Of a DNA stretch of 64,000 nt, positions 1 to 64,000 are shown piece by piece. Numbering within the stretch: position 1 is the first letter of the stretch; each line of letters starts with the position of its first letter. The notes under the pieces are model-generated. The model searched no databases and was not told the DNA's origin. It saw only the letters and a program-made list of their open reading frames with translations. Position numbers and translations under genes: made by a program. The DNA comes from Leclercia adecarboxylata (lineage in GTDB: Bacteria > Pseudomonadota > Gammaproteobacteria > Enterobacterales > Enterobacteriaceae). The stretch covers positions 3,658,001-3,722,000 of the forward strand of contig NZ_CP035382.1 in assembly GCF_006874705.1 (NCBI RefSeq), in the 5' to 3' direction.

Positions 1-1
1 A

Positions 2-592
2 CTGGGCGTACGCGTTCTGACCCAGACTATGGTCACCAGCGCCGATGAGCATGGCCTGCACACCAAAGATGGCGAACATATTAAAGCCGATCTGATGGTC
101 TGGGCGGCGGGTATTAAAGCGCCTGATTTCATGAAAGAGATTGGCGGTCTGGAAACCAACCGCATCAACCAGCTGGTGGTAGAGCCGACGCTGCAAACTA
201 CCCGCGATCCGGACATTTATGCGATTGGCGACTGCGCCTCTTGTGCCCGCCCGGAAGGTGGATTCGTACCACCGCGCGCTCAGGCCGCTCACCAGATGGC
301 CAGCCTGGCGCTGCATAATATTCTGGCGCAGGCGAAAGGAAAGACCCTGAAGAACTATGTCTATAAAGATCATGGTTCTCTGGTGTCACTCTCTAACTTC
401 TCTACCGTCGGCAGCCTGATGGGCAACCTGATGCGTGGCTCGATGATGGTGGAAGGGCGTATTGCGCGCTTCGTCTACATCTCGCTGTACCGTATGCACC
501 AGGTTGCGCTGCACGGTTACTTCAAAACCGGGCTAATGATGGTGGTAGGCAGCATCAACCGCGTGATCCGACCGCGACTGAAACTGCACTAA
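2..592 (+). CDS. ndh: NADH dehydrogenase II (type II NADH:quinone oxidoreductase), 3' part
   Basis: The reading frame is open from the first bases of the window, so the 5' half is missing; 196 C-terminal residues remain of a protein that is 434 residues in E. coli. The family is a single-subunit, non-proton-pumping FAD enzyme of the inner membrane that passes electrons from NADH to quinone. The visible part contains the second dinucleotide-fold end with the IYAIGDCAS motif that contacts FAD, a PPRAQAAHQ segment, and the basic, amphipathic C-terminus that associates with the membrane. The neighbour ycfJ downstream is as in E. coli. Confidence 0.95.
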
Positions 593-600
593 GACCCGCG

Positions 601-629
601 CCCCTCCGCACTCGCCGGAGGGGCTTATT
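601..629 (+). terminator. Probable ndh transcription terminator
   Basis: An 8-bp GC-rich inverted repeat (601-608 with 616-623) follows the ndh stop by a few bases and leads into a short T-containing tail. The T-run is weak, so termination efficiency is uncertain. Confidence 0.55.
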
Positions 630-789
630 CAGCATATCCTTCTGTGAATCGCGCTCTGACGGACTAAGAGTCCTCCTAAACACGTCTGTTTTGCGTTTAT
701 CACCACATTTTTAATCCTTTCTCTGATTTGCGAACACGCCGCTTTAGTTGCAGAATTGTTACCAATAGCAATAAAAAGGAGGTTGTCCC

Positions 790-1329
790 ATGAATAAATC
801 CATGGTGGCAGGTATAGGGATTGGCGTGGTTGCCGCGTTAGGCGTGGCGGCAGTTGCCAGTCTGAATGTCTTTGAACGTGGCCCACAATACGCGCAGGTG
901 GTTTCGGCGACACCGATTAAAGAGACGGTGAAAACACCGCGTCAGGAGTGCCATAACGTGACCGTGACGCATCGTCGTCCGGTGCAGGATGAAAACCGCA
1001 TTGCCGGTTCCGTGCTTGGTGCGGTGGCAGGCGGCGTGATTGGTCATCAGTTTGGTGGCGGGCGCGGTAAAGATGTTGCCACGGTCGTGGGCGCGCTGGG
1101 CGGTGGTTATGCCGGCAATCAGGCGCAGGGAGCCCTGCAGGAGCGCGACACCTACACCTCCACGCAGCAGCGTTGTAAAACGGTGTATGACAAATCAGAG
1201 AAAATGCTCGGCTACGATGTGACATACAAAATTGGCGATCAGCAGGGCAAGATCCGGATGGATAAAGATCCCGGCACGCAAATCCCCCTCAACAGCGATG
1301 GTCAGCTGGTACTGAATAACAAAGCATAA
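790..1329 (+). CDS. ycfJ: YcfJ, glycine-zipper outer-membrane-type protein
   Basis: The 179-residue product has an N-terminal hydrophobic segment (about residues 6-26) acting as signal or anchor, then a central glycine zipper (about residues 75-115, with GAVAGGVIG and VGALGGGYAG) typical of the 17-kDa surface antigen/Rick_17kDa group. Length and order match E. coli YcfJ. The start is an ATG behind an AAAAGGAGGTTG Shine-Dalgarno. Its role is not established; glycine-zipper proteins are generally envelope-associated. It lies downstream of ndh with its own leader and a strong terminator after it. Confidence 0.9.
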   Translation: MNKSMVAGIGIGVVAALGVAAVASLNVFERGPQYAQVVSATPIKETVKTPRQECHNVTVTHRRPVQDENRIAGSVLGAVAGGVIGHQFGGGRGKDVATVVGALGGGYAGNQAQGALQERDTYTSTQQRCKTVYDKSEKMLGYDVTYKIGDQQGKIRMDKDPGTQIPLNSDGQLVLNNKA

Positions 1330-1350
1330 AAAAATCTGTTCTCTGCATTT

Positions 1351-1386
1351 AGCTCCCCATTCGCTCAGGCTGGGGAGCTTTTTTTG
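1351..1386 (+). terminator. Rho-independent terminator of ycfJ
   Basis: A perfect 8-bp stem (AGCTCCCC at 1351-1358 with GGGGAGCT at 1372-1379) is followed directly by seven Ts. Confidence 0.85.
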
Positions 1387-1391
1387 TCCAT

Positions 1392-1439
1392 AAAAAAAGA
1401 CCTTAACGCCCGCATCGTTCGCGTCGGGATTAAGGTCTT
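1392..1439 (-). terminator. Rho-independent terminator of the small membrane gene
   Basis: Read on the minus strand, a long inverted repeat with outer arms AAGACCTTAA/TTAAGGTCTT is followed by a run of T. It ends the transcript that contains the small gene at 1467-1622 and supports that gene being real. Confidence 0.8.
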
Positions 1440-1466
1440 CTCAGGGATACAGCGGGGTAACAGTGG

Positions 1467-1622
1467 TTACAGGTCAAATTCGTGATACTGGCGGAGTAAC
1501 ATAAATCCTGTTATCAGTACGGAAAGGAAAGCAAATAAAACTGACCCACCACATAAAACCCAGAGACCGAATAACAATGTAATGACTATTAACACCTTAA
1601 AAAATGGTAATAGCAAAATCAT
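1467..1622 (-). CDS. Small hydrophobic membrane protein, unknown
   Basis: The open frame could begin further upstream, but the ATG at 1622 has a good Shine-Dalgarno (AAGGAG, 7 bases upstream), giving 51 residues starting MILLLPFFKV. About two thirds of the product is hydrophobic, with one or two membrane segments (roughly residues 2-19 and 24-42) and a polar end, RQYHEFDL. It has its own terminator and is transcribed against ycfJ. I do not recognise it. Between ycfJ and comR, E. coli K-12 has no annotated gene of this kind that I know of. Confidence 0.6.
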   Translation of the reverse strand: MILLLPFFKVLIVITLLFGLWVLCGGSVLFAFLSVLITGFMLLRQYHEFDL

Positions 1623-1810
1623 TTTATTCTCCTTCTGAATGTGAATAGCCAGAACAGCTCCGTTATGACTCATACGCCTAATCATTAGCACATCAATAAT
1701 TACTCGTTAAGGATAGCAAGCGGCAGAGAGGTGGTGATAGTTTTTACCTATCTTTAAACAGATTTGTCTGAAAGTGGCGGGGAGAGCAGGGCGGTTTACC
1801 GCCCTGCTGG

Positions 1811-2446
1811 TCAGGCTTTAAGGAGCTCAGGCCACAGGCGCAGGGTGATTTGCGTGATGGTCTGCAGTTTTTCCAGGCTGGCGCCTTCCCGGGCGCTGAT
1901 AGACATCCCCTGCAAAATGCAGCTCAGATACTGGGCAAGTTTTTGCGGATCGCATTGGGCGGGGATCTCACCGCGCTGCTGACGCTGCTCTAAGAACCGG
2001 CATAGCGTCTCTTCCTGCATCGCATGGCGAGATTTGACCGTATGGGCGATCTCTTGTGACGATGCCGCCAGCGTCGCTGAAGTGTTAATCATAAAACAGC
2101 CCGCAGGCGTGTCTTTGCTGGTAAAGCAGGTCGCCACCGCAGTGAAGTAATCTTCCAGCGCCTCTTCAACACGCTTCTCTTCGCAGAACAGCTGTGCTTC
2201 ATGGCGGGCGGCGAAGCGGCTGATATAGCGATCCAGCACCGCACGGAACAGCCCCTCTTTATTGGTAAATTCTGCATACAGCGTAGGGGCTTTGGCCCCG
2301 GTTGCTGCGACCAGATCGGCCAGCGATGTGGCTTCATACCCATGCTGCCAGAACAGCGTCATGGCCTTATCCAGCGCCGCGTCCCTGTCGAACACTTTTG
2401 GTCGGCCACGGCTTTTTTTAGCGCAACGCGTGTCATCGGTTGTCAT
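1811..2446 (-). CDS. comR: ComR, TetR-family repressor of bhsA
   Basis: This 211-residue TetR-type regulator has a helix-turn-helix in its first 60 residues (around ATSLADLVAATGAKAPTLYAEF) and a ligand-binding C-terminal half with two or more cysteines. In E. coli ComR represses the divergent copper-inducible gene bhsA (comC). The same divergent arrangement is present here, and palindromes that suit a TetR dimer lie in the intergenic region, including one just upstream of comR that would permit autoregulation. Confidence 0.92.
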   Translation of the reverse strand: MTTDDTRCAKKSRGRPKVFDRDAALDKAMTLFWQHGYEATSLADLVAATGAKAPTLYAEFTNKEGLFRAVLDRYISRFAARHEAQLFCEEKRVEEALEDYFTAVATCFTSKDTPAGCFMINTSATLAASSQEIAHTVKSRHAMQEETLCRFLEQRQQRGEIPAQCDPQKLAQYLSCILQGMSISAREGASLEKLQTITQITLRLWPELLKA

Positions 2447-2473
2447 GAGCCGTTGTACCTCTGTTGGTTTGTT

Positions 2474-2485
2474 GAACGACCATTA
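2474..2485. promoter_or_regulatory. Degenerate ComR operator-like site near comR
   Basis: The 12-mer matches the palindrome found upstream of bhsA (TAACGATCGTTA) at 9 of 12 positions. It lies about 28 bases before the comR start, so it may mediate autoregulation. This is inference from sequence similarity alone. Confidence 0.35.
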
Positions 2486-2574
2486 TAAAAATAATCCCGG
2501 TTTGCAGCCAGCGCTGAATTCATAAAATTATTTTCATCATATCAATATGAATTTTAAAGATTTTAAATTTATTT

Positions 2575-2586
2575 TAACGATCGTTA
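2575..2586. promoter_or_regulatory. ComR operator candidate 1 (perfect palindrome)
   Basis: TAACGATCGTTA is a perfect 12-bp palindrome in the comR-bhsA intergenic region. A near copy (11 of 12) occurs at 2631-2642. Paired palindromes between a TetR repressor and its divergent target are the expected arrangement for its operators. Confidence 0.6.
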
Positions 2587-2601
2587 TAAAAAGAATTTGA
2601 C

Positions 2602-2617
2602 CGTGATGCAGATCACA
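2602..2617 (+). promoter_or_regulatory. CRP-like site upstream of bhsA
   Basis: CGTGA-N6-TCACA matches the CRP half-sites TGTGA-N6-TCACA at nine of ten positions. It sits between the two ComR palindromes, about 70 bases before the bhsA start. Function is inferred only. Confidence 0.4.
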
Positions 2618-2630
2618 TTTATCATTTAGT

Positions 2631-2642
2631 TATCGATCGTTA
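2631..2642. promoter_or_regulatory. ComR operator candidate 2
   Basis: TATCGATCGTTA is a one-mismatch copy of the palindrome at 2575-2586, about 45 bases before the bhsA ATG and likely overlapping its promoter. Confidence 0.55.
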
Positions 2643-2686
2643 AGTTAATGCTTACGACCACCTGTCACTTGCATAAGGTTCATAAA

Positions 2687-2944
2687 ATGAAAAACGTAAA
2701 AACGCTCATCGCCGCTGCTGTACTCAGCTCACTCTCGTTTGCCAGCTTCGCCGCTGTACAGGTTCAGTCTACCCCTGCCGATCAACAAAAAGTGGGCACT
2801 ATCGCCGCAAATGGTGGGACTAACCTGGGTTCTCTGGAAAGCCAGCTAGCGCAAAAAGCGGACGAAATGGGCGCAAAATCTTTCCGTATCACCTCCGTTA
2901 GCGGTCCGAACACCCTGCACGGTACTGCGGTGATCTACAAATAA
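2687..2944 (+). CDS. bhsA: BhsA (ComC), DUF1471 outer-membrane stress protein
   Basis: The 85-residue precursor has a typical signal peptide (KNVKTLIAA...SFASFA, cleavage about residue 22) followed by a single YhcN/YdgH-type (DUF1471) domain ending in HGTAVIYK. E. coli BhsA is a small surface protein that affects outer-membrane copper permeability, biofilm formation and multiple stress resistance. The open frame extends upstream, but ATG 2687 gives the family length and begins at the signal peptide. It is divergent from comR and probably repressed by it. Confidence 0.92.
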   Translation: MKNVKTLIAAAVLSSLSFASFAAVQVQSTPADQQKVGTIAANGGTNLGSLESQLAQKADEMGAKSFRITSVSGPNTLHGTAVIYK

Positions 2945-2975
2945 GCATGGCTTAACCCTCATTAATGCCACTGCG

Positions 2976-3012
2976 AAAAAAAACGCTCTGCAATTGCAGA
3001 GCGTTTTTTTTA
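2976..3012. terminator. Bidirectional terminator between bhsA and ldtC
   Basis: An inverted repeat (ACGCTCTGC-aatt-GCAGAGCGT) is flanked by A-run and T-run, so it can terminate both the bhsA transcript (+) and the ldtC transcript (-). Confidence 0.85.
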
Positions 3013-3022
3013 TCGTTTCGGC

Positions 3023-3976
3023 TTACAACGTCTGGGCTTCAGGATGACGGGTAACGTCCACCGGCATGCCGGAGCGGGCTTCCATCGCGCGCTCCATCAC
3101 TGCTTCGTCTGAGCTGGCTTTAAAGCCCTGCTGGGCGGCATTCAACACAATCGGCAGGGTCTGAGGATCGTCATTCAGCTGCTTCGACAGCGGTTGATGT
3201 ACTTCCACCAGCCGCACGCCACCGGGCTCCTCTGACACCTTGATCGGCGTATTCAGGATATTCACTTTGGTGCCGGGCTGGATGACGCGGAACAGCGTCT
3301 CGATGTCATTGTCACGCAGGCGAATACAGCCGGAGCTGACGCGCATACCGATGCCAAAATCGGCGTTGGTGCCGTGTAGCAGGTAGACCCCACCGTAGGC
3401 CGCAAGGCGGATCGCATGATGCCCCATCGGGTTTTCCGGTCCGGCGGGCACCACCGCAGGCAGATCGATGCCCTGAGCTTTATAACGGGCGCGAATATTG
3501 GCGGTTGGCGTCCATGTGGGGTTGGCGCGCTTGTCTGACACCGTGGTCACCATGGTTGGCGTCAGGGTATCACCGCCCAACTGACCAATGCCGATTGGAT
3601 AGACCGTGACCTCATTTTTACCCGGCGGGTAATAGTAAAGACGCAGCTCGGCCAGGTTAATGACAATCCCTTCCCGCGGCGCATCGGGGAGCAGGGTCTG
3701 TAGCGGGATGGTCAGCACGCTGCCCGCGCGGGGAACGTAGGGATCCACGCCGGGATTGGCCTGCAGTAGCGCCAGAAAGCCGACGTTATATTTTTTGGCA
3801 ATTGCTTCCAGCGAGCCGCCGTCATTTTCCACGACGTGAAAGCGGTTCTCGCCCACGAGACGGCTGCCCGGCGGGGGAAGGGGCCAGGTATTGGCCCGGG
3901 CAGGTAGGGCAAGCGCCAGGGTAGCGAGCAGCGCAACCAACGATATCCAACGGGTAAAACGCGAAGTCGTTATCAT
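3023..3976 (-). CDS. ldtC: L,D-transpeptidase LdtC
   Basis: A periplasmic enzyme that in E. coli attaches Braun lipoprotein to peptidoglycan meso-DAP residues. Start 3976 is chosen because it begins MITTSRFTRW like the E. coli protein and gives 317 residues (E. coli 320); an upstream in-frame ATG at 3994 adds six residues. The order is signal peptide (1-28), LysM domain (about 45-92), then a YkuD catalytic domain with HGTN (201-204) and the active-site SSGCIRLR motif, Cys217. It was formerly ycfS. Confidence 0.95.
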   Translation of the reverse strand: MITTSRFTRWISLVALLATLALALPARANTWPLPPPGSRLVGENRFHVVENDGGSLEAIAKKYNVGFLALLQANPGVDPYVPRAGSVLTIPLQTLLPDAPREGIVINLAELRLYYYPPGKNEVTVYPIGIGQLGGDTLTPTMVTTVSDKRANPTWTPTANIRARYKAQGIDLPAVVPAGPENPMGHHAIRLAAYGGVYLLHGTNADFGIGMRVSSGCIRLRDNDIETLFRVIQPGTKVNILNTPIKVSEEPGGVRLVEVHQPLSKQLNDDPQTLPIVLNAAQQGFKASSDEAVMERAMEARSGMPVDVTRHPEAQTL

Positions 3977-4128
3977 CACCAGAATCCATAGCAATAAAGA
4001 TTATTATTATCTGAAAGTTAATTGATAATTATGGCGAATGGACGTGTCGGGAAATCCAGGTGTATTGCAAAGAGTTGTAAATTAACGGGGAACGAGGCCG
4101 GGCGATTGCAGGACCGCCCGGCGGTGGG

Positions 4129-7100
4129 TCAGGCGACGGCGTTCTCTTCGAGCTGTCGCATAAAGTTACGAACCCAGTCCATGCGGGTTTTCCGTTCCGC
4201 CAGATCCTGGGTGAATTTCAGACGCGTTGGACCGTCCAGACGGTAGTGCTGAGGCTGTTTCTGCAGCAGACCAATCAGCCACATCGGATCGACATGATTC
4301 TTCTCGGCAAACTCAATCATGCCGCCTTTGTCATTCCCCTCCAGCTTGCGGATCCCCAGCTTCTGCGCCTGCTGGCGTAAACGGGCGATATCCAGCAGGT
4401 TACGCGCCGCATCCGGCAGCAGGCCAAAGCGGTCAATCAGCTCCACCTTAATCTCGTCGAGGCTGGCTTCGTCCCTGGCGCTGGCAATGCGTTTATAGAA
4501 TGACAGACGCGTATTAACATCCGGGATAAAGTCATCCGGCAGCAGGGCCGGCATCCGCAGCTCCACCTCCGTCTGCTGGCTGGTGAGATCTTCCAGCGAC
4601 GGCTCGCGCCCCGCCTTCAGGGCATCGACGGCATTTTCCAGCAGCTCCATATACAGCTGGAAGCCGATGGTTTCCATCGATCCGCTCTGATCTTCACCCA
4701 GCAGCTCACCCGCGCCGCGGATCTCGAGATCGTGCGTCGCCAGCGCAAAGCCGGCCCCCAGATCTTCCAGCGAGGCGATGGCTTCGAGACGTTTTTGCGC
4801 ATCGGTAGTCATCGCTTTCGGATGTGGAGTCATCAGCCAGGCATAGGCCTGATGGTGTGAACGGCCGACTCGACCACGCAGCTGGTGGAGCTGCGCCAGG
4901 CCGAAGTGATCCGCCCGCTCAATGATGATGGTATTGGCGGTAGGAATATCGATCCCGGTTTCGATGATCGTGGTACACACCAGCACGTTAAACCGCTGGT
5001 GGTGGAAGTCGTTCATCACCCGCTCCAGCTCGCGCTCGCGCATCTGCCCGTGGCCGATGGCGATCCGCGCCTCCGGCACCAGCTCTGCCAGCCGGTCGGC
5101 CGCTTTCTGAATATTTTCCACATCGTTGTAGAGATAATAGACCTGGCCACCGCGCAGGACTTCACGCAGGATCGCCTCGCGCACCACCAGGTTATCGTAT
5201 TCACGGACAAAGGTTTTCACCGCCAGGCGACGGGCCGGCGGGGTGGCGATAATCGACAGATCGCGCATGCCGCTCATTGCCATGTTCAGGGTGCGCGGGA
5301 TCGGCGTGGCGGTGAGGGTCAGGATGTCGACATCGGCACGCATCGCTTTGATCCGCTCTTTGTGGCGCACGCCAAAGCGATGCTCTTCATCGACAATTAA
5401 CAGCCCCAGATCTTTCCACTTCACGTCGCTCTGCAGCAGCTTATGGGTGCCGATGAGAATATCGATTTTGCCCTCGCTGGCCTGCTCCAGGATCTGAGCC
5501 TGCTCTTTGGCGCTGCGGAAACGCGACATCATCTCAATGCGCACCGGCCAGTTGGCAAAGCGGTCGCGGAAGTTATCGTAGTGCTGCTGCGCCAGCAGGG
5601 TGGTCGGCACCAGCACGGCCACCTGCTTGTTGTTCTCAACCGCGAGGAAGGTGGCGCGCATCGCCACTTCGGTTTTCCCGAAGCCCACGTCGCCGCACAC
5701 CAGCCGGTCCATCGCCAGCGGCTGGCACATGTCGCTGAGCACGGCATTGATCGCCTGGGCCTGGTCCGGCGTAGTTTCAAACGGGAAGCTGTCGCAGAAC
5801 AGCTGGTACTGCTCTTTATCGTGTTTAAAGGCGTAGCCGGACTTGGCCGCGCGCTGGGCGTAAATATCCAGCAGCTCTGCCGCCACGTCGCGTACTTTTT
5901 CCGCCGCTTTCTGCCGCGCCCGCGCCCAGGCGTCACCGCCAAGTTTATGCAGAGGCGCATTCTCTTCCGCGCCGCCCGCGTAGCGGCTGATTAGATGCAG
6001 GGACGACACCGGCACATAGAGTTTGGCGTCGTTGGCGTACATCAGCATCAGGTATTCGCCCTTGATGCCCCCGGCTTCCAGGGTGGTCATTCCCGCATAA
6101 CGTCCCACGCCATGCTCGAGATGGACAATCGGCTGGCCGGGGTGCAGCTCCGCCAGGTTACGGATCAGCGTATCCGGGTTGATGGTGCGGCGGCTGTCCT
6201 GGCGGCGGCGCGCCACGCGCTCGCCCAGCAGGTCGCTTTCGCAGATCAGCGCCAGGTTATTGAGCGTATCAATAAAGCCGTGCTCGGCGGCACCAATCAT
6301 CAGATAGCGACCGGTGCCGCTGGCCTCGTCCAGACGCAGGATCCGCTTCGGCGCCACTTTGATGCGGCTGAGCAGCTCGCCCAGCGCTTCGCGACGGCCT
6401 TCGCTTTCGACGGAGAAGATCACCGGGCCGGTAAAGGCTTCGAGGAATTTACGCAGGTTGTCCAGCGGGGATTTATTCTGCGCCTGCACCGCGAGGTCCG
6501 GCAGCGGCTGATACGCCAGATTGGTATTAGCGGCTTTATCCGGCAGGTTTTCGGTTTTGAGCTGCATGCGCGGCCAGCGTTTCAGCTCGCTGAACAGCTC
6601 GTCGGTGCGCAGCCACAGCAGCTCAGGCTCCAGCAGGGGGCGCATCGGATCCACCCCGCGATTCTCAAACCGGGCGCGGGTTTCGCTCTCAAAACGGTGG
6701 GCGCTGGCCTCCAGATCGCCGGTATTCAGCACCAGGGTATTAGCCGGGAAGTAGCTGAACAGGGCGGGGAGCGGCTCGCTGAAGAACAGCGGCTGCCAGT
6801 ACTCGATCCCCGTCGGCAGGGTGCCTTTGCTCACCTGCTGATAGATATGCTCGGCGTCGCGCTTGACCTCAAACTTATCGCGCCACTGGCTGCGGAACAG
6901 CTCGATAGCGGTTTTGTCAGTCGGAAACTCGTGGGCTGGCAGCAGGTTGATGGCCTCCACTTCCTCCAGCGTGCGCTGGGTGTCGGCGTCAAACAGGCGC
7001 AGGCTGTCGATTTCGTCATCGAAGAAATCCAGACGATAGGGCAGCGCGCTGCCCATCGGGAAGAGATCGAGCAGGGCGCCGCGGGTGGCATACTCCCCGT

Positions 7101-7575
7101 GCTCCATCACCTGATCCACATGGCGATAGCCGGCGCTGTCGAGCTGGACGCGCAGGGCATCCCGCGACAGGCGCTGACCCTTTTTCATCACCAGCGCATG
7201 CCCGTGCAGATAGCTGTGCGGACAGACGCGCTGCATCAGGGTATTGACCGGCACAATCAGCACACCGCGCTGCATGGTGGGCAGCTGATAGAGCGTGGAG
7301 AGGCGCGAGGAGATAATCTCCTGGTGCGGGGAGAAGCTGTCGTAGGGCAGGGTCTCCCAGTCGGCGAGACTGGTGACCAGCTGATCGGTAAACTGGCGGA
7401 TCTCATCATGCAGGCGCAGGGCGTTTTGCATGTCCGGCGCGACCAGCACCACCGGCCCCTGATGGCGCTCTGCAATTTCTGCAACCAGCGTGGCGCAGGC
7501 TGCCCCGGTCAGTTCACCCAACTGGCGTTGGTCGCCCGCTTTGCCGGGCAGGGAAAAACGATATTGTTCAGGCAT
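4129..7575 (-). CDS. mfd: Mfd, transcription-repair coupling factor
   Basis: This 1,148-residue DNA translocase, exactly E. coli length, displaces RNA polymerase stalled at lesions and recruits UvrA. It shows an N-terminal UvrB-like module (about 1-350), a CarD-like RNA polymerase-interaction domain (about 480-545, around HLEHGVGRYAG), and RecG-type helicase motors with Walker A GDVGFGKTE, a DEEH box and the motif VI-like QLRGRVGRSHHQAYAW, followed by the TRCF C-terminal domain. The start at 7575 (MPEQYRFSL) follows the E. coli N-terminus; eleven extra upstream residues are not conserved. Confidence 0.97.
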   Translation of the reverse strand: MPEQYRFSLPGKAGDQRQLGELTGAACATLVAEIAERHQGPVVLVAPDMQNALRLHDEIRQFTDQLVTSLADWETLPYDSFSPHQEIISSRLSTLYQLPTMQRGVLIVPVNTLMQRVCPHSYLHGHALVMKKGQRLSRDALRVQLDSAGYRHVDQVMEHGEYATRGALLDLFPMGSALPYRLDFFDDEIDSLRLFDADTQRTLEEVEAINLLPAHEFPTDKTAIELFRSQWRDKFEVKRDAEHIYQQVSKGTLPTGIEYWQPLFFSEPLPALFSYFPANTLVLNTGDLEASAHRFESETRARFENRGVDPMRPLLEPELLWLRTDELFSELKRWPRMQLKTENLPDKAANTNLAYQPLPDLAVQAQNKSPLDNLRKFLEAFTGPVIFSVESEGRREALGELLSRIKVAPKRILRLDEASGTGRYLMIGAAEHGFIDTLNNLALICESDLLGERVARRRQDSRRTINPDTLIRNLAELHPGQPIVHLEHGVGRYAGMTTLEAGGIKGEYLMLMYANDAKLYVPVSSLHLISRYAGGAEENAPLHKLGGDAWARARQKAAEKVRDVAAELLDIYAQRAAKSGYAFKHDKEQYQLFCDSFPFETTPDQAQAINAVLSDMCQPLAMDRLVCGDVGFGKTEVAMRATFLAVENNKQVAVLVPTTLLAQQHYDNFRDRFANWPVRIEMMSRFRSAKEQAQILEQASEGKIDILIGTHKLLQSDVKWKDLGLLIVDEEHRFGVRHKERIKAMRADVDILTLTATPIPRTLNMAMSGMRDLSIIATPPARRLAVKTFVREYDNLVVREAILREVLRGGQVYYLYNDVENIQKAADRLAELVPEARIAIGHGQMRERELERVMNDFHHQRFNVLVCTTIIETGIDIPTANTIIIERADHFGLAQLHQLRGRVGRSHHQAYAWLMTPHPKAMTTDAQKRLEAIASLEDLGAGFALATHDLEIRGAGELLGEDQSGSMETIGFQLYMELLENAVDALKAGREPSLEDLTSQQTEVELRMPALLPDDFIPDVNTRLSFYKRIASARDEASLDEIKVELIDRFGLLPDAARNLLDIARLRQQAQKLGIRKLEGNDKGGMIEFAEKNHVDPMWLIGLLQKQPQHYRLDGPTRLKFTQDLAERKTRMDWVRNFMRQLEENAVA

Positions 7576-7694
7576 GGCTTTGTCAGGATCTCTTATTGGG
7601 CATATCACTGATACACAATGTCTTTATTATCCTTGATCGTTTTACATTAGCAAATCGTAACCGCACACAGCGTGAAGAGGCCCCCGCAGGGGCG

Positions 7695-8768
7695 CTAGCG
7701 CGTGGCCTGAACCGGCGTCAGGCGGGCAGGCGGGGTAAAGAAGAAATCCCCGGTCAGCGCACTGGAGAGTTTACGCGCCCCCAGCCCCACGAGGGTGCAG
7801 ACCAGCAGGCTGGCAAAGGGATAGAACAGCACCAGCGTCAGCTCCGCCCATACCGGCCATGCCCCGCTGTTCAGCTGGTGGATCATGACCAGGCTGACCC
7901 CTTCGATCAGGATGCGGTGAGTGGTATAGATGGCAATGGTGTTCGAGCCCACCACGTTCAGCAGGTTATCAGGCCCGACGGCAAACCGCTGCTCAAGGCG
8001 GTAGAAAAGGGCCATGATCAGCAGGATCGACAGCAGCGACAGCGGCAGGGGAACGCCGACGAACCACAGCACGACGGAGACCACTCCGAACGCCGCCACC
8101 GCCAGCGCATCACGCCGCCACACCCGGGCCTGCATCCACGCCATCAGCTGCACGCCATACCAGGCGCCGAGGCTGTAATAAATCATATTGCGCACCACGC
8201 TGTTCATCCCCCACCACGGCAGCGGCAGGAAGTTGATCGCGATGCTGGCCAGCGCCAGCAGCCCGATAAGCGGCAGCTTCCAGCGGCTCAGCAGCTTGCA
8301 GAGGGTGAAATAGACTACCAGGGCGTAGAGGTACCACAGGCTGGTGCTGGCGGTGAGCATCCCGGTGATAAAGCCGCTCAGCGAGTCGGCATAGGCGGCG
8401 TTCGACGCGGTATTAAGATCCCGCTCCGGCGCCAGCCACGCGTTGAGATGGGTCAGGGCCTGCCACTGCAACACACCCCACAGCGCCAGGACCCAGATAA
8501 TGCTCCAGAGCCGTTTGTCGAGGCAGGTTTTCCACTCAACCTCGTCAATATAGCGCCGGACCAGATACCCTGAGATAAAGAAGAACACCGGCATGCGGAA
8601 GGGGGCGAGATAAAGATTGAACGTCACCCAGCATTTGGCGAGCAGCACCGAAAGCGGGGCGTGCAGCGCCTCGAGGTGGGGATAAAAGGTGATCACCGAG
8701 TGGTAAATCACCACCAGGCAAATGCACAGCCCCTTTATCTGGTTAATCCATAGTGCTTTTTGTTTCAT
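7695..8768 (-). CDS. ycfT: YcfT, acyltransferase-3 family membrane protein
   Basis: A 357-residue inner-membrane protein with about ten transmembrane segments and the acyltransferase_3 hallmarks: an early INQIKGLCICLVVIYHS segment with the conserved His, and PFRMPVFFFISGYL. It matches E. coli YcfT in length and position between mfd and lolC. The substrate is unknown; relatives transfer acyl or acetyl groups to surface polysaccharides. Confidence 0.9.
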   Translation of the reverse strand: MKQKALWINQIKGLCICLVVIYHSVITFYPHLEALHAPLSVLLAKCWVTFNLYLAPFRMPVFFFISGYLVRRYIDEVEWKTCLDKRLWSIIWVLALWGVLQWQALTHLNAWLAPERDLNTASNAAYADSLSGFITGMLTASTSLWYLYALVVYFTLCKLLSRWKLPLIGLLALASIAINFLPLPWWGMNSVVRNMIYYSLGAWYGVQLMAWMQARVWRRDALAVAAFGVVSVVLWFVGVPLPLSLLSILLIMALFYRLEQRFAVGPDNLLNVVGSNTIAIYTTHRILIEGVSLVMIHQLNSGAWPVWAELTLVLFYPFASLLVCTLVGLGARKLSSALTGDFFFTPPARLTPVQATR

Positions 8769-8988
8769 CGCTTACCGGGTCCTGTTCTTATCGTCATCGA
8801 AAGGGATAAGTGTGTTGAGCGGCTGATGGGATGTAACGGGTAAGAGTCTGTAAGCGGACGATTTTCGGAAAAACTGCAAAGGGCATGGGAATGAAGGGGA
8901 GGGCCGGGCAGCGGTTACCGCATTGATTTAACCTGATTTTTCGGATAATTGATTATCAAAGCGTCGGGTATCAGTCATTTACCCTTAG

Positions 8989-12177
<3,189 letters not shown>

Positions 12178-12228
12178 TTACGTCATGATTTAGCGGTGTT
12201 TGCCGCCAAATCAACAGAGGAATGCACT

Positions 12229-13140
12229 ATGTATTATGGATTTGATATTGGCGGCACCAAAATTGCGCTGGGCGTATTTGATACCAACCTGAAATTGCAG
12301 TGGGAAACCCGGGTTCCTACCCCGCGCGAAAGCTACGATGAATTCTTAACCGCCATTGCCGCACTGGTGGCCCAGGCCGATGAGCGCTTCGGCGTGAAGG
12401 GTTCGGTGGGCATTGGCATTCCGGGGATGCCGGAAACCGACGACGGCACGCTGTATGCCGCCAACGTCCCTGCCGCCAGCGGTAAGCCGCTGCGCGCCGA
12501 CCTGTCGCGACTCCTTGAGCGCGACGTGCGCCTCGACAACGACGCCAACTGTTTTGCCCTCTCCGAAGCCTGGGACGACGAGTTCCAGCAGTATCCGCTG
12601 GTGATGGGGTTGATCCTCGGCACCGGCGTTGGGGGCGGGATCGTTGTTGACGGCAAACCGATCACCGGACGCAGCTATATCACCGGCGAGTTCGGCCATA
12701 TTCGCCTGCCGGTGGATGCGCTGGAGGTGGTCGGGCGCGATTTCCCGCTAGTCCGCTGCGGCTGCGGCCAGCACGGCTGCATCGAAAACTACCTCTCAGG
12801 CGGCGGATTTGCGTGGCTTTATGAACACTTCTATCATCAAAAACGACAGGCGCCAGAAATCATTACGCTGTGGGAGCAGGGTGATGAACAGGCCATTGAG
12901 CATGTGGAGCGCTATCTCGATCTGCTTGCCGTGTGTCTGGGCAACATCCTGACCATTGTCGATCCTGACCTGCTGGTGATCGGCGGGGGATTATCGAACT
13001 TTACGGCCATCGCCGAGCGGTTATCCGGTCGGTTGCCGCGTCATCTGCTGCCGGTCGCCCGCGTGCCGCGCATTGAGCGCGCACGACATGGCGATGCCGG
13101 GGGGATGCGCGGTGCCGCGTTCCTCCATCTCACCCGTTAG
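12229..13140 (+). CDS. nagK: N-acetyl-D-glucosamine kinase NagK
   Basis: 303 residues, as in E. coli. It phosphorylates GlcNAc, including that from murein turnover, to GlcNAc-6-phosphate. It belongs to the ROK family: N-terminal phosphate loop [11 protein letters not shown], catalytic Asp in [10 protein letters not shown], and the zinc-binding CGCGQHGC cluster. Start 12229 (MYYGFDIGG) follows an AGAGGAATGC ribosome-binding site. cobB follows by 15 bases. Confidence 0.96.
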
Positions 13141-13155
13141 TCATTCGAGGTTATT

Positions 13156-13977
13156 ATGCTGTCGCGCCGGTCACATCGACTCACTCGTTTTCGCAAAAAC
13201 AAACGCCGCTTGCGTGAACGCTTACGCCAGCGAATTTTCTTTCAGGATGGGGCGCTGCCAGAATTGATGGAAAAACCAAGAGTGTTGGTCCTGACCGGGG
13301 CGGGGATCTCCGCCGAGTCGGGCATTCGAACCTTCCGCGCCACCGACGGGTTGTGGGAGGAGCATCGCGTAGAGGATGTGGCGACGCCGGAAGGCTTCGC
13401 CCGTAATCCGCAGTTGGTGCAGGAATTTTATAATGCCCGCCGTCGACAGCTGCAGTCGCCGGAGATTGCCCCTAACGCGGCGCATCTGGCGCTGGCAAAG
13501 CTGGAAGAGGCGCTAGGGGATCGTTTTCTGCTGGTCACGCAGAACATCGATAACCTGCACGAGCGTGCGGGCAACCAGAATGTGATCCATATGCACGGCG
13601 AACTGCTGAAGGTGCGCTGTTCCGGCAGCGGCCAGGTGTTCAACTGGGCCGGTGACGTCACTCTCGATGACAAATGCCACTGCTGCCAGTTCCCGTCCCC
13701 GCTGCGTCCGCACGTAGTCTGGTTCGGCGAAATGCCATTGGGGATGGACGAAATCTACAGCGCGCTGGCGATGGCGGATGTGTTTATCGCTATTGGCACT
13801 TCCGGGCATGTCTATCCGGCGGCGGGATTCGTCCACGAGGCGAAGCTGCACGGGGCACACACGGTGGAGCTGAACCTTGAGCCGAGCCAGGTAGGCAGCG
13901 AGTTTGAAGAGAAAACCTACGGGCTGGCGAGCGAAGTGGTGCCGGAGTTTGTGGATAAACTTTTGAAAGGTTTGTAG
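13156..13977 (+). CDS. cobB: CobB, sirtuin-type NAD-dependent protein deacylase
   Basis: 273 residues (E. coli 279). It shows the [17 protein letters not shown]-binding motif (48-61), Tyr92 and Arg95 linked to desuccinylase activity, the [12 protein letters not shown] segment and catalytic His147, followed by a cysteine cluster (Cys155 and CHCC near 174-177) for zinc. The basic N-terminal extension of 37 residues precedes an internal ATG (13267, MEKPRV) that could give the short isoform. In E. coli CobB reverses acetylation of enzymes such as acetyl-CoA synthetase. Confidence 0.96.
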
Positions 13978-13984
13978 AAAAAAC

Positions 13985-14059
13985 GCCGGGCGGCACTGCG
14001 TTTGCCCGGCCTACGGTTTACGCCGTTGTAGGCCCGGTAAGCGAAGTGCCACCGGGCGT
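13985..14059. repeat. REP/BIME pair between cobB and potD
   Basis: Two REP palindromes in opposite orientation (about 13985-14014 and 14027-14058), with the usual GTAGGCC/GGCCTAC tail bases and imperfect GCCGGGCGG stem, lie between convergent genes. E. coli K-12 carries ycfZ and ymfA between cobB and potD; they are absent here. Confidence 0.85.
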
Positions 14060-14070
14060 TGTTGCCGGAC

Positions 14071-15105
14071 TTAACGTCCCGCTTTCAGCTTCTGGTAATA
14101 CTCTTCATACAGACGGCTCGCATCGCCGACATCATTCTGCCACTCGCCTTTGCTGACGGTTGCCGCATCCGGGTAAAGCGACTTGTCGTTCGCCACCTCA
14201 GGACTCAGCAGCTTGCGGGCAGCCAGGTTTGGTGTCGGGTAACCGATGGTTTCTGCCACCTGTTTTGCCACATCGGGACGCAGCAGGAAGTTAATCAGCT
14301 TCAGCGCGCCGTCCACGTTTTTGGCGTTGGCCGGAATAGCGAGGCTATCCATCCAGAAGATCCCGCCCTCCTCAGGCCACACCACTTCCAGCGGCGTACC
14401 GGCCTGACGCGCCACGTACGCCGAACCGTTCCACACCATCCCCACGTTGACTTCCCCCTCCATATACGGGTTAGCCGGGTTATCGGAGTTAAAGGCCGCA
14501 ACGTTTGGCATCAGTTTTTGCAGCTCGTGATACGCCGCTTCGATCTCTTTCGGGTCGGTGGTGTTGCCGGAGTAGCCCAGCTTACGCAACGCCACCTGGA
14601 ACACTTCGCGCGCGTCATCGGTCAGGAGTAAACCGCCTTTGTACTCCGGTTTCCACAGATCGGCCCAGCGGGTGACCGTTTTAGGATCTATCGCCTCGCT
14701 GTTGATCCCAATTGCTGTAGCGCCCCAGATATACGGGATGGAGTAGTCGTTATTGGGATCAAACGGCTTGTTGAGCATCTCCGGATCGAGGTTTGAAAAA
14801 TTGGTTAGCTTCGATTTGTCGATCTTCTGGATCATGCCCTCTTTACGCATCTTGTCGACGAAATAGGTCGACGGAACCACCAGATCGTAGGCGCCATCTT
14901 TATAGGTTTTGAGCTTGGCATACATGGTTTCATTCGACTCGTAGGTGGAATAGATCACCTTGATGCCGGTCTCTTTGGTGAACTGCTCCAGCAGGCCTGG
15001 CGGCACATACTCGGTCCAGTTGTAGAAGTAGAGCGTTTTACTGTCGTCCGCGTGGGCAGCGCCCATTCCGAGCACCAGTGCCGCGGCGGTAAGCATTTTT
15101 TTCAT
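14071..15105 (-). CDS. potD: PotD, spermidine/putrescine periplasmic binding protein
   Basis: The 344-residue precursor has a signal peptide ending in GAAHA-DD (about residue 19). It is the substrate-binding component of the PotABCD polyamine importer. The TLYFYNWTEYVPPGLLEQF start of the mature protein and the conserved body match E. coli PotD closely. Last gene of a four-gene operon; its ATG overlaps the potC stop by 4 bases. Confidence 0.97.
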   Translation of the reverse strand: MKKMLTAAALVLGMGAAHADDSKTLYFYNWTEYVPPGLLEQFTKETGIKVIYSTYESNETMYAKLKTYKDGAYDLVVPSTYFVDKMRKEGMIQKIDKSKLTNFSNLDPEMLNKPFDPNNDYSIPYIWGATAIGINSEAIDPKTVTRWADLWKPEYKGGLLLTDDAREVFQVALRKLGYSGNTTDPKEIEAAYHELQKLMPNVAAFNSDNPANPYMEGEVNVGMVWNGSAYVARQAGTPLEVVWPEEGGIFWMDSLAIPANAKNVDGALKLINFLLRPDVAKQVAETIGYPTPNLAARKLLSPEVANDKSLYPDAATVSKGEWQNDVGDASRLYEEYYQKLKAGR

Positions 15106-15893
15106 TTCACTGTCCCCTGAGATTTTGTTTTATCACGAGCAACCAGCTGGCTGGCGATCACCAGAACCAGCGATAACATCAACAGAATGGTCGCCAGCGC
15201 GTTCACCTCTGGTGAGACGCCGACTTTCACCATTGAATAGATCTTCAACGGCAGAATTTCATAGCTGGGTCCGGTGACGAACGACGACACCACCACGTCA
15301 TCCATCGACAGGGTAAAGCTGAGCAGCCATCCCGCAGCCACGGCGGGCATCGCCAGCGGCAGGATAATTTTGCGCAGGATAGTCATTTCGCTGGCACCCA
15401 GATCTTTCGCCGCTTCCAGCATTCGTACATCAAAGCCCTTCAGACGGGAGTAAACCGTCACCACCACAAACGGCAGACAGAAGGTGATGTGCGAGAACAG
15501 CAGCGACCAGAAGCCCAGTTGTACCCCCAGCAGCATAAACAGCACCAGCAGCGAAATGGCCATCACGATGTCCGGGGACATCATCACCACAAACAGCATT
15601 CCGCTAACGAAGGGCTTGCCGCGAAAACGGTAGCGGTAGAGCGCTACGGCGGTCAGGGAGCCAATCAGGGTGGCGAAGGTGGCCGAGAAGATGGCCATCG
15701 TCAGCGAGTGCTGCGCCGCCTGTAGCAGGCTGTCGTTGTTCATCAGCAGGCTGTACCACTGGGTGGTAAACCCCTGCCAGTTGATGCCAAAGCGCGAGCT
15801 GTTAAACGAATTGACGATCAAAATAATGATCGGAATGTAGAGATACGCGTAAATGGCGGTCATAAAACCGCCGCGAAGCAGTCGACCGATCAT
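15102..15893 (-). CDS. potC: PotC, spermidine/putrescine ABC transporter permease
   Basis: 263 residues with six transmembrane helices and the permease EAA loop (EAAKDLGASEMTILRKIILP) that docks on PotA. It forms the inner-membrane channel with PotB. Its start overlaps potB by 4 bases. Confidence 0.96.
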   Translation of the reverse strand: MIGRLLRGGFMTAIYAYLYIPIIILIVNSFNSSRFGINWQGFTTQWYSLLMNNDSLLQAAQHSLTMAIFSATFATLIGSLTAVALYRYRFRGKPFVSGMLFVVMMSPDIVMAISLLVLFMLLGVQLGFWSLLFSHITFCLPFVVVTVYSRLKGFDVRMLEAAKDLGASEMTILRKIILPLAMPAVAAGWLLSFTLSMDDVVVSSFVTGPSYEILPLKIYSMVKVGVSPEVNALATILLMLSLVLVIASQLVARDKTKSQGTVK

Positions 15894-16747
15894 CCGAGTT
15901 CACCCTTATTATTAAGCAAGCGCGAGGCGCGCCAGTAGACCAGCAGCATCAGGCCCATGACCAGGGTCAGGGTGATACTGGTGGCCGAGCCGAACGGCCA
16001 GTCGCGAATGTTCAGGAACTGGCTCTTGATGACGTTGCCAATCAGCAGGTTCTTTGCGCCGCCCATCAGGTCGGAGACGTAGAACAGCCCCATCGCCGGG
16101 AGCATCACCAGCAGGCAGCCGGCAATGATCCCCGGCATCGTCAGCGGGATGATGATACGGATAAAGGTTTGCAGCTTACTGGCGCCCAGATCTCTTGCCG
16201 CTTCCAGCAAGGGTTTATCCAGCTTCTCAATGCTGGAGTAGAGCGGCATGACCATAAACGGCAGCAGAATATAGACCAGCCCGACGATCACCGCGCCGGG
16301 GGTAAACATAATGCGGATCGGGGTGTCGATGACCCCCAGCCACAGCAGAAACGCATTCAGGTAGCCTTTGGTGCTGAGGAAGATCTTCAGGCCATAAATG
16401 CGGATCAGGGAGTTAGTCCAGAAGGGCACAATCAGCAGAAACAGCAGCAGCGGACGCACCTTCTGCGGCAGCTTCGCCAGAAACCAGGCGAAGGGATAGC
16501 CGAGGACCAGGCAGGCCAGGGTGGCGATCAGCGCCATATTGAGCGAATGGAGCAGCACCTGGAAATAGAGCGGATCGAGCAGGCGCGCGTAGTTATCCAG
16601 CGTAAAGACCAGCGAGACGAAATGGGCGTCGTCGCGGGTCAAAAAGCTGGTGGCAATAATCATCAGGTTGGGTAAAAAGACAAATAACACAAGCCAACCG
16701 ACGATAGTGGCGATCACCACATTCTGGAACTTACTTGTGTTCTTCAT
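15890..16747 (-). CDS. potB: PotB, spermidine/putrescine ABC transporter permease
   Basis: 285 residues with six membrane helices and the EAA loop ([20 protein letters not shown]). The start at 16747 ([10 protein letters not shown]) matches the E. coli N-terminus, discards four unconserved codons and overlaps the potA 3' end by 17 bases, implying translational coupling. Confidence 0.95.
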
Positions 16748-17867
16748 CAGCCAGCACAACCTCCCAGCTTTCTACCCAGTTAATAACCATTTTCTGATTG
16801 AGCGAGTGGTCGAAATCAGGGTCGTCCTCGTTAAAGAACTCGCTGACCATCACCATCTTGCCGTTTTCCAGTTCGACCACCGACTCGAGGGTCATCCCTT
16901 TGTAGTTGCGCTCGCGGATATAGCCGATCAACCCTTCCGCTTCGGTCTCGTCATGGATCTCATCGACGCGCAGATCTTCCGGGCGCAGCAGGACGTTAAG
17001 CTGTTGCCCGGGTTCCACGGCAAAGTTGACGAAGATGTTGCAGGCGCGGCCTTCGACATTAGCCAGCACCCGCTGGTCGTCGAGGCGTTCAATAACGGTA
17101 GCACTGAAGATATTGATTTCGCCAATAAAGCTGGCGACAAACAGGTTTTTCGGCTCTTCGTAAATCTCACGGGGGGTGCCGTCCTGCTCGATTTTGCCGT
17201 CGCGCATCACCACGATGCGATCGGACATGGTCAACGCCTCTTCCTGATCGTGGGTGACAAAGACAAAGGTGATCCCGAGCTTGCGCTGCAGCGCCTTTAA
17301 CTCGTTCTGCATCTGCTTACGCAGCTTGTAATCCAGCGCGGAAAGCGACTCATCCAGCAGCAGTAGCCGCGGCTTATTGACCACCGCGCGGGCGATGGCG
17401 ACGCGCTGCTGTTGCCCACCCGACAGCTGGTGCGGCTTGCGCTGGGCGAACGTCTCCAGCTGTACCATGCGCAGGGCATCGGTGACACGGGGCGTAATTT
17501 CACTGGCCGGGGTTTTTTGCATCCGCAGGCCAAAGGCGACGTTTTCGAAAACCGTCATGTGGGGGAACAAGGCGTAGCTTTGAAAGACGGTATTGACGTG
17601 GCGGTGTTCAGCAGGAACCTGAGTAATATCCTGGTTTTCAAGATGAATATGGCCGTGATCGACGTTTTCCAGCCCGGCGATAAGGCGAAGCACTGTCGTT
17701 TTACCGCAGCCCGACGGGCCAAGCAGCGTAAGAAATTCGCCGTTGTTGATGGTCAAATCGAGGTCGGAAATGACGGTTTTTCCGTCAAAGCTTTTACGAA
17801 TTCCGGCCAGTTGCACCAACGGTGACAGTGAAGCTGGTTGTGTATTCAATTTTTGATTCAGTCCCAT
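16731..17867 (-). CDS. potA: PotA, spermidine/putrescine ABC transporter ATPase
   Basis: 378 residues, the E. coli length. It contains Walker [10 protein letters not shown], the Q-loop [17 protein letters not shown], the signature LSGGQQQR, Walker [13 protein letters not shown] and a C-terminal TOBE regulatory domain (after about residue 290). The Walker B run reads DES rather than the common DEP, as in E. coli PotA. First gene of potABCD, divergent from pepT. Confidence 0.97.
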
Positions 17868-18116
17868 ATCGACGCTGCAGAGACTTATCGCAGCGGGGTT
17901 TGTGGTTAGCCACCTTGGTGAAACGTAATGAGGGCGGACATTCTACGGGAATACGCTGTAATCGCCAATCCTTGTTACCCATTGATAAGCTACATTTATT
18001 AGCGAAAGCTGCGATAAAACGGAAATATTCTCGTTTACGGGATAAAAGTGACCTGACGCAATATTTGGGTTTTGATGCTTACTGATAATGTTGTCACAAA
18101 AAGTGAGGGTGACTGC

Positions 18117-19343
18117 ATGGATAAATTACTTGAGCGTTTTTTACAGTACGTATCGCTGGATACCCAATCTAAACCGGGTGTCCGCCAGGTGCCGAGCACC
18201 GAAGGACAATGGAAACTGTTACAGCTGTTAAAGACGCAACTGGAAGAGTTGGGTCTGGTCAACGTCACGTTAAGTGAGAAAGGGACGGTGATGGGGACGC
18301 TCCCGGCCAGCGTGAGCGGCGATATTCCGACCATTGGTTTTATTTCCCATGTTGATACCTCACCGGATTTTAGCGGTAAAAACGTGAATCCGCAGATTGT
18401 TGAGAACTATCGCGGCGGTGATATTGCGCTGGGGGTTGGCGACGAAGTGCTCTCCCCGGTGATGTTCCCGGTGTTGCACCAGCTGCTCGGGCAGACGCTG
18501 ATCACCACCGACGGCAAAACGCTGCTGGGGGCCGATGATAAAGCCGGGGTGGCCGAGATCATGACCGCGCTGGCGGTGCTGAAGCACAACAAGGTGCCGC
18601 ACGGGGATATCCGCGTCGCCTTCACCCCGGATGAAGAGGTGGGCAAAGGGGCGAAGCATTTCGACGTTGCGGCGTTCGATGCCCGCTGGGCCTATACCGT
18701 TGACGGCGGCGGCGTGGGTGAACTTGAGTTCGAGAATTTCAATGCGGCGTCGGTGAATATCCGCATCGTCGGCAATAACGTCCACCCGGGCACGGCGAAA
18801 GGGGTGATGGTGAACGCGCTGTCGCTGGCGGCCCGCATTCATGCCGAAGTCCCGGCAGATGAGAGCCCGGAGCAAACCGAGGGCTATGAGGGCTTCTACC
18901 ACCTCACCAGCATCAAAGGGACGGTCGATCGCGCGGACATGCATTACATCATTCGCGATTTTAACCGCGACGGGTTTGAAGCGCGTAAACGTAAGATGAT
19001 GGATATCGCCAAAAAGGTGGGCAAGGGTCTGCATCCGGATTGCTATATTGAGCTGATCATCGAGGACAGCTATTACAATATGCATGAAAAGGTGATCGAG
19101 CATCCGTACATTCTCGAGGTTGCCCAGCAGGCGATGCGCGACTGCGGCGTCGAACCGCAGCTAAAACCGATCCGCGGCGGCACCGACGGCGCGCAGCTCT
19201 CCTTTATGGGATTGCCGTGCCCGAATCTGTTTACCGGCGGCTACAACTACCATGGCAAGCACGAGTTCGTGACTCTCGAGGGGATGGAGAAAGCGGTGCA
19301 GGTGATTGTGCGGATTGCCGAACTTACCGCGAAGCAGCAGTAA
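18117..19343 (+). CDS. pepT: PepT, peptidase T (tripeptidase)
   Basis: 408 residues, as in E. coli; a cytoplasmic M20-family dizinc aminopeptidase that removes the N-terminal residue of tripeptides. Metal-site motifs are visible: [25 protein letters not shown], and a late [14 protein letters not shown] 18117 (MDKLLERF) follows a GTGAGGGTG ribosome-binding site; the frame is open 15 codons further upstream. In Salmonella pepT is induced anaerobically by FNR; only one good FNR half-site (TTGAT, about 18073) is visible here. Confidence 0.96.
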
Positions 19344-19345
19344 TT

Positions 19346-19408
19346 GCCCGGTGGCGCGATGCTGACCGGGCCTACGCATAGGCCGGGCAAACAACGTGCC
19401 GCCCGGCA
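19346..19408. repeat. REP pair upstream of the RayT gene
   Basis: Two oppositely oriented REP-type palindromes lie between pepT and the transposase-like gene, starting within three bases of the pepT stop. The first has GCCCGGTGGCGC...ACCGGGCCTAC and the second the complementary order. Confidence 0.85.
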
Positions 19409-19435
19409 CTTGCACAAATGGGGAGGGAACCTCAT

Positions 19436-19927
19436 ATGTCAAACTACCGTCGTCACTATCTACCGGGTGGAACCTGGTTTTTCACCGTTAACCTGCAAAA
19501 CCGGCGCAGCGATCTGCTGACCCGCCATATCGATACCCTTCGCATGGCGACCCAATGCGTTAAACGCACAAAACCCTTTCTGATTAACGCCTGGGTGATC
19601 CTGCCGGAACATATGCACTGCATCTGGACGTTGCCTGAAAACGACACCGATTACTCCGGCCGCTGGCGGGACATCAAAAAAACCTTCACCCGAGCGCTGG
19701 GTATGTCAGGCATCTGGCTGCCGCGCTTCTGGGAACATACCATTCGGGATGAAAACGACCTCCGGCGGCATACGGATTACATCCATATCAACCCGTTGAA
19801 ACATGGCTACGTGACGCGCGTTAAAGAGTGGCCCTATTCCACGTTTCATCGTGACGTGCGGGAAGGGATATACCCGGAGGATTGGGCGGGGGAGGTGGAG
19901 GATTTTAACGCCGGGGAGCGGCGGTAA
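19436..19927 (+). CDS. rayT: RayT, REP-associated tyrosine transposase (Y1 HUH family)
   Basis: A 163-residue Y1 transposase-like protein. It has the HUH metal site His59-Met-His61 (in LPEHMHCIW), a conserved FWEH segment (about 98-101), and catalytic Tyr115 in DYIHINPLKHG. These proteins cut single-stranded REP DNA next to GTAG. ATG 19436 follows GGGAGGG at a good distance; an upstream ATG at 19418 has no such site. REP pairs lie immediately on both sides, the classic RayT arrangement. It looks intact. The gene is not in this position in E. coli K-12, whose RayT is elsewhere (yafM). Confidence 0.93.
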   Translation: MSNYRRHYLPGGTWFFTVNLQNRRSDLLTRHIDTLRMATQCVKRTKPFLINAWVILPEHMHCIWTLPENDTDYSGRWRDIKKTFTRALGMSGIWLPRFWEHTIRDENDLRRHTDYIHINPLKHGYVTRVKEWPYSTFHRDVREGIYPEDWAGEVEDFNAGERR

Positions 19928-19933
19928 AACAAC

Positions 19934-20006
19934 GCCCGGTGGCGCTTCGCTTACCGGGCCTACAAAACCATACCGTAGGCCGGGTAAGGCGCAGCCGCCA
20001 CCCGGC
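19934..20006. repeat. REP pair downstream of the RayT gene
   Basis: Two inverted REP units (about 19934-19963 and 19975-20006) with the GGCCTAC/GTAGGCC junctions, between the RayT stop and the roxA 3' end. Confidence 0.85.
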
Positions 20007-20020
20007 AAAGTACAAACGAC

Positions 20021-21142
20021 TCAGTCCTCGAAGAACCAGTACCCACTGTTAACCAGCGCCGCCAGCATGGCGAGGAACGACGGATCTTCCAGCGCATCGC
20101 CAAACTTGTCGGCCGTCAGCACCGTATGGCTGGCCAGGGATTCCAGCGCCGGACGGTGCGGGGAATCCAGCTGCTCGCCATTAACGTACACCTCTTCGCC
20201 AATGCGTAACACGCGCAGGCCACCCAGACGCACCAGCTTGTCACCCTGCTGCAATGCATCGTAAATCTCATCGGGCTGATACGGCGGCTCCGGCAGGGAG
20301 ACATCAAGCTCATGACGGGACTGGCTTATAAACTCCCCGAACCACTGGTTGAAATGCTGCGGCTGGTTGATCATATCCAGCATCATCCCGCGCAGCTTAT
20401 CCAGCTCTTCAGGCAGGATATCGGCCGGGTGCTCACGGGCCGGCACGTCCGGGTCGCTGAAGCGATGGCTGCCCAGCTCGCGCTGCAGAACGTAATCGGC
20501 AAACCCACTGATCATCTCGCGGCCGCTTGGCGCGCGGAAGCCCACCGAATAGTTCATCGAGTTCTCAAGGGAGTAGCCCTCGTGCGGGAAACCCGGCGGA
20601 ATATAGAGAATATCGCCCGGCTCCAGCTCCTCGTCGATGATGCCGACAAAAGGATCCACCTGCAGCAGGTCGGGATGCGGGCAGTGCTGCTTCATCGGCA
20701 CCTTCTCGCCCACGCGCCAGCGGCGGCGGCCGGTACCCTGAATGATAAACACGTCGTACTGGTCCAGATGCGGACCAACGCCGCCTCCCGGCACGGAGAA
20801 GGAGATCATCAGATCGTCCATTCGCCAGTCGGGCAGGGCACGGAATGGCTGCATCAGGGCTGCGGCGGGCTGGTGCCAGTGGTTGACCGCCTGCACCAGC
20901 AGGGACCAGTTGTTTTCGCCCAGGTGATCGAAGCTTTCAAACGGGCCGTGGCTGACCTGCCATTTCCCCTCGTTGTGGCTGACGAGGCGGCTGTCGACTT
21001 CGCTCTCCATGGCCAGGCCGGCAAGCTCATCGGGAGAGATCGAATCGACGAAATTGGTGATGCCGCGTTTCAGAACGACAGGGCGTTTTTGCCAGTAGCG
21101 TTCGATAAAGTCGGGCCAGTTAAGGGCTAATTGATAATCCAT
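20021..21142 (-). CDS. roxA: RoxA, ribosomal protein L16 arginine 3-hydroxylase
   Basis: 373 residues, identical in length to E. coli RoxA (YcfD). It is an Fe(II)/2-oxoglutarate-dependent JmjC oxygenase that hydroxylates Arg81 of ribosomal protein L16. The iron ligands His125 and Asp127 (in GPHLDQYD) and His187 (in PPGFPHEGY) are all present. The C-terminal part is the dimerisation and winged-helix region. Its position next to phoQ is as in E. coli. Confidence 0.96.
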   Translation of the reverse strand: MDYQLALNWPDFIERYWQKRPVVLKRGITNFVDSISPDELAGLAMESEVDSRLVSHNEGKWQVSHGPFESFDHLGENNWSLLVQAVNHWHQPAAALMQPFRALPDWRMDDLMISFSVPGGGVGPHLDQYDVFIIQGTGRRRWRVGEKVPMKQHCPHPDLLQVDPFVGIIDEELEPGDILYIPPGFPHEGYSLENSMNYSVGFRAPSGREMISGFADYVLQRELGSHRFSDPDVPAREHPADILPEELDKLRGMMLDMINQPQHFNQWFGEFISQSRHELDVSLPEPPYQPDEIYDALQQGDKLVRLGGLRVLRIGEEVYVNGEQLDSPHRPALESLASHTVLTADKFGDALEDPSFLAMLAALVNSGYWFFED

Positions 21143-21231
21143 ATTTATATTCCGCAGGCTTTTACTGACTCGGATTATAACGGAAGCTCAGCGGCCTGCG
21201 TGCGAGAATCACGCTTTTTTCACCCGGAAGC

Positions 21232-22695
21232 TTAACTCTCGTCGCTTGTAAGGTGCTGACGGGCAAAAATCGCCTCCATGCGCGCGCCACCGAGCAGACT
21301 ATCGCCGGTGTCGATCCGGCCGTCGTACTGCTCAACAATGTCGCGCGCAACGGAGAGGCCCACTCCCTGACCGGGGCGTAAGGTGTCGGCGCGCTGCCCG
21401 CGATCGAAGACCCGATCGCGTTTGCCCTGCGGGATCCCCGGGCCGTCGTCCTCAACGATAATGTGCAGCTCATTTTCACCCTGGCGGGCCGACACTTCGA
21501 CGAACTCCAGGCAGTATTTACAGGCGTTATCGAGCAGATTGCCCATCACTTCCATAAAGTCGTTCTTTTCACCCACGAAGCTGATTTCAGGCGAGATATC
21601 GAGAGTGATGTTCACCCCTTTACGCTGATAAACCTTATTCAGGGCCGAAGTCAGGCTGTCCAACAGCGGGGCAACGGGGTGCAGCTCCCGGCTCAGCAGG
21701 GTGCTGCCGGTTCGCATGCTGGCGCGGTGCAGGTAGTAACCGATCTGCTGGGAAATTCGGCTGATCTGCTCCAGCATCACCGGTTCCGCCTCATCGGCGC
21801 TCAGCTTTGCGCTGCGTAAGGAGCGCATCGTGCTTTGCATCACCGCCAGCGGGGTTTTCAGACTGTGGGTCAGATCCGTCAGGGTGGTGCGGTATTTGTC
21901 GTAACGTTCACGCTCGCTTTTCAGCAACCGGTTCAGGTTCCGCACCAGGCTGGTAAGTTCGCGCGTGGTGTTAGGATTGAGCTTTTCCCGGTGATGCTCT
22001 TCCAGCTCGCGCACTTCCTTCGCCAGCGACTGAATGGGCCGCAGGCTCCACCAGGCGGCCAGCCACAGGAGGGGGATCACCAGCAGCAGGTTGGCGGCCA
22101 GCACGTACACGAACCAGTTCCACACCGTATAAGAGCGTTTCAGCTCTACCGGAATGGTGTCGATGACCACAATCGTCAGTTGCGGCATTTGCATGGTGGC
22201 GGGGTAGATATTGACCGCCACCGAGTGGGTCAGCTCGCTGTCGTCGTCGTCTTCGCGGATCTCGGCCAGCTCTTTCTGCATGTTGTGGTCGTTACCCACC
22301 AGCACGCTGGTGGCATCCACGTCCGCTTCCAGCTCGTGAAAGCCGTTGGATTTTAACCACTCAGGACGAATGCTTTTAATCAGCCAGGGCACATCACGCT
22401 GGGCCCACAGCAGCTTGCCTTTTTCATCATAAATCAGCGACATGGTTGGGCTCTGGCGATCCAGATGCTCCGGCATATCGATGGTAATTTTATTGTCTTG
22501 CCAGTTCGCAAGGGTATAGAACAGGTTGCTCTCCCCGCGCAGCAGACGGAAGGTGGTTTTGTCGAAGCTGACGCTGTAGCCCACCAGCGCCACCATCCCG
22601 TAGGCCAGCGACAGGACTAGCACCACTACCGCCGTGGCCAGCAGAAAACGAAACCGCAGCGACAGAGGCAGAAAGTGGCGAAAGAGTTTTTTCAT
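21232..22695 (-). CDS. phoQ: PhoQ, sensor histidine kinase for Mg2+, acid pH and cationic peptides
   Basis: 487 residues (E. coli 486). Two transmembrane helices (about 17-38 and 195-215) flank a periplasmic sensor domain with the acidic patch EDDDDSE (148-154) that binds divalent cations. A HAMP region follows, then the H box with phospho-acceptor His277 ([10 protein letters not shown]) and the ATPase domain ([17 protein letters not shown]). It begins at the base next to the phoP stop, so the two genes are co-transcribed. Confidence 0.97.
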
Positions 22696-23367
22696 TTAGC
22701 GTAATTCGAAAAGATAGCCCTGACCGCGCACGGTGGTAATAACATCCTCCGGGTACTGCGCCTGAATTTTCTTGCGCAGGCGCCCCATAAGGACATCGAT
22801 AGTGTGGCTTTCGCGCAGCTCCGCGTCGGGATAGAGCTGGAGCATCAGGGAATCTTTGCTCACCACTTTGCCGCTGTTGCGGATCAGCGTCTCCATGATG
22901 GTGTATTCAAAGGCGGTGAGCTTGATCACCTCGTCATGAATAGCGAGTTCGCGGCGGGAGAGATCGACCTGAAACGGCGGAATGGAGATCACCTGCGAGG
23001 CCAGGCCGCTGTTGCGGCGCATCAACGCCTGCATGCGGGCGGCAACTTCTTCGATATGGAAGGGTTTGGTGACGTAGTCATCCGCCCCGGCGCTCAGCAC
23101 TTCAACCTTATCCTGCCAGCCTTCGCGGGCGGTTAAGACCAGTACCGGCAAGGAGACATCGTGGCTGCGCCAGCGACGGATCAGCGACAGGCCATCTTCA
23201 TCAGGCAGACCCAGGTCAACGATGGCGATATCGGGCAGGTGTTCATTGAGATAGTAGTCAGCTTCTTTTGCATCTTCGGCATCGTCCACCTGATGCCCCA
23301 TTTCCTGAAGCTGGACCTTCAGGTGATGACGTAGCAACGCATTATCCTCAACAACCAGTACGCGCAT
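22696..23367 (-). CDS. phoP: PhoP, response regulator
   Basis: 223 residues. It has a receiver domain with phospho-acceptor Asp51, conserved Lys101 in the DDYVTKPFH segment, and an OmpR-type winged-helix DNA-binding domain (about 125-223). The start is taken at 23367 (MRVLVVEDN) to match E. coli; an ATG one codon earlier exists. PhoP with PhoQ controls Mg2+ transport, LPS modification and peptide resistance, and its own promoter carries a PhoP box. Confidence 0.97.
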
Positions 23368-23410
23368 CATCGCTTCTCCCTAATATGAATGGTCTGAATA
23401 GTTTAAGCTG

Positions 23411-23445
23411 ATTATGTTGCGCCAGGGATAAACATTTCGTAAACC
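23411..23445 (-). promoter_or_regulatory. phoP promoter with PhoP box (autoregulation)
   Basis: On the minus strand the direct repeat GGTTTA-N5-TGTTTA (23429-23445) matches the PhoP-binding consensus. A -10 element, CATAAT (23411-23416), lies 12 bases downstream, the same geometry as the E. coli phoP P1 promoter. Confidence 0.88.
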
Positions 23446-23457
23446 GGAGGGAAGGAA

Positions 23458-23481
23458 CCCTCTTTCCGGGCGGAAAGAGGG
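23458..23481 (-). terminator. Hairpin after purB
   Basis: A perfect 10-bp inverted repeat (CCCTCTTTCC/GGAAAGAGGG) with a 4-base loop lies just after the purB stop. The following T content is modest, so it is a likely but not ideal intrinsic terminator. Confidence 0.6.
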
Positions 23482-23490
23482 CTTAAAGCG

Positions 23491-25510
<2,020 letters not shown>

Positions 25511-25537
25511 ACTGGCTCCTTTCTGTGTGTAATCGCA

Positions 25538-27154
<1,617 letters not shown>

Positions 27155-27162
<8 letters not shown>

Positions 27163-27826
27163 GAGGTTCTCCTTGATCGGTAACGTCCCGCCACTCACCG
27201 TTGGCGAGAGAATCCAGCGTGTAACTGCCCATCGCGTAGCGAATCAGACGTAATGTCGGATGCCCGACATGCGCCGTCATGCGACGCACCTGGCGGTTGC
27301 GGCCTTCATAAAGGGTAACTTTGATCCACGAAACGGGTATCGATTTGCGCTCGCGGATCGGCGGATTGCGCGGCCAGAGCCACTCAGGCTCGCTGACCAG
27401 CTCAATGCCCGCGGGCAGGGTCGGGCCGTCGTTCAGCGTGACGCCGTGACGCAAGGCCGCCAGCGCCTCGTCATCCGGGACGCCCTCAACCTGCACGTAG
27501 TAGATTTTACCGGTGCGTTTTCCCGGCTGCGTGAGTTTTGCCTGCAACTCGCCGTCGTTGGTGAGCACCATCAGCCCTTCGCTGTCGCGATCGAGCCGGC
27601 CAGCAGCATAGACCCCCTGAATGGGGATAAAATCTTTCAAGGTGCTGCGCCCGGCTTCGTCGGTGAACTGCGGCAGGACATCGTAAGGTTTATTGAACAA
27701 AATGACGCGTGTTGGCGCACGTTGCTTGCGCGGCCTAGTCGCTTGTCGCGTGCTGAATCGTTCAACCCGGTGATTTCTAAAAGAAGTTTTCTGCATGGTA
27801 TTTTCAGACGTTATCAATTGCCGCAT
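27155..27826 (-). CDS. rluE: RluE, 23S rRNA pseudouridine-2457 synthase
   Basis: 223 residues (E. coli 217). An RsuA-family pseudouridine synthase acting on 23S rRNA U2457. The catalytic motif [17 protein letters not shown] carries the active-site Asp, and [14 protein letters not shown] is the family N-terminal motif. The start follows the E. coli N-terminus (MRQL); an alternative ATG is at 27796. Divergent from icd. Confidence 0.94.
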
Positions 27827-27943
27827 TATAGCCTAATAACGAATGCCTTTCATGGCGCCAGACATTCAGGTACTATCGATGGGCTCATTACAAATTATTA
27901 ACATAAGATCAGTAACAACCAGAAGCGCTCGAAGGAGAGGTTA

Positions 27944-29194
27944 ATGGAAAGCAAAGTAGTTGTTCCGGCGGAAGGTAAAAAGATCACCCTGCAAGACGGT
28001 AAGCTGAACGTCCCACACAATCCGATTATCCCGTTCATCGAAGGTGACGGTATCGGTGTTGACGTAACCCCAGCTATGCTGAAAGTGGTGGATGCCGCTG
28101 TTGAGAAAGCCTATAAAGGCGAGCGTAAAATTTCCTGGATGGAAATTTACACCGGTGAAAAATCTACCCACGTTTATGGCCAGGACGTCTGGCTGCCAGC
28201 GGAGACGCTGGATCTGATCCGTGACTACCGCGTTGCCATCAAAGGCCCGCTGACCACCCCAGTCGGTGGCGGTATTCGCTCCCTGAACGTTGCTCTGCGT
28301 CAGGAACTTGACCTCTACGTCTGCCTGCGCCCGGTACGTTACTACCAGGGCACCCCAAGCCCGGTTAAACACCCTGAACTGACCGACATGGTTATCTTCC
28401 GTGAGAACTCCGAAGATATCTACGCGGGTATTGAGTGGAAAGCCGACTCTGCTGACGCACAGAAAGTAATCAAGTTCCTGCGCGAAGAGATGGGCGTGAA
28501 GAAAATTCGCTTCCCGGAACATTGCGGTATCGGTATCAAGCCGTGCTCCGAAGAAGGCACCAAGCGCCTGGTCCGTGCAGCGATTGAGTACGCGATCACC
28601 AACGACCGTGACTCTGTGACCATCGTTCACAAAGGCAACATCATGAAGTTCACCGAAGGTTCTTTCAAAGACTGGGGCTACCAGTTGGCGACGGAAGAGT
28701 TTGGTGGTGAGCTGATCGATGGCGGCCCATGGCAGAAAATCAAGAACCCGAACACCGGCAAAGAGATCATCATTAAAGATGTGATCGCCGATGCGTTCCT
28801 GCAGCAGATCCTGCTGCGTCCGGCTGAATACGACGTGATCGCCTGTATGAACCTGAACGGTGACTACATCTCCGACGCCCTGGCGGCGCAGGTTGGCGGT
28901 ATCGGTATCGCACCAGGCGCGAACATCGGTGACGAGTGCGCGCTGTTCGAAGCGACTCACGGTACAGCACCGAAGTATGCAGGCCAGGACAAAGTGAACC
29001 CAGGCTCTATCATCCTGTCCGCAGAGATGATGTTGCGTCATATGGAGTGGTTCGAAGCCGCAGACCTGATCGTTAAAGGTATGGAAGGTGCGATTAACGC
29101 CAAAACCGTAACTTACGATTTCGAACGTCTGATGGAAGGCGCTAAGCTGCTGAAATGTTCAGAGTTTGGTGACGCGATCATCGAAAACATGTAA
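27944..29194 (+). CDS. icd: Icd, NADP-dependent isocitrate dehydrogenase
   Basis: 416 residues, the E. coli length. It oxidatively decarboxylates isocitrate to 2-oxoglutarate in the TCA cycle. The substrate loop with the regulatory serine (about Ser113, in [12 protein letters not shown]) and the [13 protein letters not shown] and [16 protein letters not shown] segments are conserved. An AAGGAGAGG ribosome-binding site precedes ATG. In E. coli K-12 prophage e14 is integrated in the icd 3' end; here the gene end is intact and no integrase follows. Confidence 0.98.
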
Positions 29195-29213
29195 TCCGGA
29201 TTCCGGATTAGAG

Positions 29214-29242
29214 AAAAGGGAGCCTCACGGCTCCCTTTTTTT
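29214..29242. terminator. Terminator after icd, probably bidirectional
   Basis: The stem GGGAGCC-tcac-GGCTCCC (29218-29235) is preceded by four As and followed by seven Ts. It can end icd (+) and the opposing acyltransferase gene (-). Confidence 0.85.
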
Positions 29243-31220
29243 ATTGAAATACCGTGCGGAACATCGGCACCAGTAACTTATTGCCATATTCGCTCAGGTG
29301 ATCGTCATCGCGGTAAATCGGTAGGCCCGCTTTGCTGCCCGAACAGCGGCCGTCATGGCAGAGATAGGGCAACGGGTCGAGGATTTTTACCCCACACTGA
29401 CGAGCGGCCTGATCCTGTGCTGCCCATACTGCGGCATTACGCTGATGATACGCCTCCAGGGAGATGAATATTTGTGGCACCGGTTGCCCAAACATCATGG
29501 CGCGTGACAGGGTTTTCGGCACGTTGTACATCATTTCTGGCACAGGCCGGGTAATATACACGGTTCTCGCCTGAGCATAAGTGCAGGCGGTTTTGACCAG
29601 CTGTGCACTGTAGTGTTTGATAAAGTCCGGGGTGATTGTCCGTTGCGGTTGATCGAAGTAGGCCAGCGGGATATGCATTTTATCTTTTATATTGTGCTCA
29701 CCGAATGCATAGGCTGAGGTGCGGTTAATGATGATGAGCGGAATGTGCCTGTCGTACTTAACAATCTCCTGCGCAGCCCATTTGTTAAAACCATAGCAGT
29801 CTGCATCTTTGTTGTCCGGGTTTCGGTGGAGATCGTCAATGGTCGGACAGCTGACGTAGCTCCAGTCCAGAACGCCCTCATTGGGGTGCTTCAGCGCTTG
29901 TTGTACCGAGGTGATCATCGCGTCGGCATGGCTGTCCCCAATGACGATAGCTTTGATCGTTTCGCCGCCGAAAACGCAGGATGTCGAGGCGATGCCGGAC
30001 AGGGTAAAACAGGCGTCCTGTCTGGGGTTCACATTCTCAGACTCTCGGGCAATCCTTTCAATGGCGGGATCAATGCGCTCGTCCACGTGCAGAAATCTGG
30101 CGCCGACCGCCATCAACCCGGTAAGAAGCAGCGCTGAGCCAAGCACGCACTGCTGCCGGTTGAACGTAAGCTTACCCAGCTCTCTGCGAGTCGGGATTTC
30201 GATCCAGCGTAAGGAGAGCTCGCCCAATAGCAGGCTGAATACTATCCCGGCGGCAATCCACAGCGGATTATCCTGCTGGCCGGAGTAAGTCAGCAGGACA
30301 ACCAGCGGCCAGTGCCAGAGATAAACGGAATAAGAGCTGGCGCCCAGATGGCGCGTCAATGGATTAGCGGTGAGCCACGAATGTGAACGGTGCGCAGCCA
30401 GTACCAGCATTGTGCCCGCGACGGGTACCAGCGCCAGGTAACCCGGCCAGCGAAGAGTGGCGTCAAACATCACAATTGCCAGGATAATCAGGATAAAACC
30501 GAGCCCTTCCGCCAGCCTGGCCCAGGGACGGATCATCGGGCGCGTGCGGGTTATCCACCAGATCATTCCACCCGCCAGCATTTCCCAGATACGGGCGGGC
30601 AGCAGATAAAACGCTGCTCCAGGCCAGCGGCTGCTGGCATATATCGAGACCAGTAATGATGCCAGACCTATTGCCAGCAGGCAGACCTGCGCCCCACGAT
30701 ATCCCCACCAGCGCCACAGTACGATGCATCCAATCGGCAGCAAAATGTAGAATTGCCACTCTACCGACAGCGACCAGGTGTGCAGCAGCCAGGTCTCATG
30801 AGCGTCAGCCTCAAAATAGCTGGTTTGGCGCCAGAAGATGAGGTTCGAGATAAACAGCAGGGCGGCGGCGGCGTGGGCGGCGAGCGTATGATAATCGGCG
30901 GTGGGTAGCCAGAACCAGCCGGGGATGACCAGGCAGGCTAACAACATCATCAGCGCAGGAAGAATGCGTCGTGCCCGGGCGAGATAAAATTCCCATAATG
31001 AGAACCTGTTTTGCTCAAGCCCGTTGATAATGATGGCGGTCATTAAAAAACCGGAGATGACAAAAAACATGTCGACGCCGACAAAGCCACCCGCAAAACC
31101 AGGAACGTCAAAATGATAAAACATAACGGCCAGCACAGCCCATGCCCGGAGCCCGTTAATGTCATGGCGATACTGTTTAGAAGGAGAGGCGACCTTCCCT
31201 GAATGATAACTGGTAGGCAT
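29241..31220 (-). CDS. Acyltransferase-3/SGNH membrane O-acyltransferase, OafA-like
   Basis: 659 residues in two parts. The first (about 1-370) is an acyltransferase_3 membrane domain with about ten helices and the R-x10-H motif (Arg25, His36). The second is an extracytoplasmic SGNH domain with block I GDSHAD (from 428) and a terminal D-x-x-H (Asp638, His641). Proteins of this plan (OafA, OatA type) O-acetylate O-antigen or peptidoglycan; the substrate here is unknown, and LPS O-antigen is a reasonable guess. It lies in a variable spot beside icd, so acquisition by transfer is plausible but unproven. Confidence 0.82.
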   Translation of the reverse strand: MPTSYHSGKVASPSKQYRHDINGLRAWAVLAVMFYHFDVPGFAGGFVGVDMFFVISGFLMTAIIINGLEQNRFSLWEFYLARARRILPALMMLLACLVIPGWFWLPTADYHTLAAHAAAALLFISNLIFWRQTSYFEADAHETWLLHTWSLSVEWQFYILLPIGCIVLWRWWGYRGAQVCLLAIGLASLLVSIYASSRWPGAAFYLLPARIWEMLAGGMIWWITRTRPMIRPWARLAEGLGFILIILAIVMFDATLRWPGYLALVPVAGTMLVLAAHRSHSWLTANPLTRHLGASSYSVYLWHWPLVVLLTYSGQQDNPLWIAAGIVFSLLLGELSLRWIEIPTRRELGKLTFNRQQCVLGSALLLTGLMAVGARFLHVDERIDPAIERIARESENVNPRQDACFTLSGIASTSCVFGGETIKAIVIGDSHADAMITSVQQALKHPNEGVLDWSYVSCPTIDDLHRNPDNKDADCYGFNKWAAQEIVKYDRHIPLIIINRTSAYAFGEHNIKDKMHIPLAYFDQPQRTITPDFIKHYSAQLVKTACTYAQARTVYITRPVPEMMYNVPKTLSRAMMFGQPVPQIFISLEAYHQRNAAVWAAQDQAARQCGVKILDPLPYLCHDGRCSGSKAGLPIYRDDDHLSEYGNKLLVPMFRTVFQ

Positions 31221-31371
31221 AACTCGTCAGTTCCAACAAACGAAGCGGAAAGGTGAAGAAGTATACGTATCAACCTCTTGGGGTTACAACCGTTCACTTC
31301 TCAACCAATGCGTGCAGCCCATTAATACTGATAATATGCTAGATTTCAATTACTTCAGAGGAGGAAAAACC

Positions 31372-31635
31372 ATGATCGATGAGACTGATATTCGTCGCGT
31401 TGTAGCAGGTGAGATTTCCGAAGTAACGCCCTCAATCCTTGCAGAGCTTGCCACCGAACTGCTCTCCCTCCGTCAGGAGAACGCCCGGCTGAAACAGCTT
31501 CTCGCCCGGGAAGTGAAGCTCCCATGGACCAGCGCCAGTCCGGTGTGCGATATCGAAGCCGGATACGCCGCAGGGGTTACCGACAGCAAAGAGGCGATAC
31601 GCCGCGCAGGGTTTTTGATCGAAGGGGATGATTAA
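31372..31635 (+). CDS. Unrecognised 87-residue protein
   Basis: ATG 31372 follows a strong AGAGGAGGAAAAACC ribosome-binding site. The product MIDETDIRRV... is acidic at both ends and has a leucine-rich, likely coiled-coil helix (about 20-48, LAELATELLSLRQENARLKQLL). No membrane segment or known motif is visible. It is divergent from the acyltransferase gene and followed by the ryhB-2 region. I do not recognise the family. Confidence 0.6.
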   Translation: MIDETDIRRVVAGEISEVTPSILAELATELLSLRQENARLKQLLAREVKLPWTSASPVCDIEAGYAAGVTDSKEAIRRAGFLIEGDD

Positions 31636-31849
31636 AGCGAAGAACCCGGCGGGTGCCGGGCCTGCTCACATTAAAACCAGTTAAATTTGTCAGAAAGGAT
31701 CAGTAACAAGGAACTGGCACAAACAAGGTTAATACAGACCACGAATCGACTGGAAACGTTCATGTTATCAAAACCATTCTGCTTATGAATGAATTGTGCT
31801 AATAAGCGTAATAGCAAATAGCGGAACGATCAAATCAGACGGGCAGGGC

Positions 31850-31947
31850 AAAAAAAAAGCCCACGTAACGTGGGCAAGTAATACTGGAAGCAATGTGAGC
31901 AATGTCGTACTGAATACCTGAGTGATTTGCTCAACTATTCAGTGTTG
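31850..31947 (-). ncRNA. ryhB-2: RyhB paralogue (RyhB-2 / IsrE-type iron-responsive small RNA)
   Basis: On the minus strand, 31876-31908 is 33 bases that, as I recall the sequence, are identical to the conserved core of E. coli RyhB (ACGACATTGC...TATTACTT). The core ends at a perfect 7-bp terminator stem (GCCCACG/CGTGGGC, 31859-31875) with nine Us (31858-31850). A 5' stem-loop CTCAAC/GTTGAG precedes it. A Fur-box-like promoter lies directly upstream. The predicted RNA is about 97 nt; the 5' end near 31947 is inferred from a TATTAT -10. RyhB is an Hfq-dependent repressor of iron-using genes. The site next to yeaQ is where I recall the Salmonella second copy to be. Confidence 0.9.
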
Positions 31948-31952
31948 AGAAA

Positions 31953-31971
31953 GATAATATTTCTCATTAAC
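31953..31971 (-). promoter_or_regulatory. Fur box overlapping the ryhB-2 promoter
   Basis: The minus-strand 19-mer GTTAATGAGAAATATTATC matches the Fur consensus GATAATGATAATCATTATC at 15 of 19 positions. It overlaps the likely -10 TATTAT (31954-31959). Fur-Fe2+ binding here would repress the RNA in iron-replete cells. Confidence 0.8.
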
Positions 31972-32127
31972 GATTACAACCCCAATTTTTGTGCGGAACG
32001 TCGGTTAATCGCTTTTTTCTTAAATTTCTCTCGTGATGGCTATCACAAACTTGCAATTCTGAATCCTGTGCTAAGCTTTGTGTGTATTTGATTTGACGAC
32101 AAAAACCATACAGAGAGGAAAGCAGCT

Positions 32128-32376
32128 ATGGGAATCATATCCTGGATTATCTTTGGGCTTATCGCGGGTATTCTGGCTAAGTGGATCATGCCGGGCAAAG
32201 ATGGCGGTGGATTCATCGTTACGGTCATACTGGGTATCATCGGCGCCGTGGTCGGCGGCTGGATCAGTACCCTCTTCGGTTTCGGCAGAGTTGATGGCTT
32301 CAACTTCGGCAGCTTTATGGTCGCGGTGGTTGGCGCACTGGTTGTGCTGTTTATCTACCGTAAAGTAAGAAGCTAA
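32128..32376 (+). CDS. yeaQ: YeaQ, GlsB/YeaQ/YmgE family membrane protein
   Basis: 82 residues with three hydrophobic segments rich in glycine (MGIISWIIFGLIAGILAKW, GIIGAVVGGWIS, VAVVGALVVLFIYRK). It is almost the same as E. coli YeaQ; the family is called transglycosylase-associated, but the function is not established. It has an AGAGGAAAGCAGCT ribosome-binding site and a terminator after it. Confidence 0.92.
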   Translation: MGIISWIIFGLIAGILAKWIMPGKDGGGFIVTVILGIIGAVVGGWISTLFGFGRVDGFNFGSFMVAVVGALVVLFIYRKVRS

Positions 32377-32391
32377 ACCGACGCTTCAGAC

Positions 32392-32421
32392 AAAAAGACC
32401 GCCGACAGTGGCGGTCTTTTT
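32392..32421. terminator. Bidirectional terminator between yeaQ and yoaJ
   Basis: AAAAAGACCGCC-gacagt-GGCGGTCTTTTT is symmetrical, with A-run and T-run, and serves yeaQ (+) and yoaKJ (-). Confidence 0.87.
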
Positions 32422-32428
32422 GCATCGG

Positions 32429-32503
32429 TCACCACCAGCCCAGCTGGCTACCCGCAACGGCCGCGATGGCGACAATCAGCATAATAATGGTCGTTTTTCT
32501 CAC
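32429..32503 (-). CDS. yoaJ: YoaJ, 24-residue membrane peptide
   Basis: The frame begins with GTG directly after the yoaK stop and encodes a 24-residue hydrophobic peptide with a basic start (RKTT) and the ending LGWW, as in E. coli YoaJ. It is a single-pass inner-membrane small protein of unknown role, translated from the same message as yoaK. Confidence 0.85.
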   Translation of the reverse strand: MRKTTIIMLIVAIAAVAGSQLGWW

Positions 32504-32602
32504 TTATCCCCCGGGCGCAGCGTAACCGCCGACAAAAAACCACGTTAAAAAGATGACCGCCGTGATGAAAATCACGATCGGGAACAGAATACCAAGCCGC
32601 AT
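32504..32602 (-). CDS. yoaK: YoaK, 32-residue membrane peptide
   Basis: ATG 32602 follows a GGTGG ribosome-binding site. The product, beginning MRLGILFPIVIF and ending GGYAAPGG, has one transmembrane helix and matches E. coli YoaK (32 residues). The stop TAA abuts the GTG of yoaJ. In E. coli these small proteins lie between dgcP and yeaQ, as here. Confidence 0.87.
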   Translation of the reverse strand: MRLGILFPIVIFITAVIFLTWFFVGGYAAPGG

Positions 32603-32646
32603 GTTACCACCTGTCCTGAAGTGCAAAACCCGTCGAGTGTACGGGG

Positions 32647-33675
32647 TTAATCAATATTGAGAAAGGGCGTTTTGAGTTTGCTTTTCTTATCGTTGTACAT
32701 GGCGGCATCGGCTGCCCGCAGCGCGCCGTCAGCATCGAGTTCGGCAGGATCTACCTCAATCACGCCGAGACTGGCACCTGGATAGACGAGATGCACATCT
32801 CCCAGCCAGTATTCCCCGGCAATCTGTGCGCTCAGCTGCGTTTTCACTACGTTTAATGAGGTCTGCTCGCCGCTCTCCCGATCCTGGCAAAGACAGGCGA
32901 CCAGAAATTCGTCCCCGCCAAGCCTGCCCACGATATCATCATCGTCCCGTCCGTCGTTCAGGCGCTTGCCCACCTCAATCAGAAACTGGTCGCCCGCCTC
33001 ATGACCAAAGCGATCGTTGATTAGCTTGAAATCATCCAGATCGATATAGGCGATAATGGCGTTGCGGTTCAAATGGCGCGCCAGAGAGAAGAGGGTGGTG
33101 AGATTCTCAAAGATGGCGCGGCGGTTCGGCAGGCCGGTCAGGGCATCGGTATAAGAGTAAGCAATCAGCGCGGCGTTGGCTTCGCGCAGCTGCCTGACCA
33201 GCGACTCCTTCTCGATGTTCTGGGCGATAAGCCCGGCGAAAAGCTTTAAGACGTGCTCGCCGCGCTCGCTCAGTTGGTGCTTGCTGGAGCTGGCGGCGCA
33301 CAGGGTGCCGTACAGGGAACCATCTGTAAGATGAATCGGTATGCTCATGTAGGTGGTAATACCCAGCGCTTTAGCCGCATCACAGTCACCCCAGTGCTCG
33401 GCCACGTTGTTGCTGAAGAAGCAGTCGGAATCGATCGCCCGCTTACACAGGGTCTCGCCCCAGGGAACGCTCAGCCCTTCCGGGATCTGCATCTGTTTGC
33501 TGTTTCGGGCATAAAGAATATGCTGCAGGCGGGCATTGATATCGACTTTGGTAAGGTAGGTCGACTCCATGTCGGTGACCACTTCAAGCATTTCGAGCAG
33601 CTGACGCACCAGGCTCTCAAGCGATTGCTCAGTGCTGAGCGTTTCTGAAACACGGGCAAGAATAATATCCGACAT
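32647..33675 (-). CDS. dgcP: DgcP (YeaP), GAF-GGDEF diguanylate cyclase
   Basis: 342 residues (E. coli 341). An N-terminal GAF sensor domain (about 15-160) is followed by a GGDEF domain (about 180-335) with an intact GRLGGDEF active site. An arginine and acid run precede it, but spacing is not that of a canonical RxxD inhibitory site. It makes the second messenger c-di-GMP; DgcP of E. coli localises to cell poles. Start 33675 (MSDIILARV) matches E. coli; a TTG four codons upstream overlaps the ribosome-binding site. Confidence 0.93.
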   Translation of the reverse strand: MSDIILARVSETLSTEQSLESLVRQLLEMLEVVTDMESTYLTKVDINARLQHILYARNSKQMQIPEGLSVPWGETLCKRAIDSDCFFSNNVAEHWGDCDAAKALGITTYMSIPIHLTDGSLYGTLCAASSSKHQLSERGEHVLKLFAGLIAQNIEKESLVRQLREANAALIAYSYTDALTGLPNRRAIFENLTTLFSLARHLNRNAIIAYIDLDDFKLINDRFGHEAGDQFLIEVGKRLNDGRDDDDIVGRLGGDEFLVACLCQDRESGEQTSLNVVKTQLSAQIAGEYWLGDVHLVYPGASLGVIEVDPAELDADGALRAADAAMYNDKKSKLKTPFLNID

Positions 33676-33804
33676 GGCGCTGCTCAACTCCCTACAGAAG
33701 ACCTCTGTACCTGTCTGTTTTGCTGAAAGATTCGACTACGGGTAGTAGAACATGAATTGACGACATTTCATATATTCTGGCGTGGAACAGCAAATGTGGC
33801 GGGT

Positions 33805-33832
33805 AAAAAAATCCCCGGCGCGGGCCGGGGAA
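33805..33832 (-). terminator. Orphan intrinsic terminator upstream of dgcP
   Basis: On the minus strand the stem CCCCGG/CCGGGG is followed by seven Us. It lies about 130 bases upstream of the dgcP start and behind no recognised gene, so it ends either a small RNA or an attenuated dgcP leader. Confidence 0.75.
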
Positions 33833-33982
33833 AAGTACATCTTGATTACGGAATGATGTTCTCTGGCCAATGTGAGAACAGAGCCACTCTAGCAACGAAA
33901 CATGTCGGCATAATGAAGAAATCATGGAGAAAGGATCACCCCTTCCCCCTGGTGACAGGCTCTGATGGCTGAGATACACTTT
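33805..33982 (-). ncRNA. Candidate small RNA or attenuated dgcP leader
   Basis: A minus-strand promoter-like pair, TTGGCT (34011-34016) and TATTCT (33989-33994) with a 16-base spacer, would start a transcript near 33982 that runs into the terminator at 33805-33832, about 175 nt. An open frame here runs through the terminator and lacks a ribosome-binding site, so coding is unlikely. It resembles no small RNA I can name. The 353-bp gap upstream of dgcP holds no other gene. Confidence 0.4.
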
Positions 33983-34028
33983 GCACTAAGAATATTCTTA
34001 TGTATTCCACAGCCAATTACGAGGAAGT

Positions 34029-34334
34029 ATGTTTCAGTTAAATCCGGGCAGCCTGGCGATGATCATCGGCGCCCGTACGCCAGCAGGGCGTCGCAATATC
34101 GGCAAATCCGTTGAGTTATTCAGCCTCTGTCAGCCGGGCCAGCGTTTCCTGAACCCGGTTAACGGGGTGATGACAGAGCTGCCGCCAGGCGCAGAGCGCG
34201 CCCTGTGGCTGGTGACCGGCGATGTGTTTTCGTTTGATAACCAGAGCGGCTTTGCGTTTGTACGCCCGGAACACCTGATGCCGCTCACGCCTGAAGCGTC
34301 GCCGGAAACCCTCGACGCCCTGATGCTGGATTGA
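34029..34334 (+). CDS. Unrecognised 101-residue protein
   Basis: ATG 34029 follows a GAGGAAGT ribosome-binding site. The product MFQLNPGSLAMIIGARTP... has no membrane segment, a short beta-rich N-terminal half and an acidic end. It is soluble-looking and probably cytoplasmic. Its stop is one base from the convergent yeaO 3' end. I do not recognise a family or an E. coli counterpart. Confidence 0.65.
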   Translation: MFQLNPGSLAMIIGARTPAGRRNIGKSVELFSLCQPGQRFLNPVNGVMTELPPGAERALWLVTGDVFSFDNQSGFAFVRPEHLMPLTPEASPETLDALMLD

Positions 34335-34335
34335 T

Positions 34336-34680
34336 TTAGAGCTGACGCAGCCAGTCGGCTAACACCCGAGCGTGATTCTGCTGCCGGTCTTTCGCGCCAT
34401 ACAGCAGGGTCACGGTCTGCTTGTCTGCCAGGCGGGCAATCCGCAGTCCCTCATCCTGATGCAGAGCCAGCTCCTGACGATAGGCCTCGCTGAAGCTGGC
34501 GAAATCGATCGTCTCGCTGTGGAATGCCTTGCGCAAGTCGCTGGATGGGGCCAGGGTCTTACACCACTCATCGCAGGCTAACGCCTCCTTTTTCATCCCC
34601 CGCGGCCAGAGTCGGTCCACCAGGATCCGATAGCCATCCTCTTTACTGGCCTCGTCATACAGTCGTTTGCACTGAATCAT
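34336..34680 (-). CDS. yeaO: YeaO, DUF488 family protein
   Basis: 114 residues (E. coli 115). It shows the family's YRILVDRLWPRGMKKE start and a Lys/His-containing end, LLYGAKDRQQNHARVLADWL. Function is unknown. Start at ATG 34680 behind GGAGC. Neighbouring dgcP and nimT are as in E. coli. Confidence 0.9.
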   Translation of the reverse strand: MIQCKRLYDEASKEDGYRILVDRLWPRGMKKEALACDEWCKTLAPSSDLRKAFHSETIDFASFSEAYRQELALHQDEGLRIARLADKQTVTLLYGAKDRQQNHARVLADWLRQL

Positions 34681-34827
34681 GTTTTGCTCCTTTTCTCTGC
34701 CACGCCCTGTAGCTTCAACGCTAGCACATTCTGCCCACGTATTTTAAGGTGTTGTGATATCAACGAAAGATCGGTAGTCTGAGGCGCCTTATGTTATCTG
34801 ATATTTGTCTGGCATAAGGATCACTCT

Positions 34828-35538
34828 ATGGAACTCTCTGCGGTAAAAAATACCCTCCGAATTGCGCTGGTCGGCGACTACAATCCTGACGTTCTGGCTC
34901 ACCAGGCGATCCCTCTGGCCATTGATGATGCCGCAGCGGTGCTGGAGGTTACGGCCGACTACGACTGGCTGGCGACGACTGAATTAACCAGCCCGGAAGA
35001 CCTGGTCGGCTACGACGCTATCTGGCTGGTGCCGGCAAGCCCGTACAAAAATGCCGACGCCGCGTTTATTGCCGCACGCTACGCCCGCGAAAACAGCGTC
35101 CCGTTTCTTGGCACCTGCGGCGGCTTCCAGCATGCATTGATTGAATATGCCCGTAACGTCCTGGGCTGGCAGGATGCGGCCCACGCCGAGACGGATACCG
35201 AAGGCCGGATGGTGATTGCCCCGCTGACCTGCTCGCTGGTCGAGCAAAGCGACGCCATTGAACTGCGCGCCAATACCCTGATTGCCAGAGCCTATGGCCG
35301 GGAAGAGATCGAAGAGGGTTATCACTGCAATTACGGCGTCTCGCCTGAATTCGCGAAGGAACTGGAGAAGGGCGATATGCGCGTCACCGGCTGGGACGCG
35401 CAGGGTGAGATCCGTGCCGTAGAGCTGGTGACGCACCCGTTCTTTATCGCCACGCTGTTCCAGCATGAGCGCGCCGCCCTCGCAGGACGTCCGGCTCCGC
35501 TGGTGCAGGCTCTGCTTCGCGCAGCACTGAATTACTGA
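34828..35538 (+). CDS. CTP-synthase C-terminal-related amidotransferase-like protein
   Basis: 236 residues resembling the class I glutamine amidotransferase domain of CTP synthase: an RIALVGDYNPDVLAH start, a YDAIWLVPASPYKN oxyanion-side segment, the nucleophile elbow GTCGGFQHALIE with Cys97, and an end TLFQHE (about 209-214) where CTP synthase has FHPE. The His is moved by one position, so normal glutaminase chemistry is uncertain. No synthetase domain is present. Relatives are annotated as CTP synthase C-terminal region-related (seleno)proteins; here the residue is an ordinary Cys. It is absent from this site in E. coli K-12. Confidence 0.75.
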   Translation: MELSAVKNTLRIALVGDYNPDVLAHQAIPLAIDDAAAVLEVTADYDWLATTELTSPEDLVGYDAIWLVPASPYKNADAAFIAARYARENSVPFLGTCGGFQHALIEYARNVLGWQDAAHAETDTEGRMVIAPLTCSLVEQSDAIELRANTLIARAYGREEIEEGYHCNYGVSPEFAKELEKGDMRVTGWDAQGEIRAVELVTHPFFIATLFQHERAALAGRPAPLVQALLRAALNY

Positions 35539-35546
35539 GTGCCGGC

Positions 35547-36734
35547 TTAGCCGGGCGTGATCTCCCGGTCACGCCCGGCCAGCATCCCACAGACGGCCAT
35601 CACTACCGATACCAGCGCGCAGGCCAACAGCGGGATCCGCCAGTCGCCGTTGGCGTCGTGGATTTTGCCCATCAGCGGAGGTCCACAGGCGGCCAGAAGA
35701 TAGCCCACCGACTGCGCCATCCCGGAAAGGGCCGCAGCCTGATGTGCCGAGCTGGCGCGCAGGCCAATAAACGTCAGGCCGAGGATCATCGTGGCCCCGG
35801 ATCCAAAGCCAAAAATCAGCGTCCACATCACAGCCAGATCGGGCATAAACCATAGCCCTGCGCTGCTTACCGCACACATCATTGCCGCCAGCCCGGCCAC
35901 CCCACGCTGATCTTTCAGCCGCAGCAGGATCAGCGGCACTGCAATGCCCGGCGCGGCGGTTGCCAGCTGTAACAGCCCGTGCAGGGATCCGGCTTCGGTT
36001 TCGCTATAACCGTGGCTCTGCAGGATCGCCGGCAGCCAGCCAATAATCACATAGTAGATAAGCGAGTTAATCCCCAGAAACAGCGTCACCTGCCAGGCCA
36101 ACGCCGAGCGCCAGATACCCCGGCTATGTAGCGCCCGCGCGCCGCTCAGGGAGCCTGCAGGGCGCTGGCGCCACTGCGGTAACCACAGAAGCAACGCCAG
36201 CAGAGGGAATATCATCAGCATCAACAGCGCACCGTGCCAGCCTGCGCCGCTCAGGGCGACGGGCACCACCAGTGCAGAACCCAGCGCTGCCGCCGCCCCC
36301 ATCGTCAGGGAGTACGCTCCGGTCAGTTTCGCCACCTGGCCGGGGAAATCGCGTTTGATCAGCCCCGGCAGCAGCACGTTACCCAGCGCAATACCGCAGC
36401 CAATCACCGCCGTGCCGCCAAACAGCAGTATGGCGGAGGGCAGGGAGCGCAGGGCAATTCCGGCGATAATTAATAACAGGGCGATAAAAAGGCTGCGCTC
36501 CATGCCAATGCGGCGGGCAAGACCGGCCGCCAGGGGCGAGATGAGCGCAAAGGCCAGCAGCGGGAGGGTCGTGAGCAACCCGGTCTGGGCGGTGGTCAGG
36601 TCATAATCCGTGCGGATGGCGTCCAGCAGCGGCGCGGCGCCGGTAAAGGTCACCCGCAGCGAGGTGGCGATCATCAGGATGCCGGCGATCAGCAGCGCCC
36701 GCTGTTTGCCGGTAGTCGAAAGGGCTATGGTCAT
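35547..36734 (-). CDS. nimT: NimT (YeaN), MFS 2-nitroimidazole/cyanate-type transporter
   Basis: 395 residues with twelve predicted membrane segments, an MFS protein of the CynX/NimT group (E. coli NimT 393). In E. coli its overexpression exports 2-nitroimidazole. It is divergent from nimR, which represses it. An inverted repeat (CCGGGCGTGA/TCACGCCCGG) near its stop may act as terminator. Confidence 0.9.
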   Translation of the reverse strand: MTIALSTTGKQRALLIAGILMIATSLRVTFTGAAPLLDAIRTDYDLTTAQTGLLTTLPLLAFALISPLAAGLARRIGMERSLFIALLLIIAGIALRSLPSAILLFGGTAVIGCGIALGNVLLPGLIKRDFPGQVAKLTGAYSLTMGAAAALGSALVVPVALSGAGWHGALLMLMIFPLLALLLWLPQWRQRPAGSLSGARALHSRGIWRSALAWQVTLFLGINSLIYYVIIGWLPAILQSHGYSETEAGSLHGLLQLATAAPGIAVPLILLRLKDQRGVAGLAAMMCAVSSAGLWFMPDLAVMWTLIFGFGSGATMILGLTFIGLRASSAHQAAALSGMAQSVGYLLAACGPPLMGKIHDANGDWRIPLLACALVSVVMAVCGMLAGRDREITPG

Positions 36735-36833
36735 TGTTATCTCTTACCTCGAATTGAGGCTAAAGGATACGCATTTTCAGGAAGGTTGAAATCAAGCTAA
36801 AATGACAGATTATCGCTAACATCGGACAACATA

Positions 36834-37622
36834 ATGCCTGGACTCGGTCTTGAAGGTTACGATCCCGACAGTCAGCATGACCCAGCGGTGGCATTTCACG
36901 TGCGGGTGGTGGCAGATGAGCAGCGTATCGAGGAACATCAACACCGCAAGGGGCAGTTGATCCTCGCCCTGCACGGCGCGATCACCTGCGAAGTGGAGAA
37001 TGCCATGTGGATGGTGCCCCCTCAGTATGCGGTCTGGGTCCCCGGACAGCTGCCGCACAGCAATAAGGCCACACCCAGCGCCCGGCTCTGTTTTTTGTTT
37101 ATCGAGCCCGGGGCTGTATCGCTGCCGGATCGTTGCTGCACGCTAAAAATTTCACCGCTGGTACGGGAGTTGATCCTGACCCTGGCAGCGCGCAGCCCAG
37201 GACAACAGGATCCTGCCACCCGACGGCTGGTTGAGGTGCTGTTTGATGAACTGCCCCGCCAGCCCGAGGAGCAGCTGCAGCTCCCGGTCTCCTCGCATCC
37301 TAAAATTCGTCTGATGAGTGACACCATGGCCGCCTCCCCGGCGGAATGGCAGACGCTACACCAGTGGGCGCACCATTTTGCAATGAGCGAGCGCAACCTT
37401 GCCCGGCTGGTGGTCAGTGAAACCGGGCTCAACTTTCGCCGCTGGCGGCATCAGCTTCAGCTGATCGTGGCCCTGCAGGGATTGATCCGCGGCCAGTCGG
37501 TGCAGCAGGTGGCCCATGCTCTGGGTTATGACTCCACCACGGCGTTTATCACCATGTTCAAAAAGGGGCTGGGGCAGACTCCGGCGCGGTATATCGCCAG
37601 CCTGGCTACGACTTACCGATAA
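36834..37622 (+). CDS. nimR: NimR (YeaM), AraC-family repressor of nimT
   Basis: 262 residues. An N-terminal cupin-like sensor half (about 20-110, around [15 protein letters not shown]) is followed by an AraC-type double helix-turn-helix (about 160-255) with [28 protein letters not shown]. In E. coli NimR is an autoregulator and represses nimT. It sits divergent from nimT across 99 bases. Confidence 0.9.
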
Positions 37623-38052
37623 ACAGCGATACCAGCCCGGCGGCAATCAGCGGGCCGACCGGCACGCCGCGGAACAGCGCCACCCCCAGCACCGTGCCCA
37701 CCAGCAGTCCGGCCACCAGCGTGGGCTGGGAGCTCATCAGCGTGACGCCGCGCCCGCCCAGCCACGACACAAACACGCCCACGGCGATGGCAATCAAGGA
37801 TTTCCAGTTCATGAAGGCGTGGATCAGCGTTGAGGCTGGCAGAGTGCCGCTGGCAATCGGCGCCATCACGCCGATGGTGAGGATAATAATCCCGACGGTC
37901 AGACCTTGCTTTTCAATCCACGGGAAAAAACCGCTCAATGGCGTCACCCGGACGATGATCAGCACCAGAATTGAAATTGCTACCGTGGTGTTGTGGCTGA
38001 CAAAGCCCAGCGCCGCCAGGCCCAGAAGAATGAGCAGAGTAGGGTCGAACAT
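37606..38052 (-). CDS. yeaL: YeaL, UPF0756 membrane protein
   Basis: 148 residues, as in E. coli. It has four or five membrane segments, including [16 protein letters not shown] near the start and a late [17 protein letters not shown]. Function is unknown. Its 3' end overlaps the nimR 3' end by 17 bases, tail to tail. Confidence 0.92.
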
Positions 38053-38362
38053 GTTGTATTCCTTGCCAAAATAAAAAAGTAAGCCTGCTTACTTTACCCG
38101 CTCGCAGGTAGGTAAAAAGCGTTTTTAACAAAAAATATTCTGATTTGGGCTATTGCCTGAAAGGGGATGACGGGACGCTGCGGCCCCGCTTTTTCCACGA
38201 TAAACAGGTTTTATTTCGTCGACATTTTTTAAAGATAATTGGAAACAATCATTCCGTAGATTTATTAGTAGGCGTCTATATAATATTTTAATTCGCTGAC
38301 ATTTTTTGAGATTTAATCAATTATGATTTTTGTTGTTATTAATCTGTTACTCTGGAGTTTCT
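38053..38362. other. Intergenic region yeaL - diguanylate cyclase
   Basis: This 310-base stretch is AT-rich compared with its surroundings. It holds a perfect -10 hexamer TATAAT at 38279-38284 on the plus strand, without a good -35, that may drive the CZB cyclase gene with a leader of about 70 bases. I see no ORF, small RNA terminator or repeat in it. Confidence 0.45.
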
Positions 38363-39259
38363 GTGAACAGAAAGTTTAAAGAGATTGACGAAACCGTACG
38401 CGGTCTGAACCAGTCAACGGATGCACATTTCAAATGGTTAGTAAAACTTTTGCGTTTTATCGACAGTCGTAATGTAGATTTACCGGAAGTTTCCAGTGAG
38501 GAAGCTCATCTGCATTGCGAGTTTGGTCACTGGCTTAATACCCGGTTACTGGAAGAGCGAGAAGACACAAACTTTTTACTGGATATTAACAAAAAACATA
38601 TTCATGTTCATCAGGCTTGCCGGCGTTTAATTTCTGCTATTGAACAGCAGCGTCAGCGTAATGAGGATTTTGATCTCTTCGAACAATCGTTGCTGGCGTT
38701 CACCGATGCCCTGACCCTCTATAAAGTACACCTGCTGCAGCTGCGTACCAGCTATGACGCCCTGACAGGCCTGCCGCTGCGCCGCATCCTCGATGAGTCG
38801 TTCGGCAGCATGAATAAAGAGCTGGGCGCCAGTGGCCTCTATTTATTATTACTGGATATCGATCACTTTAAAAAAGTGAATGATAATTACGGTCATCTGA
38901 ACGGGGATATTGTTTTGCGTTCACTGGCCCTGAATATCAGTAATAATATCCGGCGCTCTGAGTCGATGTATCGTTATGGAGGAGAAGAGTTTATTGTTTT
39001 ACTCCATGCCACCCACGACGATGAAGCGGTCATTATTGCCGAGCGCCTGCGCCGCGACATTGCCCGGCTGGAAACCATTGCCGGTGAGCACATTATTCGT
39101 ATTACTTTTACCGGTGGATTAACGCGTATTCATCAGGGGGAGGTGCTTCGGGAAGTACTGGAGCGGGCGGATATCGCGTTATATACCGGCAAAAAAAGCG
39201 GCCGTAATTGTACCCAGCTGATTAACCGGGAGCTCGAAACGCAGAAGTTTTGTGATTAA
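38363..39259 (+). CDS. Zinc-binding CZB-GGDEF diguanylate cyclase, DgcZ-like
   Basis: 298 residues from a GTG start behind GGAG; the upstream TTG-initiated frame is rejected. The N-terminal CZB domain keeps all four zinc ligands of E. coli DgcZ: His22, Cys52, His79 and His83. The GGDEF domain has an intact GGEEF (206-210) and no clear RxxD inhibitory motif. It makes c-di-GMP, and zinc is expected to inhibit it. In E. coli this slot holds cdgI/dgcJ, and dgcZ is elsewhere, so this is a different, possibly acquired, cyclase. Codon use is more AT-rich than in the neighbours. Confidence 0.88.
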   Translation: MNRKFKEIDETVRGLNQSTDAHFKWLVKLLRFIDSRNVDLPEVSSEEAHLHCEFGHWLNTRLLEEREDTNFLLDINKKHIHVHQACRRLISAIEQQRQRNEDFDLFEQSLLAFTDALTLYKVHLLQLRTSYDALTGLPLRRILDESFGSMNKELGASGLYLLLLDIDHFKKVNDNYGHLNGDIVLRSLALNISNNIRRSESMYRYGGEEFIVLLHATHDDEAVIIAERLRRDIARLETIAGEHIIRITFTGGLTRIHQGEVLREVLERADIALYTGKKSGRNCTQLINRELETQKFCD

Positions 39260-39262
39260 CTA

Positions 39263-39299
39263 AAATACACCAGTTATTTTAAACTGGTGTATTTATTTC
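39263..39299 (+). terminator. Terminator of the CZB cyclase gene
   Basis: AAATACACCAGTT-atttt-AAACTGGTGTATTT forms a long perfect stem with T-rich ends. Confidence 0.8.
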
Positions 39300-39404
39300 T
39301 GGGGCCAGACATTCATCCACATCCATTTCGGCATTATGACAATTTCCAACCCATTTCTGCTCCTCTCATTCTCTTTGACCGCCGGTCAGTGACCGGCGGT
39401 GGGG

Positions 39405-40814
<1,410 letters not shown>

Positions 40815-40817
40815 CTA

Positions 40818-42752
40818 TTAAGACGATTTACGCACGCGCAGGTACCATTCGCAGAGCAGGCGAACCTGTTTGCGGGTGTAACCTTTCTCCATCATGCGGT
40901 CGACAAAATCGTCGTGCTTTTTCTGCTCGTCGGTTGAGGTTTTGGCATTAAAGGAAATGACCGGCAACAGCTCCTCGGTATTGGAGAACATTTTCTTCTC
41001 AATAACCGTGCGCAGTTTTTCGTAGCTGGTCCAGTTCGGATTACGTCCGCTGAAGTTCGCTCTGGCGCGCAGCACAAAGTTGACGATCTCATTTCGGAAG
41101 TCTTTCGGATTACTGATCCCGGCGGGCTTCTCGATTTTTTCCAGTTCCGCATTCAGTGACTCGCGGTCAAACAGCTGGCCGGTATCCGGGTCACGATACT
41201 CCTGATCCTGGATCCAGAAGTCAGCATAGGTAACGTAGCGGTCAAAAATGTTCTGCCCGTACTCGGAGTAGGATTCCAGGTAGGCGGTCTGGATCTCTTT
41301 GCCAATGAACTCGGCGTATTTCGGGATCAGATAGCCTTTCAGGAACTCCAGATAACGTTCAGCCTGCTCCTGCGGGAACTGTTCACGCTCAATTTGCTGC
41401 TCCAGGACGTAGAACAGATGTACCGGGTTAGCGGCCACTTCAGCATGGTCAAAGTTGAACACGCGGGAGAGGATTTTGAACGCAAAGCGCGTGGAGAGAC
41501 CGTTCATCCCTTCATCCACACCGGCGTAATCGCGATACTCTTGGTAGGACTTCGCTTTCGGGTCGGTATCTTTCAGGCTTTCACCGTCATAGACGCGCAT
41601 TTTCGAGTAGATGCTGGAGTTTTCTGGTTCTTTCAGGCGCGACAGAATTGAGAAGCGCGACAGCGTTTCCAGGGTTCCCGGGGCGCATGGGGCGTGAACC
41701 AGCTCACTGTGGTTCAGCAGTTTTTCGTAAATCTTGATCTCTTCGGAGATCCGCAGGCAGTAAGGCACTTTGACGATATAAACACGGTCAAGGAAGGCCT
41801 CGTTGTTTTTGTTGTTTCGGAAGGTAACCCATTCCGATTCGTTGGAGTGCGCCAGAATAATGCCGTTAAACGGCAGGGCGGAGATCCCTTCCGTACCGTT
41901 GTAGTTACCCTCCTGGGTTGCGGTCAGCAGCGGATGCAGCACCTTAATCGGCGCTTTAAACATCTCGACGAACTCCATAATCCCCTGGTTGGCGCGGCAC
42001 AGCGCACCGGAATAACCGTAAGCATCAGGATCGTTTTGCGCGTGGTTTTCCAGTTTACGGATGTCCACTTTACCTACCAGCGCAGAGATATCCTGGTTGT
42101 TCTCGTCACCCGGTTCGGTTTTAGCAATCGCAATCTGTTCCAGAATGGAAGGCCAGGCTTTCACCACGCGGAATTTGGTAATGTCGCCGCCAAATTCATG
42201 CAGGCGCTTCGCGGCCCACGGCGACATAATAGTGCCGAGATAGCGACGAGGAATGCCGTACTCTTTATCCAGAATCTGCGCATCTTCCTGCGGGTTAAAC
42301 AGGCACAGCGGATGGTCGTTGACCGGGCTGCGTTCGCCGTTGGCGCTGAGCACGTAAATCGGTACACGCTGCATCAACGCTTTCAGCCGTTCAGCCAGCG
42401 AGGATTTACCACCGCCGACGGGACCCAGCAGATACAGGATCTGTTTCTTCTCTTCCAGACCCTGAGCAGCGTGCTTCAGGTAGGAAACAATCTGCTCGAT
42501 GGCATCTTCCATGCCGTAAAATTCTTCAAACGCAGGATATCGGGCGACGACCCGATTCGAAAACAGACGGGAAAGCCGTGGCTCCTGGGCAGTATCAACC
42601 ATATTCGGCTCACCAATAGCCATCAATAGTCGTTCTGCCGCATTGGCATAGGCACTGCGATCTTGCCGACAAATGGTAAGAAACTCCTGCAGTGTGAACT
42701 CTTCGTCCTTGGCAGCTTCATAGCGCTGGCGATAGTGATCGAATATATTCAT
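40818..42752 (-). CDS. yeaG: YeaG, PrkA-family serine protein kinase
   Basis: 644 residues, as in E. coli. The N-terminal AAA+ module has Walker A GPVGGGKSS (110-118, Lys116) and a C-terminal PrkA kinase domain. In E. coli YeaG is induced in nitrogen starvation and stationary phase and supports survival with YeaH. Start 42752 (MNIFDHYRQRYEAAKDEEF) is conserved. A sigma-54 promoter lies upstream. Confidence 0.95.
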   Translation of the reverse strand: MNIFDHYRQRYEAAKDEEFTLQEFLTICRQDRSAYANAAERLLMAIGEPNMVDTAQEPRLSRLFSNRVVARYPAFEEFYGMEDAIEQIVSYLKHAAQGLEEKKQILYLLGPVGGGKSSLAERLKALMQRVPIYVLSANGERSPVNDHPLCLFNPQEDAQILDKEYGIPRRYLGTIMSPWAAKRLHEFGGDITKFRVVKAWPSILEQIAIAKTEPGDENNQDISALVGKVDIRKLENHAQNDPDAYGYSGALCRANQGIMEFVEMFKAPIKVLHPLLTATQEGNYNGTEGISALPFNGIILAHSNESEWVTFRNNKNNEAFLDRVYIVKVPYCLRISEEIKIYEKLLNHSELVHAPCAPGTLETLSRFSILSRLKEPENSSIYSKMRVYDGESLKDTDPKAKSYQEYRDYAGVDEGMNGLSTRFAFKILSRVFNFDHAEVAANPVHLFYVLEQQIEREQFPQEQAERYLEFLKGYLIPKYAEFIGKEIQTAYLESYSEYGQNIFDRYVTYADFWIQDQEYRDPDTGQLFDRESLNAELEKIEKPAGISNPKDFRNEIVNFVLRARANFSGRNPNWTSYEKLRTVIEKKMFSNTEELLPVISFNAKTSTDEQKKHDDFVDRMMEKGYTRKQVRLLCEWYLRVRKSS

Positions 42753-43185
42753 GGCATGCCGTCCTTTCGTTTTTTAGCACAGGAAAAGAGCCGTTCATAT
42801 GAATAGTAGAGGCTCCCGGAAGCGGGATCCGTTGCACCTCACTGCCAGAGCAGCAACCCGTGTGCCAGGTCGGGCGCTAAAACCGCGGGGTGATTCGGTA
42901 TTCAGCTTCTTAAAATTAAGCGTAGATGGCATTTGCAAAACTTGCCTGCACGCAAAATCTAATTTCAATGACATATCAATAACTCATCCAGAAATTCAGC
43001 CAAATCCTGTCAGACAAAGAGACTTCCTTCACTGAACGGTAATCTGGCTGACAGCGTTCCGTCATTTGCCGCAAACAAAATAATGGGTTAATCAAATTGA
43101 TTAGCTGACAAAAAATTTTGAGAAATGGGGGGAATGACGGTTACACTTCACCCGCTGATTATTTGACTACAGGAAAGAATGGATT
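42753..43185. other. Intergenic region yeaG - mipA
   Basis: This 433-base stretch contains the yeaGH sigma-54 promoter (42852-42867) and, at its right end, the mipA promoter and ribosome-binding site. A short plus-strand open frame (42799-43035) has no conserved features or ribosome-binding site and is not called. I see no terminator or small RNA signature. No clear NtrC site was found. Confidence 0.5.
42852..42867 (-). promoter_or_regulatory. Sigma-54 promoter of yeaGH
   Basis: The minus-strand 16-mer TGGCACACGGGTTGCT matches the RpoN consensus TGGCAYRNNNNTTGCW at every specified position. Transcription would start about 42842, some 90 bases before yeaG. It agrees with the known NtrC/RpoN control of yeaGH in E. 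coli. Confidence 0.9.
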
Positions 43186-43932
43186 GTGACCAAACTCAAA
43201 CTTCTGGCACTGGGGATTATCGTTGCCACCTCAGTGAGTACAGCATACGCGGAAAATCAGTGGTCAGTTGGTGCTGGTGTCGGCGTAATCAATAGCCCTT
43301 ATAAACAATATGACCGTGATTTCTATCCGGTTCCGGTTGTCACTTATGAAGGGGATAATTTCTGGTTCCGCGGGCTGGGCGGTGGCTACTATCTTTGGAA
43401 CGACCAGACCGACAAACTCTCCGTCATGGCCTACTACGACCCAACGCACTTCAAGCCAGGCGATAGCGACAACTACCAGCTTCGTCAGCTCGATAAACGT
43501 AAGAGCACCATGATGGCGGGGGTTTCCTGGGTCCATAACACCGAATACGGTTTCCTGCGCACCGCCCTGGCTGGCGATACGCTTGATAACAGTAATGGCT
43601 ATATCTGGGATCTGGCGTGGTTGTACCGTTACACCAATGGCGGGCTGACGCTGACTCCGGGCATCGGTCTGGAATACCACAGCGAAAACTACAACGACTA
43701 CTATTATGGCGTGTCCCATAAAGAGTCCCGTCGCAGCGGCCTGAACAGCTATGACGCAGATGATGGCTGGAACCCGTACCTGGAACTGACTGCCAGCTAT
43801 AAATTTGCTCCTGACTGGAACGTCTACGCCACGGGGCGTTATAACCGCCTGAGCGACGAAGTGAAGGACAGTCCGATGGTCGATAAGTCCTGGACGGGGC
43901 TGATGTCGGTGGGTCTGACCTGGAGTTTCTGA
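43186..43932 (+). CDS. mipA: MipA, MltA-interacting outer-membrane protein
   Basis: 248 residues. The GTG start has an AGGAAAG ribosome-binding site at slightly long spacing; an upstream ATG (43179) is out of frame. A signal peptide (1-22, cut after VSTAYA) precedes a beta-barrel of the MipA/OmpV family with aromatic ends such as LTWSF. In E. coli it scaffolds MltA and PBP1B. The mature part diverges from E. coli more than the surrounding genes do. Confidence 0.93.
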   Translation: MTKLKLLALGIIVATSVSTAYAENQWSVGAGVGVINSPYKQYDRDFYPVPVVTYEGDNFWFRGLGGGYYLWNDQTDKLSVMAYYDPTHFKPGDSDNYQLRQLDKRKSTMMAGVSWVHNTEYGFLRTALAGDTLDNSNGYIWDLAWLYRYTNGGLTLTPGIGLEYHSENYNDYYYGVSHKESRRSGLNSYDADDGWNPYLELTASYKFAPDWNVYATGRYNRLSDEVKDSPMVDKSWTGLMSVGLTWSF

Positions 43933-43965
43933 TTGTGCATTTTTACTGTGCAATTTGTGCATCAC

Positions 43966-43994
43966 AACGGGGCTCTTGAGCCCCGTTTGTTTTA
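43966..43994 (+). terminator. Terminator of mipA
   Basis: A 10-bp stem, AACGGGGCTC/GAGCCCCGTT, is followed by TTGTTTT. Confidence 0.8.
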
Positions 43995-44022
43995 GGGTGG
44001 TGCAGATAAACAGGAGAATGTG

Positions 44023-44877
44023 ATGAGCGAAAAAACCGTTAACTTTGGCAACAACATCGTCCTTCCGGCCATTGGCCAGGGTACCTGGTACATGGGCGAA
44101 AAAGCGAGCCAGCGCCGCCAGGAAGTGGACGCCCTGCGGGCTGGCATTGAGCGCGGGCTGACGCTGATTGATACCGCCGAGATGTATGCCGACGGCGGCG
44201 CGGAAAAGGTGGTCGGCGAGGCGATCAAAGGCCTGCGCGACGAGGTGTTTCTGGTCTCCAAAGTCTACCCGTGGAATGCCGGAGGGCACAAAGGGATAGC
44301 CGCCTGCGAAGCCAGCCTGCGCCGTCTCGGCACCGAGTATATTGACCTTTATCTGCTGCACTGGCGCGGGAATTACGCCCTGGATGAGACCGTCCGACTA
44401 ATGGAGACGCTGCAACAGCAGGGGAAAATTGGCCGCTGGGGCGTCTCGAACCTCGACTATGCGGATATGCAGGAGCTTTGGCAGGTGCCAGGCGGACAGG
44501 CCTGCGCGGCCAATCAGGTGCTGTACCATCTGGCCTCGCGCGGTATCGAATATGACCTGCTGCCATGGTGTCAGCAGCAGTCGATGCCGGTGATGGCCTA
44601 TTGCCCGCTGGCGCAGGCCGGGCGGCTACGCTCAGGGCTGTTCAATCATCCGGTAGTGAATGCGATAGCGCAGGAGTACCAGATCACGGCGGCGCAGGTT
44701 CTGCTGGCGTGGGTGATAAGTCATCGCGGGGTCGTGGCTATCCCGAAAGCGTCATCCATTAAGCATGTGGAAGAGAATGCGGGCGCGCTGGGCATTTCGC
44801 TCTCTGCGGAGGCGTTAAAGCAGCTGGATGCGGCCTTCCCGGCGCCTGAACAGAAAACGGCGTTAGACATGGTGTGA
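44023..44877 (+). CDS. yeaE: YeaE, aldo/keto reductase (methylglyoxal reductase)
   Basis: 284 residues, as in E. coli. The AKR catalytic tetrad is visible: Asp50, Tyr55, Lys80 and His113 (DTAEMY, LVSK, LLHW). It is NADPH-dependent and in E. coli reduces methylglyoxal and other carbonyls. The ATG at 44023 is chosen over the preceding GTG because of spacing to GGAG. Confidence 0.93.
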   Translation: MSEKTVNFGNNIVLPAIGQGTWYMGEKASQRRQEVDALRAGIERGLTLIDTAEMYADGGAEKVVGEAIKGLRDEVFLVSKVYPWNAGGHKGIAACEASLRRLGTEYIDLYLLHWRGNYALDETVRLMETLQQQGKIGRWGVSNLDYADMQELWQVPGGQACAANQVLYHLASRGIEYDLLPWCQQQSMPVMAYCPLAQAGRLRSGLFNHPVVNAIAQEYQITAAQVLLAWVISHRGVVAIPKASSIKHVEENAGALGISLSAEALKQLDAAFPAPEQKTALDMV

Positions 44878-44923
44878 AGTGAGCGTAATGCCCTCTCAAC
44901 ATGGAGAGGGCAAGGGTAGGGGA

Positions 44924-45808
44924 TTAACGCTTCACAATGTGAATCGTCTGTCCCAGACGGGAAGGTTTCTCTTCCGTCGCGGTTTGCGGTTCGCTGACGC
45001 AGGCGGTTTCCACGCAAACAAAGGTCTTATATCCGTCGTCCGGAACGTCGCCCATGCTCACTGACAGCGCCGGGCCCGGGTTCCAGCCCACCACGTTGCT
45101 GTGATGATGATGGATCACTTCAATCGCGCGATTCAGCACGGTATCTTCAATGACGCTGCAGGCTTCCGGGTTCAGGTAGACGCGGTCAGTACGATCCGGG
45201 AATGTCTGTGAGCCGTCGTTGAGTTTGCCCTCTTTCGCATTATCCACTTTGTCGATAAAGCTATCGCCGAGGCCGTTCACCGTTACGGCAGCGATATCGC
45301 CGACGTTGAAGTAGGTGTGCAGGGCAGAGGTGGTCTCAAATTCACCGTGCGCTTCCAGCTCGATCTCGCAGGTTTTACCTAACTTGAAGCGGGCGTACAG
45401 GGTGAAGTCGTGCGGCCACAGTTTGCGGGTCTCGTCGTCGCTTTGCAGTTCAAAGGTCAGCACCACGCCGGATTCATCTTCGTTATGGGCTTTCAGCGTC
45501 CACGGCAGGTTGCGGGCAAAACCGTGCGACGGCAGGCCCTGTTCGGTAGCCGGGCCAAACCACGGCCAGCAGATTGGTACGCCGCCGCGGATTGCCGCCC
45601 CTTTTTTAAAGGAGGTGATGTCGCTCAGCCACAACGCTTCCACTTCACCTTCTGGCTGCCAGGAGAGCAGATGCGCGCCCTGGAGGGCGACAGAAGCCTT
45701 AACCTGCGGATGTTCAATCACGATGACTTCGACATCATCAATCTGACGGCGGGAAAGCACAGGGGTAAGTTGTTCGACTACCGGAAGTGCAAAAATTGTT
45801 TTAATCAT
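44924..45808 (-). CDS. yeaD: YeaD, D-hexose-6-phosphate mutarotase
   Basis: 294 residues, as in E. coli. It has a galactose-mutarotase-like (aldose-1-epimerase) beta-sandwich. Conserved HGFARNLPW and the TYFNVGDI segment supply the His/Glu of the family. It interconverts glucose-6-phosphate anomers. Start 45808 (MIKTIFALPVV) matches E. coli. It lies downstream of gapA on the same strand, separated by a terminator. Confidence 0.93.
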   Translation of the reverse strand: MIKTIFALPVVEQLTPVLSRRQIDDVEVIVIEHPQVKASVALQGAHLLSWQPEGEVEALWLSDITSFKKGAAIRGGVPICWPWFGPATEQGLPSHGFARNLPWTLKAHNEDESGVVLTFELQSDDETRKLWPHDFTLYARFKLGKTCEIELEAHGEFETTSALHTYFNVGDIAAVTVNGLGDSFIDKVDNAKEGKLNDGSQTFPDRTDRVYLNPEACSVIEDTVLNRAIEVIHHHHSNVVGWNPGPALSVSMGDVPDDGYKTFVCVETACVSEPQTATEEKPSRLGQTIHIVKR

Positions 45809-45835
45809 TACGCAATCCTCTGTCTCTAATGCCAT

Positions 45836-45863
45836 AAAAAAAGGCGACCGAGGTCGCCTTTTT
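45836..45863. terminator. Terminator between gapA and yeaD
   Basis: AAAAAAAGGCGACC-ga-GGTCGCCTTTTT is a symmetrical stem that ends the abundant gapA transcript before yeaD. Confidence 0.85.
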
Positions 45864-45884
45864 GGATCAGTTTCTCATCTCAAC

Positions 45885-47221
<1,337 letters not shown>

Positions 47222-47635
47222 ATGTCGAATCAACAAAACCCCGATGAACTGAAAAAAAACCTCACAGAAATGCAGTTCTACGTGACGCAAAACCACGGTA
47301 CGGAACCGCCGTTTACCGGGCGTCTGCTGCATAACAAACGGGATGGTGTCTACCACTGCCTGGTGTGTGACGCTGCGCTGTTTAACTCCCAAAGCAAATA
47401 CGATTCTGGCTGCGGTTGGCCAAGCTTTTATGAACCGGTAAGTGAAGAGGCCATTCACTATCTGAAGGACTTCAGCCATGGTATGGAGCGCATTGAGATT
47501 CGCTGTGGAAACTGTGACGCCCATCTCGGTCACGTCTTCCCGGATGGCCCACAGCCGACAGGCGAGCGTTTTTGCGTCAATTCCGCCTCATTAAGCTTCA
47601 CTGATGACCAGAATGGCGACCAGACGAAAGGCTGA
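47222..47635 (+). CDS. msrB: MsrB, peptide methionine (R)-S-oxide reductase
   Basis: 137 residues, as in E. coli. Zinc ligands are Cys46, Cys49, Cys95 and Cys98, and the catalytic Cys118 is in RFCVNSASL. It repairs R-methionine sulfoxide in proteins. Start 47222 ([12 protein letters not shown]) fits the family; the frame is open ten codons upstream. yeaC follows. Confidence 0.95.
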
Positions 47636-47677
47636 AAAATCGATTCAGCAAATTATTCCTTCGGAGCCGGATTTAAC

Positions 47678-47956
47678 ATGAATATTGAAGAGATGATTAA
47701 GGGCATGACGCCGGAAGTGTATCAGCGTCTGGTCACGGCAGTGGAGCTAGGGAAATGGGCCGATGGCGTGGCGTTGACCGCCGAGCAGAAAGAGAACTGT
47801 CTGCAGTTAGTGATGCTGTGGCAGGCGCGCAATAATACCGATGCGCAGCACATGACCATCGACACCCAGGGTCAGATGGTGATGAAGAGTAAGCAACAGC
47901 TGAAAGAGGATTTTGGCATCGCGCCAAAATCGATCGCGACGCTGAAAATGCAGTAA
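47678..47956 (+). CDS. yeaC: YeaC, DUF1315 family protein
   Basis: 92 residues, a small soluble protein with the DUF1315 start (MNIEEMIKGMTPEVYQRLV). Function unknown. It follows msrB by 42 bases, as in E. coli, behind a TCGGAGCC ribosome-binding site. Confidence 0.92.
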   Translation: MNIEEMIKGMTPEVYQRLVTAVELGKWADGVALTAEQKENCLQLVMLWQARNNTDAQHMTIDTQGQMVMKSKQQLKEDFGIAPKSIATLKMQ

Positions 47957-47970
47957 CCATGCGGGCTAAT

Positions 47971-48001
47971 GCCCTCTCCCGCAGGGAGAGGGCTAATTTT
48001 T
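47971..48001 (+). terminator. Terminator of yeaC
   Basis: GCCCTCTCCC-gca-GGGAGAGGGC followed by a T-rich run. It lies between yeaC and the convergent chitinase gene. Confidence 0.75.
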
Positions 48002-49250
48002 ACTTAATCCCCAGCGACTCGGCTAACTGCTTCGCCAGCTGGTTGTTGTCATCCGCGCCGTACTCCCAGAACATCGCCCCGGCCAGACCTTTCTCTTTGA
48101 TGTACTCCGCTTTGATGGTCACCGACCGCGGGTTTTCGTACGACAGGGCAAACAGCGCCTTGCCATCATCACCCTTAACCGACAGCCACGGCACTTTGGC
48201 CTGGTCGTCCCACTGCTCGGTAAAGCGTTTTTGCGGATCGTTTAATAACGTCTTCACGATATCGTTGTACTTCACATAGGTGTCTTTGGTCAGATCGTAG
48301 CCCAGCGATTTGAACAGCTCGATCTGCTGTGCGCCGAAATAAGGCTGAGTCGCGGGGTTTTTTTGCGCATCCGGCTTGCTCCAGTCGATGCCAGGCTCAA
48401 CGGCACGCTTGGGTACCCGGCCATAGAAACCGATACCCAGGTTCATCTGCTGCGGCTTCAGCCCGGCGGCCAGATAGTTGTTCACCACGAAATCCACGCT
48501 GTATTTATCCGCGGCGGCTACGGTGGGCCAGGCGCTGGAGTCATACAAGTTGGCGTTGAAGTACTGGGTGCCGTACGCCATGTCGTAGGTCATCAGGTTG
48601 ATGTAATCAAGTAACGGCGCAACCGCTTTGACGTCTACCCAACTTTTCGGGCTCTCCACATTGGCACCGACGGCGATGGTCACCAGTTTTTTATCCCCGA
48701 ATGCAGCACGCAACTCTTTCAGCAGGGCAGTAAAGTTATCCCGGTCCTCAGGCTTGCTGGCGACCAGTCCCCATGCGCCGTTAACCGGGAACTCCCAGTC
48801 GAGGTCAATCCCGTCGAGACCGTATTTATCGACAATTTCCTGAGCTGAGCGGATGAACACGGCTCGAGTCTCTTTGGTCGATGCCGCCCCCGAGAAGCCA
48901 CGCGCCCCCCAGCCACCCACGGAGAGCAGCACCTTGAGGTCAGGGTTTTGTTTGCGCAGGACTGGGAGTAAAGCCAGATCGGCGGCGACTTTTGGGGAGA
49001 GCCAGATTTGATGCAGTTTGTTCGGATCTTTTAGCGCCGGGTTGGTTTCGTCTTTCTCGTCGTTATAGATAAGGCCAAACGAGTAGTTAAGGTGGGTGAT
49101 CTGACGCACATCGAGTTTGTTGATATCCCCGCCCGGTCCGGCGGTGACGTCGCCACCCCCGTTAAAATAGCCCACCGACATCAGGGAGCTGGCGGAAGCA
49201 ACGGACGCGCAGAGCAGGGGTAAAGCTGCCAGCAAAGGCAAACGTTTCAT
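48000..49250 (-). CDS. Secreted GH18 chitinase
   Basis: 416 residues with a signal peptide (about 1-20). The glycoside hydrolase family 18 motifs are SVGGW (110-114) and DGIDLDWE (146-153), with the proton donor Glu153. A single catalytic domain fills the protein, with no chitin-binding module visible. It hydrolyses chitin or related GlcNAc polymers outside the cytoplasm; the GlcNAc released could feed NagK. It lies between yeaC and pncA, a slot empty of such a gene in E. coli K-12. Confidence 0.88.
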   Translation of the reverse strand: MKRLPLLAALPLLCASVASASSLMSVGYFNGGGDVTAGPGGDINKLDVRQITHLNYSFGLIYNDEKDETNPALKDPNKLHQIWLSPKVAADLALLPVLRKQNPDLKVLLSVGGWGARGFSGAASTKETRAVFIRSAQEIVDKYGLDGIDLDWEFPVNGAWGLVASKPEDRDNFTALLKELRAAFGDKKLVTIAVGANVESPKSWVDVKAVAPLLDYINLMTYDMAYGTQYFNANLYDSSAWPTVAAADKYSVDFVVNNYLAAGLKPQQMNLGIGFYGRVPKRAVEPGIDWSKPDAQKNPATQPYFGAQQIELFKSLGYDLTKDTYVKYNDIVKTLLNDPQKRFTEQWDDQAKVPWLSVKGDDGKALFALSYENPRSVTIKAEYIKEKGLAGAMFWEYGADDNNQLAKQLAESLGIK

Positions 49251-49391
49251 AGCAATTCCTCTTCAATTTTGACGGTAAAAAAACAAGCACGCCACGTAAT
49301 GGCGTGGCGAAAAAAGTGCCAAAAAAGAATAGCATTGCCGCCTCGCTGAGAGTGCGAGGCAGTTCACCTTATGGGACTTAATAAGAATTGT

Positions 49392-49660
49392 GCCCGGCGG
49401 CGCTGCGCTTGCACGGGCCTACGGGGGGGCGGGGTTTTGCCCGGCGGCGCTGCGCTTGCACGGGCCTACGGGGGCGGGGTTTTGCCCGGCGGCGCTGCGC
49501 TTGCACGGGCCTACGGTGGGCGGGGTTTTGCCCGGCGGCGCTGCGCTTGCACGGGCCTACGGTGGGCGGGGTTTTGCCCGACGGCGCTGACGCTTGCACG
49601 GGCCTACGGGGGGCGGGGTTTTGCCCGGCGGCGCTGACGCTTGCACGGGCCTGCGGGTTT
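49392..49660. repeat. Tandem array of six REP-like units
   Basis: Six direct repeats begin at 49392, 49439, 49484, 49530, 49576 and 49623 (spacing 47, 45, 46, 46, 47; the last is short). Each unit has a hairpin GCCCG...CGGGC and the CCTAC end of a REP, then a GGGGCGGGGTTTT linker. Units differ by few bases: unit 5 has CCCGAC, units 5 and 6 have GCTGACGC, and unit 6 ends CCTGC instead of CCTAC. This is a local amplification of one REP unit. Confidence 0.88.
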
Positions 49661-49661
49661 T

Positions 49662-49693
49662 GTAGGCCGGGTAAGGCGTAGCCGCCACCCGGC
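49662..49693. repeat. Inverted REP closing the tandem array
   Basis: A canonical REP in the orientation opposite to the six units (GTAGGCCGGG...CCACCCGGC) lies between the array and the pncA stop, so the array plus this unit forms a BIME-like block. Confidence 0.85.
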
Positions 49694-49702
49694 ATAAGGC
49701 TA

Positions 49703-50344
49703 TCAGGCCTGCGTCTCCTGCCAGTCTGCCAGCGTATAAAGCGTGGCGCCTTCCGCCGCCATATCCATAAACGCCTGGGCGCTGTCCTGGCGCTGAATGT
49801 TGACCCCACGACAGCCGTCGGTGATCACGTTCACCCGGTAGCCCAGCTGTAACGCATCCAGCACGGTAAATTTGACGCAGTAATCGGTCGCCAACCCCAT
49901 CACGATTAGCTCCACGATTTCGTGATGGCGCAGCCACTGATCCAGCCCGGTTTTCTGCCGGTGGCCGTTATCAAAGAAGGCGCTGTAGCTGTCGATGTTC
50001 GGGTTTTCCCCTTTCTGGAAAATGGCGTCAATGGCTTTGCTGTTGAGCAGGGGATGCAGCTCTGCGCCTTCGGTGTGCTGCACACAGTGATCGGGCCAGA
50101 AGGTTTGCGGCAGGCCATCCAGTTCGCCCTGAGTGAAGGGCTCGACGCTGTGCTGGCTGGCAAAGCTGCCGTGATCTGCCGGATGCCAGTCCTGGCTGGC
50201 CACCACCGCTTCGCCGCGGGCTTTACACCACTCGATCAGGGCGTTGGCAACGTCTACCGTGCTGTCGCCTTCGGCCACCGCCAGCGCGCCGCCGGCGCAA
50301 AAATCATTCTGTAAATCCACCAGTAACAGGGCACGTTGTTTCAT
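49703..50344 (-). CDS. pncA: PncA, nicotinamidase
   Basis: 213 residues, the E. coli length. It deamidates nicotinamide to nicotinate for NAD salvage. The cysteine-hydrolase triad is present: Asp10 in LLLVDLQNDF, the central Lys in FQKGENP and the Cys in GLATDYCVKFT. ATG 50344 is preferred over GTG 50350 because of spacing to GGAG. It follows ansA by 9 bases. Confidence 0.95.
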   Translation of the reverse strand: MKQRALLLVDLQNDFCAGGALAVAEGDSTVDVANALIEWCKARGEAVVASQDWHPADHGSFASQHSVEPFTQGELDGLPQTFWPDHCVQHTEGAELHPLLNSKAIDAIFQKGENPNIDSYSAFFDNGHRQKTGLDQWLRHHEIVELIVMGLATDYCVKFTVLDALQLGYRVNVITDGCRGVNIQRQDSAQAFMDMAAEGATLYTLADWQETQA

Positions 50345-50353
50345 GCTCACTCC

Positions 50354-51370
50354 TTATTCGTCTGGCGTCAGTTCGCCACGCAAGTTTTGCATCATCGCCG
50401 TACGAATCGACTGCACGTCCAGATCCTGACTCAGTAAGTAGTGAAGTTTAGTCAGGGTGGCTTCTACCGTCATGTCGAATCCGCTCACGACCCCCGCCTG
50501 CGCCAGGGCGTTACCGGTGGCATAGCCGCCCATGTTCACCTTGCCGGACATGCACTGGGTCAGGTTTACCACCACGATGCCGCGGCTGCTCGCTTCCTGA
50601 AGCTCCTTCAGAAACTCGCCGTTTTGCGGGGCGTTGCCCACGCCGTAGGAGCGCAGGATCAGCGCTTTTACCGGCTGACGCAGGAAATTACGCACCACAT
50701 CGGCGGAGATACCCGGATAAATGGTCACCACGCCAATCGGCTGCGGCGTAATCGGGTGCACCACCAGCTCGCCGGAAGTATGCGGCGCGGGCGGGGTACC
50801 GAGGCGGCGGATATGGATCCCGGCTTCCAGCAGCGGAGAGAGATTGGGTGAGGCAAAAGCATCAAAGCCGTCCGCATGCGCTTTGGTGGTGCGATTGCCG
50901 CGATACAGGCGGTTGTTGAAGAACAGGCTCACTTCATTAATCGGGAAGTTGGCCGCCACGTACAGCGAGTTAAGCAGGTTGATCTGCCCGTCGGAACGCA
51001 GCTCCGCCAGCGGGATCTGCGAGCCGGTGACGATCACCGGTTTGCTGAGGTTTTCCAGCATGAAGGAGAGGGCCGAGGCGGTAAACGCCATGGTGTCGGT
51101 GCCGTGCAGGATCACGAAGCCATCATATTGATCGTAGTGCGCCTTGATGTCGTCGGCGATATGTTGCCAGTCTTCCGGGGTCATGTCGGAAGAGTCCATC
51201 AGCGGATCGTACTCGTGGATGGTGAAGTCCGGCATCTCCGGGCGGTGGAACTCAGGCATTAACGCCAGCTGGCGCTGCAGATGACCCGAAACCGGGATAT
51301 AGCCATTTTCCGAGCGCTGCATACCGATGGTACCGCCGGTATAGGCTACATAGATTGATTTCTTTTGCAT
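50354..51370 (-). CDS. ansA: AnsA, cytoplasmic L-asparaginase I
   Basis: 338 residues, as in E. coli. It hydrolyses asparagine to aspartate and ammonia. The nucleophile motif YTGGTIGM (Thr14) and the second motif LHGTDTMA are both clear. It has no signal peptide. It probably forms a transcription unit with pncA. Confidence 0.95.
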   Translation of the reverse strand: MQKKSIYVAYTGGTIGMQRSENGYIPVSGHLQRQLALMPEFHRPEMPDFTIHEYDPLMDSSDMTPEDWQHIADDIKAHYDQYDGFVILHGTDTMAFTASALSFMLENLSKPVIVTGSQIPLAELRSDGQINLLNSLYVAANFPINEVSLFFNNRLYRGNRTTKAHADGFDAFASPNLSPLLEAGIHIRRLGTPPAPHTSGELVVHPITPQPIGVVTIYPGISADVVRNFLRQPVKALILRSYGVGNAPQNGEFLKELQEASSRGIVVVNLTQCMSGKVNMGGYATGNALAQAGVVSGFDMTVEATLTKLHYLLSQDLDVQSIRTAMMQNLRGELTPDE

Positions 51371-51394
51371 GATGTAATGTTCTTGGGCTTCAAA

Positions 51395-51422
51395 GAAAAA
51401 TCCCCTCTTCGCAGAAGAGGGG
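51395..51422 (-). terminator. Terminator of sppA
   Basis: On the minus strand, CCCCTCTTC-tgc-GAAGAGGGG is followed by a T-rich run, just past the sppA stop. Confidence 0.8.
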
Positions 51423-51429
51423 ATGGGGA

Positions 51430-53286
51430 TTAACGTACGTTAGCGCAGGTGAGGCAGAACGCGTAGCGGTTTTGCGGATCGTTAAAGGCGGCCAGCTTGT
51501 CGCCCTCCGCTTTAACTGCCTTCGCCGCCGAGGCGACCGGCGCCGGCAGATATGCCTGCAGCGCGTCCGGCAGCATGGCTTTGACCGAGCCGGAGAAGCT
51601 GTCCATCACCAAATCGATGAAGGTCGGCTCATCCTGATAGAAGTCGATATGCCACTGCTTCAGCTTCGCCAGTTCGGCAGCCTTGGCCACGGCGTCATCG
51701 AAATCGCCCAGGTTATCCACCAGCCCGTTGGATTTCGCATCCTGGCCGGTCCAGACGTGGCCCTGGGCAATCTGGTCGATCTGCGCCGGGGTCTGCTTAC
51801 GGGAGTCGGCCACCAGGCTGATAAAGCGCTTATAGCCGTTCTCAATGCTGAGCTGCATCATCTGTGACACTTCCGGCGGCAGTGCTTTGGTGATGGCAAT
51901 ATCCGCCAGCGGCGAGGTCGCCACGCCGTCGGTATGCACGCCCAGATAGTCGAGGCTGTTCTCTACGGTGTTAATGACGCCGAAGATGCCGATGGAGCCG
52001 GTCAGGGTGCTTGGGTTCGCCACGATGTAGTTCGCCGGGGTCGAGATCCAGTAACCACCGGATGCCGCCATGCCGCCCATGGAGACCACCACCGGTTTAC
52101 CGGCGGCGCGGGCCGCTGACAGTTCCGCGCGGATCACTTCCGATGCGCTGACGCTGCCGCCCGGGCTGTTCACCCGCAGGACAATGGCTTTCACTTTCGG
52201 ATCGAGACGCGCATCGCGGATTTGCGCGGCGGTGGTATCACCCCCGACGTTGCCCGGCGTCTCTTCGCCATCCATGATCGCCCCGTTAGCGAAGACCACG
52301 GCAATGCTGTCACCGGTATCGGCCGGTTTTTTCGCCTGATAATCATAGAAGCTGATGGCGCTGTAGTTCTTGTCCTCTTTGCTCCAGCCGAACTGCTTAG
52401 TCAGGGACTTTTCAATTTCGGCGCTGGAGCCCAGGGCATCCACCAGCTTGCTGTTCAGCGCATACTTCGCGGTATCGCCATCGACTTTACGCAGCCCATC
52501 CAGCACGCCCTGCGCACCCGGGAAGACCTGCTCCGGAGCGATCTGGCGGTTGGCGGCGACGGTGGCGAGATAGTGCTGCCACAGCTCGCCAATCCAGCGG
52601 CTATCCGCTTCACGGGCGGCAGGAGACATATCGTCGCGGATAAACGGCTCTACGGCAGATTTATAGGTCCCGACGCGGAAGACGTGGGTCGTGACTTTCA
52701 GCTTATCGAGCAGCGATTTGTAATAGAGGCCATTGGTGGCGAAACCGTGCAGATCGACGGTGCCCTGCGGCGAAAGCCACACTTTATTGGCAAAGCTTGC
52801 CAGATAGTACTGCCCCTGGCTGTAGTTATCGCCCACCGCAATCACCGGTTTGCCGCTGTCGCGGAACTCACGCAGCGCTTTACCGATGTACTGCATGGAA
52901 GGCTGATCCGCTCCGGCAAAGTTCTTCAGATCCAGCACGATGCCGGTGATGTTGCGGTCATCCTTTGCCTGACGAATAGCATCGACGATATCAAACAGCG
53001 AGTTTTCCTGCAGACGGTCGCTGCTGGCGCCAAACAGCTGGCGGCCCAGTACCCCAAGACGGTTGCTGGTGGAGGGCTTATCGACCACGACCCCTGCGAT
53101 ATCCAGCAGCAGCGCGCCGCGCCCGGCGCTCTGAGCCTGGTTGTTGGCGCTGAGGTGCATCCACACGCCCACGCAAACCATCAGAATAAGGATGAAGAAA
53201 ATGTTCATCACCAGATTTCGGACGAAATTCAGCAGACGCCACGTCCATTTAAAAAAGCCGGCAAACAGTCGCCAGAGGGTTCGCAT
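51430..53286 (-). CDS. sppA: SppA, signal peptide peptidase (protease IV)
   Basis: 618 residues, as in E. coli. A tetrameric inner-membrane serine protease that degrades cleaved signal peptides. A membrane anchor spans about 27-46. The Ser/Lys dyad is present: Lys209 ([10 protein letters not shown]) and Ser409 ([10 protein letters not shown]). The start is at ATG 53286. Confidence 0.96.
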
Positions 53287-53450
53287 GTATTCTCCCTGTC
53301 CAGATAATTACCTTCCCGTCGCCACTGGACGGTGTTGTCGGGCTATCGTAATGACCCGACCGTCACTTGTCAGCAGGAATCGCCTGCCACGCTGTAACAA
53401 AATCTGCCGTCGTGTTAATTTTGAGTAAATTTCAAGACAGGAGTAACCCC

Positions 53451-54002
53451 ATGGATGCACTCGAACTGCTTGTTAACCGCCGAAGCGCGGCGCGTCTGAC
53501 CGAGCCCGCCCCGGCAGGCGAACAGCTGGACAACATTCTTCGCGCCGGGATGCGCGCCCCGGATCACGGCACCTTACAGCCGTGGCACTTCTTTATCATA
53601 GAGGGTGAAGGACGCGAGCGCTTCAGTACCCTGCTGGAGAAAGGGGCCGTGGCCGCCGGACAGGATGAAAAGGCGATTGAGAAAGCCCGCAACGCGCCGT
53701 TCCGCGCGCCGATGATTATCGCCGTGGTCGCCAAATGCCAGCCGCAGCACAAAGTGCCGGTGTGGGAGCAGGAGATGTCTGCCGGCTGTGCGGTAATGGC
53801 TATGCAGATGGCTGCCGTCGCCCAGGGTTACAACGGTATCTGGCGCAGTGGCGCGTTAACCGACAGCCAGGTTGTCCGCGAAGGCCTGGGCTGCGGCGCA
53901 CACGACAAAATCGTCGGTTTCCTCTATCTGGGTACTCCGCAGCTGAAAGCCTCGACCACCGTCTCCGTGCCCGACACCGGGCCGTTTGTCACTCATTTCT
54001 GA
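53451..54002 (+). CDS. ydjA: YdjA, minimal nitroreductase-family protein
   Basis: 183 residues, as in E. coli; an FMN-binding homodimer. It shows the flavin-contact motifs [12 protein letters not shown] and [10 protein letters not shown], and is one of the smallest nitroreductase-fold proteins. Its natural substrate is unknown. Start 53451 ([12 protein letters not shown]) follows AGGAGTAACCCC; the open frame extends 28 codons upstream. Confidence 0.93.
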
Positions 54003-54119
54003 TCCCCGGTGCAAAAACTGTCTGGATCCTGAACAACTGCCGCAGAATTCAGACAGTCATACTTATCACTTAATGGAATGAGCGCTAACATAGTGCAATT
54101 GTAATGAAAGGAGATTGTC

Positions 54120-55163
54120 ATGAGCGAGCAAGCCATTCGTTTAACGCAATACAGCCATGGAGCCGGTTGCGGTTGTAAAATTTCCCCCAAAGTGCTGGAA
54201 ACCATTCTGCATAGCGAGCAGGCGAAGTTTGTCGACCCGAACCTGCTTGTGGGTAACGAAACCCGCGACGATGCCGCGGTCTACGATTTAGGTAACGGCA
54301 CCAGCGTTATCAGCACCACCGATTTCTTTATGCCGATCGTCGATAACCCGTACGACTTTGGACGCATTGCCGCCACCAACGCTATCAGCGACATCTTCGC
54401 CATGGGCGGAAAGCCGATCATGGCGATTGCGATCCTCGGCTGGCCAATTAATACCCTGGCCCCGGAGATCGCCCGCGAGGTGATCGAGGGTGGACGCTTC
54501 GCCTGCCAGCAGGCGGGGATCGCCCTGGCGGGTGGCCACTCTATTGATGCCCCGGAGCCCATTTTCGGCCTGGCGGTCACCGGTGTGGTACCGACGGAAC
54601 GCGTTAAACGCAACAGCACCGCCGAAGCGGGCTGCAAGCTGTTCCTCACCAAGCCGCTGGGCATTGGCGTGCTCACCACCGCCGAGAAAAAATCCCTGCT
54701 GCAGCCGGAGCACAAAGGGCTGGCAACGGAGGTGATGTGCCAGATGAACCTCGCCGGCGCCGCCTTTGCGAACATTGAGGGCGTGAAGGCAATGACCGAC
54801 GTCACCGGCTTTGGCCTGCTGGGCCATCTGAGCGAAGTGTGCCAGGGGGCAGGCGTGCAGGCCCAGGTCTGGTATCAGGACGTGCCGAAGCTGCCGGGCG
54901 TGGAAGACTATATTGCCCAGGGTGCCGTGCCGGGCGGCACGCAGCGTAACTTCGCCAGCTACGGCCACCTGATGGGCGAGATGCATGGCGAGTGGCGCGA
55001 TCTGCTGTGCGATCCCCAGACGTCCGGCGGCCTGTTGCTGGCGGTCACGCCGGAGGCAGAAGCCGAAGTCCAGGCGACCGCCGCTGAGTTCGGTATCACC
55101 CTGACCGCCATCGGCGAGCTGGTGACCGCCCGCGGCGGCCGTCCGATGATTGAGATCCGTTAA
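54120..55163 (+). CDS. selD: SelD, selenide water dikinase
   Basis: 347 residues, as in E. coli. It makes selenophosphate from selenide and ATP for Sec-tRNA and 2-selenouridine. The active-site region GAGCGCKI has Cys17 and Cys19, with Lys20 and the DDAAVYDLG and [10 protein letters not shown] motifs. Cys17 is encoded as an ordinary Cys, not selenocysteine. The stop is four bases before topB, suggesting co-transcription. Confidence 0.96.
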
Positions 55164-55167
55164 TTCA

Positions 55168-57072
55168 ATGCGGTTATTTATTGCCGAAAAACCCAGCCTC
55201 GCCCGGGCGATCGCGGATGTATTACCCAAGCCGCATCGCAAGGGCGATGGCTATATCGAGTGCGGGAACGGGCAGGTGGTCACCTGGTGTATCGGTCACC
55301 TGCTGGAGCAGGCCCAGCCGGACGCTTACGACAGCCGCTACGCGCGCTGGAATCTCAACGATCTGCCCATCGTGCCGGAAAAGTGGCAGCTGCAGCCGCG
55401 CCCGACGGTCACCAAACAGCTCAACGTCATTAAGCGCCTGCTGAATGACGCCGCAGAAGTGATCCACGCCGGTGACCCGGACAGGGAGGGGCAACTGCTG
55501 GTGGACGAGGTGCTGGATTACCTGAACCTCTCGCCAGAGAAACGCCGCCAGGTGCAGCGCTGTCTGATCAACGATCTCAACCCGCAGGCGGTGGAGCGTG
55601 CCATCTCGCGTCTGCGATCCAACAGCGAGTTTGTGCCGCTGTGCGTCTCCGCCCTGGCTCGCGCCCGCGCCGACTGGCTGTACGGCATCAACATGACCCG
55701 CGCCTACACCATTCTCGGGCGTAACGCCGGTTATCAGGGGGTGCTCTCGGTGGGTCGCGTCCAGACTCCGGTGCTGGGGCTGGTGGTGCGCCGCGATGAA
55801 GAGATCGAGAACTTTGTCGCCAAAGATTTCTTCGAAGTGAAAGCCCATATCGTTACCCCGAAGGACGAACGTTTTACCGCCATCTGGCAGCCGAGCGAGG
55901 CCTGCGAACCTTATCAGGATGAAGAGGGGCGCCTGCTACATCGTCCGCTGGCAGACCACGTGGTGACCCGTATTGAGGGCCAGCCCGCCGTCGTCACCAG
56001 CTATAACGATAAACGGGAATCAGAACCTGCTCCGCTGCCGTTTTCCCTTTCTGCCCTGCAGATCGAGGCGGCAAAACGCTATGGCCTGAGCGCGCAAAAC
56101 GTGCTCGATATCTGCCAGAAGCTGTATGAAACGCACAAGCTGATCACCTATCCGCGTTCCGACAGCCGCTATCTGCCGGAGGAGCATTTCGCCGGACGCC
56201 ACGCGGTGCTGAACGCCATTGCCGCCCACGCGCCCGATTTACTGCCGCAGCCGGTGGTCAATCCGGATACCCGCAACCGCTGCTGGGACGATAAGAAGGT
56301 GGATGCCCACCACGCCATCATCCCGACGGCGCGCAGCAGCAAGGTCAATCTGACCGAGAACGAATCGAAGGTCTATAACCTCGTCGCCCGTCAGTACCTG
56401 ATGCAGTTCAGCCCGGATGCGCTGTTCCGCAAGTGCGTTATTGAGCTGGAGATCGCCAAAGGCAAGTTTATCGCCAAGGCGCGTTTCCTTGCCGAAGCGG
56501 GCTGGCGCACGCTGCTGGGCAATAAAGAGCGTGACGAGGAGAACGACGGCACGCCGCTGCCGGTGGTGAAAAAAGACGACGAACTATTGTGCGAGAAGGG
56601 CGAAGTGGTGGAGCGACAGACCCAGCCGCCGCGACACTTCACCGACGCCACGATCCTCTCAGCAATGACCGGTATTGCCCGGTTTGTGCAGGATAAAGAT
56701 CTGAAGAAGATCCTGCGTGCCACCGACGGGCTGGGGACGGAAGCGACCCGCGCCGGGATCATCGAGCTGCTGTTTAAACGCGGTTTTCTGCACAAGAAAG
56801 GGCGTTATATCCACGCGACGGATGCCGGAAAGGCGTTGATCCACTCCCTGCCGGAGATGGCCGCCCGCCCGGACATGACCGCGCACTGGGAGTCGGTGCT
56901 GACTCAGATCAGCGAAAAGCAGTGTCGTTATCAGGATTTTATGCAGCCGCTGGTGGGCACGTTATTCGATCTGATCAACCAGGCACGGAATACCTCGGTC
57001 AGAGATTTTCGCGGCATGGTTGCGCCGGGTGGCGACAAGAAGAAAAAGTTTAAGAAGAAGAGTGCGGCCTGA
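55168..57072 (+). CDS. topB: TopB, DNA topoisomerase III
   Basis: 634 residues (E. coli 653). A type IA topoisomerase that decatenates DNA. TOPRIM motifs RLFIAEKPS and [16 protein letters not shown] are followed by the catalytic [12 protein letters not shown] (about Tyr328). Start 55168 ([10 protein letters not shown]). The C-terminal tail is shorter than in E. coli and ends in a lysine-rich stretch ([11 protein letters not shown]). Confidence 0.95.
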
Positions 57073-57078
57073 GGAGTT

Positions 57079-57151
57079 GCCGGGTGGCGCTGCGCTTACC
57101 CGGCCTACAAAAGCACGAACCGTAGGCCGGGTAAGCGCAGCGCCACCCGGC
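57079..57151. repeat. REP pair between topB and gdhA
   Basis: Two nearly perfect complementary REP units (57079-57108 and 57122-57151) lie between convergent genes topB and gdhA. Confidence 0.88.
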
Positions 57152-57163
57152 ACAGCCACAGAA

Positions 57164-58507
57164 TCAGATCACACCCTGACCCATCATCGCATCCGCGACC
57201 TTCACAAACCCGGCAATGTTCGCACCGCGGACATAGTTGGTCTGCTTCTCTTCTCCGCCGTACTCGACGCAGGCGTGGTGAATATCCAGCATGATGTGAT
57301 GCAGACGCGCATCCACTTTCTCGGCTTTCCAGCCCATACGCGCGGCGTTCTGCGCCATCTCCAGACCTGAGGTTGCCACACCGCCGGCGTTTGCCGCTTT
57401 ACCCGGTGCGAACAGCACGCCAGCCTGCAGGAACAGGTCGGTGGCTTCGATGGTAGTTGGCATGTTAGCCCCTTCCGCAACCGCTTTCACGCCGTTGGCG
57501 ATCAGCTGGTGCGCTGCATCAATATCCAGTTCGTTCTGGGTGGCGCATGGCAGGGCGATATCAACCGGTACGGCCCACGGCTGTTTGCCTTCAAGGTAGG
57601 TCAGACCGAATTCGCGGGCATAATCGGCCACGCGACCGTCACGGCTGGCTTTGATTTCGCACAGGCGCGCCAGTTTTTCTGTGGTGAAGCCTGCTTCATC
57701 AACCACGGTGCCGCTGGAGTCGGAGGCGGTGATCACCCGGGCGCCCAACTCCATTGCTTTCTCGATAGCGTACTGGGCCACGTTGCCGGAGCCGGATACC
57801 GCGACGCGCATCCCGTCGAAGCTCATACCGTGACGCTTCAGCATCGCTTCAGTAAAGTAGACCAGACCGTAACCGGTGGCTTCCGGGCGGATCAGGCTGC
57901 CGCCGAAGGAGAGACCTTTCCCGGTGAAGACGCAGGCGCTGTTGTTGGAGAGTTTTTTCATCATCCCGGCCATAAAGCCCACTTCGCGCCCGCCCACGCC
58001 GATATCCCCGGCCGGTACGTCGGTATCCGCGCCCAGGTGACGATACAGTTCGGTCATCAGCGCCTGGCAGAAGCGCATCACTTCGCCTTCGCTCTTGCCT
58101 TTCGGATCAAAATCGCTGCCGCCTTTGCCGCCGCCCATAGGCAGCGTGGTCAGGGCATTTTTAAAGGTTTGTTCGAAGCCGAGGAACTTCAGGATCGACA
58201 GGTTCACCGACGGGTGGAAACGCATCCCGCCTTTGAACGGGCCGATCGCGGAGCTGAACTGGACACGCCAGGCGCGGTTGACCTGCACCTGATTGCGGTC
58301 GTCCACCCATACCACGCGGAACTGGATCACGCGTTCTGGTTCAACCAGGCGCTCAAGCAGGGACATCTGACGATAGCGGGGGTTTTGTTCCAGAAATGGC
58401 CAGAGGGTGGTCATCACTTCACGCACGGCCTGAGCGAATTCGCTCTGATTCGGATCGCGCTGTTGAACACGGTTTAGAAAGGATTCAAGGGAGCAAGCCT
58501 GGTCCAT
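57164..58507 (-). CDS. gdhA: GdhA, NADP-specific glutamate dehydrogenase
   Basis: 447 residues, as in E. coli. It aminates 2-oxoglutarate to glutamate with NADPH. The catalytic lysine lies in PMGGGKGGSDFDPKGKS, and the NADP fold begins VAVSGSGNVAQYA. The product complements icd in 2-oxoglutarate use. Confidence 0.96.
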   Translation of the reverse strand: MDQACSLESFLNRVQQRDPNQSEFAQAVREVMTTLWPFLEQNPRYRQMSLLERLVEPERVIQFRVVWVDDRNQVQVNRAWRVQFSSAIGPFKGGMRFHPSVNLSILKFLGFEQTFKNALTTLPMGGGKGGSDFDPKGKSEGEVMRFCQALMTELYRHLGADTDVPAGDIGVGGREVGFMAGMMKKLSNNSACVFTGKGLSFGGSLIRPEATGYGLVYFTEAMLKRHGMSFDGMRVAVSGSGNVAQYAIEKAMELGARVITASDSSGTVVDEAGFTTEKLARLCEIKASRDGRVADYAREFGLTYLEGKQPWAVPVDIALPCATQNELDIDAAHQLIANGVKAVAEGANMPTTIEATDLFLQAGVLFAPGKAANAGGVATSGLEMAQNAARMGWKAEKVDARLHHIMLDIHHACVEYGGEEKQTNYVRGANIAGFVKVADAMMGQGVI

Positions 58508-58743
58508 AACTATAAGTTCCTCTAATATATTGGGATTATTTTATTTGTAACAAATATATGCATGATGTTGTGTTTTTCGACTATACCACCCGATGGGCTT
58601 TGTTACGCAAGCTAAATTGCGCCCTCAAGTTAAATTCATTAAACGCGCCGGGTCATAATAAAAAACGATGATTGGCGGGATTAAAGTTTGTCGGCAGGTT
58701 TACCGTTATAGTCATTGTCAGGACACAACAGGAAGAGACGTCT

Positions 58744-59022
58744 ATGAAGCGTATTGTAATGGCTGTTTTGCTTGGGGTTTTCGCGGCCGGCAGTCAGGCC
58801 GACCAGCGATTTAGTACCGGGGGTGTTGATGTGAATATCCCGCCGGAGATCTTCAGCTCCAGCGGTCAGCGTCCGCCGCCGTGCAACCAGTGCTGCATCT
58901 ATCAGGATCAGAACTATTCAGAAGGATCGGTGGTAAAAGCCGAGGGCGTATTATTGCAGTGCCAGCGGGATCCGCAGGCGATCAGCACCAATCCGCTGGT
59001 CTGGCGTCGTGTAAGAGAATAA
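58744..59022 (+). CDS. ynjH: YnjH, DUF1496 secreted protein
   Basis: 92 residues (E. coli 90). It has a signal peptide (1-19, ending GSQA-DQ) and a cysteine motif PPPCNQCCIYQDQNYSEG typical of the family. Function unknown. Start 58744 (MKRIVMAVLL); the frame is open further upstream. The last 41 bases overlap nudG on the other strand. Confidence 0.9.
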   Translation: MKRIVMAVLLGVFAAGSQADQRFSTGGVDVNIPPEIFSSSGQRPPPCNQCCIYQDQNYSEGSVVKAEGVLLQCQRDPQAISTNPLVWRRVRE

Positions 59023-59398
59023 AGGCTTCCAGCAGAGGAATATCCGCTGGGGCGAGATCGTAGCCCAGCGCCTCGCGCGGGGAGCACCACACCAGCTGGC
59101 TGTGGTAGTGCGTTTCGGGCGTGCCGGTAAACGCGGGGACGTGCCAGGCGTGCAGGTTAATCAGCCGCCGGGATACTTCCCGCTGGTGGCTGGCGATATA
59201 TCGCGCGGGCCGGGCCTCGATGCCCAGCTCCTCGCGCAGCTCGCGCGCCAGGGCCTCGGGCTGCGTTTCCCCGGCCTCCACTTTGCCCCCGGCAAACTCC
59301 CACAGACCGGGCTGATCCGCATGCAGCGGGCGCCGCGCCAGTAAAATCTTGCCATCCCGTTCGAGAATAGCGCAAACAACATCGAGTATTTTTAGCAT
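58982..59398 (-). CDS. nudG: NudG, CTP/oxidised-nucleotide Nudix pyrophosphohydrolase
   Basis: 138 residues (E. coli 135). A MutT-like Nudix box (GGKVEAGETQ...RELREELGI, about 35-57) identifies it. In E. coli NudG hydrolyses CTP, dCTP, 5-hydroxy-CTP and 8-oxo-dGTP. ATG 59398 (MLKILDVV) is chosen over a TTG at 59407. It converges with ynjH with a 41-base overlap. Confidence 0.92.
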   Translation of the reverse strand: MLKILDVVCAILERDGKILLARRPLHADQPGLWEFAGGKVEAGETQPEALARELREELGIEARPARYIASHQREVSRRLINLHAWHVPAFTGTPETHYHSQLVWCSPREALGYDLAPADIPLLEAFILLHDARPADWC

Positions 59399-59467
59399 GG
59401 TCGTCAATAATGGTTAAGAGAGAAAGCGTTAGGATCTACGTACTTATTAGCGACCAGGGAGCATCCT

Positions 59468-60040
59468 GTGAAAGAGTTACCACCAGCCTGGGTTAAACCC
59501 ATCGAATCCATTCCCGCCAGTCTAACGCCAATCGCCAGGATGCAGAAAAAACATTATGGCGCGGTGCTCAATCCGCTGCGCTGGTGGGGGAGAATGCCCC
59601 GGCTGTTCTGGCTGGTGGCGCTGTTTGTCGGCTTTCTGGAGCGCAAAAAATCGCCTCTCAACCCGGTGCTGCGTTCGCTGCTGATGACCCGCGTCTCGCA
59701 GGTGTGCCACTGCGCGTTCTGCATCGATGCCAATGCGCTGCGTCTGGCGGAACGCTGCGGTGGTCTGGAGAAGGTGCAGGCCGTCGCGACATGGCGCGAC
59801 AGTCCCATATTCAGCGATGAAGAGCGTGCCGCGCTGGCCTATGCCGAGGCGGTTACTGCCACCCCGCCGGTGGTGGACGATGCCCTCAAAGCGGCGTTGC
59901 GCCGCCACTTCAGCGATGAGGCGATCACGGAGATGACCGCACTGCTCGCGTTTCAGAACCTCTCTGCGCGCTTCAATGCCGCGCTGGATATCCCTTCGCA
60001 AGGGTTGTGCGCCATGCCCGGAGAAAAACACGATGCTTGA
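59468..60040 (+). CDS. Carboxymuconolactone decarboxylase/AhpD-like protein
   Basis: 190 residues. The AhpD/CMD-type CxxC motif is Cys82-Ala-Phe-Cys85 in QVCHCAFCIDANAL, but Asn89 stands where AhpD has the catalytic His. A basic hydrophobic segment (about 44-58) is in the N-terminal part. It overlaps ynjF by 8 bases in a two-gene unit. I know no such gene at this place in E. coli K-12. It may be a redox or peroxidase-related protein; the activity is uncertain. Confidence 0.8.
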   Translation: MKELPPAWVKPIESIPASLTPIARMQKKHYGAVLNPLRWWGRMPRLFWLVALFVGFLERKKSPLNPVLRSLLMTRVSQVCHCAFCIDANALRLAERCGGLEKVQAVATWRDSPIFSDEERAALAYAEAVTATPPVVDDALKAALRRHFSDEAITEMTALLAFQNLSARFNAALDIPSQGLCAMPGEKHDA

Positions 60041-60665
60041 CCGTCACCTCCATCCGCGCCTGAAACCGCTGCTTAACCGGCTGGTGATGACGCTGGATAA
60101 ACCGGGGATTGCTCCGGACGGCATTACGCTGATCGGATTTGCTATCGGGGTGCTGGCCCTGCCGTTTCTGGCGCTGGGCTGGTATCTGGCGGCGCTGGTG
60201 GCGATTGTGCTGAACCGGTTGCTGGACGGGCTGGACGGGGCGCTGGCGCGGCGGCGCGGGTTAACCGATGCCGGGGGCTTTCTCGATATCGCCCTCGATT
60301 TTCTCTTTTATGCTCTGGTGCCCTTTGGCTTTGCCCTGGCGGATCCTGTGGTGAATGCGCTGCCAGCCGCCTGGCTGCTGTTCGCCTTCATCGGCACCGG
60401 CAGCAGCTTTCTGGCGTTTGCGGCGCTGGCGGCGAAGCACAACATCGACAATCCGGGCTACGCCCACAAGTCGTTTTACTATCTGGGCGGGCTGACGGAA
60501 GGAACAGAAACTATTCTGCTGTTTGTGCTTTGCTGCCTGTTCCCGGCGCACTTTGCGTGGCTGGCCTGGGTGTTTGGCGCGTTGTGCTGGCTCACCACCG
60601 CAACGCGCATCTGGAGTGGCTATATGACGCTGAAGGATGTTCAGCGCCAGCCGGGATCAGAGTGA
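60033..60665 (+). CDS. ynjF: YnjF, CDP-alcohol phosphatidyltransferase-family protein
   Basis: 210 residues (E. coli 206). The CDP-alcohol phosphotransferase signature D-G-x2-A-R-x8-G-x3-D-x3-D is present (LDGLDGALARRRGLTDAGGFLD, continuing to LDF). Six membrane segments are predicted. The phospholipid product is unknown. Start 60033 overlaps the CMD-like gene by 8 bases. The last 9 bases overlap ynjE on the other strand. Confidence 0.92.
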   Translation: MLDRHLHPRLKPLLNRLVMTLDKPGIAPDGITLIGFAIGVLALPFLALGWYLAALVAIVLNRLLDGLDGALARRRGLTDAGGFLDIALDFLFYALVPFGFALADPVVNALPAAWLLFAFIGTGSSFLAFAALAAKHNIDNPGYAHKSFYYLGGLTEGTETILLFVLCCLFPAHFAWLAWVFGALCWLTTATRIWSGYMTLKDVQRQPGSE

Positions 60666-61964
60666 GCTTTCTGGCCCGCGTTCACCGGTCGCCACCGGGT
60701 TCTGCGGGTTACTGCTCCATTCGTACCAGCCGCCGTCGTAAACGCCGACATTTTTCCAGCCCATCGCCCGGGCATACATGAAGGTCTCTGATGCCCGCCA
60801 GCCGGTGCCGCAGTAAAAGGCCACCTGCTGGTCCGGCAGAATGTTCCACTGCTTCCACATGGCGGCGATATCGTCAGCGCTGCGCATGGTGCCATCCGGA
60901 TTATGGAAATCTTCCATATGGGTCGAGTCGCTCCCGGCATGACCCCAGCGTGCGCCCGCGATCTCACCTTTTGGCTTGATATAGCTGTAGCCGCTGGTCA
61001 CGCCGGTAAACTCCGGCCATGAGCGGATGCTCACCAGAGAGGCATCCTTACGATGCAGCAGGCCGCGGGCCTGTTCGGTATTCAGCATCAGCTGCGGCTG
61101 ACCGGGGATCGGCGCGCCAAAATCGGCCGCTGGCGTCACTTTGCCCGGCGTCCCGCGTTCGACCGGCAGGTTTGCTTCGCTCCAGGCCTTCCAGCCGCCA
61201 TCCAGCAGGCGCACATCTTTCACCCCGGCGTACAGCATGATCTGCGCCACGCGCGCGGCGGCATAGACGTCGCGGCCGTAGAGGATCACCGTGGTGTCAT
61301 GGCGGATCCCATGTTTTGCCAGCATCGCCTTCAGATCGGCATCGGAAACTTTGTTCCACAGCGGCTCGCTTTCCACCTCGTTGGTGTCGATATAGCCTGC
61401 GCCGGGAATATGGCTCAGCAGATAAAATTTAGGTGCGCCCCAGGCGGCTTCAATCACTTTCCACTCCCCGGCAGGGGCGGCGGTCACCGTCTTGCCCTGC
61501 TGGAGCTGGTTCAGCCACTGCGGGTAGACCAGCTGTTCGAAGTGGGCGAGGCGCTGGAGACGCGCCGGGTTTTTCAGGGCATCGCTCAGCAACGTGACCT
61601 GGCTGAAACCCGCCTGATTCAGCCGGGCCTGGACGGCCTGGTTATCGCTGTCGCTACCGTACAAGGCAACCGGAGTCGTGGGTGTCAGCTGGTGCTGCCT
61701 CGCCCAGGTTTTCAACTGGGTCTCGTTCATCGCCCCGAGCCAGCTGGCGGAGAGGTTAAGCGCGGCAGGCTCGTGGCCGGAAGGACCGTTCAGGCTCTGC
61801 GGCCAGCCGTTATAGAAAGCGCTGGCGCGGGTATCAATCAGGGCGCCATGCTGGTGCTGAAGCTCGGTCAGCGTGAGGGAAAGTGCCATATCAGCGGCGA
61901 AGGTGGAGAAAGAGGCGAGACCTAAAGCGGCGGTCAGCGCGGTCAATTGAGAAACACGTTTCAT
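60657..61964 (-). CDS. ynjE: YnjE, periplasmic thiosulfate sulfurtransferase (three rhodanese domains)
   Basis: 435 residues, as in E. coli. The signal peptide (1-23, ending STFAA) precedes three rhodanese domains; only the last carries the active-site Cys385 in FYCGTGWRASE. In E. coli YnjE transfers sulfur and may partner MoaE. Start 61964 (MKRVSQLTALTAAL) matches E. coli; the upstream 18 codons are not used. Confidence 0.94.
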   Translation of the reverse strand: MKRVSQLTALTAALGLASFSTFAADMALSLTLTELQHQHGALIDTRASAFYNGWPQSLNGPSGHEPAALNLSASWLGAMNETQLKTWARQHQLTPTTPVALYGSDSDNQAVQARLNQAGFSQVTLLSDALKNPARLQRLAHFEQLVYPQWLNQLQQGKTVTAAPAGEWKVIEAAWGAPKFYLLSHIPGAGYIDTNEVESEPLWNKVSDADLKAMLAKHGIRHDTTVILYGRDVYAAARVAQIMLYAGVKDVRLLDGGWKAWSEANLPVERGTPGKVTPAADFGAPIPGQPQLMLNTEQARGLLHRKDASLVSIRSWPEFTGVTSGYSYIKPKGEIAGARWGHAGSDSTHMEDFHNPDGTMRSADDIAAMWKQWNILPDQQVAFYCGTGWRASETFMYARAMGWKNVGVYDGGWYEWSSNPQNPVATGERGPESSL

Positions 61965-62051
61965 CGAAATGCCCGATCGTAAAAAAATGAGCCGTGATTG
62001 TGGCAAGCTGCCCGACAAAAAACGTTGCGTTTGCGCAGGATGTCACAGGAT

Positions 62052-62684
62052 TCATTGCCAGCCTGCCATCGGCAGCACCTGCCCGTTCGGGGGAATATCG
62101 TCGTCATCGTGCGTCACCTGCACCACCGGGATCTGCCGGGTATGCACTTCGGCGAACACCCAGCGGCGAAACTGGTCGCGCAGATTTTTATCCAGACGGC
62201 TAAAAGGCTCGTCGAGCAGCAGCGCCTGGGGTTGAGCCAGCAGGGCGCGGAGCAGGCTCACCCGGGCGCGCTGGCCGCCGGAGAGCGTGGCGGGATCGCG
62301 ACGAAAGAAGCCGCTCAATTCCGCGGCGTCCAGCGCGTCGTTAACCTGCTGTATGCGCGCCTCGCCTTTGACCGCCGCCGGGAGCGCCAGCAGCAGATTC
62401 TGCCCGACGCTGAAGTGATCGAAGAGCAACGCATCCTGAAACAGCAGCCCGAGCCCCCGCAGCTCGGTGGGCAGGGCGTCGCAGCGCCGGGAATTGATCC
62501 ACAGCTCTCCGGCAGCGCGAAAATCGCCGGGCAGAGCCCCCACCATCCAGGCAAACAGCGACGATTTCCCGCTGCCGGAAGGGCCCATCAGGGTAAGTAT
62601 TTCGCCAGGCGGCACCTCGAAACTGACGTTGTGCAGCAGCGTCGTCTGGCGCAGCGAGAGCGAAACATCCTTAACCATCAGCAT
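62052..62684 (-). CDS. ynjD: YnjD, ABC transporter ATPase
   Basis: 210 residues (E. coli 217). It has Walker A GPSGSGKSSL, signature LSGGQRAR and Walker B ALLLDEPFSRLD. It is the ATPase of the YnjBCD importer, whose substrate is unproven (a thiamine or sulfur compound has been suggested). The start at 62684 overlaps the ynjC stop, giving tight coupling. Confidence 0.9.
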   Translation of the reverse strand: MLMVKDVSLSLRQTTLLHNVSFEVPPGEILTLMGPSGSGKSSLFAWMVGALPGDFRAAGELWINSRRCDALPTELRGLGLLFQDALLFDHFSVGQNLLLALPAAVKGEARIQQVNDALDAAELSGFFRRDPATLSGGQRARVSLLRALLAQPQALLLDEPFSRLDKNLRDQFRRWVFAEVHTRQIPVVQVTHDDDDIPPNGQVLPMAGWQ

Positions 62685-64000
62685 TAACGTAACCCCTGTC
62701 GAAAGCGGCCCACCAGCCGGGAAAGCAGGATGCAGGCGGCAAAGACCAGCATCGGTAGCAGCAGCTGCCACAGCGCCTGGGCCGCCAGCACGGCGCTACT
62801 GCCGCCGCTGCTGAGCGCCACGGCGTCGGTGGTCAGCGTGGCGTACCGGCCGCTGCCCAGCCACAGGGTGGGCAGATACTGCGCCATACTGACGGAAAAT
62901 CCGACCGCAAAAGCGGTGAGCGCCGGACGGATCATCTGCGGGCATTTGACCAGCCAGAATATTTTAAGCAATCCCCAGCCGAGGGTGCGGGCGATCAGGA
63001 TCAGGCGCGGATCGAGTCGGCGCCAGGCCGGCTGCATCACCAGCAGCATCCACGGCAGCACCCACAGTAAATGACCCCACAGCACGGCAATCCACTCTCC
63101 GTCGAGCTGCATCAGCAGCGCCAGCTGATACTGTCCGGCCACCAGCGGCAGGGCGGGGAGCGCCAGCGGTAGCCAGACCCAGAAGCCCCCGCGCTGCGGG
63201 CCCCACTCCAGCCAGAGCAGGATCATTCCCAGCGCAAGCGCCGCCGAACAGAGACCCAGCGACAGGCTCACCGCCGCCGCGTCGCGGGAGACGCGGGCAT
63301 CGCCCGCCACCAGCACAAGGATCGCCACGCTGACGAGGCCCGCCAGGGGCAGCAGCAGGGCGCAGGCGCGTCCCACCCGCAGCGGGCGCGGCGTCGGGCG
63401 ATCCCCGGAGACGTCCGGGATAGTGCGTTTCCAGCGTCGCCAGCAGAGAAACAGCGCGACGGCGATCGGCTCCAGGATGATCAGCAGGATCGCACAGACC
63501 AGCATCCCTTTGGCCTGCTGTTGTGTATCCCCCTGTGAAAGCCACTGCCAGGCCAGCACGGCGAGGGTAGGAGGGTTTCCCGGTCCGAGGATCAGGGCCA
63601 CATCCACCACCGACAGCGTCCAGGCGATCGTCGCCAGCATCACCGCCCCCAGCGCGGGGGCAATGGCGGGCAGGATCAGCCAGCGCAGCGCCTGCCAGCG
63701 GCCATAGCCCAGCGAACGCAGCACGGTCACTTTTTGCGCCAGATCTTTTTCCGGCAGCGAGGCGTAAATCGCCCAGAGAACAAACGCGCTCTCCTTGATG
63801 GCGAGGGTCAGGCCAAGGCCAATTCCGTAGCGATCCAGCACCGGGGAGCAGAACGAACAGAGGCGGTAGAGCTCGCCGCCTTCGGCAAAAATCAGCAGCA
63901 CGCTGACCGCAAACGCCACGTGGGGGATCGCCAGCAGCCAGGGCAGGTGGTTGCACAGCCGTCGCCAACGGCTGCCGGGCCACAGCGCGGCCACCACCGC
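62684..64000 (-). CDS. ynjC: YnjC, ABC transporter permease, N-terminus beyond window
   Basis: The frame stays open to the window edge, so about 438 residues of a roughly 511-residue protein are seen. It has two sets of membrane helices, like a fused two-domain permease (as ThiP), with EAA-type loops such as LRSLGYGRWQALRWLILPAIAP and ARTLGWGLLKIFWLVKCPQM. It forms the channel for YnjD. ynjB, the binding protein, would lie beyond the window. Confidence 0.9.
   Translation of the reverse strand, partial: AVVAALWPGSRWRRLCNHLPWLLAIPHVAFAVSVLLIFAEGGELYRLCSFCSPVLDRYGIGLGLTLAIKESAFVLWAIYASLPEKDLAQKVTVLRSLGYGRWQALRWLILPAIAPALGAVMLATIAWTLSVVDVALILGPGNPPTLAVLAWQWLSQGDTQQQAKGMLVCAILLIILEPIAVALFLCWRRWKRTIPDVSGDRPTPRPLRVGRACALLLPLAGLVSVAILVLVAGDARVSRDAAAVSLSLGLCSAALALGMILLWLEWGPQRGGFWVWLPLALPALPLVAGQYQLALLMQLDGEWIAVLWGHLLWVLPWMLLVMQPAWRRLDPRLILIARTLGWGLLKIFWLVKCPQMIRPALTAFAVGFSVSMAQYLPTLWLGSGRYATLTTDAVALSSGGSSAVLAAQALWQLLLPMLVFAACILLSRLVGRFRQGLR

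Follow-up and report, generated by a model that had tools for sequence, protein, structure and literature searches.

A second, intact-looking ryhB gene beside yeaQ in Leclercia adecarboxylata, likely orthologous to Salmonella RyhB-2

Introduction

RyhB-2 of Salmonella, also named IsrE or RfrB, is described as an island-encoded small RNA (PMC4211561, PMC8970401, PMC8002944), repressed by Fur and 98 nt long (PMC8970401). According to the published descriptions it has a 33-bp core in common with RyhB-1, together with a different predicted stem-loop and targets that are not shared with RyhB-1 (PMC4211561, PMC8970401, PMC8002944, PMC7944605); targets of its own, reached through the distinct 5′ region, have been proposed (PMC4211561). 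Both Salmonella ryhB genes are reported to be Fur-repressed, with Fur sites that overlap the promoters, and at ryhB2 sigma S counteracts Fur (PMC8970401). The published gene order is STM1273, ryhB-2 on the minus strand and yeaQ, with icdA about 27 kb away (PMC2515195).

Second copies of RyhB are also found in other enterobacteria. In Klebsiella pneumoniae a ryhB-2 gene was named in 2012, its expression being supported by start-site and expression profiling, and it is present besides the copy at yhhX/yhhY (PMC3415461); Yersinia likewise carries two copies, RyhB1 and RyhB2 (PMC10342277). In the literature searched, mostly open-access papers, no description of RyhB-2 in Enterobacter was found. 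The RyhB-2 type is already known from Salmonella and K. pneumoniae; what is new here is a further member, located beside yeaQ. The Leclercia gene is a second, intact-looking ryhB gene and likely an orthologue of Salmonella RyhB-2; with high confidence, it is predicted to be repressed by Fur and to block mRNAs of iron-using proteins through its core, probably with the help of Hfq.

The RNA gene and its neighbours

The DNA analysed, hereafter the window, is the whole stretch of 64,000 nucleotides from L. adecarboxylata (NZ_CP035382.1). Search of the 64 kb with cmscan gave a single Rfam match at gathering threshold, RyhB (RF00057), with a score of 70.3 bits (E 4e-11), above the gathering score of 55. 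A RyhB-family small RNA gene on the minus strand at 31852-31914 is thus confirmed, and the original prediction, made from the sequence alone, is backed here by the covariance model. The features of the locus are the following.

31850..31943, minus strand: predicted RyhB-2 transcript of about 94 nt, delimited by the RF00057 match inside it, promoter spacing, conservation and fold, the start being placed from the promoter
31852..31914, minus strand: match to Rfam RyhB (RF00057), full model 1-67
31859..31875, minus strand: terminator stem GCCCACG-TTA-CGTGGGC, from sequence and fold
31876..31908, minus strand: RyhB core, the target-pairing region
31909..31943, minus strand: 5′ hairpin typical of RyhB-2, 8 + 5 bp around a G.G mismatch with a 7-nt loop, from fold and covariation
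31947..31965, minus strand: second Fur-like 19-mer, overlapping the first and shifted by 6 bases
31951..31956, minus strand: predicted -10, TATCTT
31953..31971, minus strand: Fur-like 19-mer
31974..31979, minus strand: predicted -35, TTGTAA
32128..32376, plus strand: yeaQ, the divergent neighbour

The core, recognised beforehand as that of the E. coli RNA, is identical at 33/33 bases to ryhB of E. coli ATCC 11775 and represents the longest exact match between the two; exact identity to the RyhB-1 of the same genome extends over 30 bases, and 32/33 bases agree with the Salmonella core printed in PMC7944605. The terminator is as perfect as it had been described, an exact inverted repeat followed by nine U (31850-31858), i.e. 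a Rho-independent terminator with the U tract of an Hfq-type 3′ end. A 5′ hairpin, a mostly unpaired core and the terminator make up the predicted fold of the RNA (-27.4 kcal/mol, z -4.24, with 0/200 shuffles as low). Core and terminator type are those of E. coli RyhB (RyhB-1), whereas the 5′ region, the promoter and the locus, which in E. coli is yhhX/yhhY, differ from it.

The genome contains exactly two RyhB matches, of 84 and 70.3 bits. The stronger one, RyhB-1, adjoins a gene for an N-acetyltransferase, presumably yhhY, and a gene that we take to be ggt-like; in the E. coli record examined, ryhB adjoins an annotated yhhY. The gene in the window is therefore the second copy.

Its position next to yeaQ is upheld by both family model and gene order: the neighbour is an equivalog match to NCBIfam PRK10457, which we take to be the yeaQ model, and the order yeaQ-dgcP-yeaO-nimT is the one of the E. 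coli record. In full, the latter reads yeaQ-yoaJ-yoaK-dgcP-yoaF-yeaO-nimT, and in the window yeaQ is followed by a pair of short frames resembling yoaK and yoaJ, then by genes for a GGDEF protein, a DUF488 protein and a transporter of the CynX/NimT type. The short frames, which would encode 32 and 24 aa (about 32504-32602 and 32429-32503, minus strand), lie between yeaQ and the GGDEF gene and are named here after the E. coli order. In the same E. coli record yoaG adjoins yeaQ, and no RNA is annotated between these two genes.

RyhB-2 and yeaQ lie on opposite strands, as RyhB-2 (IsrE/RfrB) does in Salmonella. Indeed, a second RyhB on the minus strand beside a plus-strand yeaQ, on the same side and in the same orientation, is the arrangement published for Salmonella (PMC2515195), and the predicted length of about 94 nt is close to the 98 nt reported there (PMC8970401). 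The common core and the Fur sites over the promoter are further points of likeness, and the Salmonella RNA is also described with a large predicted 5′ stem-loop unlike that of RyhB-1 (PMC7944605). Conversely, the other neighbour in Salmonella is STM1273, and icdA is about 27 kb away on the published map (PMC2515195), while icd is at about 3 kb here. The second copy, the side and orientation relative to yeaQ and the hairpin support the reading of the gene as the RyhB-2 paralogue, Salmonella being compared by its published description; orthology with Salmonella RyhB-2, which rests on the published position, is likely.

Other features of this region were also noted. An acyltransferase-3/SGNH gene (29241-31220, minus strand) separates icd from ryhB-2; the corresponding interval in Salmonella is about 27 kb. 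Downstream of ryhB-2 and on the same strand, a 30-aa frame, MNVSSRFVVCINLVCASSLLLILSDKFNWF, is found at 31671-31763; it has no Pfam match and is likely a small membrane protein. A frame 62-70% identical to it is present at about the same place in 7/28 other loci of the genus, and locus L300 apparently reads a similar one. A match to Thr_leader at 32388-32496 (minus strand) was discarded, since it is below threshold (36.3 bits, gathering score 55), mostly covers the yoaJ-like frame together with a terminator, and likely arose by chance.

The 5′ hairpin

The 5′ stem-loop folds as originally described. The 5′ arm of the RyhB-2 type reads ACYGAATAGTTGAG-N7-CTCAGGTATTCRGT, and it differs from the RyhB-1 arm, as had been claimed: over 28 fixed positions the signature distance is 0-3 for 29 RyhB-2 loci of the genus and 19-22 for 30 RyhB-1 loci of the genus. 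Forty RyhB-2-type sequences, out of 56 distinct ones, were aligned and 13 pairs were scored. The pairs are formed in 97.9% of cells, a figure favoured by the structure having been drawn from the window sequence; sliding the alignment by 1-3 columns lowers pairing to 22-39%. Four of the 13 pairs have changed on both sides, in 19 cells compared with a shuffled mean of 6.5, and two pairs are invariant. The covariation score was reached by 0/500 shuffles, which ignore the kinship of these related sequences. At the level of sequence, the predicted hairpin thus shows compensatory changes.

Unusual constraint on the RyhB-2 arm was also considered and dropped: in the 24 genomes with both RNAs, mean 5′-arm identity is 0.81 for RyhB-2 and 0.80 for RyhB-1. 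Conservation thus does not set the arm apart from the RyhB-1 arm and lends no support to a special role. By analogy with Salmonella, RyhB-2 probably owes some targets not shared with RyhB-1 to its private hairpin.

Promoter and Fur-like sites

The original prediction placed a Fur box of 15 matches out of 19 at 31953-31971, over a -10 element TATTAT. The first part is confirmed as a sequence match: the 19-mer agrees at 15/19 positions with GATAATGATAATCATTATC, compared with 11-13/19 in the 28 other loci of the genus. It is one of two overlapping boxes; the second (31947-31965) scores 13/19 in the window, 13-14/19 in all 29 genus loci and 15-16/19 in six loci that adjoin yeaQ in other genera. 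A score of 15/19 was reached by 3/5000 mononucleotide shuffles of the 70-nt stretch that contains the box; it was not seen in any of the other 1720 tiles of 70 nt, taken on one strand from 35 related loci.

The -10 assignment did not hold, and TATTAT was probably placed three bases too far upstream. TATCTT appears to be the likelier -10, because it is 17 bp from TTGTAA and is kept in 28/29 loci of the genus and in 23/32 RyhB-2-type loci of other genera; at the -35, 26/29 genus loci read TTGCAT. In the slot of TATTAT (31954-31959), GATTAT is present in 27/29 genus loci and AATTAT in one, so that among them TATTAT is found in the window alone; it recurs in 5/32 loci of other genera (L101, L141, L152, L197 and L203).

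Occurrence in the genus and across the family

RyhB is present in 60/60 genomes of the genus, and 56 of them have two matches. In a 57th genome (G033) the RyhB-2 gene is split by a run of N, which brings the genomes with the gene to 57/60. Three genomes seem to be without it: around the only yeaQ hits of G005 and G008 (68-69% identical, likely a paralogue) no RyhB-2-like match was found, and in G023 yeaQ is kept (88%) and RyhB-2 was not found in the surrounding stretch. The loci compared within the genus are that of the window and 28 others, taken from the 55 other genomes with a second RyhB match; all 29 adjoin yeaQ.

The family sample comprised one genome per genus with RyhB, i.e. 93 genomes with 168 matches, plus 15 loci of further genomes; two loci with no recognisable core, L211 (42 bits) and L213 (33.9 bits), were left out of the counts. 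The 181 loci of other genera are split by signature distance into 32 at 12 or less and 149 at 15 or more out of 28. The RyhB-2 hairpin type was thereby found in 30 of the 93 other genera (32 loci in 30 genomes): 24 loci in 23 genomes are clear cases, at a distance of 6 or less, and eight are weaker (8-12), one of which, L210, has a RyhB match that falls short of the gathering score. A stricter exact pattern was found in 55/392 genomes and 21/154 genera, Enterobacter included. A near-complete exact pattern was present on 56 named contigs, none of them a Salmonella record; they belong to Enterobacter, Lelliottia, Leclercia, Silvania, Citrobacter, Klebsiella, Raoultella, Kosakonia, Trabulsiella, Kluyvera, Superficieibacter, Phytobacter, Yokenella, Pluralibacter and one Enterobacteriaceae bacterium.

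The chromosomal sites are diverse. Six of the 32 RyhB-2-type loci are beside yeaQ, ten are in the trpA region, five share a site with presumed beta-propeller and PP2C-like genes or with either of them, and 11 are elsewhere. The ten include seven with trpA in the stretch and three that share a dehydrogenase-like gene, which in K. pneumoniae lies between trpA and the RyhB-2 RNA. Among the 56 named contigs, yeaQ is found in 22, trpA in 16 and neither in 18, some of these with little flank. The gene icd is within reach in 8/22 yeaQ-linked named contigs. In three of these eight only an icd fragment of about 55 codons is present, which is what an integration site at icd would leave.

In K. pneumoniae ATCC 13883 the copy has the same 5′ hairpin type; unlike the one described here, it is away from yeaQ, about 1.6 kb beyond trpA and separated from it by two ORFs. 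This trpA-linked gene is presumably the ryhB-2 named in PMC3415461.

Several genomes have two copies of the RyhB-2 type: G155, at separate sites (L145 and L160), Kosakonia sacchari SP1 (L280 and L290), and G325 and G445, both by the exact pattern. In G141, which holds four RyhB matches in all, locus L158 contains two such copies about 1 kb apart. Genomes of this kind would allow moves between sites by duplication and loss.

In E. coli, a 151 bp query taken from the locus has a match in 5374/5426 genomes, at a median of one place and at three at most, and the one match examined is ryhB between yhhX and yhhY.

The Leclercia gene might instead have come from a duplication of RyhB-1 outside the Salmonella line and be only analogous to Salmonella RyhB-2, but this is improbable. 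RyhB copies do occur at many different sites across the family, and Salmonella is known here by published description; however, the hairpin, promoter and terminator are unlike those of the genome's own RyhB-1 and match those of yeaQ- and trpA-linked copies elsewhere. The gap in signature distance that separates the two types of locus also speaks against such a duplicate, as do the position and orientation beside yeaQ, which are those published for Salmonella (PMC2515195). Orthology with Salmonella RyhB-2 is thus retained as the preferred reading. It is very unlikely, too, that the gene is a decaying, silent copy retained by chance, as its apparent loss from 3/60 genomes of the genus and the median of a single matching place in E. 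coli might suggest, since other genera likewise preserve the core, the pairing of the hairpin, the terminator and the promoter, and the core in the window is exact.

On balance, we favour the view that RyhB-2 is an old enterobacterial second iron-sparing RNA with its own hairpin and promoter, rather than a Salmonella island gene: it would have moved at least twice between sites (yeaQ, the trpA region and others), partly by way of two-copy genomes, and be missing from E. coli, and what is called an island copy in Salmonella would be core sequence bordering a segment that was inserted between icd and yeaQ. Judged by its published position, the Salmonella gene is likely the yeaQ-side copy of this old, family-wide RNA, which calls into question its label as island-encoded and Salmonella-specific. 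The presence of RyhB-2-type RNAs in Enterobacter and numerous other genera makes the added role of a second RyhB testable beyond Salmonella, and offers an example of a small RNA whose hairpin, promoter and core are preserved although its position on the chromosome changes.

In a number of other genera an additional RyhB is flanked by genes that we take to be pspF-like and sapA-like (for instance at L037, L055 and L133); its 5′ arms are unlike those of both RyhB-1 and RyhB-2.

Targets and proposed mode of action

From RyhB biology elsewhere, Fur would repress ryhB-2 when iron is plentiful; iron shortage would release Fur and allow the RNA of about 94 nt to be made. Through its core the RNA would then base-pair with the mRNAs of iron-using proteins, which would thereby be blocked, probably with the help of Hfq, and decay of the target mRNAs may follow; both Hfq dependence and decay are extended from RyhB in other species.

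Pairing was predicted with the gene at L305, presumably sodB of this genome, named from its sequence and a PF02777 match. Its start codon is spanned by AGCAAUGUCGU, which is complementary over 11 bases to the beginning of the RyhB core. The predicted duplex has -20.5 kcal/mol for RyhB-2 and -19.7 for RyhB-1, with 7 and 12 of 300 dinucleotide shuffles, respectively, scoring as well, and both RNAs are thus predicted to act alike on sodB. In the sodA control, 95 (RyhB-2) and 90 (RyhB-1) of 300 shuffles were as good; the classic RyhB target sdhC gave no pairing signal with either RNA (122 and 119 of 300, respectively). The 11 perfect base pairs across the sodB start codon are a prediction with modest support.

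That the RNA acts chiefly on yeaQ or on the small downstream gene, as an antisense or local regulator, is most improbable: yeaQ is listed among RyhB-2 targets in Salmonella (review PMC4228915), but the predicted yeaQ start is located to the right of the promoter of ryhB-2, and the two RNAs should therefore not overlap. This start was predicted from a conserved CRP-like site and a -10-like TGTGCTATNCT, present in most of the leaders compared.

The CRP-like site, TGTGA-N6-TCAC at 32032-32047, lies between ryhB-2 and yeaQ and is present in 34/35 yeaQ-linked loci. It was rejected as an element of ryhB-2, from whose start its distance varies between 65 and 125 nt; because its distance to the yeaQ start is nearly constant (77-82 nt), it likely belongs to the yeaQ promoter.
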